From a virus, in the IMG/VR virus record IMGVR_UViG_3300005663_000142, positions 1 through 32,443 of that record: DNA of 32,443 nt; one strand, given 5' to 3'. Each line of letters begins with the position of its first letter. Position 1 is the stretch's first letter. Positions 1 to 32,443 of the stretch are shown in pieces. Both the position numbers and the translations under genes were made by a program. Under the pieces are notes generated by a model. That model saw only the letters and a program-made list of their open reading frames with translations. It did no database searches and was not told the origin of the DNA.

Positions 1-1
1 G

Positions 2-451
2 CTCCGGAGGGCCAGGAATGTCGCCGACGGCGTATCCGAGAAGATCTTCTCCGGAAAGGATCCGGCACTGATCAACATCCAGGGGCCCATCGGTGAATTT
101 GTGTTCGCAAAGATGTTCGGATTCCCATGGGACATAAACACCAAGCCAAGAAAAGGTGGTATCGACTTCGAGTGTAAAAACGGAATAATGATCGACGTCA
201 AGCACACTGAGCAAACTGTGGATCCACAGCTCAGAAATTCCCAACATAAGATCGAGCGCGACTACCATGCCGATGTCTACGTCCTGATTGCCGGGCCTGT
301 CTGTGGACCGAAATTTTCGATGATGGGATATGCCTTCTCCGGAGAATTGATGAGAGAAGAAAATATAGACCGGGGATCTTACGTGCTGCCGGCGCGGAGA
401 CTCCGGTGGGATCTCGAAGGCTTCAGGATCTTAATCGGGAGGGAAGGATGA
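2..451 (+). CDS. PD-(D/E)XK nuclease-like protein, 5' end cut by window edge
   Basis: The frame is open to the left edge, so the true start lies outside; 149 residues are visible. Counting from base 2, a Glu at residue 32 (GEFVFAK), an Asp at 55 (GGIDF) and D65-V-K67 (IMIDVKHT) match the order of the acidic and Lys residues of the PD-(D/E)XK nuclease fold. After them come predicted strands around ADVYVLIAG, as in resolvases and small phage nucleases. The role is inferred to be DNA cleavage or processing by an early phage protein. Its stop overlaps the next start (ATGA), so it is co-translated with the small-gene run that follows. The family assignment rests on motif spacing only, and a catalytically dead relative is possible. 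Confidence 0.6.
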   Translation, partial: LRRARNVADGVSEKIFSGKDPALINIQGPIGEFVFAKMFGFPWDINTKPRKGGIDFECKNGIMIDVKHTEQTVDPQLRNSQHKIERDYHADVYVLIAGPVCGPKFSMMGYAFSGELMREENIDRGSYVLPARRLRWDLEGFRILIGREG

Positions 452-741
452 GCAATTGGCCAACTCCATTTTTCATAAAGTGTCCGATCTGTGGCGACTA
501 TGTCTCCATCGAAGTTACAGAACGAGGACCTGCAGCATATTGCCCGGCTCCAGCAAGGAAGTTTAAGGGAGAACACCGCTGCAAAGAGTTCGGATGGGAA
601 GTCGTGATTATAGGCCGTAAGTCAGAAAAGGCGATATCGAAGGAAGACTGGAGGATCCCGGAAGGAATGCTGTTTTCGGAACCAAAAATATTCCCTCGAA
701 GGAAAATGAAACTTAAAATAACAGGAGGTAAAATTGGATGA
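448..741 (+). CDS. small zinc-ribbon-like protein
   Basis: This is a 97-residue protein. The ATG at 448 overlaps the previous stop (ATGA) and has GGAGGGAAGG just upstream, so I prefer it to an in-frame ATG at 406 that lies inside the previous gene. CPIC at residues 12-15, then Cys 32 and Cys 45, suggest a four-Cys zinc site. The C-terminal third is basic with predicted beta strands (WEVVIIGRK). No enzyme motif is visible. A similar CPxCG start and a GW(E/Q)VV strand occur in the microprotein at 13620-13760. The function is unknown; nucleic-acid or protein binding is the usual guess for such ribbons. Confidence 0.65.
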   Translation: MSNWPTPFFIKCPICGDYVSIEVTERGPAAYCPAPARKFKGEHRCKEFGWEVVIIGRKSEKAISKEDWRIPEGMLFSEPKIFPRRKMKLKITGGKIG

Positions 742-1195
742 AATGAAAATGGTCAAGATCGTTGCCGAGGACTGGAGGTTGGATGGATCCAACATGGAAA
801 TAGAAAAGGCCACGGCGCTTATGCCGGCAGTCTGTATCGTTGTCGGGATGCTGCTCAACGAGAGCAAAAAAAGAGTCGTCATTTGCCAGGAGCACTTCAA
901 AGAAGAAGACACGGTCCGGAGTTTGGTTGTGGTCCCCACAGCGTGCATACTGAGCATTGTTGAGTTGAAGATGTCCACCATCCGAAATTTCACATATCCC
1001 ATGGAAGAAGTCCGGATTAAGAATTCGAAGTGGGAAAACCAAACACTTTTTGAGCAGTGTGTGGCAATGGTAGACTATATCGATGTGGATCCGGAACAGA
1101 AATTAGTTCCACCCGGGCGCCTCAATCTCATAAAAAAAACTCTTGCAAAAATAGAAAAAGAGATAAAGAAAATATATGAAGGAGAAGAAAAATGA
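734..1195 (+). CDS. hypothetical early protein
   Basis: This 153-residue protein probably starts at the TTG at 734, because AGGAGGT lies 4 bases upstream. The in-frame ATG at 743 would be 13 bases from that site. The TTG start overlaps the end of the preceding gene. The middle is predominantly hydrophobic strand and helix (ALMPAVCIVVGMLL), but too short and mixed to be a clear membrane span. The C-terminus is a Lys/Glu-rich helix. I recognise no family. Stop/start overlaps on both sides place it in the same early operon. Confidence 0.6.
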   Translation: MDEMKMVKIVAEDWRLDGSNMEIEKATALMPAVCIVVGMLLNESKKRVVICQEHFKEEDTVRSLVVVPTACILSIVELKMSTIRNFTYPMEEVRIKNSKWENQTLFEQCVAMVDYIDVDPEQKLVPPGRLNLIKKTLAKIEKEIKKIYEGEEK

Positions 1196-1371
1196 TAATA
1201 AAAGTTGAGGCATTCCGGGATTCTACCGGTGGCGAGAAGATGACCATTACAGGAACGGTGACAAGAACGGCGAACCTCGAGAAAGTGGTTAGACGTCTCT
1301 GGGAGGCATGTATGATCTGGGAGACCGGCCCAAAGGAAAAATCAAAGAGTCCCCCACAGTCCGGACCGTGA
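1192..1371 (+). CDS. hypothetical 59-residue protein
   Basis: This short gene starts with ATG overlapping the previous stop (ATGA), with GGAGAAGAAA upstream. It encodes 59 residues beginning MIIKVEAFRDSTGG. The first half looks like two or three beta strands followed by a helix (LEKVVRRLWEA). The C-terminus is Lys/Ser/Pro-rich. Its stop at 1369-1371 overlaps the GTG start of the next gene. Support for it being real comes from continuous tight coupling on both sides and a good ribosome binding site. The function is unknown. Confidence 0.55.
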   Translation: MIIKVEAFRDSTGGEKMTITGTVTRTANLEKVVRRLWEACMIWETGPKEKSKSPPQSGP

Positions 1372-1592
1372 AAAAAACTACGATCGGAAAATTCGTCATC
1401 TATGCCAGTGAAATGGTCCCGGATGGCTGCATCTTTTTCGTTCATCCAAATGACGAGCAGCTCGTGGTCGAAGCCCTAAAGATGATGGAGGATTTGCCCC
1501 TGGACGATGATCAGAGAAAGGCTGCCAAGTTATTAATGATGACCGAAATGAAAAAACAACTCACAAAGGTCGAAGGAGAAAAAAATGACTAA
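1368..1592 (+). CDS. hypothetical 74-residue protein
   Basis: I choose the GTG at 1368 because it overlaps the preceding stop (GTGA), the arrangement used throughout this operon. An ATG at 1308 in the same frame would overlap the previous gene by more than 60 bases. The protein has an N-terminal strand pair (TTIGKFVIYASE), then two helices (DEQLVVEALKMMED and a C-terminal Lys/Met-rich helix). No family is recognised. The ribosome binding site is weak, so translation probably depends on coupling to the upstream gene. It overlaps the glycoside hydrolase start by 8 bases. Confidence 0.55.
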   Translation: MKKTTIGKFVIYASEMVPDGCIFFVHPNDEQLVVEALKMMEDLPLDDDQRKAAKLLMMTEMKKQLTKVEGEKND

Positions 1593-2946
1593 ATGGGAAG
1601 GTGGTCCGTTGCCGTTTAAAGCGGACGCAATTGCATCTATTTGGGGAGAAAGGAATTGTCTTTACTGGGCATACAGAGTGGGAGATAAACTGTACCTTCG
1701 TATTCGCGGATCCAGGCCTCCGTATCCGATCAGCGAAGCACAGCTTATTGGAGATGGTTATTACGGATCTGGATCTTTGATGATTTGGAAAGATGGGTTC
1801 TTGAACATTTTCTGGCCGAATAAAGACGTGGACAAAGTTATGCAGAAGTACGCAAAAGCATCAGACATCCCGGACCCGAGCCATGAACATCCGCCTCATC
1901 CAGACTATCCATATTATGAGAAATACAGTATGCACCTTATCGATGTTTTCGCCTACGCTTATAATCACCCGACGTGGGATATAGAACCTTTGATTGAGAG
2001 AGTGGCACAAACCGGAGCATCTGCCATTCAAGCGTTTGGATGGGCTGGATATCCTCCTCAGCAGTACGATATAGAAGCAATACCCTGGTTATGGGTGGAT
2101 GGAAAGGTTGATTTCTTACAGAAGAATCCTAAATATGAACTTACATTCAAGAAGATAGCCGTATCCTGTAAAGACTATGAAAGAAAATACAGGCATACCT
2201 TATTTTTGAGTAGATATAATTTCCATATTTTTAAAAGTAATTTGAATAAACAGGGAATACCAGAATTTTATAGCCCTGAAGGATTGGCTGTCCAGGAGGA
2301 ACATGTCTTAGATGTCTTGAGGTGGAATAAAGAGGTCGGGATCGATGAGCCAGATGTTGTCCTCATGAATGAGCCAGGGCACTATGGGGACGATGATACA
2401 GGTCATATAATTGCCGATTGGCATAGAAAGATCGGCGATCTATGTATCCAGCATACTCCGATTGAAAATGTACGGTCGGATGTCTCTCACAGTGAGTATC
2501 CGCGTGCCTGGTGGGTTGGCCCTCACGAGTGTCCAAAACCAGAGAATCACGAGGAGCCATTTTATTTTGGGCGTGAAAAGTATTCTCATAGACCACAAAT
2601 TTCAGAGGTTCACGGTTGCTCAACTCTTAGGGGACTCATGGAAAGTGGGGCCGAGGTATTCTATGGAAGTGCCAATATGGTTTGGGCAGTAAGCGAGGAT
2701 GGCTCTAAATATGGATCTACCATAGTTTATAATCCCGATGGTTCTATTGCCTTCCGTTTTGCCGATGCAGAGGAGTACCGGGATCTGCTCGAGTATGTTA
2801 AAGGGAAGGATGAGCGAACAGGAAAAGATACTCATGTTGTTGGATTCCCAACCGGAATGTTACATCTTGGAGAAGGTGATTTTAGTGATCTTAGTAAGAT
2901 AAATTGGGAGAAGTATGATTTGTATAAACAGATAATTGGAGGTTAA
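1585..2946 (+). CDS. clan GH-A-like glycoside hydrolase (TIM barrel)
   Basis: This 453-residue protein is by far the largest in the early small-gene run. Residues 1-95 look like a beta-rich leader (RGSRPPYPISEAQL). From about residue 115 a barrel-like alternation begins (MHLIDVFAYAYNHPTWDIEPLIERV). The motif N262-E263-P264 (VVLMNEPGHYG) matches the acid/base Asn-Glu of clan GH-A enzymes such as GH5. E341 (QISEVHG), 78 residues later, fits the nucleophile Glu of the late barrel strand. No signal peptide is visible. Codons are richer in A and T than in the neighbours, consistent with acquisition. The natural role could be host capsule or glucan cleavage, or a non-catalytic sugar-binding relative; the substrate cannot be read from sequence. 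It starts 8 bases before the previous stop. Confidence 0.65.
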   Translation: MTKWEGGPLPFKADAIASIWGERNCLYWAYRVGDKLYLRIRGSRPPYPISEAQLIGDGYYGSGSLMIWKDGFLNIFWPNKDVDKVMQKYAKASDIPDPSHEHPPHPDYPYYEKYSMHLIDVFAYAYNHPTWDIEPLIERVAQTGASAIQAFGWAGYPPQQYDIEAIPWLWVDGKVDFLQKNPKYELTFKKIAVSCKDYERKYRHTLFLSRYNFHIFKSNLNKQGIPEFYSPEGLAVQEEHVLDVLRWNKEVGIDEPDVVLMNEPGHYGDDDTGHIIADWHRKIGDLCIQHTPIENVRSDVSHSEYPRAWWVGPHECPKPENHEEPFYFGREKYSHRPQISEVHGCSTLRGLMESGAEVFYGSANMVWAVSEDGSKYGSTIVYNPDGSIAFRFADAEEYRDLLEYVKGKDERTGKDTHVVGFPTGMLHLGEGDFSDLSKINWEKYDLYKQIIGG

Positions 2947-2948
2947 GG

Positions 2949-3185
2949 ATGATGTGTTTGGTTTGTAACAAAACGCTGCATTTCTGCAAATGTGAGGATC
3001 TCGAAAAGCGCCTGGATCCGGCTGTCGACGCCGGCCGGTTCGCGTACCGGTACTGCAAGAAATGTAAAAAGCATTATGAGAGGTGCCGGTGTGCTCATCC
3101 AGCCTGGGGAATAAAGGGAGCCGACGAGGAGAAGATCCTCAGGCCGAAAAGAATTATCAAATTAAAAAACGGATCCCAAAATTAA
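2949..3185 (+). CDS. cysteine-rich zinc-ribbon microprotein
   Basis: This is a 78-residue protein starting ATGATG; the second ATG at 2952 is equally possible. GGAGG lies upstream and overlaps the end of the glycoside hydrolase gene. Two similar half-sites are visible: C-L-V-C with C-K-C near the N-terminus (residues 3-15), and C-K-K-C with C-R-C at about residues 36-48. Together they supply eight Cys, enough for two zinc knuckles. The C-terminus is basic (PKRIIKLKNG). Such proteins often bind nucleic acids, but nothing here proves it. Confidence 0.6.
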   Translation: MMCLVCNKTLHFCKCEDLEKRLDPAVDAGRFAYRYCKKCKKHYERCRCAHPAWGIKGADEEKILRPKRIIKLKNGSQN

Positions 3186-3196
3186 AAGGAGACATC

Positions 3197-3406
3197 ATGA
3201 AAGTAATTGTAAGAGTCTATGACGGAGGGCTCTCATCAGGTGCAAAGGAAGGCCTCATCGAAGCGATGGAGGAGGACGGTCTGCTGCTGACCGGTGAACT
3301 AAGCATGCCGGCCAGCACTCCGGAGATCCATCCATACTACGAGCTCACATTCGAGGAGGAACCGGCAGATGCCGAGGAGGACGTCCCGGAAGAGGAGCCT
3401 TCGTAA
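3197..3406 (+). CDS. hypothetical acidic 69-residue protein
   Basis: I choose the ATG at 3197 because AAAAGGA precedes it and the upstream alternative would overlap the zinc-ribbon gene heavily. The protein starts MKVIVRVYDGG, followed by a helix (AKEGLIEAMEEDGLLL), a strand (YYELTFEEE) and a strongly acidic tail of Glu, Asp and Pro. The beta-alpha-beta outline could be a small ferredoxin-like fold, but I recognise no family. It is directly abutted by the next gene, whose ATG follows its TAA. Confidence 0.55.
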   Translation: MKVIVRVYDGGLSSGAKEGLIEAMEEDGLLLTGELSMPASTPEIHPYYELTFEEEPADAEEDVPEEEPS

Positions 3407-3616
3407 ATGCAGCACATCGCAAAATTCATGAGGAGAACAAAGGATATTAAACCCTACAATGATCCAAAATCCGGATTTACCAGAGTCGTCTCAAGTGGCA
3501 GCGAAGACGCAAGGTTGGCCATATATGAAAATTATAAGATCCATAAGGTCTGCGGACCTTTCCGGCACCCGAAATTTTCAGTGCCAATCTATGTTTATTT
3601 CTGTGAAGACCTATGA
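3407..3616 (+). CDS. hypothetical 69-residue protein
   Basis: The ATG immediately follows the TAA of the preceding gene, with GAAGAGGAG inside that gene acting as ribosome binding site. The basic N-terminus (AKFMRRTKDIKPYND) is followed by short predicted strands (RLAIYENYKIHKVCG and VPIYVYFCED). No motif or family is recognised. Its end overlaps the ribbon-helix-helix gene by 4 bases (ATGA), so the two are probably translated together. Confidence 0.5.
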   Translation: MQHIAKFMRRTKDIKPYNDPKSGFTRVVSSGSEDARLAIYENYKIHKVCGPFRHPKFSVPIYVYFCEDL

Positions 3617-3924
3617 GCCCATTCGATTCTCACCACCGCATGGTCAGCATCAAATTCAGAGCTGACGACTACCTCGATCTCAAAGCTGCAGCAGAAAAGG
3701 TAGACAAACCGGTTTCAAATTTTGCCCGGGAGATTGTCCTGGATAAAATACACGACCGGCCTGGCACGATTAAAAATTACATCAAGTTCCTGGACGCCCG
3801 GGTTGCCTCTAATTTTAAAAGGATCTCGGAAATAAGCCCAGTCAGAGAGGTGGAAATTAAAGTCCTCAAAGGAGAAAACTCCATCTTTATCGGAATGAAA
3901 AAACTGCTCAAGAAAATATTATGA
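3613..3924 (+). CDS. ribbon-helix-helix DNA-binding protein
   Basis: The protein has 103 residues. Residues 8-48 read as a ribbon-helix-helix unit: a strand (HRMVSIKFRADD), a first helix (YLDLKAAAEKVDK), the turn P-V-S, then a second helix (NFAREIVLDKI). This is the pattern of Arc/MetJ-type and mobilisation-protein DNA-binding domains, which act as dimers with the strand in the major groove. Residues 50-103 form an extra basic helical part ending MKKLLKKIL. It is likely an early regulator or accessory DNA-binding protein. The target is unknown. The start overlaps the preceding gene (ATGA). Confidence 0.7.
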   Translation: MSPFDSHHRMVSIKFRADDYLDLKAAAEKVDKPVSNFAREIVLDKIHDRPGTIKNYIKFLDARVASNFKRISEISPVREVEIKVLKGENSIFIGMKKLLKKIL

Positions 3925-3935
3925 GAGGATTCCAT

Positions 3936-4154
3936 ATGTTCAAATTAATGTGGATTGCCCAGAGAAGAAAACTCGTCCCCATCATCCCTGCCTTTCTCCG
4001 CGCTGCCTATGCCGAAATTATGTGGCGCATCCAATTAAGAACGACCATGAGAAAAATGCGACGCGATCTCAAAATCTGGGACAAAATCGAAATCCCTGTC
4101 GAGGCCAAGGGAACAGGCGCGGCCGTCGTCAAGCTCAGCATCCGGAGAAAATGA
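3936..4154 (+). CDS. hypothetical very basic protein
   Basis: Two starts are possible: ATG at 3921, overlapping the previous stop, or ATG at 3936 with GAGAGGA six bases upstream. I prefer 3936, which gives 72 residues. The protein is rich in Arg and Lys (RTTMRKMRRDLKIW) with an amphipathic N-terminal helix (IIPAFLRAAYAEIMWRI), ending in strands (KGTGAAVVKLSIRRK). The character suggests nucleic-acid or membrane-surface binding, but no family is recognised. It overlaps the next gene by 4 bases. Confidence 0.5.
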   Translation: MFKLMWIAQRRKLVPIIPAFLRAAYAEIMWRIQLRTTMRKMRRDLKIWDKIEIPVEAKGTGAAVVKLSIRRK

Positions 4155-4372
4155 AAGAAGAAACAAAAATACTCTGCCGGCTTTTCAAGGCCCTGAATAA
4201 AGCCAGAAAAATCCTCGGAGAAGAAAACTGGCACGAAATCAGACGCCGACTCGCTGAGGGATCCCTTGCAAAAAATATGCTTTTTGTGTCGATCAGCCTC
4301 AGAAGAGAAGAAAGGGATTTTATGGAAGGACAAAAAAAGATTATTTCGGATCTGCAGAAAAGAAATTCCTGA
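4151..4372 (+). CDS. hypothetical helical protein
   Basis: The ATG at 4151 overlaps the previous stop (ATGA) with CCGGAGAAA upstream; an in-frame start at 3950 would lie inside the preceding gene. The 73 residues are almost entirely helical and charged (KILCRLFKALNKARKILGEENW, then a C-terminal Lys-rich helix). No motif or family is recognised. Coupling to its neighbour is the main reason to believe in it. Confidence 0.45.
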   Translation: MKEETKILCRLFKALNKARKILGEENWHEIRRRLAEGSLAKNMLFVSISLRREERDFMEGQKKIISDLQKRNS

Positions 4373-4385
4373 GAAGGAGAGAAAT

Positions 4386-4505
4386 ATGGAATTTTTCAGT
4401 ATCGAAAGCATAATGTTGTTTGGCGGTTTCACGACAATCGCGATCGTTTCCTTTGTCGCTGGATTGTTACAGGGAAAAAAAATAGGAAAAAACAAAAGGG
4501 ACTGA
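4386..4505 (+). CDS. 39-residue single-span membrane peptide
   Basis: A strong site (GAAGGAGAG) precedes the ATG at 4386. The peptide has one hydrophobic stretch at about residues 8-28 (IMLFGGFTTIAIVSFVAGLL), followed by a basic end (KKIGKNKR), so a single membrane span with the tail on the cytoplasmic side is predicted. Small early phage membrane peptides of this kind can alter host membrane functions, but no specific role can be read. It stands between two genes with separate ribosome binding sites. Confidence 0.5.
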   Translation: MEFFSIESIMLFGGFTTIAIVSFVAGLLQGKKIGKNKRD

Positions 4506-4519
4506 GAAGAGAGGGAAGA

Positions 4520-4831
4520 ATGGACATTGTAATCTACATGAACCCAGAAGACTTTGGGCATAAAACCTCACTGCCGGTCATTGATGCCTTTTGGGAAATG
4601 AAGCGATATCCAAAACACTTTACCGTCGAAGATAAAATCTACATCGCTGCCAAAGGCCGAGTCCAAGGATATGCGGAATGTGACGAATTCAATCCGGACG
4701 GATCAGTAGAAACCCTCATGTGGAATTCAGGCACATGGATGCAGTTTGTGAATGAGAAAATTCCATGTAAACCGTTTCGCGGATTCAGATATAAATGGTG
4801 GACCGAGGAAGAAGAAAAAAAGAGTTTTTAG
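4520..4831 (+). CDS. hypothetical protein, possibly PUA/ASCH-like
   Basis: This 103-residue protein has a good site (AGAGGGAAG) before its ATG. The core reads as beta strands around VEDKIYIAAKGRVQGYAECDE and WMQFVNEKIPCKPFRGFRYKWW. The phrase 'DKIYIAAKGRVQGYAE' recalls the strand-turn-strand of PUA-like (ASCH/EVE) domains, which bind modified nucleotides or RNA. That similarity is by eye and weak. The C-terminus is acidic then basic (EEEEKKSF). Confidence 0.5.
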   Translation: MDIVIYMNPEDFGHKTSLPVIDAFWEMKRYPKHFTVEDKIYIAAKGRVQGYAECDEFNPDGSVETLMWNSGTWMQFVNEKIPCKPFRGFRYKWWTEEEEKKSF

Positions 4832-4846
4832 GAGGGGGAAAGAGAA

Positions 4847-5077
4847 ATGAGTAAATGCCCGAAATGTAAGAAAAGGGTCAGACAAAAAAATAGAAAAAAA
4901 ATCCACGGCAGTACCTGGATACATAAAAAATGTCCAGATCCTGGGGAACCTAAAGATTGGTTGGAATATCAAAAAACCGTGGACCCAGAAACCTTATTTA
5001 AAAGCCAATACGAACTGAATCTTCCAGATCCTGAAGAAGAAGTGAAATTTTCTGAGGAGGGGAAGAATGAAAATTAA
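4847..5077 (+). CDS. basic zinc-ribbon-like protein
   Basis: GGAGGGGGAAAG lies upstream of the ATG at 4847. The 76-residue protein opens SKCPKCKKRVRQKNRKKIHG; CPKC at residues 4-7 and a later HKKC (residues 26-29) could complete a zinc site. The N-terminal half is very basic, the C-terminal half acidic (LPDPEEEVKFSEEG). The layout suggests nucleic-acid binding with an acidic tail. It overlaps the next gene by 11 bases. Confidence 0.5.
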   Translation: MSKCPKCKKRVRQKNRKKIHGSTWIHKKCPDPGEPKDWLEYQKTVDPETLFKSQYELNLPDPEEEVKFSEEGKNEN

Positions 5078-5243
5078 GTTTTTCCTCGCCTGGTACGACC
5101 TATGGATCGGAATCTACATATCGAGAAAAAAAAGAAAAATCTACATCTGCCCTTTCCTCTGCTGTGTATTTGAGATCTCCCTACCAAGAAGAAAAATGTC
5201 CTGGGAAGAGAAGAAGAAATTGTGGGGATGTAAATTTTTTTAG
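5067..5243 (+). CDS. conserved small phage protein of unknown function
   Basis: The ATG at 5067 follows GAGGAGGGGAAGA. It encodes 58 residues. The order 'WYDLWIGIYISRKKRKIYICP' followed by a hydrophobic strand is a pattern I recall from many small phage proteins of unknown function (W-Y-D-x-W-x-G, then a basic turn, then Y-x-C-P). This is the last gene of the early run before the long non-coding stretch. Confidence 0.55.
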   Translation: MKIKFFLAWYDLWIGIYISRKKRKIYICPFLCCVFEISLPRRKMSWEEKKKLWGCKFF

Positions 5244-5320
5244 AAGAAGAGGGGAAGAGAATTTTTTTTGAATCTTGATCTCTATATTGTAGAAAAAATA
5301 TTTTGAAGTAGGAGTATGTA

Positions 5321-5446
5321 ATGTATATAAAGAGGGGGGGCGATTTTAAAAGCCCCACACGCCCCTTCTTCATGAGAGAGCTGACCCCATGCACCCCAGG
5401 GGGGCACCCGGAGACCGGGACGGCGAAATCTCACCCAGTTAGTTGA
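5321..5446 (+). CDS. possible 41-residue peptide
   Basis: AGGAG lies 6 bases before the ATG at 5321, and the frame runs 41 codons (starting MYIKRGGDFKSP) to TGA at 5444. The peptide is rich in Pro, Gly and Thr, shows no domain, and overlaps strong G/C hairpins. The ribosome binding site is the only real support. It may be a leader peptide or simply chance. Confidence 0.25.
   Translation: MYIKRGGDFKSPTRPFFMRELTPCTPGGHPETGTAKSHPVS
5337..5365 (+). terminator. possible weak terminator after the early operon
   Basis: GGGGCG at 5337-5342 pairs with CGCCCC at 5360-5365, followed by TTCTT. The loop of 17 bases can fold again through AAAAGCCCC. The T-tract is imperfect, so this may be a structured leader rather than a true terminator. 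It lies about 95 bases beyond the last early gene. Confidence 0.35.
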
Positions 5447-5497
5447 CATAATAACTCTTATGCGACACGGAAACCCCTTGTTTTCATGCACTTCTGC

Positions 5498-5563
5498 CTC
5501 TTTACTTCGTAAAGAGTGGATGATCTCACGCTCAAGGGATCAAATGGGCCTGATCCCCGAGCG
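5498..5563 (+). ncRNA. two strong hairpins in the non-coding stretch
   Basis: CTCTTTAC pairs perfectly with GTAAAGAG around a TTC loop (5498-5516). Immediately after, CGCTC at 5529-5533 and GGGATCA at 5536-5542 pair with TGATCCC at 5551-5557 and GAGCG at 5559-5563, giving a 12-pair stem with a small internal bulge. Neither is followed by a T-run, so they are not simple terminators. They could be part of a structured RNA or an origin. Confidence 0.4.
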
Positions 5564-5706
5564 CTTATCAGCTCCTCCTTCTCCTCAAGCTTCCTTCCTC
5601 TTCTTCATAAGAAGAAACACCCTCTCTCTTCTCTTCACAAGAGTTCAACTTCTCTTCCTCTCTCCATAAGACTTCTTCTGTCCTGAATATATCCTTGTTC
5701 TGAATA

Positions 5707-5765
5707 ACGCGCGCGCGTCGTGCGTGTGGGGCGTGTGGGGCGTGTGGGGCGTGTGGGGCGTGGGG
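5707..5765 (+). repeat. alternating CG tract plus 9-bp tandem repeat with G-quadruplex potential
   Basis: Bases 5707-5718 form a 12-bp palindrome of alternating purine and pyrimidine (A, five CG steps, T), which favours Z-DNA. Four copies of CGTGTGGGG follow at 5723-5758, and a shortened copy (CGTGGGG) ends at 5765. This places five GGGG runs on the plus strand, four-fold spaced by 5 bases and then by 3, a textbook intramolecular G-quadruplex pattern. No gene covers it on the plus strand, and the open frame on the minus strand is a repeat artefact. Confidence 0.85.
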
Positions 5766-6025
5766 TGTTTGCCCTGCAGGGTGACACATTTCCCACATGC
5801 AGTGGGCAGGGGTCGGTGCCGGTCGTGGCTCTGGTGGGCGCTCAGGGCTTTTCATTTCTCCGGATCGGGCGATCATTCTCTGATCTCTCGTTTGACCTGG
5901 CATGACGGATCTCTGCCGGTGTTCGGCGCCGGTGCTGTATCTTGTGTGCCGGCTTCCGGATCTCGGCGATATCGACACTAGATATTGTGGCGCTGCGAGC
6001 TGGTCCGGTCCTACATCTAGGGGTA

Positions 6026-6053
6026 TTGACTCATCCGTTTTCAGGTGTATGAT
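6026..6053 (+). promoter_or_regulatory. sigma-70-like promoter for the RadC unit
   Basis: TTGACT at 6026-6031 and TATGAT at 6048-6053 are separated by 16 bases. Transcription would start near 6060, leaving a leader of about 50 bases before the RadC-like start at 6109, whose ribosome binding site is AAAGGAG. Each hexamer differs from consensus at one position. Confidence 0.7.
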
Positions 6054-6108
6054 CATAGGTGAGGAGCGACACTATTACTTACCTCAAATCTATCAAAGGA
6101 GTTTTACA

Positions 6109-6669
6109 ATGGTTAAAGAAAAGTTGGGAAAGCCTGACACGTACACACGTGTACTTTTCCAGGGTGTTCCATCGGTCCCCATGCGGATCATGGAACTAAA
6201 CGAGATCAAGTTTCCTGTGACTGTCAGGAAGTCAGTTGATGTCTTGAAGGTGGTTGATGACATTCGTCGTGCTGATCGTGAGACATTCGTTGTGCTTCAC
6301 CTTAATGCGAAGAATATCATCATATCACGTGAGATCGTATCAGTCGGTACTATCGATTCGGCTGCGGTCTATCCTCGTGAGGTCCTCAAGTCCTGTATCC
6401 TGAACAACGCAAGCTCTGTCATCCTGGCACACAACCACCCATCAGGGGACTGTCACCCCTCCGAGAGTGACAAGCAGATCACGCGTGACCTAATCGGGCT
6501 CTTGATCCTTGCTCAGATACGCACGCTTGATCATGTGATTGTCGGACAGGGGGAGAAATCCTTTTCCTTTGCTGACTCGGGATTGCTGGCTGATTACATT
6601 TCGCTTATCACTTTGAACTTCAACAACTGTGGACTTATGGCCTCTGAAGTCGGAGGGGATCATGAGTAA
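6109..6669 (+). CDS. RadC-like JAB/MPN domain protein
   Basis: The protein has 186 residues from the ATG at 6109, preceded by AAAGGAG. Residues 36-170 match the RadC-type JAB domain. A Glu in ISREIVSVGT (E75), H108-N-H110-P-S-G-D114, then S117 and D121 give the E, HxH, S, D set of JAMM metalloproteases, which would bind zinc. The helix-hairpin-helix region at the start of full-length RadC (about 225 residues) is missing, as is common in phage and plasmid copies. The biochemical role of RadC proteins is not settled, and an old DNA-repair assignment is doubtful. It heads a small unit with its own promoter. A palindrome lies over codons 10-15. Confidence 0.85.
   Translation: MVKEKLGKPDTYTRVLFQGVPSVPMRIMELNEIKFPVTVRKSVDVLKVVDDIRRADRETFVVLHLNAKNIIISREIVSVGTIDSAAVYPREVLKSCILNNASSVILAHNHPSGDCHPSESDKQITRDLIGLLILAQIRTLDHVIVGQGEKSFSFADSGLLADYISLITLNFNNCGLMASEVGGDHE
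6137..6152 (+). promoter_or_regulatory. inverted repeat, candidate operator (copy 1)
   Basis: ACACGT-ACAC-ACGTGT is a perfect 6-bp inverted repeat around 4 bases, centred 35 bases after the A of the RadC start codon. The same arms with spacer ACGC occur at 8924-8939, and a shorter relative is found at 10297-10308. It could be bound as DNA by a dimeric regulator or fold as an RNA hairpin. Confidence 0.45.
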
Positions 6670-6943
6670 CTACAAGCCGGACATGTCAAGGGAAGAGATT
6701 GACATCTGCTTTGAACGCCTCAACCTCGTGCTTCGGATCGTTGACCTCCCGACTGAAACTCAGGGCCTGCGCTCTGGCGTTTCGGCTGCCGAATTCATGT
6801 TTATGAATTACACCTATGCCGGGCACATCAGGTTCAAGCACATCGACACAAGAAACTATTTGATCTTGAATCCGGACGACACGCTTTGGATTCCTTTAGG
6901 CGGTCCGTTCTTCAAGGGTTTCTTTGACAAGGTGAGACCATGA
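6662..6943 (+). CDS. hypothetical protein of the RadC unit
   Basis: The ATG at 6662 overlaps the end of the RadC-like gene and has GGAGGGG upstream. The 93 residues open with a helix (REEIDICFERLNLVLRIV), followed by beta strands (YAGHIRFKHIDTRNYLILN and DTLWIPLGGPFFKGFFDKV). No motif is recognised. It overlaps the next gene by 4 bases (ATGA), so it is part of the same transcription unit. Confidence 0.6.
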   Translation: MSNYKPDMSREEIDICFERLNLVLRIVDLPTETQGLRSGVSAAEFMFMNYTYAGHIRFKHIDTRNYLILNPDDTLWIPLGGPFFKGFFDKVRP

Positions 6944-7242
6944 AAGATATCACGAAATTTGAAACGAGGGATGACGGCCTCTACATCGGAGGGAAAAAAG
7001 TTCTGGCTGGCTGGGAGTCATTCACTGGCTGGTTCTGGTTTGGTACCGAGCGCTCGCACACTCAAGACAGTTATCTCAATGAAAAGGTTTCAATCAAGGA
7101 TGATCAAATCTGGTTCGGCTTTGTCCAGGGCCTTGATTCTGAATGGGGATACTTTTCACAAGGTGAGATCGAAGCGCTTGGGCCCCTCAAAGTATGGAAG
7201 ATTAAAGACGTGGACTTACCGCACGCCGGGAGGAGACAGTGA
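6940..7242 (+). CDS. DUF2958-like protein
   Basis: This 100-residue protein overlaps the previous stop by 4 bases. Its pattern GWESFTGWFWFGTE, then IWFGFVQGLDSEWGYFSQGEIEAL, recalls DUF2958 proteins, where a W-x-W strand is followed by FGLV-x-G-x-E-x-GYFS-x-x-E-L. DUF2958 genes are frequent on plasmids and phages and have no established function that I can name. The assignment is by eye from that spacing. Confidence 0.6.
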   Translation: MKDITKFETRDDGLYIGGKKVLAGWESFTGWFWFGTERSHTQDSYLNEKVSIKDDQIWFGFVQGLDSEWGYFSQGEIEALGPLKVWKIKDVDLPHAGRRQ

Positions 7243-7457
7243 ATCAAAAAGAAATTGGCGACTTGATTGACAGCGTTATTGATTATGAAATGGGAGAAAT
7301 GCCAGCCGATAAGGTTACTCCATTCTTCCAGCAGCTTATTGACTCCGGCTTGGCCTGGTCATTACAGGGTTTTTATGGTAGACATGCCAGGTCATTGATT
7401 GACTCCGGCCTCTGCCATATGGATCAAGGACGAAGACCAAATCTATCAGGCAGTTAA
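7239..7457 (+). CDS. DUF7417-like small phage protein
   Basis: The GTG at 7239 overlaps the previous stop (GTGA), with GGAGGAGA upstream. The 72 residues include 'IDSVIDYEMGEM' followed by 'FQQLIDSGLAWSLQGFYGR' and 'ARSLIDSGLC'. This order (short helix, LxDxGLAWxLQGxYGR, A-LID-GL) is a pattern I recall from a widespread family of small phage proteins without known function. It is two short helical repeats in layout, since LIDSGL appears twice. Confidence 0.65.
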   Translation: MNQKEIGDLIDSVIDYEMGEMPADKVTPFFQQLIDSGLAWSLQGFYGRHARSLIDSGLCHMDQGRRPNLSGS

Positions 7458-7499
7458 ACGACTGGCCGGCATAAGGAGGGAATTATAGAATTGAATTTA

Positions 7500-7608
7500 C
7501 CCCACAGTGTGGGGCACCTGGCCGGAGTTTCCCGGCCTTGTATGATCTTTGCGGTGTGCGCTGGAGGCAATGATCAGTGCGTATTGCCGAGGCACACGGC
7601 GCACACCG
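7500..7608 (+). ncRNA. candidate structured RNA between two genes of the RadC unit
   Basis: Three consecutive stems are visible. (a) CCCCAC-AGT-GTGGGG at 7500-7514. (b) GGCCGG at 7520-7525 with CCGGCC at 7532-7537. (c) A long stem with CGGTGTGCGC at 7552-7561 pairing exactly with GCGCACACCG at 7599-7608, enclosing an inner stem GGCAAT (7566-7571) with ATTGCC (7583-7588). An alternative pairing, CACGG with CCGTG near 7595-7610, competes with the outer stem. The element sits in a 208-base gap, and 57 bases separate it from the next start. It may be a leader switch, a small RNA or a protein-binding site. Confidence 0.55.
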
Positions 7609-7665
7609 TGTCTATCTTAAAGTGAACAGGGATCAAGGTACTACCGCAAAGGAGGCGGTGAAATT

Positions 7666-8022
7666 ATGAAAGCATATAAAGGACACAGGGACGAGAGGTA
7701 CGGAAATCAATTGGTGTTTGTCTTGAGGCAGGAGGCCGACAAGAAGCCCTATCCATTGCGCCAGGTGTGGAAGGATGAGGCCGTTGGCTTTGCCTGGGGG
7801 TACGCCGGCGCCGGGCCGGACAGCCTGGCCCACTCCATCCTGGCAGACTTCTTTGAAACTGATGACATCAACCCGGCAGTGTATAAGAAATTCAACATCG
7901 ACTTCCTTGAGAACTCCGGAGATGAACTCAAGATTACAGAGGATCAGATTATGGATTGGATTGCAAACAGGGTGTGGAAGCTGGTGCTCAAGCACCATGG
8001 AGGACACCATGGAGGAGCATGA
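7666..8022 (+). CDS. DUF6166-like protein
   Basis: The ATG at 7666 follows AAAGGAGGCGG. The 118 residues show YPLRQVWKDEAVGFAWGYAGAGPDSLAHSILADF, then a helix (NPAVYKKFNIDFL), then ITEDQIMDWIAN. This matches my memory of DUF6166, in which 'FxWGYxGSGPxQLAxALL' is followed by a YxxFK helix and a final LTxxxIxxWL helix. The family is common in phages and plasmids with unknown function. The C-terminus is His/Gly-rich (HHGGHHGG). Confidence 0.65.
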   Translation: MKAYKGHRDERYGNQLVFVLRQEADKKPYPLRQVWKDEAVGFAWGYAGAGPDSLAHSILADFFETDDINPAVYKKFNIDFLENSGDELKITEDQIMDWIANRVWKLVLKHHGGHHGGA

Positions 8023-8191
8023 TTGCTTGGAAACTTTTATGGTAGATTCAGCCGACATATCCGACACAAAGTATGTCTCGATGGGGCACTGCTCGATCTG
8101 TATGAAGAGAATGCTCAAGGTCTATCGTTATCAGGGAACATATGACAGAGAGAACATGAAGAAGCTGGTCCCCAAGAAGGAAGAGGACTGA
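8009..8191 (+). CDS. hypothetical 60-residue protein
   Basis: I prefer the ATG at 8009 because GGAGG lies 5 bases upstream; an in-frame ATG at 7997 would have no such site. The start overlaps the end of the DUF6166-like gene. The protein carries CSICMKR in its middle, one possible half of a zinc site, and a Lys-rich acidic end (MKKLVPKKEED). No family is recognised. It is the last gene before the terminator at 8207. Confidence 0.5.
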   Translation: MEEHDCLETFMVDSADISDTKYVSMGHCSICMKRMLKVYRYQGTYDRENMKKLVPKKEED

Positions 8192-8206
8192 GATAGATTC
8201 ATCACA

Positions 8207-8241
8207 GGAAGGGGGAGGCCGTCCGGTCTTCCCTTCTTTTT
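8207..8241 (+). terminator. intrinsic terminator of the RadC unit
   Basis: AGGCC (8216-8220) pairs with GGTCT (8225-8229) around a GTCC loop. The stem extends outward through the G-run (8211-8215) and TCCC, and GAA/TTC ends it. A run of T follows at 8237-8241. The hairpin begins 15 bases beyond the last stop. One bulged or wobble G lies within the stem. Confidence 0.75.
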
Positions 8242-8271
8242 GCTTGATCTCACACAAATAAAAGATTTTAC

Positions 8272-8301
8272 TTGACACATCTATCACGCTTCTGATATTA
8301 G
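8272..8301 (+). promoter_or_regulatory. promoter of the Cro/CI-type regulator, probably leaderless
   Basis: A perfect TTGACA at 8272-8277 is followed after 17-18 bases by ATATTA/TATTAG at 8295-8301. The ATG of the regulator is at 8308, so the transcript would start at or within a base or two of the start codon. No ribosome binding site precedes that ATG, consistent with a leaderless message as known for lambda cI from PRM. Confidence 0.65.
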
Positions 8302-8307
8302 ACTCAC

Positions 8308-8541
8308 ATGCCTTACAAAAATCAAATTAAAGCAAGGCTCAGGGATCTCGGGGAAACACAAGAATGGTTGTCAGGACTGACAGCGATCCGGCGCGACTAC
8401 CTAAGTAAGCTCATCAATGGCCACTTCAAACCCAATGTCTATGATGCGCTGACCATATCGACAGTGCTCGACAGCACAGTCGAAGCGCTCTTCTCTCCTC
8501 CCCTGGACCAAGCGGAGGAGCAACATGAACGGAGCGAGTAA
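8308..8541 (+). CDS. Cro/CI-type (XRE) helix-turn-helix regulator
   Basis: The protein has 77 residues. Residues 5-55 read as the five-helix XRE fold: QIKARLRDLG, TQEWLSGLTAI, RRDYLSKLINGHFKPNVYDALTISTVLDSTVEALF. The second and third helices, with RRDYLSKLING at the recognition position, are typical. The C-terminal tail is acidic and has no protease or oligomerisation domain, so it resembles Cro-size regulators. It is likely a repressor of this phage's early genes. Candidate operators are the inverted repeats at 6137 and 8924, but no overlap with its own promoter is seen. The start at 8308 has no ribosome binding site. Confidence 0.8.
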   Translation: MPYKNQIKARLRDLGETQEWLSGLTAIRRDYLSKLINGHFKPNVYDALTISTVLDSTVEALFSPPLDQAEEQHERSE

Positions 8542-8836
8542 AACAGAGGGCGGTCCCTTAGGCAAGCTGGATCCATCCCAGGTGACAGCAGCGAAGGTCT
8601 ACGATGCCTTGGCTGAGCTCAAGGACCTATCCAACACCATCTTCGAGATGCAGATAAACATCAATGAAAAGCTGGTCAACAATCCGGTCGACACGCCAGA
8701 CGTTAAGACTAAGGCTGAGGTTGACAGGCCGGTAAATCCTCGCCACCTTCCAGGATTCAGAGACATATGCGGAGTCATCCACCAGACCATGGCCAACACC
8801 AGAAACCTTCAGGAATATCTAATCTCACACATCTAA
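8525..8836 (+). CDS. hypothetical protein upstream of the recombination genes
   Basis: The ATG at 8525 lies inside the end of the regulator gene with GCGGAGGAG upstream. The 103 residues contain one long helix (AAKVYDALAELKDLSNTIFEMQININEKLVNN) of coiled-coil character, then a Pro-rich linker and a second helix (CGVIHQTMANTRNLQEYLISHI). No family is recognised. The position suggests an accessory to the recombination module. Confidence 0.55.
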   Translation: MNGASKTEGGPLGKLDPSQVTAAKVYDALAELKDLSNTIFEMQININEKLVNNPVDTPDVKTKAEVDRPVNPRHLPGFRDICGVIHQTMANTRNLQEYLISHI

Positions 8837-8923
8837 CAAGCGCACAGGGGGGCAGTCGGGGGGCGAATCTCTACTCCCTCACCCCTCACCCCAATCCCAT
8901 CTGGCTGCTCCCCCTCGCGCATA

Positions 8924-8939
8924 ACACGTACGCACGTGT
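8924..8939 (+). promoter_or_regulatory. inverted repeat, candidate operator (copy 2)
   Basis: ACACGT-ACGC-ACGTGT has the same arms as the repeat at 6137-6152. It ends one base before the AGGAGG ribosome binding site of the RecT-like gene, so a bound protein, or an RNA hairpin at this place, could control translation or transcription of that gene. The rest of the gap 8837-8923 shows G-runs and C-runs but no clear promoter. Confidence 0.5.
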
Positions 8940-8950
8940 CAGGAGGCAGC

Positions 8951-10273
8951 ATGTCACCAAAGAAAACCACAACAAAGCCCAGTAATAAAACTACTTCTGC
9001 CGGCAGCTCCGGCCGACGTCGAGACAAGGCCCCAACCAAAGCAGCAAACGTACAACTGCAGCCGGCAGCCATCGACTCTATCATCAAGAACGTCCAGGAC
9101 CTGGCGATCGTATCGAAGTATGCCTCAGAGTCCAACTTCTTTGTCGGCCTGGACTCCCAGGCCAAGGCTTCAATGGTCATAGAGAAAGGCCGGGAGCTCG
9201 GCATCCACACAGTCTCGGCATGCCAGGTCATACACCCCATCCAGACTGCGGACGGCATCAAGCTGGCGATAGAAGCCAAGCTCTATGGCGCCATTGCAAT
9301 GAACGCCGGGATCCGGTGGAAGAAGATCAAGAAGGATGCCAAAGGATGTATCCTTGAATTCCATTCGATCATCGACAAGACCATCCCGGTCCACACTGAA
9401 ACCTTCACGATGGAGGACGCTGCCAGAGCAGGTCTCCATGAGAAGAAAAACTGGGTGTGGTATCCGGAAGAGATGTGTTATAACCGGTGTCTGCTCAAGG
9501 GGCTGCGGTACTTCGATCCCCGGATCTGCATGGGCCTCTATTCTGTTGAAGAGGTCCTCGATTTTGAGAAGATCACAAACGGCGAGGGAGAAGAGATCTA
9601 TGTGATACCCGAGGACACCCTCGGCAACGTGGGGATCCCTGACACTGAGACAGCTCCGGCTCAGACGGTGGCCGAAGCGCTGCCGGTAGAGACCGAGCCG
9701 GTAGAGACCGAGCCGGTAGAGACCGGGCCGGTAGAGACCGAGGCACCTGAGAGATCCGTTACGCCTGAGGAATTCGAGTACACCGATGAGGCCGGCGTTG
9801 AGGACGACGAGGAAGAGATCCCGGAAGTGGATCCACTAACGCTGGCACACGGTGAGGGGATGCCACGTCAGCCCAAGAAAGAATTCATGCCGTTCGAAGA
9901 GGCACCCAGCCCTTCCGAGCTCGACACCGGCAAGCGTGAGCTGGCTCCTGAGACTCCGGTGGATCCGGGGATCCTCATCCACAGGCAGGTTGTCGTCGAC
10001 TACATGAAGGTCCAGGGTATGGAAAATCTCTATACCACATTTAAAGAATGGCTGGCCCTCTTCCAGACTTCACGCAAACCGATGAAGAACTTTGTCGCAC
10101 GCAATCAGTTCGGCAAGTGGAGTCTTTCGAAGGGATCGATCGAGGATCTCAAGGTCCTCACTGATCATCTCAAATGGACCATGGATACCTTCATCACCTA
10201 CTGTTTCAATGAGCTCAAGCTCGACCACGTAGGCATCCACACGAACCCGGCGATGAACCCGGCACCTGAATGA
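8951..10273 (+). CDS. recT: RecT-like single-strand annealing protein with C-terminal extension
   Basis: The ATG at 8951 has AGGAGG 4 bases upstream and is preferred to a GTG at 8936. The protein has 440 residues. Residues 1-35 are a basic Ser/Thr/Lys tail. Residues 40-205 match the RecT annealing-protein pattern: KASMVIEKGRELGIHTVSA, a target strand around ILEFHS, then FTMEDAARAGL and NWVWYPEEMCYNRCLLKGLRYF. RecT proteins bind single-stranded DNA and promote annealing with an exonuclease partner, here the next gene. Residues 230-340 are an acidic linker with four PVETx repeats. Residues 340-425 form an additional helical domain not usual in RecT. The exonuclease gene overlaps the stop (ATGA). 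Confidence 0.75.
   Translation: MSPKKTTTKPSNKTTSAGSSGRRRDKAPTKAANVQLQPAAIDSIIKNVQDLAIVSKYASESNFFVGLDSQAKASMVIEKGRELGIHTVSACQVIHPIQTADGIKLAIEAKLYGAIAMNAGIRWKKIKKDAKGCILEFHSIIDKTIPVHTETFTMEDAARAGLHEKKNWVWYPEEMCYNRCLLKGLRYFDPRICMGLYSVEEVLDFEKITNGEGEEIYVIPEDTLGNVGIPDTETAPAQTVAEALPVETEPVETEPVETGPVETEAPERSVTPEEFEYTDEAGVEDDEEEIPEVDPLTLAHGEGMPRQPKKEFMPFEEAPSPSELDTGKRELAPETPVDPGILIHRQVVVDYMKVQGMENLYTTFKEWLALFQTSRKPMKNFVARNQFGKWSLSKGSIEDLKVLTDHLKWTMDTFITYCFNELKLDHVGIHTNPAMNPAPE
9683..9742 (+). repeat. four 15-bp tandem repeats in the RecT-like gene
   Basis: The unit CCGGTAGAGACCGAG occurs four times in a row, with one base changed in the third copy. Each unit encodes five residues (PVETE), so copy-number change keeps the frame and alters only the length of the acidic linker. 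Confidence 0.9.
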
Positions 10274-10989
10274 GTAAAGTCGATGCGCGCATCACACACA
10301 CGCGTGTGACACCGCGAAGGATCCTTCCTAAGCACAAGGAGCACACCCCCTACTTCAACGAGGCAGGGGTGAGAGTCCCGAGTGTAACGACGATCCTCGA
10401 GCGCCAGTGTGGATGGAGTAAGCTGGCGCTCTGTGGATGGAACAATAAGATGGGATTGAAAGGTGTCGACACTAAGAAATACCTGTCCGACAAGGGACAG
10501 ATAGGCACGCTGGCCCACGCATTCTGCACTGACTATCTCCTCCAGCAGCACACCGACATGGCTGACTACTCACCCAGCCAGGTAGAAGAGGCGAAACATA
10601 GCTTCTATGCCTTCCATAACTGGACCAAGCTCCACACCATAAGGCCCATCCTGCTCGAAGCACCGCTGGTCTCGGAGATCTATCAGTACGGTGGTCAGTG
10701 TGACATCTACGGTGAGGTCGATGGGCTCCTCGAGCTCTCGGATCTAAAGAGTGGATCCGGAGTGTACGAGGACATGATCGTCCAGGTCTCGGCATACAAA
10801 CAACTGCTGGAAGAACACGGCCACGCTGTCAACCGGGTCCGGATCATAAACATCCCACGCTCAGAGGACGAGACGTTTCTGGATCCCATCGTCACCAACC
10901 TGATGCCGGAAGCCTTCGAAGCATTCAAGCGATTCCGGGAGAACCATATAAGTCTTAATAAAATCAGACGCATGAGAGGTAGAGGATAA
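10270..10989 (+). CDS. RecB/Cas4-like PD-(D/E)XK exonuclease
   Basis: The protein has 239 residues and its ATG overlaps the RecT-like stop. The motifs of the RecB-type nuclease fold are in order: GTLAH (residues 79-83, His 83), G-x-C-D145-I-Y-G, D158-L-K160 with the following SGSG, and Q172-V-S-A-Y176 (the Q-x-x-x-Y helix). Such enzymes degrade one strand of duplex DNA ends and supply single strands to the annealing protein, as lambda Exo and RecE do for Beta and RecT. The N-terminus carries VPSVTTILE, also usual in this group. Overlap with RecT and SSB neighbours supports a recombination role. Confidence 0.8.
   Translation: MSKVDARITHTRVTPRRILPKHKEHTPYFNEAGVRVPSVTTILERQCGWSKLALCGWNNKMGLKGVDTKKYLSDKGQIGTLAHAFCTDYLLQQHTDMADYSPSQVEEAKHSFYAFHNWTKLHTIRPILLEAPLVSEIYQYGGQCDIYGEVDGLLELSDLKSGSGVYEDMIVQVSAYKQLLEEHGHAVNRVRIINIPRSEDETFLDPIVTNLMPEAFEAFKRFRENHISLNKIRRMRGRG
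10297..10308 (+). promoter_or_regulatory. palindrome near the exonuclease start (relative of the other two)
   Basis: CACACGCGTGTG is a perfect 12-bp palindrome, centred about 32 bases after the A of the start codon. The RadC copy is centred about 35 bases after its own start codon. The ACACG/CGTGT core is shared with the repeats at 6137 and 8924 but the 6-base spacing is lost. It may be coincidental. Confidence 0.3.
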
Positions 10990-11441
10990 TGGACACAAAT
11001 TCACTTAACTCTTTCACCATCCTCGGATTCGTTGGCCAGGATGCCAGGGGATACACATCGAAGAAGGCTTCCCGGAAGTTTACTGTTATCGACATATGTA
11101 CACAGGAAAAGTACAAGAACAAACCGGATCCCAAGATCGTCTGGCATAAAGTCCAGATCTGGGGCACCAAGATGGCCCCCTGGGCAGAGCGCGCCGTAAA
11201 GCGTGGGATGATGGTCCTGGCCAAGGGCCGGACAGACAACCACTTCATCATAAAGAAGTGTGCCGTCTGTGGCGCCGAGCAGAAAGAAATGATCACAGAT
11301 TATAAGGTCGAAGAGTTTATAATTCTAAGGGGCAAGAAACTTGAGGACCCAGCCACGGCTGGCCCGGCGCCGGCTGCAGCGCAACAGGTCCAGGCTGCAG
11401 CGCAGCAAGCTGCCCCAATAGTTGAGGAGGATCCTTATTAG
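10989..11441 (+). CDS. ssb: single-stranded DNA-binding protein
   Basis: The 150-residue protein follows the exonuclease directly (TAATG overlap). The OB-fold pattern is clear: FTILGFVGQDARG, then RKFTVIDICTQ, then IVWHKVQIWG, then AVKRGMMVLAKGR. A CAVC pair lies near residues 92-95. The linker is Ala/Gln/Pro-rich, with a nearly repeated QVQAAAQQ. The tail ends EEDPY, which replaces the usual DD(I/L)PF tip of bacterial SSBs. The tip of SSB normally recruits partner proteins. The same last three residues end the two replication proteins at 11764 and 12599. It protects single strands during replication and recombination. Confidence 0.85.
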   Translation: MDTNSLNSFTILGFVGQDARGYTSKKASRKFTVIDICTQEKYKNKPDPKIVWHKVQIWGTKMAPWAERAVKRGMMVLAKGRTDNHFIIKKCAVCGAEQKEMITDYKVEEFIILRGKKLEDPATAGPAPAAAQQVQAAAQQAAPIVEEDPY

Positions 11442-11545
11442 ATGCGTATGGGCCCATGCCGGTGACTCTCCTTTGATAGGTGTCGCGCCTTTCTCTCGTC
11501 TCCCGAGACATGTCCCGGATCTCATGGGCCCTTCCCTATAAAGAA

Positions 11546-11758
11546 ATGATTATTACAATCGGATACTGTTACCAATGCGACGAGGCCACCCTGTTTTGTC
11601 AATACCAAAGCATTCCCCAGCCAGGGATTCGCTGTAAAAAATGCGAATTTAGGATCGAAGGAAAATTGGGGATAAGAATTTCCATGGAAATAAAATCTCT
11701 TTGTCCAGAAGAGAGGAGGAAAATCTGGGAAGAATTCCTTGGAGCCAAAGGAAGGTAG
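11546..11758 (+). CDS. small zinc-ribbon protein
   Basis: I choose the ATG at 11546; an upstream GTG at 11480 is in frame but has no ribosome binding site, and even the ATG has only a weak one (AAAGAA). The 70 residues open IITIGYCYQCDEATLFCQ and continue IRCKKCEF, which gives two CxxC pairs for zinc. The rest is a basic helix (LCPEERRKIWEEF). The gap from SSB (11442-11545) contains no obvious promoter, only a GTCTC-CC-GAGAC inverted repeat near 11499-11510. Confidence 0.5.
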   Translation: MIITIGYCYQCDEATLFCQYQSIPQPGIRCKKCEFRIEGKLGIRISMEIKSLCPEERRKIWEEFLGAKGR

Positions 11759-11763
11759 CCAAC

Positions 11764-12612
11764 ATGCCAGAGTGGAGAAGATTATACCGTAGTGTCAGCG
11801 ACAGTAAGAAACTTTCGCGCTTGACATCGGATTCCCCGGTGATGCTGTGGACGTGGATGCTGCCGTACACGGATTGTGAAGGAAGAATCCTTGCGGATCC
11901 ACATTATCTCAAAGGTAAAATCGTTCCGCGCTTCGAACGCTGGACATACAAAACAGTGGAAGAAAACCTAAAAATCCTACACAACGTGCGTCTAATTCAG
12001 CTATATGAAGCCGACGGAGAGCCCATTGCCCAGTTTGAACAGCCGAATTTCGAAGACTTCCAACACCCACGGCGTGATAAGGAAGCAAAATCAAAGTTTC
12101 CACCACCTCCACCCCGAGACCCCGGGCAAGGTCCGGACCCACTCCAGAGTAAGCCGGGCAAGGTCCTTCCTAGAATAGAAGAGAGTAGAGTAGAAGAAGA
12201 AAGAAGAGAAGAGTCCGTCCCCGGGCAAGGTCCGGAGCTTGCCGGGCAAAGGACGGACCTGGCTGCTCCTCCTTCCTTTGCTGTCATTAAAAAATTTGTA
12301 GTAAAATCATGGAATGAATTCGCAAAGTCACACAGCCTAAAGCCTATCATCTCAATTGCAAAAGGATCTGAAAGAGAAAAACATTTTAAAGCTCGACATG
12401 AAGAACCAGCATTTGATTGGCCAATGATTATATCGATGGCTGAGAAGTCAGATTTTTGCTTTGGAAATAACGACAGGAACTGGAAGATCTCATTCGATTG
12501 GCTCATTAAAAATCCAGGAAATTATATTTATATCCTAGAGGAAAAATACCTGGATGATGATCAAAAGAAAAGAGAATTTAAACTCAAGGAGGGAGAAAAT
12601 GACCCATACTGA
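11764..12612 (+). CDS. phage replication initiator / replisome organiser
   Basis: The ATG at 11764 follows GGAAGG. The 282 residues have an N-terminal winged-helix part: RSVSDSKKLSRLTSDSPVMLWTWMLPY, then a helical turn with RWTYKTVEENLKILH, as in phage replication proteins that bind the origin. A Pro/Gly-rich linker at about 115-180 follows. The C-terminal part has W-P-M-I-I-S-M, SDFCFGNNDRNWKISFDWLI and YILEEKYLDD; this 'SxFxxGNNxxxWxxxFDWL...N...I..GKY' pattern is shared by many phage initiators. It ends ENDPY, the same final tripeptide as SSB. Its stop overlaps the next start. Confidence 0.75.
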   Translation: MPEWRRLYRSVSDSKKLSRLTSDSPVMLWTWMLPYTDCEGRILADPHYLKGKIVPRFERWTYKTVEENLKILHNVRLIQLYEADGEPIAQFEQPNFEDFQHPRRDKEAKSKFPPPPPRDPGQGPDPLQSKPGKVLPRIEESRVEEERREESVPGQGPELAGQRTDLAAPPSFAVIKKFVVKSWNEFAKSHSLKPIISIAKGSEREKHFKARHEEPAFDWPMIISMAEKSDFCFGNNDRNWKISFDWLIKNPGNYIYILEEKYLDDDQKKREFKLKEGENDPY

Positions 12613-13045
12613 ATTCACTGACCAGATGAATAAATTATTAATTTTTTATAGGAATCCACCGAAGGGTGCCGAGGAACACTATTGGAAAGCTCTACACCTC
12701 ACATCGGCAGCCACTTTTGAAAAGGCATGCGATCTTATCCTAAACACACATAAATTTTTATCCTTCCCTCTGATCCCTATCTTCCATGAGTGTATCGCTC
12801 AAGTAAGTAAAGAATCAGGATCGTCAGACCAATTACTCTTGTCTCATAATTGTCCAACCTGCAGAGGGATTGGGCTCACGCTCATTAATGATGAGAAGGG
12901 CAGGAATATTGCACACCCATGCTCCTGTAGTAAGGGCCTTATTTATAAAAGTTCTTTCGGCCGAGTCCGGAGTGCTGCAAAGAGACAGCAGCAGGAAATG
13001 ATCTCGAGACACGAGGAGCCAGCTCAATCAGGAGATCCATACTGA
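12599..13045 (+). CDS. helicase-loader-like protein with zinc ribbon
   Basis: The protein has 148 residues; the ATG at 12599 follows GGAGGGAGAA. Residues 5-65 form a helical unit (MNKLLIFYRNPPKGAEEHYWKAL, then FEKACDLILNTHKFLSFPLIPIFHEC) resembling the G39P-type N-terminal domain that binds replicative helicase. CPTC at about residue 85 with a later PCSCS provides a zinc site. It ends SGDPY. Position immediately after the initiator supports helicase loading or regulation, though no ATP-binding motif is present, so a DnaC-type loader can be excluded. Confidence 0.5.
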   Translation: MTHTEFTDQMNKLLIFYRNPPKGAEEHYWKALHLTSAATFEKACDLILNTHKFLSFPLIPIFHECIAQVSKESGSSDQLLLSHNCPTCRGIGLTLINDEKGRNIAHPCSCSKGLIYKSSFGRVRSAAKRQQQEMISRHEEPAQSGDPY

Positions 13046-13434
13046 TGGACCTTAAAAGAATAATCGCTGTAGATCTCGACGGCACAATTCTTAAAAATAA
13101 GAAACCATTTATGGGTGCAGACGACTTCGGTAAACCAGAAAGAAAAGTTGAGGATTGTCTCCGGTTTCTAAAGAACCATGGCTTTGAGATCCTGATACAC
13201 ACGACAAGGGTAAACCCCCGGCTGCAGGGCCTGGCGCCGGCCTTGTTGCGAATGAGGGTTTCCGACGCGCTCGATGCCCACAAGATCCCCTTCGATGGGA
13301 TCTGGACCGGACCCGGAAAGCCTTTGGCTGAATTCTATGTCGACGATCGAGGTGTCTTATATGCCGGGGACTGGGAGAAAACCATGAGAGAAATCCTGGC
13401 CAGAGCAGAGAAGAATTTTAAAAATGTATACTGA
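13045..13434 (+). CDS. HAD-family phosphatase-like protein
   Basis: The 129-residue protein overlaps the previous stop by one base. Residues 8-14 (AVDLDGT) carry the nucleophile D10 and acid/base D12. HTT at 52-54 is motif II. K92 and D100-D101 (GKPLAEFYVDDRG) are motifs III and IV. This is the minimal HAD Rossmann fold, as in small phosphatases and phage polynucleotide-kinase 3'-phosphatase-type domains. The substrate is unknown; nucleotide or DNA 3'-phosphate would suit the neighbouring replication genes. It is the last rightward gene. Confidence 0.75.
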   Translation: MDLKRIIAVDLDGTILKNKKPFMGADDFGKPERKVEDCLRFLKNHGFEILIHTTRVNPRLQGLAPALLRMRVSDALDAHKIPFDGIWTGPGKPLAEFYVDDRGVLYAGDWEKTMREILARAEKNFKNVY

Positions 13435-13457
13435 AATCAAAATTCCCAGAATGAATT

Positions 13458-13610
13458 CTATTTTCCCTTATAGTCCGTCGATGAGTAGAGTGCACGCTGA
13501 TGTGCGACGGCGTCCTTCTTTGTCGCGTGACATCCTCCGGGCTCAATCTTGCCGGTGTCTTTATTTTGTACGCAATGTTGGGATCCTTTACTAATAACTA
13601 TCCAAGGCAT
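13458..13610 (-). CDS. 50-residue phage microprotein
   Basis: A strong site (GGAGGG) lies 4 bases before the ATG on the minus strand. The protein reads MPWIVISKGSQHCVQNKDTG followed by KIEPGGCHATKKDAVAHQRALYSST. The phrase 'PGGCHxTxxxAxAHxRALY' is one I recall from many phages, often at the end of, or next to, prohead protease or portal genes; here it stands alone at the end of the late operon. The function is unknown. It is the last leftward gene, ending 23 bases from the stop of the HAD gene on the other strand. Confidence 0.7.
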   Translation of the reverse strand: MPWIVISKGSQHCVQNKDTGKIEPGGCHATKKDAVAHQRALYSSTDYKGK

Positions 13611-13619
13611 AATACCCTC

Positions 13620-13760
13620 CTATAAAACTCTCTCGACAAACCCACATAGGTATGGACATTTCTTCACGACCTGCCAGCCGAGACGCTCATACTTACAACA
13701 GGCACCGGTCAGGACGAGCTTTGTTTTCCCACACTGTGGACAGTCCTGGTTTAAAGTCAT
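13620..13760 (-). CDS. 46-residue zinc-ribbon microprotein
   Basis: From the ATG at 13760 it encodes 46 residues: MTLNQDCPQCGKTKLVL, a turn with GACC, the strand RLGWQVVKKCP and then YLCGF. Two CxxC-type pairs (CPQC, CPYLC) suggest a zinc ribbon. A GTG at 13796, overlapping the previous stop, would add 12 residues; neither start has a strong ribosome binding site. It resembles the zinc-ribbon protein at 448-741 in the CPxCG start and the GW-x-VV strand. Confidence 0.55.
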   Translation of the reverse strand: MTLNQDCPQCGKTKLVLTGACCKYERLGWQVVKKCPYLCGFVERVL

Positions 13761-13788
13761 CCCATCGGGAGCTGTTGCCGGCTCTCTA

Positions 13789-14064
13789 CTATCCACCTGT
13801 TCCGTTTTTCCTCACATAATCCCATAGATTGGCCAGGTTCTTATTGATCCCGGAGATCTGCTTGACAACAAATTCATAGCTTGTTGTCAGCTTCGTGATC
13901 TCTGTTCCCCGGAGCCCACACTCTTCGGCATGGCCGGGGATCATCTCGAGATCCACTGTGCCCGGGTTATTCTTTTTACTTGTCACTATTTTCCACAATA
14001 TGCCTAAAAGTATGACAACAATCACAAGGATGTCCACAATAATTCTGATTAAATTCTCATTCAT
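13789..14064 (-). CDS. small single-span membrane protein of the lysis region
   Basis: The 91-residue protein has one membrane span at residues 6-24 (IRIIVDILVIVVILLGILW), followed by a basic stretch (KIVTSKKNN), so the C-terminal part should be cytoplasmic. It then has a helix (EITKLTTSYEFVVKQISGINKNL). It overlaps the preceding gene by 4 bases. In context next to endolysin and holin-like genes it may be a holin partner, antiholin or spanin component; sequence alone does not decide. Confidence 0.55.
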   Translation of the reverse strand: MNENLIRIIVDILVIVVILLGILWKIVTSKKNNPGTVDLEMIPGHAEECGLRGTEITKLTTSYEFVVKQISGINKNLANLWDYVRKNGTGG

Positions 14065-14762
14065 TTACTTGCCGCCTTTACTGTATCTCTGACAGAAGCG
14101 TAGATCCCATAGAGCTTGAAACCACTCCCCACTAATTTGCCGATTTTAAAAAACACCGAGTTCTTTTCCCCTGTTGAAATGACGGCCTCGGCAGCCAGTC
14201 TTGCCACCCTCTCGGCAGCCAGCGCCGGCCGGAGTACTCCGATCGTTTCATCCCGGAGCTTTATGATCCCTTCCAGCTTGACGGCCTCGGATTCAGCCAG
14301 CTTCCTTGCCTTTTTTTCCTTGTCCCTATCCTCTATGGCCAGGGAGAAGTTGCCCTCGAGGGTAGAAATCTGAGCACGAAGATTTAGGACGAGCTCGTTT
14401 GTGCTCGTTATGCTGGATTCTTTTTCCTGCAGCTCCTTGAGCTCGAGGCTCTGTTCGAAGATCTTCTTGTTCCTGTCTGCAGACTCGGCCAGGATCAGGC
14501 CCTTTGAGATCTCAAGCTCATCGATCTCATTCCTCAGCTCCGCATTCTCTTTCTTTGTGACAGCGTCCGAGGCCTCCACGGCCCTGGCTGCTTCTTCTGC
14601 CTCTGCTTTGTACACTTCGAACTCCCCTTTGAGCTTGAAGTACTCCGGAGATTCACGTCCTGTGGGACAGGATTCAAACAGGCTGATCACTATAAGGACG
14701 AAGCCAACGAAGAAAAGAAGAACCACTGGAACTTTAAGGCCAAAGATAGTTGTTGGTTTCAT
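14061..14762 (-). CDS. membrane-anchored coiled-coil protein (spanin-like candidate)
   Basis: The 233-residue protein has an uncleaved-looking N-terminal hydrophobic anchor at about residues 9-28 (LKVPVVLLFFVGFVLIVISL). A long charged coiled coil follows to about residue 185, rich in Glu, Lys and Ala (KAEAEEAARAVE, ELKELQEKES). The end is a short amphipathic region (FFKIGKLVGSGFKLYGIYAS). An anchor plus periplasmic coiled coil beside endolysin and holin genes fits an inner-membrane spanin (Rz-like), although Rz proteins are shorter (about 150 residues). No Rz1 lipobox gene is seen inside it. Confidence 0.5.
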   Translation of the reverse strand: MKPTTIFGLKVPVVLLFFVGFVLIVISLFESCPTGRESPEYFKLKGEFEVYKAEAEEAARAVEASDAVTKKENAELRNEIDELEISKGLILAESADRNKKIFEQSLELKELQEKESSITSTNELVLNLRAQISTLEGNFSLAIEDRDKEKKARKLAESEAVKLEGIIKLRDETIGVLRPALAAERVARLAAEAVISTGEKNSVFFKIGKLVGSGFKLYGIYASVRDTVKAASK

Positions 14763-14986
14763 TTTTTAAACCTCGATACTGACATTTCAACGACCGGCTC
14801 CAGGATCCTGGCGCCGAGATAAGCAAGGCAGATCTTAACAAGAGAGCTGGCTGCCACTTCGGGATCCAGCCCATAGATCGGCTGCTGCAGGTAGACGAGT
14901 CCGATACAGAGGACAGCGATCTGAAACTTTGTGGATCCCAGCCATTTATTGAAGCCGTTCTTTACCACCTGACCCCCTTTATCCAT
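14759..14986 (-). CDS. holin-like small membrane protein
   Basis: The 75-residue protein has two hydrophobic segments, about residues 21-38 (QIAVLCIGLVYLQQPIYG) and 45-62 (AASSLVKICLAYLGARIL), a short turn and a basic end (SRFKK). That size and layout fit a two-span holin. It overlaps the endolysin gene by 25 bases and the coiled-coil gene by 4. A GTG at 14968, after AAGGGGG, could serve as a second start and give two forms of different length, as some holins have. Confidence 0.6.
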   Translation of the reverse strand: MDKGGQVVKNGFNKWLGSTKFQIAVLCIGLVYLQQPIYGLDPEVAASSLVKICLAYLGARILEPVVEMSVSRFKK

Positions 14987-15414
14987 GAAGAAGTCGGCCT
15001 CGGTTTCACCAGGTAGGCGTTGTCGATGTGGACGAACGTCTTCGGCCTGGCCAGGTTGACATATTTTAAGTATCCGATTCTCAGATCCGGGAACTTCCTG
15101 TCCACTAGGTCCACGAATGCTTCACACTCCATCACCGAATCCAGATCATTATCGAGGGCCCAAAAATAATGAGGACTACAGGCTGCCTTTGTCTTTCCGG
15201 CAAGCACAAGGTTGAGCTGGTATTTTGGACAGCGATATCCCCCACCCTTGCTGATAGGTATGGGCTTCCCCCACTCATCCCGGATGACCTGCCATACATT
15301 GAAAGATGTAAGGTAGAAATCATCCGTGTAAAGATTCGGTGGCAGCTTCCCACAGCAGGGACATTGAAGTTCCTTGATGAGAATTTTTATTCCAGGAAAT
15401 ATGAATTCACCCAT
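14962..15414 (-). CDS. M15A-family peptidoglycan peptidase (endolysin)
   Basis: The 150-residue protein shows the metallopeptidase M15A pattern: a start with IKELQCPCCG, a central G-G-Y-R-C-P, S80-x-H82-x-x-x-x-A-x-D88 (SPHYFWALDND) and H129-x-D131 (FVHIDN). H82, D88 and H129 would bind zinc, and D131 follows the usual H-x-D. Enzymes of this type cut peptide links in peptidoglycan. There is no signal peptide, so export would depend on the holin next to it. It lies directly after the 1797-residue gene in transcription order. Confidence 0.8.
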   Translation of the reverse strand: MGEFIFPGIKILIKELQCPCCGKLPPNLYTDDFYLTSFNVWQVIRDEWGKPIPISKGGGYRCPKYQLNLVLAGKTKAACSPHYFWALDNDLDSVMECEAFVDLVDRKFPDLRIGYLKYVNLARPKTFVHIDNAYLVKPRPTSSWIKGVRW

Positions 15415-15417
15415 GCT

Positions 15418-18400
15418 TTATTTCTTCTCTTCTATATCTTTCTGCATCTTCTTCAGGAACTCGTTGACTCTGCTGGCTGCCTCTTTTGACTGTTTCTCTG
15501 TGTCGAAAGGTTTCTCTCGTTGGAGCCGGTTAAATTCTCTCATCATGAAATTCATTCTCCACATCATCCTTTTTTCTTCAGTGTTTCTCAAATAGGGAAG
15601 AGTGAACCACCTGAAGAAGTGCCCCAGCTTACCCATGTCTCTGTACATGGCCTCGATTGCCAGCTTCCTTTTGCCGGGAGTCTCTTCGGAGACGAGCTCC
15701 AGGATCCGGAGGATCCTCTTGATTGAGTACTCCAGGATCTCGGTCCCAATCTTGGCCGAGGACTCCAGCCCCGGCCGGTAGATGGGCTCACCTGCAGGAT
15801 CCCTGTTTGCCAGGACCTCGTAGATGAGCTGCCAGAAAGGATGAAAGTCCCACTTTGCCCTGTCTATCATGCCCTTGAGTTTGTCGGGCTCGTTGGCCAG
15901 TGTCCTAAAGCGGTGCCAGTATCTCAGGAGAACATTGTCCGGACTGCTCATGTACTGGACCAGCTCTTTCTCTTCCCCTTCGCTGGTAACAGTCTTGACA
16001 TAACGCAATCCAAATTTATCTGTCTTATACCCGAGCTTGTGCATGAAGATCTCACGGAGGAGCATTCCACCGAGGAGCCCAATAAGAGCCTTGGCCATGG
16101 CGCGCTTGTAACGCTTCGATCGACCAGGTCCTTCCGGGATGGATCCGTCGATCGGCTCTTCAAAGAGATCTCCCGGTGGCAATTTCCCTCCATCCTGAGC
16201 TTCTTTCTTAGCCTTAAAAAGAAGTCCGGCTGCGTTCTTAACCATCTCTGCCTGAGCTGAAATCATGGCGATCCGGAAGGATGGCGTAAAGAGGATCTTA
16301 TTTATTATCTTCCTTGTCGCCGGTGGAATAGAGGCATAGTCACCATGAAGCCTGGCCGTTATCTGTGCAGCCTCTATCGGCGTGGCGCCCTGGCTGAGCT
16401 GGTGATGATACGTGACCAGGCGGATGAGGTTGTCTCCCCACCATGCACCTTCCCAGGCCCAAAAGTATGGATTGAGTTTTTTGAATCGAGTGAATGCGGA
16501 CTTGCTGTTTATTATATCATTGATCTGCTTATCCCATGCTTTCCATCCGGGAGTAAACGGTGTCGAAAATCCTCCCCAGTAGTGCATGTTCCAGTAGTGC
16601 TGGTCCTTTTTTTTCATGCTGATGGCAGCGCTCCGGATTGCCGACGGTGTCCTCCATGGAGAGAGAAGTCCCAGCCAGAAATACTGGATCGCATCATAGA
16701 AAGGAAGGAAGCCGGGATTGTAGAACTGAAGCATTTTCACAAGGCCCAGAAACCCTCCCAACCGGGGAGACATAAATGACTGCTTAAAGAAGTTCCTCTC
16801 AAAAAAATGGACCAGCACCGGGTGTGCCCTATATCCTTTAAGGCTCGGATACCTCACAGGAGATAAGGACTGCCAGGTTTCAGGTGCTTCGTCGGACGGC
16901 AGGATCAGCCGGTCAGCCTTTGCAGCTCGGAAGACGTCGGCAATTGCCAGCTTTGCGCCGGCCAAGTGAGCGTAAGCAGCCATAACTCTCCGGATATCGA
17001 GGTCCGTCGGCTTAATCTTCCCCTGTTTAATCAGCTCTTTGGCAAATTCCTCGAGATCTAAACTCTTTCTGCGGTGGAAAAATTCTGAGAGCGTTTTCCA
17101 TCCTTCGATCGGATCCTTAGCCCACCATGCCTCCATCCAGAACTTAGGTATGTGGACATACTTTGTTCCCGACTTCCGGAGGAATTCGATCGCGCCCTTG
17201 AGCTTATTGATCTTATCCCTGATCTCCTTGCCCCTCTTGTTTGATAGTCCACGTCTTTTCAGCGCTGCCTCAAAGTCAGCAATCTCGATGTTCATGAATC
17301 TGACTGCACTCTGTGGCCATAGATCATCGATGATTCCTTTTTTCTGAATTTCTCTCCCCCAGTGATCAAAGAAACCTCTGACAAATTTTGCTGCAGGCTC
17401 AAACTTTGCACGCTCAGCCGGTGTCATTTTCTCAAAATGTCTTCGAGGTGCTGAGACTATAAACAAAAGGCGCTGGTAATCGGAGTCGGTAAAACCCGGA
17501 GTAAAATTTTGCTTCTTACTCATCAGCTTTTTTATTGAACCCTTTGCCTGCAGCAGCACAGCGTTTGTCCTGGGATGAAGGGCTTTAAGCGCCAGTCCGG
17601 TCCGGTCAGCTCCCATTGCTCTAAATTCGGGCTCGATCTGCAGCCACCTCACCATTTTCTCGCCGAACTTCTTGACCTCCGGAGTCACAGGGATCCCGGC
17701 ATAAAGATCCTTTATGTCGTCCCCGGGCTCCGTCCATTTCTGCCACTCCGACTTTGGCTTCTTCTTCACATCCCGGATAACCTCCTTCATGAAGATCTCC
17801 TGCTGTGCCGGACTCAGGATCTCACCGTACTTGCCGACGAAGGGAGCACCCACCTTTAATTTTTTTCCTATCCCAAGTTTCTTTGCATAGTCCTCGATAC
17901 TTTTGAGTCGACTCTCCGGGATCTCACCGAGCTTTTCGATGTCACCCAAAGGAGTCTCAACCGAAACTTTAACAAGTCTTTCTTTTTTCGGCGAAACTTT
18001 AACAGCCTTTTCTTTTTTCGGAACAGTAGGAGGAGTAGGAGGAGTAGGTTTCCCGGTAATTCGCTCGAGCACTTTTTCTGCTTCGAGCTCGAGTTGGTCA
18101 GGTTCCCTCTCAACGAGGCCCAACTGTTTCGGCGCCGGCTTCCCGAACTTAGGCACGATCGGCTTTCTCTTCACCGGCGTCGTCGTTGCTGCCCATGGAC
18201 GACGGCCTTCCCTGACCTTCGGTAGGGGAGCAATGAGTTTGGGTGTAATGCCGGCTTCTCTGTCCCTCCAAAGACTCCGGAGCTCACGGCTTAGGGCATC
18301 CCTCGATTGTATGGCCCCAACTTGACGATAGAGGTCTATCCCGAAATCCTTTTCGACCTGCTGGTTTGTCTTTAGAGCTCGAGCAGGATAGACCTTACTG

Positions 18401-20811
18401 TCCGGAGCGTATGCAGCTTTCGCATTGTCGTTGAACCATTTGTGTCCGAGGTATATGAACCTCTTGAATGGTTCCTTTTCCAGTCCCGGGATGGCCGTCT
18501 CCTGGATCAAGTCAAGCTCCGGGAGATCCTCCAGGTCCTGGACGACCTGCTGTCTTTCGAGTGCTTCGGAAACATCCTTGCCCATGATCCTTTTGTTCTT
18601 ATTTTTTATGGAGATCTTCTCGGCTTCGATAAGCACTTCTTCACGATCGACCTCACGAGTTTGCTTTGCAATATAATCATCGAGGAATTCTCTGGCATCC
18701 GGAGTCAGCTTCTTCTCGATCTCCGGCATGGCGTCGAGCTCCTCCATCTCTGAGACTCCCCTTGCGATTTCTCTTTCTATGTCCTCAGTTCTTGCGACGT
18801 CTTCTGTGGAAATTCGAGAGATGACCTCAGTCTCTGTATAGATAGGCTCTTCAATGACTCTCTCCCGGGGGAGCTCGAGGGCATCGTAGAGCTCTGAGGT
18901 GGTGTCATATCCGAGGGCTGCAGCAACCTCGTCTGCAGCTTCACCGGTCCGGCTTTTGAGTCTTCGATCCAGCCTCAGTGCCTCTTCCTCTTCACCCTTT
19001 ATTGGCTTTATTCCTTTGTCGGTATACTGGAGGACACGGAACCATTCGTAAGGTACCGGTTTTGGCCACCTCCTGCCACTGACAACGCGAACAGGGAGCT
19101 TGACAGGCCCTACTCCCTCCACTTGGTACGTGGCCGTTTCCCGGCGCGTAAGGGCCTTTATTTCCCTTCCTGTTTCTGCCTCCATTCTCTTCCTGAATTC
19201 AGCCTGGCTTTTGACCATCCCCTCCTCGGTGATCCCTTCCGGAAGATAACTTACCGGGATCCCGAGCTCGTGTGCTTCCCGGGCCAATTCAGCAGGTGGG
19301 GCCCCGGCCTTTAATCTTTCGGCCAGGTCTGCAGCTTGGACCTTAAAAATCCTATCCCCCTCTGTGACCGGTGGCTCGAGCCCCCCCTCCCTGGGAAACG
19401 AAACATCTATGGATCCATCCGGCATTGGCTTTATGTTTACGGCCGGCGCTGCCTCGATCTCCGGAGTGATCCCCTGTCTTGCTGTTGCGATTGCAGCCTT
19501 AATGGGATCTGTACCAGGTGGGATGACTTCCGGCTTTGTCGTGACATCGAAGGCTCCGATCCCGAGCTGGCGAATCTCTGGCTCCGGTTCCGGGAAGATC
19601 CCGGATCTTGCCACGGCCAGCGCTTCGACTGCAGGATCTGTCCCGGGTAGAATAACTTCCGGCTTCGGTGTGACAGCGATCTGTCCCTTCCCGAGCTGGA
19701 GTGGATCCTCATAGATAGGGACCGGAGGAGTCGGCTCCACGGCCGGGATTGCAGCTTTGCCGGGAACAAAGGGGACTCTCGGAACCAGCTTGCCGGCTGC
19801 CGTGGCTGCTGCCGTTTCTGCTGCCGTCATGCCGGGAACCGTGATCGCCGTTTCCTTGGAGAGGACCGGGCCCATCTTAAACTTTGAGAATATATTTTTT
19901 ATGTTCTTATCGAGTCCGGAGAATTTGGAAAGATCCTTTCCGACCTCATTGAATTTGGCCTTGACAGCAGTGAGGGTCTCCTCGTCGACGCCGGCAGCCT
20001 TCATCCCTTTCGTCCACTTGTTAAATCCAAACTTAAAAGCCTTGTAAGAGATGGCTCTGCCGGTGATTGCTGCAGCAATAATATCGAGACCGGTCTCTCC
20101 AAGATCCGTGGCCAGCCTCACCCACCAGGGCGCATCCCTTATTCCCGGGATGGCTTCGCTCAGCCTCCGGTTTTCAAGTGGATCGTATTCAGTTTTTTCA
20201 GAGACCGAGAATCCGATGTTCTTCATCTGCTGGAAGAGCTCATAAAGCGCCATGTATCCTGCAGCTCCCGGGACGGTGGCAGCAATTACAACTGGGACAG
20301 CTTTGCCGGCAATTTTCTCTGACCAATAATTGACATTAGGATCTCGAGACCAAACTTCCTGGGCGACCCGGTAGTAACTCCTGGGCCTTGTGGCCACTTC
20401 ATACTGCCGGCCGTATTTCTTTTGGAACTCTATCTCTCCGGGAGTTTGAGGTCCGATAGTGGGAAGAGGTTTCTCTTCTTCTTTTTCTTCTGGCTTAGGA
20501 ACGCCGGCAAGGAGAGCTCCCCGGAGTCCCGGATCCTGCATCAAGAAAGGTAGGGTTTCTTTTTTTAAGAATCCCCCGATCTTGCCCAGCGCTTTAGTTA
20601 GGAAACTCTCTTCCTTTATGGGCTCGAGCTCCTCTTCCGGTGGACGGCCGAAGATGTTTTCCCAGGGTGTAATTCCGGCTGCCGGTGGCTCTTCTTTCTG
20701 TGGTGTCAACTGAACCGGTGGGACTAACGGAGGCTGCTTTCCCGGATCCAGCAGCGCCTCACCCGGAGGCCTCCCGAAGATCTTGTCCCAATAGTCCTGA
20801 CCGAATGCCAT
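15418..20811 (-). CDS. giant internal virion / ejection protein (1797 residues)
   Basis: The ATG overlaps the previous stop (TAATG). The N-terminus contains two copies of W-[DE]-x-IFGRPP-x-E (residues 8-19 and 50-61). Hydrophobic helices lie at about 168-190 and 235-255. A Pro/Glu-rich middle has a direct repeat (372-411 and 414-455, sharing KPEV and PGTDP). Residues from about 1060 to the end are helical and rich in Trp and Arg, with hydrophobic stretches near NPGFLPFYDAIQYFWLG and ALIGLLGGMLLREIF. I see no transglycosylase or peptidase motif. Size, place after three other probable ejection proteins, and membrane-seeking helices suggest a T7 gp16-like role in moving DNA across the envelope. 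It may also resemble large polyvalent phage proteins. Confidence 0.55.
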   Translation of the reverse strand: MAFGQDYWDKIFGRPPGEALLDPGKQPPLVPPVQLTPQKEEPPAAGITPWENIFGRPPEEELEPIKEESFLTKALGKIGGFLKKETLPFLMQDPGLRGALLAGVPKPEEKEEEKPLPTIGPQTPGEIEFQKKYGRQYEVATRPRSYYRVAQEVWSRDPNVNYWSEKIAGKAVPVVIAATVPGAAGYMALYELFQQMKNIGFSVSEKTEYDPLENRRLSEAIPGIRDAPWWVRLATDLGETGLDIIAAAITGRAISYKAFKFGFNKWTKGMKAAGVDEETLTAVKAKFNEVGKDLSKFSGLDKNIKNIFSKFKMGPVLSKETAITVPGMTAAETAAATAAGKLVPRVPFVPGKAAIPAVEPTPPVPIYEDPLQLGKGQIAVTPKPEVILPGTDPAVEALAVARSGIFPEPEPEIRQLGIGAFDVTTKPEVIPPGTDPIKAAIATARQGITPEIEAAPAVNIKPMPDGSIDVSFPREGGLEPPVTEGDRIFKVQAADLAERLKAGAPPAELAREAHELGIPVSYLPEGITEEGMVKSQAEFRKRMEAETGREIKALTRRETATYQVEGVGPVKLPVRVVSGRRWPKPVPYEWFRVLQYTDKGIKPIKGEEEEALRLDRRLKSRTGEAADEVAAALGYDTTSELYDALELPRERVIEEPIYTETEVISRISTEDVARTEDIEREIARGVSEMEELDAMPEIEKKLTPDAREFLDDYIAKQTREVDREEVLIEAEKISIKNKNKRIMGKDVSEALERQQVVQDLEDLPELDLIQETAIPGLEKEPFKRFIYLGHKWFNDNAKAAYAPDSKVYPARALKTNQQVEKDFGIDLYRQVGAIQSRDALSRELRSLWRDREAGITPKLIAPLPKVREGRRPWAATTTPVKRKPIVPKFGKPAPKQLGLVEREPDQLELEAEKVLERITGKPTPPTPPTVPKKEKAVKVSPKKERLVKVSVETPLGDIEKLGEIPESRLKSIEDYAKKLGIGKKLKVGAPFVGKYGEILSPAQQEIFMKEVIRDVKKKPKSEWQKWTEPGDDIKDLYAGIPVTPEVKKFGEKMVRWLQIEPEFRAMGADRTGLALKALHPRTNAVLLQAKGSIKKLMSKKQNFTPGFTDSDYQRLLFIVSAPRRHFEKMTPAERAKFEPAAKFVRGFFDHWGREIQKKGIIDDLWPQSAVRFMNIEIADFEAALKRRGLSNKRGKEIRDKINKLKGAIEFLRKSGTKYVHIPKFWMEAWWAKDPIEGWKTLSEFFHRRKSLDLEEFAKELIKQGKIKPTDLDIRRVMAAYAHLAGAKLAIADVFRAAKADRLILPSDEAPETWQSLSPVRYPSLKGYRAHPVLVHFFERNFFKQSFMSPRLGGFLGLVKMLQFYNPGFLPFYDAIQYFWLGLLSPWRTPSAIRSAAISMKKKDQHYWNMHYWGGFSTPFTPGWKAWDKQINDIINSKSAFTRFKKLNPYFWAWEGAWWGDNLIRLVTYHHQLSQGATPIEAAQITARLHGDYASIPPATRKIINKILFTPSFRIAMISAQAEMVKNAAGLLFKAKKEAQDGGKLPPGDLFEEPIDGSIPEGPGRSKRYKRAMAKALIGLLGGMLLREIFMHKLGYKTDKFGLRYVKTVTSEGEEKELVQYMSSPDNVLLRYWHRFRTLANEPDKLKGMIDRAKWDFHPFWQLIYEVLANRDPAGEPIYRPGLESSAKIGTEILEYSIKRILRILELVSEETPGKRKLAIEAMYRDMGKLGHFFRWFTLPYLRNTEEKRMMWRMNFMMREFNRLQREKPFDTEKQSKEAASRVNEFLKKMQKDIEEKK

Positions 20812-21773
20812 TATTCTTTCTTTATGATCCTCAATTCTTTCTGCAAGGTGAGGATCCAGTAAATATCAAAGCCGATAATCATTGCCTGTTCCCAATCTAT
20901 GTCTCTTCCTGCAGCAACATTTTCCCTGGCCATTTTCTCGAATGTCGCGTAGTCCTCTTCTCGTGGAAGGATCTGCCGGCCAGTCATCTGCTCGATTTCC
21001 TTGAGACGTCTATCGATCTTTCCGATTTTGGCTGCAATTACTCTTGCCTGGTTATCAAATATTATTCCGGTGGGAGATCCGATCCCTGTATATTTCGCGA
21101 CCTGGGTGTCACGATCGTTCGATAGTTTTCTGATCTCGGCCTGGATTTCCTTGGCCGTCTGGCCACCCTTTTTTTCTATGTCGACTTTTGCCCTGGATGT
21201 TTCAGCCTCAAATTTTCTCGTGGGGATGAGCTGCTCTTGAACAGAAACCTCTCTGGCCCTAAGTCCTTGTTCGACCCTCTTCAACATGTCGCCGGCGAAG
21301 TCTCCGATCAGAGTCTCCACCGTATCGAAGCCGAACATGTTCAGCGCCGTTGCGACATCTTCCTCAGATGGCTTCTTTCCTGACATCCTGGCCATGACCA
21401 ACGGCATGGCAGCTTGCTGATAACCTGCCAGGAGCTCCTGTTGTTCTTCTTCCGGGGGAATATTTAACTCCCCCATCGGTAGTCCAAACTGCTGGCCACG
21501 CTTTATGAATTCCATCCCAGGAAAAGGCCTGCCCTTGACACCACCCTTCATGACGTCGCTGACGTCTCCGAAGATTGCATTCATGGCTGACTGTTTCTGG
21601 AGATCCGACTGGATTTTTCCATAGGCCTCATATTCTTTCATGGACTTTTCCAGCCAGGCTTTGGTTTGATAGTCGATATATTTATACTTGTACTGCTCCT
21701 GTACGAGGAAGGGCAGCATTTGTTTGAGGAAGTCAGAGGCTCCTTTTCCAAGACTTTTTAGGTCTATCGCCAT
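20811..21773 (-). CDS. internal virion protein candidate (320 residues)
   Basis: The protein is almost all helical: KQMLPFLVQEQYKYKYIDYQTKAWLEKSMKEYEAYGKIQ at the start, and coiled-coil-like RKFEAETSRAKVDIEKKG and KIGKIDRRLKEIEQM near the end. A central part is Gly/Pro-rich. No enzymatic motif is seen. It lies between the Cys-rich protein and the giant protein in the late operon, and this order (small, medium, large) resembles the gp14-gp15-gp16 set of T7-like phages. The assignment is from context. Confidence 0.5.
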   Translation of the reverse strand: MAIDLKSLGKGASDFLKQMLPFLVQEQYKYKYIDYQTKAWLEKSMKEYEAYGKIQSDLQKQSAMNAIFGDVSDVMKGGVKGRPFPGMEFIKRGQQFGLPMGELNIPPEEEQQELLAGYQQAAMPLVMARMSGKKPSEEDVATALNMFGFDTVETLIGDFAGDMLKRVEQGLRAREVSVQEQLIPTRKFEAETSRAKVDIEKKGGQTAKEIQAEIRKLSNDRDTQVAKYTGIGSPTGIIFDNQARVIAAKIGKIDRRLKEIEQMTGRQILPREEDYATFEKMARENVAAGRDIDWEQAMIIGFDIYWILTLQKELRIIKKE

Positions 21774-21782
21774 TTTATTCTC

Positions 21783-23297
21783 CTATCGAGTAAGGTAGGG
21801 GAGATAGTAAAGCCAACTAAAATCTCCACCGCCACCCTGATCTGATCCTAAGAGTTGAGACATGATGGCTTGCCAGTATGCCTGGTTCCCACCGGCGCCG
21901 GATCCTTGGAGAAATGCGAGGAAAGCATTTATGGCTTGCTGTCCTTCCTGTCTCCTGGCGCCACTGAGGATCTCAGGGATTTTCTCTCCTTCCATGAGTG
22001 TCCCGGTCAGTCCTTGGACCATTCCGGTTGTCCCCATGAGCTCGGAAAATCTCTTATCCAGCTCGCTTATGGCAATCTCACGTCGAACATTGCTGGTTTC
22101 TTGTCTGGTTTCCCTTGATATTTTGTCCAATTCTTTTTGTTCGAATCCGGATCCCAGCATACCGATCCTTGCCAGCTCGTCTTGTTTTGTTTGCTTTGCG
22201 CCGGGCTCTCCAGCCTTGACTCCCTCGATCGCATAGTTTATTACGGCCTGGCGCTCCTGTGGAGTGAGGCCTCTCGGATAATCGAGAAGATAGTTTGCCC
22301 TTTCCATAATCCTGGAGAGCAGATCTTTGAGGCTGCCACTCCATTCGAATTCTCCACCAGGCCCTCCGTTTCCGTCTCCATTACCATCTTCATCCCCATC
22401 ACTGGGGCAGCACCACGTTCTGCCATCACTGGACTTTGTCCGCGTGTGAAACTTCTTGCAGACGAGATCCATACCCAGGCCTTCGTAGGCTCCGGATAGG
22501 GCGTCTTTAAGTGTGTAATATTTCTGTGTTGTGGGGTCCCAGACATAATGCCCTTCCCATTCGCCGGATCTATTCATTCCGGGAGTCTCGGCCCACGGAT
22601 CCCCACCGCCACCGGGGAAGCCTACATCCACCAGGAGCTCATATCCTCCACCTCCGGAACAAGGGTTTCCACCCGGGATAACGTCTTCGTCGCTGCAGCA
22701 CCAGAAATTTCCCTTGTCATCTTTCTTTATGGAAAACCCCTCTTCGCATTGGCTGGAACCAAACGGCAGCTCGTGACCCTTTCCTGGACAGGGACCCACG
22801 CCATCTATAACTTTGTCCTTAGGGCAGCACCAATGATCATCGCCAATTATCCTGTCTGTATATCCTTGCCGGCATCTAACTCCAGGTCTTTTCGGCAGCA
22901 GGAACCCTCCAACACAAGGTTTTTGAGTGCCGTCATCGTCATCGTCGTCATCATCACCGCCATTATCGGTACTGCAATCTTTTCGGCATAACCGGTATTC
23001 CTGCTCGATTCTTTCTCGCGCTCTTGACAGTTCAGCACCTCGAATACCACGGAGATCCCTCATTGCCTGCCGGCGCGCATCCCTACAAGATTGAAGGCAA
23101 GCCGGATCTCTGATCCCACCATCATCATCGTCCCCATCTATAATGGGACCCGGAGGTTCGGGAGGATCTGGAGCGTCACATCTTACAGCGCCGGATCCTC
23201 TAACACACGGAGTAGCTGAATACCACTTTTGAAGGACACCACTTACCCATTTTTTACAGCAGTAAACCTTTTCCTTGGGAAGAATTTCTTCTGCCAT
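21783..23297 (-). CDS. cysteine-rich modular virion protein (504 residues)
   Basis: Twenty Cys are confined to the first 297 residues. Residues 67-108 form a twin CX3C pair (C67/C71 and C104/C108) flanking a 32-residue charged helix. Modules ending in W-C-C follow: C128...C142...W156-C157-C158, C170...C184...W199-C200-C201, and C280...W295-C296-C297. Asp-rich linkers (D57-D59 and an eight-Asp run at 115-122) separate the modules. Residues 318-504 are helical with Gln/Gly-rich parts (LTPQERQAVINYAIEGVKAG, QETSNVRREIAISELDKRFSEL), typical of phage ejection proteins. It is likely a virion protein with a disulfide- or metal-stabilised head. No known family is recognised. Confidence 0.6.
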   Translation of the reverse strand: MAEEILPKEKVYCCKKWVSGVLQKWYSATPCVRGSGAVRCDAPDPPEPPGPIIDGDDDDGGIRDPACLQSCRDARRQAMRDLRGIRGAELSRARERIEQEYRLCRKDCSTDNGGDDDDDDDDGTQKPCVGGFLLPKRPGVRCRQGYTDRIIGDDHWCCPKDKVIDGVGPCPGKGHELPFGSSQCEEGFSIKKDDKGNFWCCSDEDVIPGGNPCSGGGGYELLVDVGFPGGGGDPWAETPGMNRSGEWEGHYVWDPTTQKYYTLKDALSGAYEGLGMDLVCKKFHTRTKSSDGRTWCCPSDGDEDGNGDGNGGPGGEFEWSGSLKDLLSRIMERANYLLDYPRGLTPQERQAVINYAIEGVKAGEPGAKQTKQDELARIGMLGSGFEQKELDKISRETRQETSNVRREIAISELDKRFSELMGTTGMVQGLTGTLMEGEKIPEILSGARRQEGQQAINAFLAFLQGSGAGGNQAYWQAIMSQLLGSDQGGGGDFSWLYYLPYLTR

Positions 23298-23309
23298 TGA
23301 ATCCTCCTA

Positions 23310-23795
23310 TTATCTCCTGATTCTCCTGATTCCTTCGGGTGTCCTACCGGGGAAATTCTGTTCAAGAGCGTCTGTAATAAAGCTCGTGTCTATCCCCATC
23401 CCTTCAGGCCAGCCAAAGTTTGCCGATCGTTTCATCTGGTTGAGCAGCATCTGGAAGACAGTCTTGTCGGCAGAACCGGTGTATGGGCTTTGGTATGGAG
23501 GCTTCATTCCGAACATGGACATCTGTTTCTGCAGGTCCAGGGCATCTGAGAGGGGATCATCTTTCTTCCCGGCGATTTCTCCTATTAGAGACATGGCGAT
23601 AGGTATTATGATGGCCCAGGGAATGCCCTGAGTACCGGCTTCAGCGCCACCGGCTGCACCGAGGCCTCCAGCGCCTTCCCCTTTGAATAAATCCGACAAT
23701 TGGAATTGCCGGAGATCTCCAAATGGGGACTCAGATCTTCCTACCCCACCTAAAAATGACGTTAAGTCAGGTATGTTTAAGTTTGGCATTGGCAT
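23310..23795 (-). CDS. small virion protein with hydrophobic segment
   Basis: The 161-residue protein has a Gly/Ala-rich stretch at about 40-55 (GEGAGGLGAAGGAEAG) followed by a hydrophobic helix (IPWAIIIPIAMSLIGEIAG) that could enter a membrane. The rest is helical (DALDLQKQMSMFG, TVFQMLLNQMKRS). The single hydrophobic helix in a late-operon protein ahead of larger ejection proteins fits a T7 gp14-like role, though it is inferred from place and layout. GGAGGATAC precedes the ATG. Confidence 0.5.
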   Translation of the reverse strand: MPMPNLNIPDLTSFLGGVGRSESPFGDLRQFQLSDLFKGEGAGGLGAAGGAEAGTQGIPWAIIIPIAMSLIGEIAGKKDDPLSDALDLQKQMSMFGMKPPYQSPYTGSADKTVFQMLLNQMKRSANFGWPEGMGIDTSFITDALEQNFPGRTPEGIRRIRR

Positions 23796-23806
23796 TGTAT
23801 CCTCCG

Positions 23807-24439
23807 TTATTTAATCAGAATTGTTTTTGATCCTAGAGAATCTATCTCAAAATGAAAATCTACATCAAAGATAATCACATCTTGAGCTAAAGTATCATTC
23901 GCGTGTGATGAATTCCTAAAAAACCTACATGATAAGACACTGGATATTCTCATTCCTGTGCCAGTGATTGCCGGGAATAGAGTTTTATACTGTTTCCCGT
24001 GTATTAAAGTCCCATCCCCCGATGTTGACGCGGCTGCAGCGCTCGAGGCATCTGAATAGATAATAGTTGTATTTGCAGGGAAGTTTTCGTTTATATTAAC
24101 CCAGGTATATTCTAATCCAAACTTGACAAACTCACCAGCAGCGCCACTTACAAGCGGTGTCCAATGAACATGAAAATTAAGATCGGCTCCCTCTTTATAG
24201 CTATGTGGTAATTGGGTATCGAAGAATACCTCCTCTTCGTTTCCAGCGACGACCTGGTAAGCAAAATGCCAATCATAAATGCCTCTAGAGCCTGCCCCAT
24301 CATCTTTCCATTTGGTGAAGGTTGGATCTTTCACTCCACCTGTTTTAATAGAGTTCAAAGGGACTCTTAAATCATCCCATCTTGGGTTTAAAAAGGCATC
24401 GATTTCCTGCTGAGTATAGAAGTGAAAATCTTTGAGCAT
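23807..24439 (-). CDS. beta-rich virion protein
   Basis: The 210-residue protein abuts the lectin-like gene (its ATG follows that gene's TAA). It opens with a helix and then shows beta strands around GIYDWHFAYQ, EEVFFDTQLPHSYKEGADLNFHVHW and EFVKFGLEYTWVNIN. The LPHSYKEG...HVHW pattern is one I recall from phage virion genes next to tail-fibre genes; no function is known to me. It is likely an external tail component. Confidence 0.5.
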   Translation of the reverse strand: MLKDFHFYTQQEIDAFLNPRWDDLRVPLNSIKTGGVKDPTFTKWKDDGAGSRGIYDWHFAYQVVAGNEEEVFFDTQLPHSYKEGADLNFHVHWTPLVSGAAGEFVKFGLEYTWVNINENFPANTTIIYSDASSAAAASTSGDGTLIHGKQYKTLFPAITGTGMRISSVLSCRFFRNSSHANDTLAQDVIIFDVDFHFEIDSLGSKTILIK

Positions 24440-25270
24440 TTATTCTACCTTTACAGTCCTGGATTTCCCCAGTGGCCCTATTTGATCGCTTGCGATATAC
24501 CGGAAGAGATCAAAGTAACCATAGATTGTGATTCCGGTATTGTTATTGGACGTCACGATGCCCATTTGAGCCGGCGCAAACGGCTGGGTGTGGGTGTAGA
24601 TCCTCTGCCAACTGACGCCATCAGAGCTGTAGTCATAATAAAGAGTTGTCCCATTTCTCCGGATCCTGAAATAGACCGTTGTATTGGGATACATGGTCCC
24701 TCCGGCATAATTGGCAGAGAAAGTCTGATAGTCAGAATTTCTCTGAGCATGGATATCTCTATACTTATTGCCGGACGCCCTTTGGAAATTTATGAGCACA
24801 AGTATATCTGCATTTATGTCTGTGGCATCTTCGAATAGAGCCAGGCATGCGGTGGAGTCGCCGAGGCTGCTTGCGATAAGCTGGCATTTGGCTGCGATCG
24901 TAAAATCTCCTGCAGGAAGAACCTGATAAATCCCCCTGTACCGGGCTGCCCCTTCAGTCGTATGGGTAAGAATCACGTGATGGCCAGCCGGTTCAGAAAC
25001 AGTCAAGGCAGCAGCACCCAAGTCCCATTCTGTCCATTTTGCAGCCAATGCAGCATTATCAAAATGATCATCCTGGGAAGATGGAGTATCAGGGAGTGCA
25101 TCGGGATCCCAAAACGAGTAGGAACTGCCTCCACCGACTTGGACATCTCCGGATCCAGTTCCCATCCACATTATTTCTGTGTCTGTACAATAGAAAAACC
25201 GGCCTTCCTCTATCCCAGCATAGGTCACCCTCTGAGCATCGGTACATCTTACGACTAAAATCTGTCCCAT
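24440..25270 (-). CDS. tail protein with ConA-like lectin domain
   Basis: In this 276-residue protein, residues 1-55 have a small leader with YAGIEEGRFFYCTDT. From about residue 66 the pattern DDHFDNAALAAKWTEWDLG, GDFTIAAKCQLIAS, YPNTTVYFRIRRNGTTLYYDYS and DGVSWQRIYTHT is the beta-jelly-roll of the concanavalin-A-like / DUF1349 type, ending with the usual DLFRY strand. Such domains bind glycans, so a receptor-recognition role is likely. It lies beside the fibre-like gene at 25280. Confidence 0.65.
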   Translation of the reverse strand: MGQILVVRCTDAQRVTYAGIEEGRFFYCTDTEIMWMGTGSGDVQVGGGSSYSFWDPDALPDTPSSQDDHFDNAALAAKWTEWDLGAAALTVSEPAGHHVILTHTTEGAARYRGIYQVLPAGDFTIAAKCQLIASSLGDSTACLALFEDATDINADILVLINFQRASGNKYRDIHAQRNSDYQTFSANYAGGTMYPNTTVYFRIRRNGTTLYYDYSSDGVSWQRIYTHTQPFAPAQMGIVTSNNNTGITIYGYFDLFRYIASDQIGPLGKSRTVKVE

Positions 25271-25279
25271 GGTTATCTC

Positions 25280-25690
25280 CTATATTGAATCCTCGACAGT
25301 TATTGTGTTTCCTGCATAGGAATCTTCAATCCGGATAAGAGCAACGAGGGCCTCAAACATTGTGGTGCACGTGTAATCTATGGAATCCTCAAAGTCCAGA
25401 TCCATCAGTTGGTTCTTCCAGCACTCCTCGACTTCATCATACATGAGAAAATTATGCCTGGCCAACGTGGTGAGGCAAGTCGGGAGTGGCGCCGTCAGCG
25501 CTGCAAGGAGGGCATCGACCTCAGCCTTCGTGTAGTAACCACTGAGATCTATTGGATCCGGCTCTGTGTCGCCGTGTAGGTGGATATCATGGACGACTCC
25601 AGGTCTCAGGACCTTATCCCGAAAATCCTTTTCCTTGTCAGGTTCCTGAAGGAACTCCTGATATTTGTCGTCGTCTTCTTTTCTGCCCAT
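25280..25690 (-). CDS. tail-fibre-like protein
   Basis: The 136-residue protein contains SGYYTKAEVDALLAAL at about residues 50-65, the common trimeric fibre motif YYTKxExDxLL found in phage fibres and their assembly domains. The N-terminus is charged (GRKEDDDKYQEFLQEPDKEKDF), and a helical end follows. It probably connects the nozzle to the lectin-bearing protein or trimerises. Its start overlaps the preceding stop by one base (TAATG). Confidence 0.6.
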   Translation of the reverse strand: MGRKEDDDKYQEFLQEPDKEKDFRDKVLRPGVVHDIHLHGDTEPDPIDLSGYYTKAEVDALLAALTAPLPTCLTTLARHNFLMYDEVEECWKNQLMDLDFEDSIDYTCTTMFEALVALIRIEDSYAGNTITVEDSI

Positions 25691-28600
25691 TAATCTGCCT
25701 TGACACCATAATTCATTTTTAGATTCTTATTGAAGAAAAGGTCATATCCAACTACCTTGCACTCACCTCCAGTTTTTTCGTTGTTTATAAATTTAAAACT
25801 CACATATGTTCCGGGGATCCTCAGGTTCTGTCTTGCCAGAATATCATTCCGGAGCTCGACATTGTCAGTTGGAGTGGTCCCAACGAACGAGGCCGTTGCG
25901 ACTTTTGTCTTTTGCTGATCCGCATAGATCTCCATCGTCAAGGTCTTTTGGTCCGGGAGCTGGTATTTAAGCCACATTCTACGGAGCACGTTGTTCAACT
26001 CTCTCTCCGAGGTTACATTAAAATGTCCGGTCTGGAAGTGAGAGTTTATGGCTGTGCCATTATCATCAAATCCGCGTCCCTGGATGTAGACGTTTCCGTC
26101 CTCTGTGCCGGTCAAAAACATAAGCCCCTCGATCCTCGTCGTTGTGCTCATGAGGTATGTAAGTTTCTCCGGAAAGGTATAGATCGTAAACCATCTCTTT
26201 ATGTAGTTGTAGACGAGCATCGTGTCCGGCTCTGTGTTGGATCCGGTGCAGAGTCCCAGCCAGTACTCCCCATCATCAAAATTATGGCCACCGACATTCT
26301 TGTGCTGGGCTTCGGGATTCAATGTGGCCAGCGTCCTTTCAACGAGATCTGAAGATATCGGCCGGAAGCAGGAGTTTCCGTTAAAGACTTCGATTCCAAA
26401 GGGAGACTTCCAAATTAAAAATTTATCACACACGACAACGGACCATGAGGAGTTGGTCCCGATGTTCTGTGGGAGCTGCTCGAGCTCGTAAAGTGAGGAC
26501 CCTACCTTTGAAAGTCTGAATCCGGAGTCGGTCTTGAGTATGATCAGCCTGTCACCGAATGCTTTTATTTGCCTTAATCTGTCACTCTCTCTGGCTTTGA
26601 CCTGGATAAAATTTGCGTCGGCCATTTCTTCTGAGGTCCCGGTGTTGGTGAAGTAGAGGAAATTCTCATACCCTTCGACGCCGGCGATCCAGAGACGATT
26701 ATCCCAGACTTCCATAAACGGACCAATGGGTGGGACTCCCCGATCATAACTGACTTCGGATCCACCGAGAACAATATTGTCGCTTGCCCTGTCCGTTAAA
26801 GTCGTTGTCGTATTATCAGAGATGTCGGCGAACCAAAAGAAAATCTCCCCACCTGCAGTCGTCCGGTAGAGTCTCCGGGCATTGCACTTAGGATCCGGAG
26901 ACACCGGGATGTTTGTAAGCAGAATCTTCTCTGCGTCCGGATAGATAAATGCAGATTCTGGAGATGGATTGCTTTCGACAGGATAGTTCCCGGATCTTTG
27001 GAAAGTCACTACATACTTAAATCCACCGACCGAGCTGTCTCCGGTCAGTGCCCATTCCTGTGCAGCCGTGTAGTCAAGTTCCGGAAGATAGGCTCCTTTA
27101 AGGTCTATGGATCCGAATCCAATATATTGGAGTACTGATGCTGCAGCGTTGGAGCCGGTGAAACAAAGAAGATTCAAGATATTGCCACCACCGGCACCGT
27201 CAGATGCGATCTTAAAAACATTCCCGGACTCAAAAGTCACCGTATAGGTGGACGCTCCGGCTGCCTCCATCTGTGCCTTGATCTCAGCACAAATAGATGC
27301 TGTCGAATAAGTGGCATTTGTAAGTGTCGCGGTGATCTCGACTCCGTCAGTCTCCTCAAAATCGAGCTTATTATTTGTGGCATCGATAACTATATCCCCA
27401 CTTAAAGCCAGTGTGGGTGCCGAGACTGGAGGTTGGAGACCGAGGCTGTACACCGTGTTCCCTTCGATTGTCACCATTTGATCGAGTGCGATCGTCAACC
27501 GGCCGTCCTCTACCGTTCCTGCAGGAACAGGACCCGGAATCTCCTCACTCGTCGAATAAATTTCAGTGTATGTATTTGTTGAAAGGGTTCTCTTATGGAT
27601 CTCTCTATATTTCCCAGCATAGAGATTTCCTTGGAATTCGATAATATCTCCATGGCCATGGTTGGCAGCAGCAGCGTTTGTGGCAATATTTATCTCGGAA
27701 ACGAACGCACTACTTATTGAATCCCAGGTCCAAATCTGATAAGTCCTTGCTCCTGCCCAGTCCTTAAAAGAGCCTATGGAAACCTTGCCCTCAAAGACTG
27801 CCTCACCCATAACCATGCCCATGGCCAGGGATCCATTTTCCTCTGTCCAAGTGTTTAGATCCGGAGATGAATAGATTTTATTGTCGTTCCCATCAGGATC
27901 TGCATCAGTAACATACTCGAACTTTTGTACAATAACCCAGGCTTTTGAATTACTGTAAAAATAAGAACAGAAACAATAATCATCCACTCCGGAGCTGTCA
28001 TAGATCTTGTTAAATCTATCATAGAGAGTCACATTAAAAGCGTGTATTTCCCAGGTCCATTTTCCCCCACCGTCTTTAGTTGAAACAGCAAGATGAAGGA
28101 CATTGTTCCACGTAAATAACTTTGCAATTCTATTCCGGATATCAGAATTGAAGAGTTGGGCTGATCCGGAAGGAAGCTCTGCAGCTCCATCGTAATTTGA
28201 GATGAGACTGTAGGAAGCTCCATCGTAAGAATAGACTGTATATCCAGCCGTTCTGTAAACGAGGATCCAGAGTTTCCCATCCCAATTGTGCATGCCGATT
28301 GTGTACTGTCCTCCAACAGCAGCAGGGAGCTCCTCGTTAAAGGATCCGTCATACCGGCAGACAAGCTCATCGGTGGCAAATGCGCTGGAAAGACCGAAGA
28401 AAATCTCGTCTGCAAACACTGAAGCGCATTGGCCTTGGGAGACATTGGGGGTAATAGTAGGAGTATATGTATCTAACGTCGACCATGTTTCTCCGTCTGC
28501 CGACTCCATGATTTTGATGTCTGCCCCTGCTGACTGATCGAGGAAGCAGAGCTTGTTCTGGTAGACGAAGGGAGCTCTGGGATCTATATTGTAGAAAGAG

Positions 28601-28917
28601 TCTGTATCTTGCCATTTCCTGGTCCAGGTGTAGATATCTTCACGCATGACAACAGAATCAGTTGTGACAATAACGATTCTCTCTGCGCTATCTGGATCGA
28701 TATAATGGAAGATCCCCCGGATAGGTTCATTGAAGGATGTGAACCCGGCGTTTATTAATTCATACCCGGGTCTTTTTATTTTGGACTTGCCGTCCTTGTC
28801 CGGCTTCCAGTTATTGACAGAGATTACATCCGGAGCTGGGACCTCCGAAGGTGGATCCCTCTCATTCAAACTACCTCCAAGATTCCAGACAGGTAGTTTA
28901 TTTTTCTCAAAGGCCAT
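25690..28917 (-). CDS. tail nozzle-like beta-propeller protein (1075 residues)
   Basis: The N-terminal half (to about residue 500) is made of repeated strand blocks such as FVYQNKLCFLDQ, WDGKLWILVYR, WNNVLHLAV and FQGNLYAGKYREI, as in beta-propellers. Residues 505-608 are an inserted domain nearly matched in the adaptor gene. The C-terminal part has another block series (DNRLWIAGVEGYENFLYFTN, FGDRLIILKTDSGFRL, LIWKSPFGIEVFNGN) and ends with a beta part. This and the next gene resemble the gp12 nozzle and gp11 adaptor of T7-like phages, though it is longer than gp12 (about 790 residues). The start is ATG at 28917, after AGGCAGACTCG, a weak ribosome binding site. Confidence 0.6.
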   Translation of the reverse strand: MAFEKNKLPVWNLGGSLNERDPPSEVPAPDVISVNNWKPDKDGKSKIKRPGYELINAGFTSFNEPIRGIFHYIDPDSAERIVIVTTDSVVMREDIYTWTRKWQDTDSFYNIDPRAPFVYQNKLCFLDQSAGADIKIMESADGETWSTLDTYTPTITPNVSQGQCASVFADEIFFGLSSAFATDELVCRYDGSFNEELPAAVGGQYTIGMHNWDGKLWILVYRTAGYTVYSYDGASYSLISNYDGAAELPSGSAQLFNSDIRNRIAKLFTWNNVLHLAVSTKDGGGKWTWEIHAFNVTLYDRFNKIYDSSGVDDYCFCSYFYSNSKAWVIVQKFEYVTDADPDGNDNKIYSSPDLNTWTEENGSLAMGMVMGEAVFEGKVSIGSFKDWAGARTYQIWTWDSISSAFVSEINIATNAAAANHGHGDIIEFQGNLYAGKYREIHKRTLSTNTYTEIYSTSEEIPGPVPAGTVEDGRLTIALDQMVTIEGNTVYSLGLQPPVSAPTLALSGDIVIDATNNKLDFEETDGVEITATLTNATYSTASICAEIKAQMEAAGASTYTVTFESGNVFKIASDGAGGGNILNLLCFTGSNAAASVLQYIGFGSIDLKGAYLPELDYTAAQEWALTGDSSVGGFKYVVTFQRSGNYPVESNPSPESAFIYPDAEKILLTNIPVSPDPKCNARRLYRTTAGGEIFFWFADISDNTTTTLTDRASDNIVLGGSEVSYDRGVPPIGPFMEVWDNRLWIAGVEGYENFLYFTNTGTSEEMADANFIQVKARESDRLRQIKAFGDRLIILKTDSGFRLSKVGSSLYELEQLPQNIGTNSSWSVVVCDKFLIWKSPFGIEVFNGNSCFRPISSDLVERTLATLNPEAQHKNVGGHNFDDGEYWLGLCTGSNTEPDTMLVYNYIKRWFTIYTFPEKLTYLMSTTTRIEGLMFLTGTEDGNVYIQGRGFDDNGTAINSHFQTGHFNVTSERELNNVLRRMWLKYQLPDQKTLTMEIYADQQKTKVATASFVGTTPTDNVELRNDILARQNLRIPGTYVSFKFINNEKTGGECKVVGYDLFFNKNLKMNYGVKAD

Positions 28918-28934
28918 CGAGTCTGCCTCTCTAC

Positions 28935-29951
28935 CTATGCCTGTTGGATAGTTCTAACCGATGGCCTCTTCCCGGGTGTTGGTCCCTGCGGATTGCTCAT
29001 GCTCATGCCGACACTCTGCAGTTCTTCTGTGTACATGGTGCTTACAGTCTGGGATCCCTTATCTCCGTCACGGAGGAACCATTGTTTCAGCACCCAGTAA
29101 ACGAGGAGATCCTGAGCTGCCCATGGTAGAGCCGGCGAATCCGAGTCTTGTGTGAGATCTGCAGTCTTTCTGAAGTAATATCCCAGGAGCTGGTTTGCTG
29201 CGCTTGCGTTTGGAGTGGGAACAACATAGATCTCGTTATCGTCCTTCCATCCCCAGTATTTCACTGCCGAGGGAGCTGCAGTTTGGCCCACGGTTTCATG
29301 AAGGAAGTTGTCTGTGGGATTGAGGTAGACAAGCGGAACCGGCTTGCTGCCGGCGTTCTGCTGCAGGATGGATTCGAACATAAGGAAATTCTGAAAATCG
29401 ACTGCCTTGTCGCCGGCGTAATTAATGAATCCTGAAAGATCCGTGGCAGCAAATCCGATCGTCGACCAAATTCCATTGGCAATATTAGGTCCTGTGGCAG
29501 CATTGAGATTCAGCGTGCCTGCAGAGGATGAGATCCGGAATATCTTTCCACTGTAAGTGATTGTATAAGTGAGAGCGCCGGCAGCCTCAAGCTGTGTTTT
29601 CATCTGTGCACAGAGAGCCGTTGGCGTGTATGTGGTAGCCACGATCGTGGCCACCAGAGCTCCACCACCTTCATCGAAATCGAGCTTCTGGTTGGCTGTG
29701 GTGATGAGGACGTTCCCATTGATCCCGAGATCTGAGTTGAGATTGTATTCCCTCTGTGCGCTGACGAGGGAGATGTCCACCTCTTTCCGGAAATACCAGG
29801 GAATGGTGTCTATGAGCGCCATCATGAGTTTTCTTTGACCACGGTTTATCATCCTGTTGAGCTCAACGTCCGTCATGAGTCCCAGGGGAGCTTCGGTGAG
29901 CTCGTCTGCCAGGATTCTTATTTCATCTCTTATTTCTTCTCTTGTGTCCAT
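28935..29951 (-). CDS. head-to-tail adaptor-like protein with inserted domain
   Basis: The 338-residue protein starts after GGAGGA. The N-terminus is helical (REEIRDEIRILADELTEAPL, then LNRMINRGQRKLMMAL), as in gp11-like adaptor proteins. Residues 185-270 return to the family pattern: FLMFESILQQNAGSKPVPL, YLNPTDNFLHETVG, PSAVKYWGWKDDNEIYVVPTP. Residues about 78-182 are an insertion also present in the nozzle-like protein. The 'P-x-x-Y-x-x-x-D-N-x-I-x-V-x-P-x-P' element is common in phage adaptors. It probably joins portal and nozzle. Confidence 0.65.
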   Translation of the reverse strand: MDTREEIRDEIRILADELTEAPLGLMTDVELNRMINRGQRKLMMALIDTIPWYFRKEVDISLVSAQREYNLNSDLGINGNVLITTANQKLDFDEGGGALVATIVATTYTPTALCAQMKTQLEAAGALTYTITYSGKIFRISSSAGTLNLNAATGPNIANGIWSTIGFAATDLSGFINYAGDKAVDFQNFLMFESILQQNAGSKPVPLVYLNPTDNFLHETVGQTAAPSAVKYWGWKDDNEIYVVPTPNASAANQLLGYYFRKTADLTQDSDSPALPWAAQDLLVYWVLKQWFLRDGDKGSQTVSTMYTEELQSVGMSMSNPQGPTPGKRPSVRTIQQA

Positions 29952-29971
29952 TTAGTCCTCCTGGAGCATGA

Positions 29972-29995
29972 GGGGGGACCATGGCTGATCCCCCC
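29972..29995 (-). promoter_or_regulatory. hairpin between two late genes
   Basis: A G-run plus A (29972-29978) pairs with T plus a C-run (29989-29995), a 7-bp perfect stem with a 10-base loop, in the short gap between the genes ending at 30003 and starting at 29951. No T-run follows on the minus strand, so it is more likely an mRNA-processing, stability or attenuation element than a terminator. Confidence 0.45.
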
Positions 29996-30002
29996 AAGGC
30001 TC

Positions 30003-30362
30003 CTAAGCCGGTTTTTTCGGCTTTTGTTTCGGTCTTTTCTCCTTCGGCACGAGCTCTTGGATTTTATGACAGACCGTTCGGGCTTCTGCCGGGACCTGCT
30101 TTGCGGTGATCTTTTCTCTTAGAAGATCCTGCAGCAGATAAATCTCGGCATCTGAGAGGGGGATGTCCTTTGGGGGTCCTTCCTTTTTGTCGTCAAACCA
30201 AAGTCCTCCATCGGCCTGGACTTCGAAATGGACCTTTTTCTTTTCTGCAGGGGAGAGCAACATCTTTTTCTTTATGTCATCACAAGTATCGAGAGTATGA
30301 AGGTCTGACATCTGAGGGAACAAGAATCCCATGGACATCCTTTGTTGAATATTGAACTTCAT
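30003..30362 (-). CDS. hypothetical late protein
   Basis: I choose the ATG at 30362 because GGAGGA lies just upstream; a longer frame reaching 30593 would run inside the neighbouring gene. The 119-residue protein has a helix (LDTCDDIKKKMLLSPAEKKK), a strand region (VHFEVQADGGLWFDD) and a helical acidic part (LSDAEIYLLQDLLREKI), ending in a Lys/Pro-rich tail (RPKQKPKKPA). No family is recognised. The position between the beta-helix-like gene and adaptor suggests an assembly role. Confidence 0.5.
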   Translation of the reverse strand: MKFNIQQRMSMGFLFPQMSDLHTLDTCDDIKKKMLLSPAEKKKVHFEVQADGGLWFDDKKEGPPKDIPLSDAEIYLLQDLLREKITAKQVPAEARTVCHKIQELVPKEKRPKQKPKKPA

Positions 30363-30432
30363 AGTTCCTCCAGCAATATAAATTACCCGACTGGCATTGC
30401 CAGACTGGGCTCTTGCCATAAATCCAAACGCT

Positions 30433-31515
30433 CTAAGCGTATGTCGGCTTGTTCTCGTAGAGGTAGATGTACTTTGTGGACCCGGCAGCAACATCAACTT
30501 TAATATCTCCGGAAGGATTTGCACTCTTCCCGGATGAATAGGTTCCGATCGTGCAGCCGTTCGTGCCGTCGTTGTTTTCGAATGCGAAAGCATATGTGAT
30601 TGTGCCGTTGAAAGACATTGCGTTTACCCAGGATCCATTGAGCGAGTCGATGAAGATTCCGTTTTCTCTGGTGATATTGTAATTTGTGCTGTTGATCAGG
30701 AGTCCGTATCTGGTTCCTGTTCCCGACTGAGAATTGTCCTGGATCTGAACGCCTACAATGCTCCCGGTTCCTGTGGCGCCGTGATCGATGATGAATCGTG
30801 AGACACATACATCGGTAACAAACGTGCCTGACCGGGTCTTGGCTGTCATCTGCATGCCTTCGACGTACACTCCACCCGCTCCTGCGTCCCTGAGATCTGC
30901 CGTGATATCCAAGGCTCTGGTTCTGGCATAAGCCAAACTTGCGGACCTGTTGGTGACAGTGACCTTGAGGCCAGTATCGGGGTTTCCGTCCGAACTTGTC
31001 ATGATGTATGAAGAGGATCTGCTGACTCCGATATTGATGGCGCCCTGCCGGGATCCGGCAATCAGGCTTGTGGCATTTCCCCAGAGCTCAATGAGCTTGG
31101 TGTTTTCACCCATATCCATTTCGAGCTCGAATGGTCCGACGAGACTCTGTACGGTTGTGTAGACTGCGGTTCCAGCTCCTGTGAAGATGGTGGATCCACT
31201 CTGACCACAACTGTCGATCGTTCCACTGACGGTCAGAGTCTTTCCTGCTGAGATCGCAAAGGATCCTCCAGGCCTGACGATGAGATGAACTGTCGCCGGG
31301 ATGGTTTCGTCTTCGGTGATGGCGACTGCTTTGTCCAAGACTATGACGGTGTCGTTCGAGCCTGCTTTGGTCAATGCGTCTGCGAAACTCTCGTAGGCAA
31401 GAGGCGCATTAATGCCTGTCTGATCATCATAATTGTCATAGTTATTGTGGACCTGCAGATATGAATCTGTGACAAACAACGATTTGTGTGATTGTCCTAC
31501 ATGTCTTATAAACAT
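30433..31515 (-). CDS. beta-helix-like virion protein
   Basis: GGAGGATATTTTC precedes the ATG at 31515. In this 360-residue protein, residues 55-130 read as a stacked beta-helix start (TVIVLDKAVAITEDETIPATVHLIVRPGGSFAISAGKTLTVSG), as in phage pectate-lyase-like proteins. The rest is a series of short strands with Asn, Ser and Thr (ALDITADLRDAGAGGVYVEGM, IVGVQIQDNSQSGTGTRYGLLINS) and a final KYIYLYE strand. No catalytic residues are recognised. A hairpin at 31540-31555 lies just before it, and that may raise its expression relative to upstream genes. Whether it is a capsid-surface protein or a tail spike is not decidable here. Confidence 0.5.
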   Translation of the reverse strand: MFIRHVGQSHKSLFVTDSYLQVHNNYDNYDDQTGINAPLAYESFADALTKAGSNDTVIVLDKAVAITEDETIPATVHLIVRPGGSFAISAGKTLTVSGTIDSCGQSGSTIFTGAGTAVYTTVQSLVGPFELEMDMGENTKLIELWGNATSLIAGSRQGAINIGVSRSSSYIMTSSDGNPDTGLKVTVTNRSASLAYARTRALDITADLRDAGAGGVYVEGMQMTAKTRSGTFVTDVCVSRFIIDHGATGTGSIVGVQIQDNSQSGTGTRYGLLINSTNYNITRENGIFIDSLNGSWVNAMSFNGTITYAFAFENNDGTNGCTIGTYSSGKSANPSGDIKVDVAAGSTKYIYLYENKPTYA

Positions 31516-31539
31516 GAAAATATCCTCCTTGCAAAATCA

Positions 31540-31555
31540 GGGCGGGGCGCCACCC
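31540..31555 (-). terminator. strong hairpin with T-rich flank between two late genes
   Basis: On the minus strand GGGTGG pairs with CCGCCC (one G-T wobble) around a CGCC loop, followed by TGATTTT. The structure sits in the 45-base gap between the genes ending at 31561 and starting at 31515. It looks like a leaky terminator or a stability hairpin at the 3' end of the upstream message. The downstream gene has its own strong ribosome binding site. Confidence 0.5.
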
Positions 31556-31560
31556 CTTTC

Positions 31561-31944
31561 TTACATGATTTTGAAAATTCCGTAGACTGTAAAAGTCGCC
31601 GAAGTGAAAGTTGTCAGCGTCCAAGCCAGGGAGATATTCTCACCCAGGTTTGCTGCGACATCCTGCTTACTCTGACCGGTGCCGGTAAGCGTGGCAAAGG
31701 TGGCGAGAGTTTCGTAGAATGCTCCGGCCGGATGCTTAGTTTCCACAAGGACGACGAAAGTTCCGGGGGTTCCCACCAGCGCTGAGCACCGAAGGAAGAA
31801 TGTGCACTCCTTAAACTGCTTCACGTTTATGATGGGATACGACGTGTTGGCCCGATTGTTTCCACTGGCAGTAATTGTGCCACTGAAAATAAGGATCTTC
31901 TTTCCCCCATATCTCCTTAGTTCTTGAGCATTGTATAGGCTCAT
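31561..31944 (-). CDS. small beta-rich virion protein
   Basis: The 127-residue protein overlaps the preceding stop by 4 bases and has GGAGGT upstream. It alternates strands: KKILIFSGTITASG, ECTFFLRCSALVG, GTFVVLVETKHP, FATLTGTGQSKQDVAANLG and FTVYGIFKIM. The layout is of a small beta-sandwich, as in phage capsid decoration or head-tail proteins; no family is recognised. Its location near the head end of the late operon supports a virion role. Confidence 0.5.
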   Translation of the reverse strand: MSLYNAQELRRYGGKKILIFSGTITASGNNRANTSYPIINVKQFKECTFFLRCSALVGTPGTFVVLVETKHPAGAFYETLATFATLTGTGQSKQDVAANLGENISLAWTLTTFTSATFTVYGIFKIM

Positions 31945-32384
31945 TTTGATTTACCTCCGTTTAGTACAAAAGTCTTTGTCCGAAGAAATTTGTTGACCTT
32001 TTTCATAAAATCCCTAAACATGGCTCTTCTTACGACCTCTGCTTTTATTGCTTTCTGAAATTCCTCTTCATCCATATCAGCGAGGAAGGTCTTCAGTTTG
32101 TAGTGCTTGTCTCTGTCCCACCTGATCATAGAAAGTTTCTCCAGGACCGATTGGTCACATGGAGCATACTTCTTAAACTCATCTTCGACGATCATCTCAA
32201 CGACATATCCAGATTTAAACATCTGATCGGGAGCTTCGCTTACGATCAAAAACTTCTTCACCTCTCGGTGCCACAGGACCTTTAACCTGATGTCGATCAT
32301 GGCCAGCCCCTCGATAAAATACTTAGGGACCACAGGCTTTTCGGCCGTGGCTTCTCCGGACTTAAACTCCTGTTTAGGGTTCAT
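31941..32384 (-). CDS. hypothetical late protein
   Basis: The 147-residue protein starts at the ATG at 32384, inside the end of the previous gene. A Lys/Glu-rich leader is followed by strand-helix alternation (LKVLWHREVKKFLIVSE, YVVEMIVEDEFKKYAPCD) and a helical region (MIRWDRDKHYKLKTFLADMDEEEFQKAI). It ends basic (KTFVLNGGKSK). I recall similar 'EMIVEDE...YAP.D...L.KL..MRW' proteins from phages but can name no function. Confidence 0.5.
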   Translation of the reverse strand: MNPKQEFKSGEATAEKPVVPKYFIEGLAMIDIRLKVLWHREVKKFLIVSEAPDQMFKSGYVVEMIVEDEFKKYAPCDQSVLEKLSMIRWDRDKHYKLKTFLADMDEEEFQKAIKAEVVRRAMFRDFMKKVNKFLRTKTFVLNGGKSK

Positions 32385-32443
32385 TCAGATCCCTGAGATC
32401 TCCAAAGGCCTTCCTGAGATCCGAGGCCAGGTTCGAGAAAATA
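32374..32443 (-). CDS. C-terminal end of a late gene cut by window edge
   Basis: Reading leftward from the edge, one frame encodes IFSNLASDLRKAFGDLRDLN then EP and TAA at 32374-32376. The repeated D-L-R spacing looks like an amphipathic helix and is more protein-like than the alternative frame, which ends in TGA at the next ATG. The stop overlaps the start of the next gene by 11 bases. The gene's identity is unknown. A head or scaffolding gene would fit the expected order. Confidence 0.45.
   Translation of the reverse strand, partial: IFSNLASDLRKAFGDLRDLNEP

Follow-up and report, generated by a model that had tools for sequence, protein, structure and literature searches.

A C-terminal [Asp/Glu]-Pro-Tyr tail shared by the SSB, the replication initiator and a neighbouring protein in two related phages

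The early gene region and its three Asp-Pro-Tyr ends

The window analysed here is the whole IMG/VR virus record IMGVR_UViG_3300005663_000142 (32,443 bases). Its early replication and recombination region contains the following features, for which "the relative" is a second phage described below.

8951-10273, + strand: RecT-like annealing protein (phrog_561, 2e-4), without a DPY tail; 60% identical to the relative's copy
9941-10246, + strand: RecT C-terminal domain (residues 331-432), 67% identical to the relative; a proposed tail-binding site, by analogy with the Red-beta C-terminal domain
10270-10989, + strand: exonuclease (phrog_298, 2e-24), without a DPY tail
10989-11441, + strand: SSB of 150 aa with an OB-fold, C-terminus ..VEEDPY (phrog_44, E 1e-6; PF00436, 1e-5)
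11430-11438, + strand: DPY tail codons of the SSB, GAT CCT TAT (GAT CCG TAC in the relative)
11546-11758, rightward: small ORF between the SSB and the initiator
11764-12612, + strand: DnaD/O-like replication initiator of 282 aa, C-terminus ..GENDPY, matching a DnaD-like helicase loader family (phrog_10469, 7e-17) and three families of replication initiation proteins (phrog_19658, 2e-13; phrog_345, 4e-8; phrog_1408)
12601-12609, + strand: DPY tail codons of the initiator, GAC CCA TAC (GAA CCG TAC, or EPY, in the relative); in another frame, the start of the next gene
12599-13045, + strand: 148-aa protein with a CxxC..CxC zinc-finger-like set, C-terminus ..SGDPY; overlaps the initiator gene
13034-13042, + strand: DPY tail codons of the 148-aa protein, GAT CCA TAC, adjoining the HAD start codon (TGATGG); tail kept in the relative
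13045-13434, rightward: HAD-type phosphatase, directly after the 148-aa gene

The OB-fold of the SSB is of the PF00436 type: the window protein, at 25.7 bits, falls just short of the family cut-off of 26, the relative's SSB matches the family at 3e-15, and PDB SSBs match the window protein at 9e-7. Comparison of the 148-aa protein with Pfam, PHROG and PDB yielded no meaningful hit, to helicase loaders of the G39P, DnaC or DnaI type or otherwise, and its AlphaFold model, computed from a two-row alignment, is poor (pLDDT 48). The sequence-only reading had presented this protein as loader-like, a label given by gene position only, with no family match behind it.

The genes of the SSB, the initiator and the 148-aa protein end GAG GAG GAT CCT TAT TAG, AAT GAC CCA TAC TGA and GGA GAT CCA TAC TGA, respectively, so that the tails EEDPY, ENDPY and SGDPY lie where, and are encoded as, that reading had described them. 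It had also excepted RecT, the exonuclease and the HAD protein, and indeed, among the 48 window genes (a hand-made list), only the above three end in DPY, which is the sole C-terminal tripeptide to recur. When all stop-bounded window frames of at least 15 aa were considered, a Pro-aromatic C-terminus preceded by an acidic residue was again confined to these three, while internal DPY was absent from the 10,166 positions of the window proteins. From composition, three DPY ends among 48 genes have a probability of approximately 3e-8, or 5e-8 once a 1.25-fold excess of Asp-Pro is allowed for. Simulation with 48 genes gave a probability of approximately 0.001 that any tripeptide is common to at least three of them, and this post-hoc value is the fair chance figure for the window genome taken alone.

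Retention of the tails in a diverged relative

Viral and genome data were searched with the SSB, the initiator, the 148-aa protein, the exonuclease, a DNA pattern of the initiator and the structural proteins. The viral scans yielded one relative with this gene region, IMGVR_UViG_3300035698_012813, which was found through the structural-protein search, is syntenic with the window and includes the early region; the other related record is a fragment without these genes, and the genome scans with these queries gave no match. The shared tail is thus known from two genomes in the data examined. In the relative, the SSB ends QKDPY, the initiator NNEPY and the homologue of the 148-aa protein (152 aa; 49% identical over the full length) APDPY, with an overall identity of 48-52% for the three tailed proteins. 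Only 2 of the 12 residues preceding the tail are identical in the SSB, and 1 of 12 in the 148-aa protein, while the tail itself is identical at 3 of 3 positions in both. The initiator keeps Pro-Tyr and an acidic residue before it; here 6 of the 12 preceding residues are identical, and the initiator tail alone is therefore weaker evidence. Among 6 control ortholog pairs from the same region, none keeps all of the last three residues, and 4 keep none or one. The relative, which was found afterwards, is an independent confirmation of the shared tail. With the simulated figure of 0.001 and the tails kept in the relative, chance was rejected: the shared DPY tails are not fortuitous.

The sequence-only reading had also held that the tripeptide seems to be maintained at the protein level and not simply copied as DNA, and had proposed to look for a conserved tripeptide between varying flanks. 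That is what the SSB and the 148-aa protein display in the relative, and the comparison indicates that the tails are kept at the protein level across approximately 50% divergence in three proteins. The part of the claim concerning copied DNA fared differently: the last 12 bases of the initiator gene and the 148-aa gene (GACCCATACTGA and GATCCATACTGA) show 1 difference only, so that the window alone does not allow copying to be argued away, and it is the relative that argues for upkeep of the protein sequence. The description of the tails as an acidic tip was overstated, as KDPY, SGDPY and PDPY are not strongly acidic; the conserved core is [DE]PY at the C-terminus, in a weakly acidic context.

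The relative harbors a fourth tail. A 279-aa protein encoded directly upstream of RecT, and unrelated to the other tailed proteins, ends GSDPY. This protein (positions 1647-2486 of the relative's stretch) has a lysine-rich N-terminus, matched no known family and has no homologue in the window; the phage-collection searches returned no homologues of either the 148-aa or the 279-aa protein. Across the seven tails (3 in the window and 4 in the relative), the Pro, Tyr and stop codons differ. A run of 15 bases, GATCCATACTGATGG, is identical between window positions 13034-13048, where the 148-aa gene ends in front of HAD, and positions 2475-2489 of the relative's stretch, where the 279-aa gene ends in front of RecT. 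This match possibly reflects a recombining gene-end cassette, and some of the tails, at least, may have been transferred as DNA from one gene end to another, with selection at the protein level then retaining them.

Two explanations would make the tail a by-product of the DNA in which it is encoded. It is highly improbable that the [DE]PY codons are kept for gene packing, as the next gene's ribosome-binding site, start codon or stop/start junction. The initiator's last codons do form the start of the next gene in both phages (AATGACCCATACTGA in the window and AATGAACCGTACTGA in the relative), and the tail of the window 148-aa protein abuts the TGATGG junction. However, the overlap carries 2 base differences (GACCCA to GAACCG) which retain [DE]PY, whereas the overlapping protein has Thr-His in the window and Asn-Arg in the relative, so that it is the tail which is preserved; the relative's 148-aa homologue precedes a different gene, without overlap, and still keeps DPY; and the codons of the SSB tail lie outside any other recognised gene in both phages. 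Retention of DPY at a changed junction, together with the substitutions in the overlap, largely refutes this explanation. Still more improbable is that Asp-Pro codon pairs arise from an excess of GATC and GGATCC. GGATCC is over-represented approximately 8 to 14 times over base composition in these phages, and 4 of the 7 tails contain it, but Asp-Pro is only 1.25 times over-represented, internal DPY is lacking, the corrected chance figure stays at the value given above, and both initiator tails as well as the tail of the window 148-aa protein are free of GGATCC. On the modest Asp-Pro excess, the zero count of internal DPY and the three GGATCC-free tails, this explanation was rejected.

Comparison with known C-terminal tips and with other phages

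The C-terminal tip of bacterial SSB, DDDIPF, is a Pro-aromatic interaction tip bound by partner proteins. The window SSB resembles it in having a conserved Pro-aromatic C-terminus, with an acidic residue nearby, after a variable low-complexity linker on an OB-fold. In contrast to the bacterial tip, the window tails end in Tyr and not Phe, possess one reliably acidic residue and are also found on proteins other than SSB. The closest parallel is phage T7, where the tips of the SSB gp2.5 and the helicase-primase gp4 read ..DEDGDF and ..SNDTDF and where the gp2.5 tail contacts gp5 at sites that overlap those of gp4. The gp4 tail itself attaches to basic patches of gp5 (PMC12593628). In T7, the SSB and another replication protein thus end in a common short acidic-aromatic tip (DGDF and DTDF); likewise, in both the window phage and its relative, the C-terminal tip of the SSB recurs on the initiator and the 148-aa protein. 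The T7 tails differ in being long and highly acidic, with a terminal Phe and no Pro, and their receptor is the phage's own DNA polymerase, a protein that was not seen in the window phage; moreover, the carriers in the window group are an initiator, the small 148-aa protein and the fourth protein.

Annealing proteins that need an SSB tip offer another likeness. In phage HK620, binding of the annealase Sak4 to DNA covered by the phage SSB depends on the last six residues of that SSB (NDYPPF; PMC5928155). Red-beta uses its C-terminal domain to bind SSB (PMC8303780), and for RecT proteins, host range has been linked to how the final residues of SSB are recognised (PMC10711431). In the window, too, the SSB and RecT genes lie close together; unlike these systems, the window phage's initiator also bears the tip, and the literature searched held no case of a phage initiator doing so.

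As controls, we took nine phages that encode a distant relative of the initiator and eight more with an SSB or RecT relative and read their early regions, a small sample and not a census. Of 13 SSB tips in these regions, 12 end PF and 1 ends PFQ, against which Tyr is unusual as the tip residue. No clear tip sharing was seen among the sampled phages with ..PF SSB tips, and the distant initiator homologues (from Paenibacillus, Moorella, Rhodobacteraceae, Ruminococcus and faecal phages) have neither the tail nor a tip matching their SSB. The sequence-only reading had named homologues without a conserved tail as evidence against it. The distant initiators do lack the tail, but their SSBs, where seen, end ..PF, and the nearest relative keeps all three tails. 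Among the phages examined, T7 is the clear exception in that gp2.5 and gp4 share a tip. Salinibacter phage M8CR30-2, in which an annotated DNA primase (24292-26562) ends ..RDAPF and the SSB (20004-20459) ends ..DDELPF, may be a second, weaker case. We conclude that the occurrence of one SSB-type tip on several unrelated replication proteins of a phage is real, selected and unusual, and a variant of the T7 arrangement.

The tail as a putative docking motif

By analogy with these systems, we consider it probable that the shared [DE]PY tail is a docking motif through which several replication proteins attach to the receptor that the phage's own SSB uses. Ending in a free carboxylate, the terminal [Asp/Glu]-Pro-Tyr would be a short linear motif that corresponds to the Pro-aromatic tip of a bacterial SSB. 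The SSB, the initiator, the 148-aa neighbour and, in the relative, also the fourth protein carry it. All these tails would be expected to fit one pocket, on either the C-terminal domain of the phage RecT or host SSB-binding replication proteins. At an origin or fork that has opened and become covered by SSB, the tail would bring the initiation proteins to this common partner, on which the tails of the initiator and its neighbour would alternate with the SSB tail. We infer three things here, namely that the tails bind, that they have a common partner, and what this partner is. The candidate receptors are the RecT C-terminal domain and host SSB-binding proteins, the former put forward because it is 67% identical between window and relative, as against 30% for the preceding linker; the AlphaFold model of RecT (two-row alignment) has a pLDDT of 35. 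If the docking interpretation is true, phages can use the SSB tip as a transferable tag for their initiation proteins, and the tail peptides should compete for one pocket, which would reveal a receptor linking initiation with the handling of single-strand DNA.

Alternatively, the tails could dock on the OB-fold of the phage's own SSB, at a site that may be occupied by the SSB tail in the absence of DNA, and SSB would then recruit the other proteins directly, with no third-party hub. Every tailed protein is encoded together with this SSB, but the best-studied tips are read by partner proteins and not by SSB, and we regard this arrangement as unlikely. Very unlikely, in our opinion, is a C-terminal signal unrelated to SSB partners, such as one for degradation or processing in an unusual host; the confinement of the tail to the early replication and recombination region would fit such a signal, whereas its presence on an SSB, a family with a known Pro-aromatic interaction tip, speaks against it. 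A more elaborate form of the docking interpretation, to which we give a rather low but not negligible likelihood, is a private tail code, whereby at least four unrelated proteins (SSB, initiator, neighbour and the 279-aa protein) would have acquired the DPY tag in order to be assembled by a single receptor that the phage encodes, perhaps the C-terminal domain of RecT, thereby coupling origin firing to recombination.

Apart from the tails, GATC and GGATCC are strongly over-represented in the window and in related phages. GGATCC occurs 59 times in the window against 7.6 expected from base composition, and 34, 38 and 39 times against 2.5, 4.1 and 4.0 expected in three stretches of related phages. 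No wider consensus was found around these sites, and GGATCC, which resembles a highly iterated palindrome, may serve as a marker of the host.
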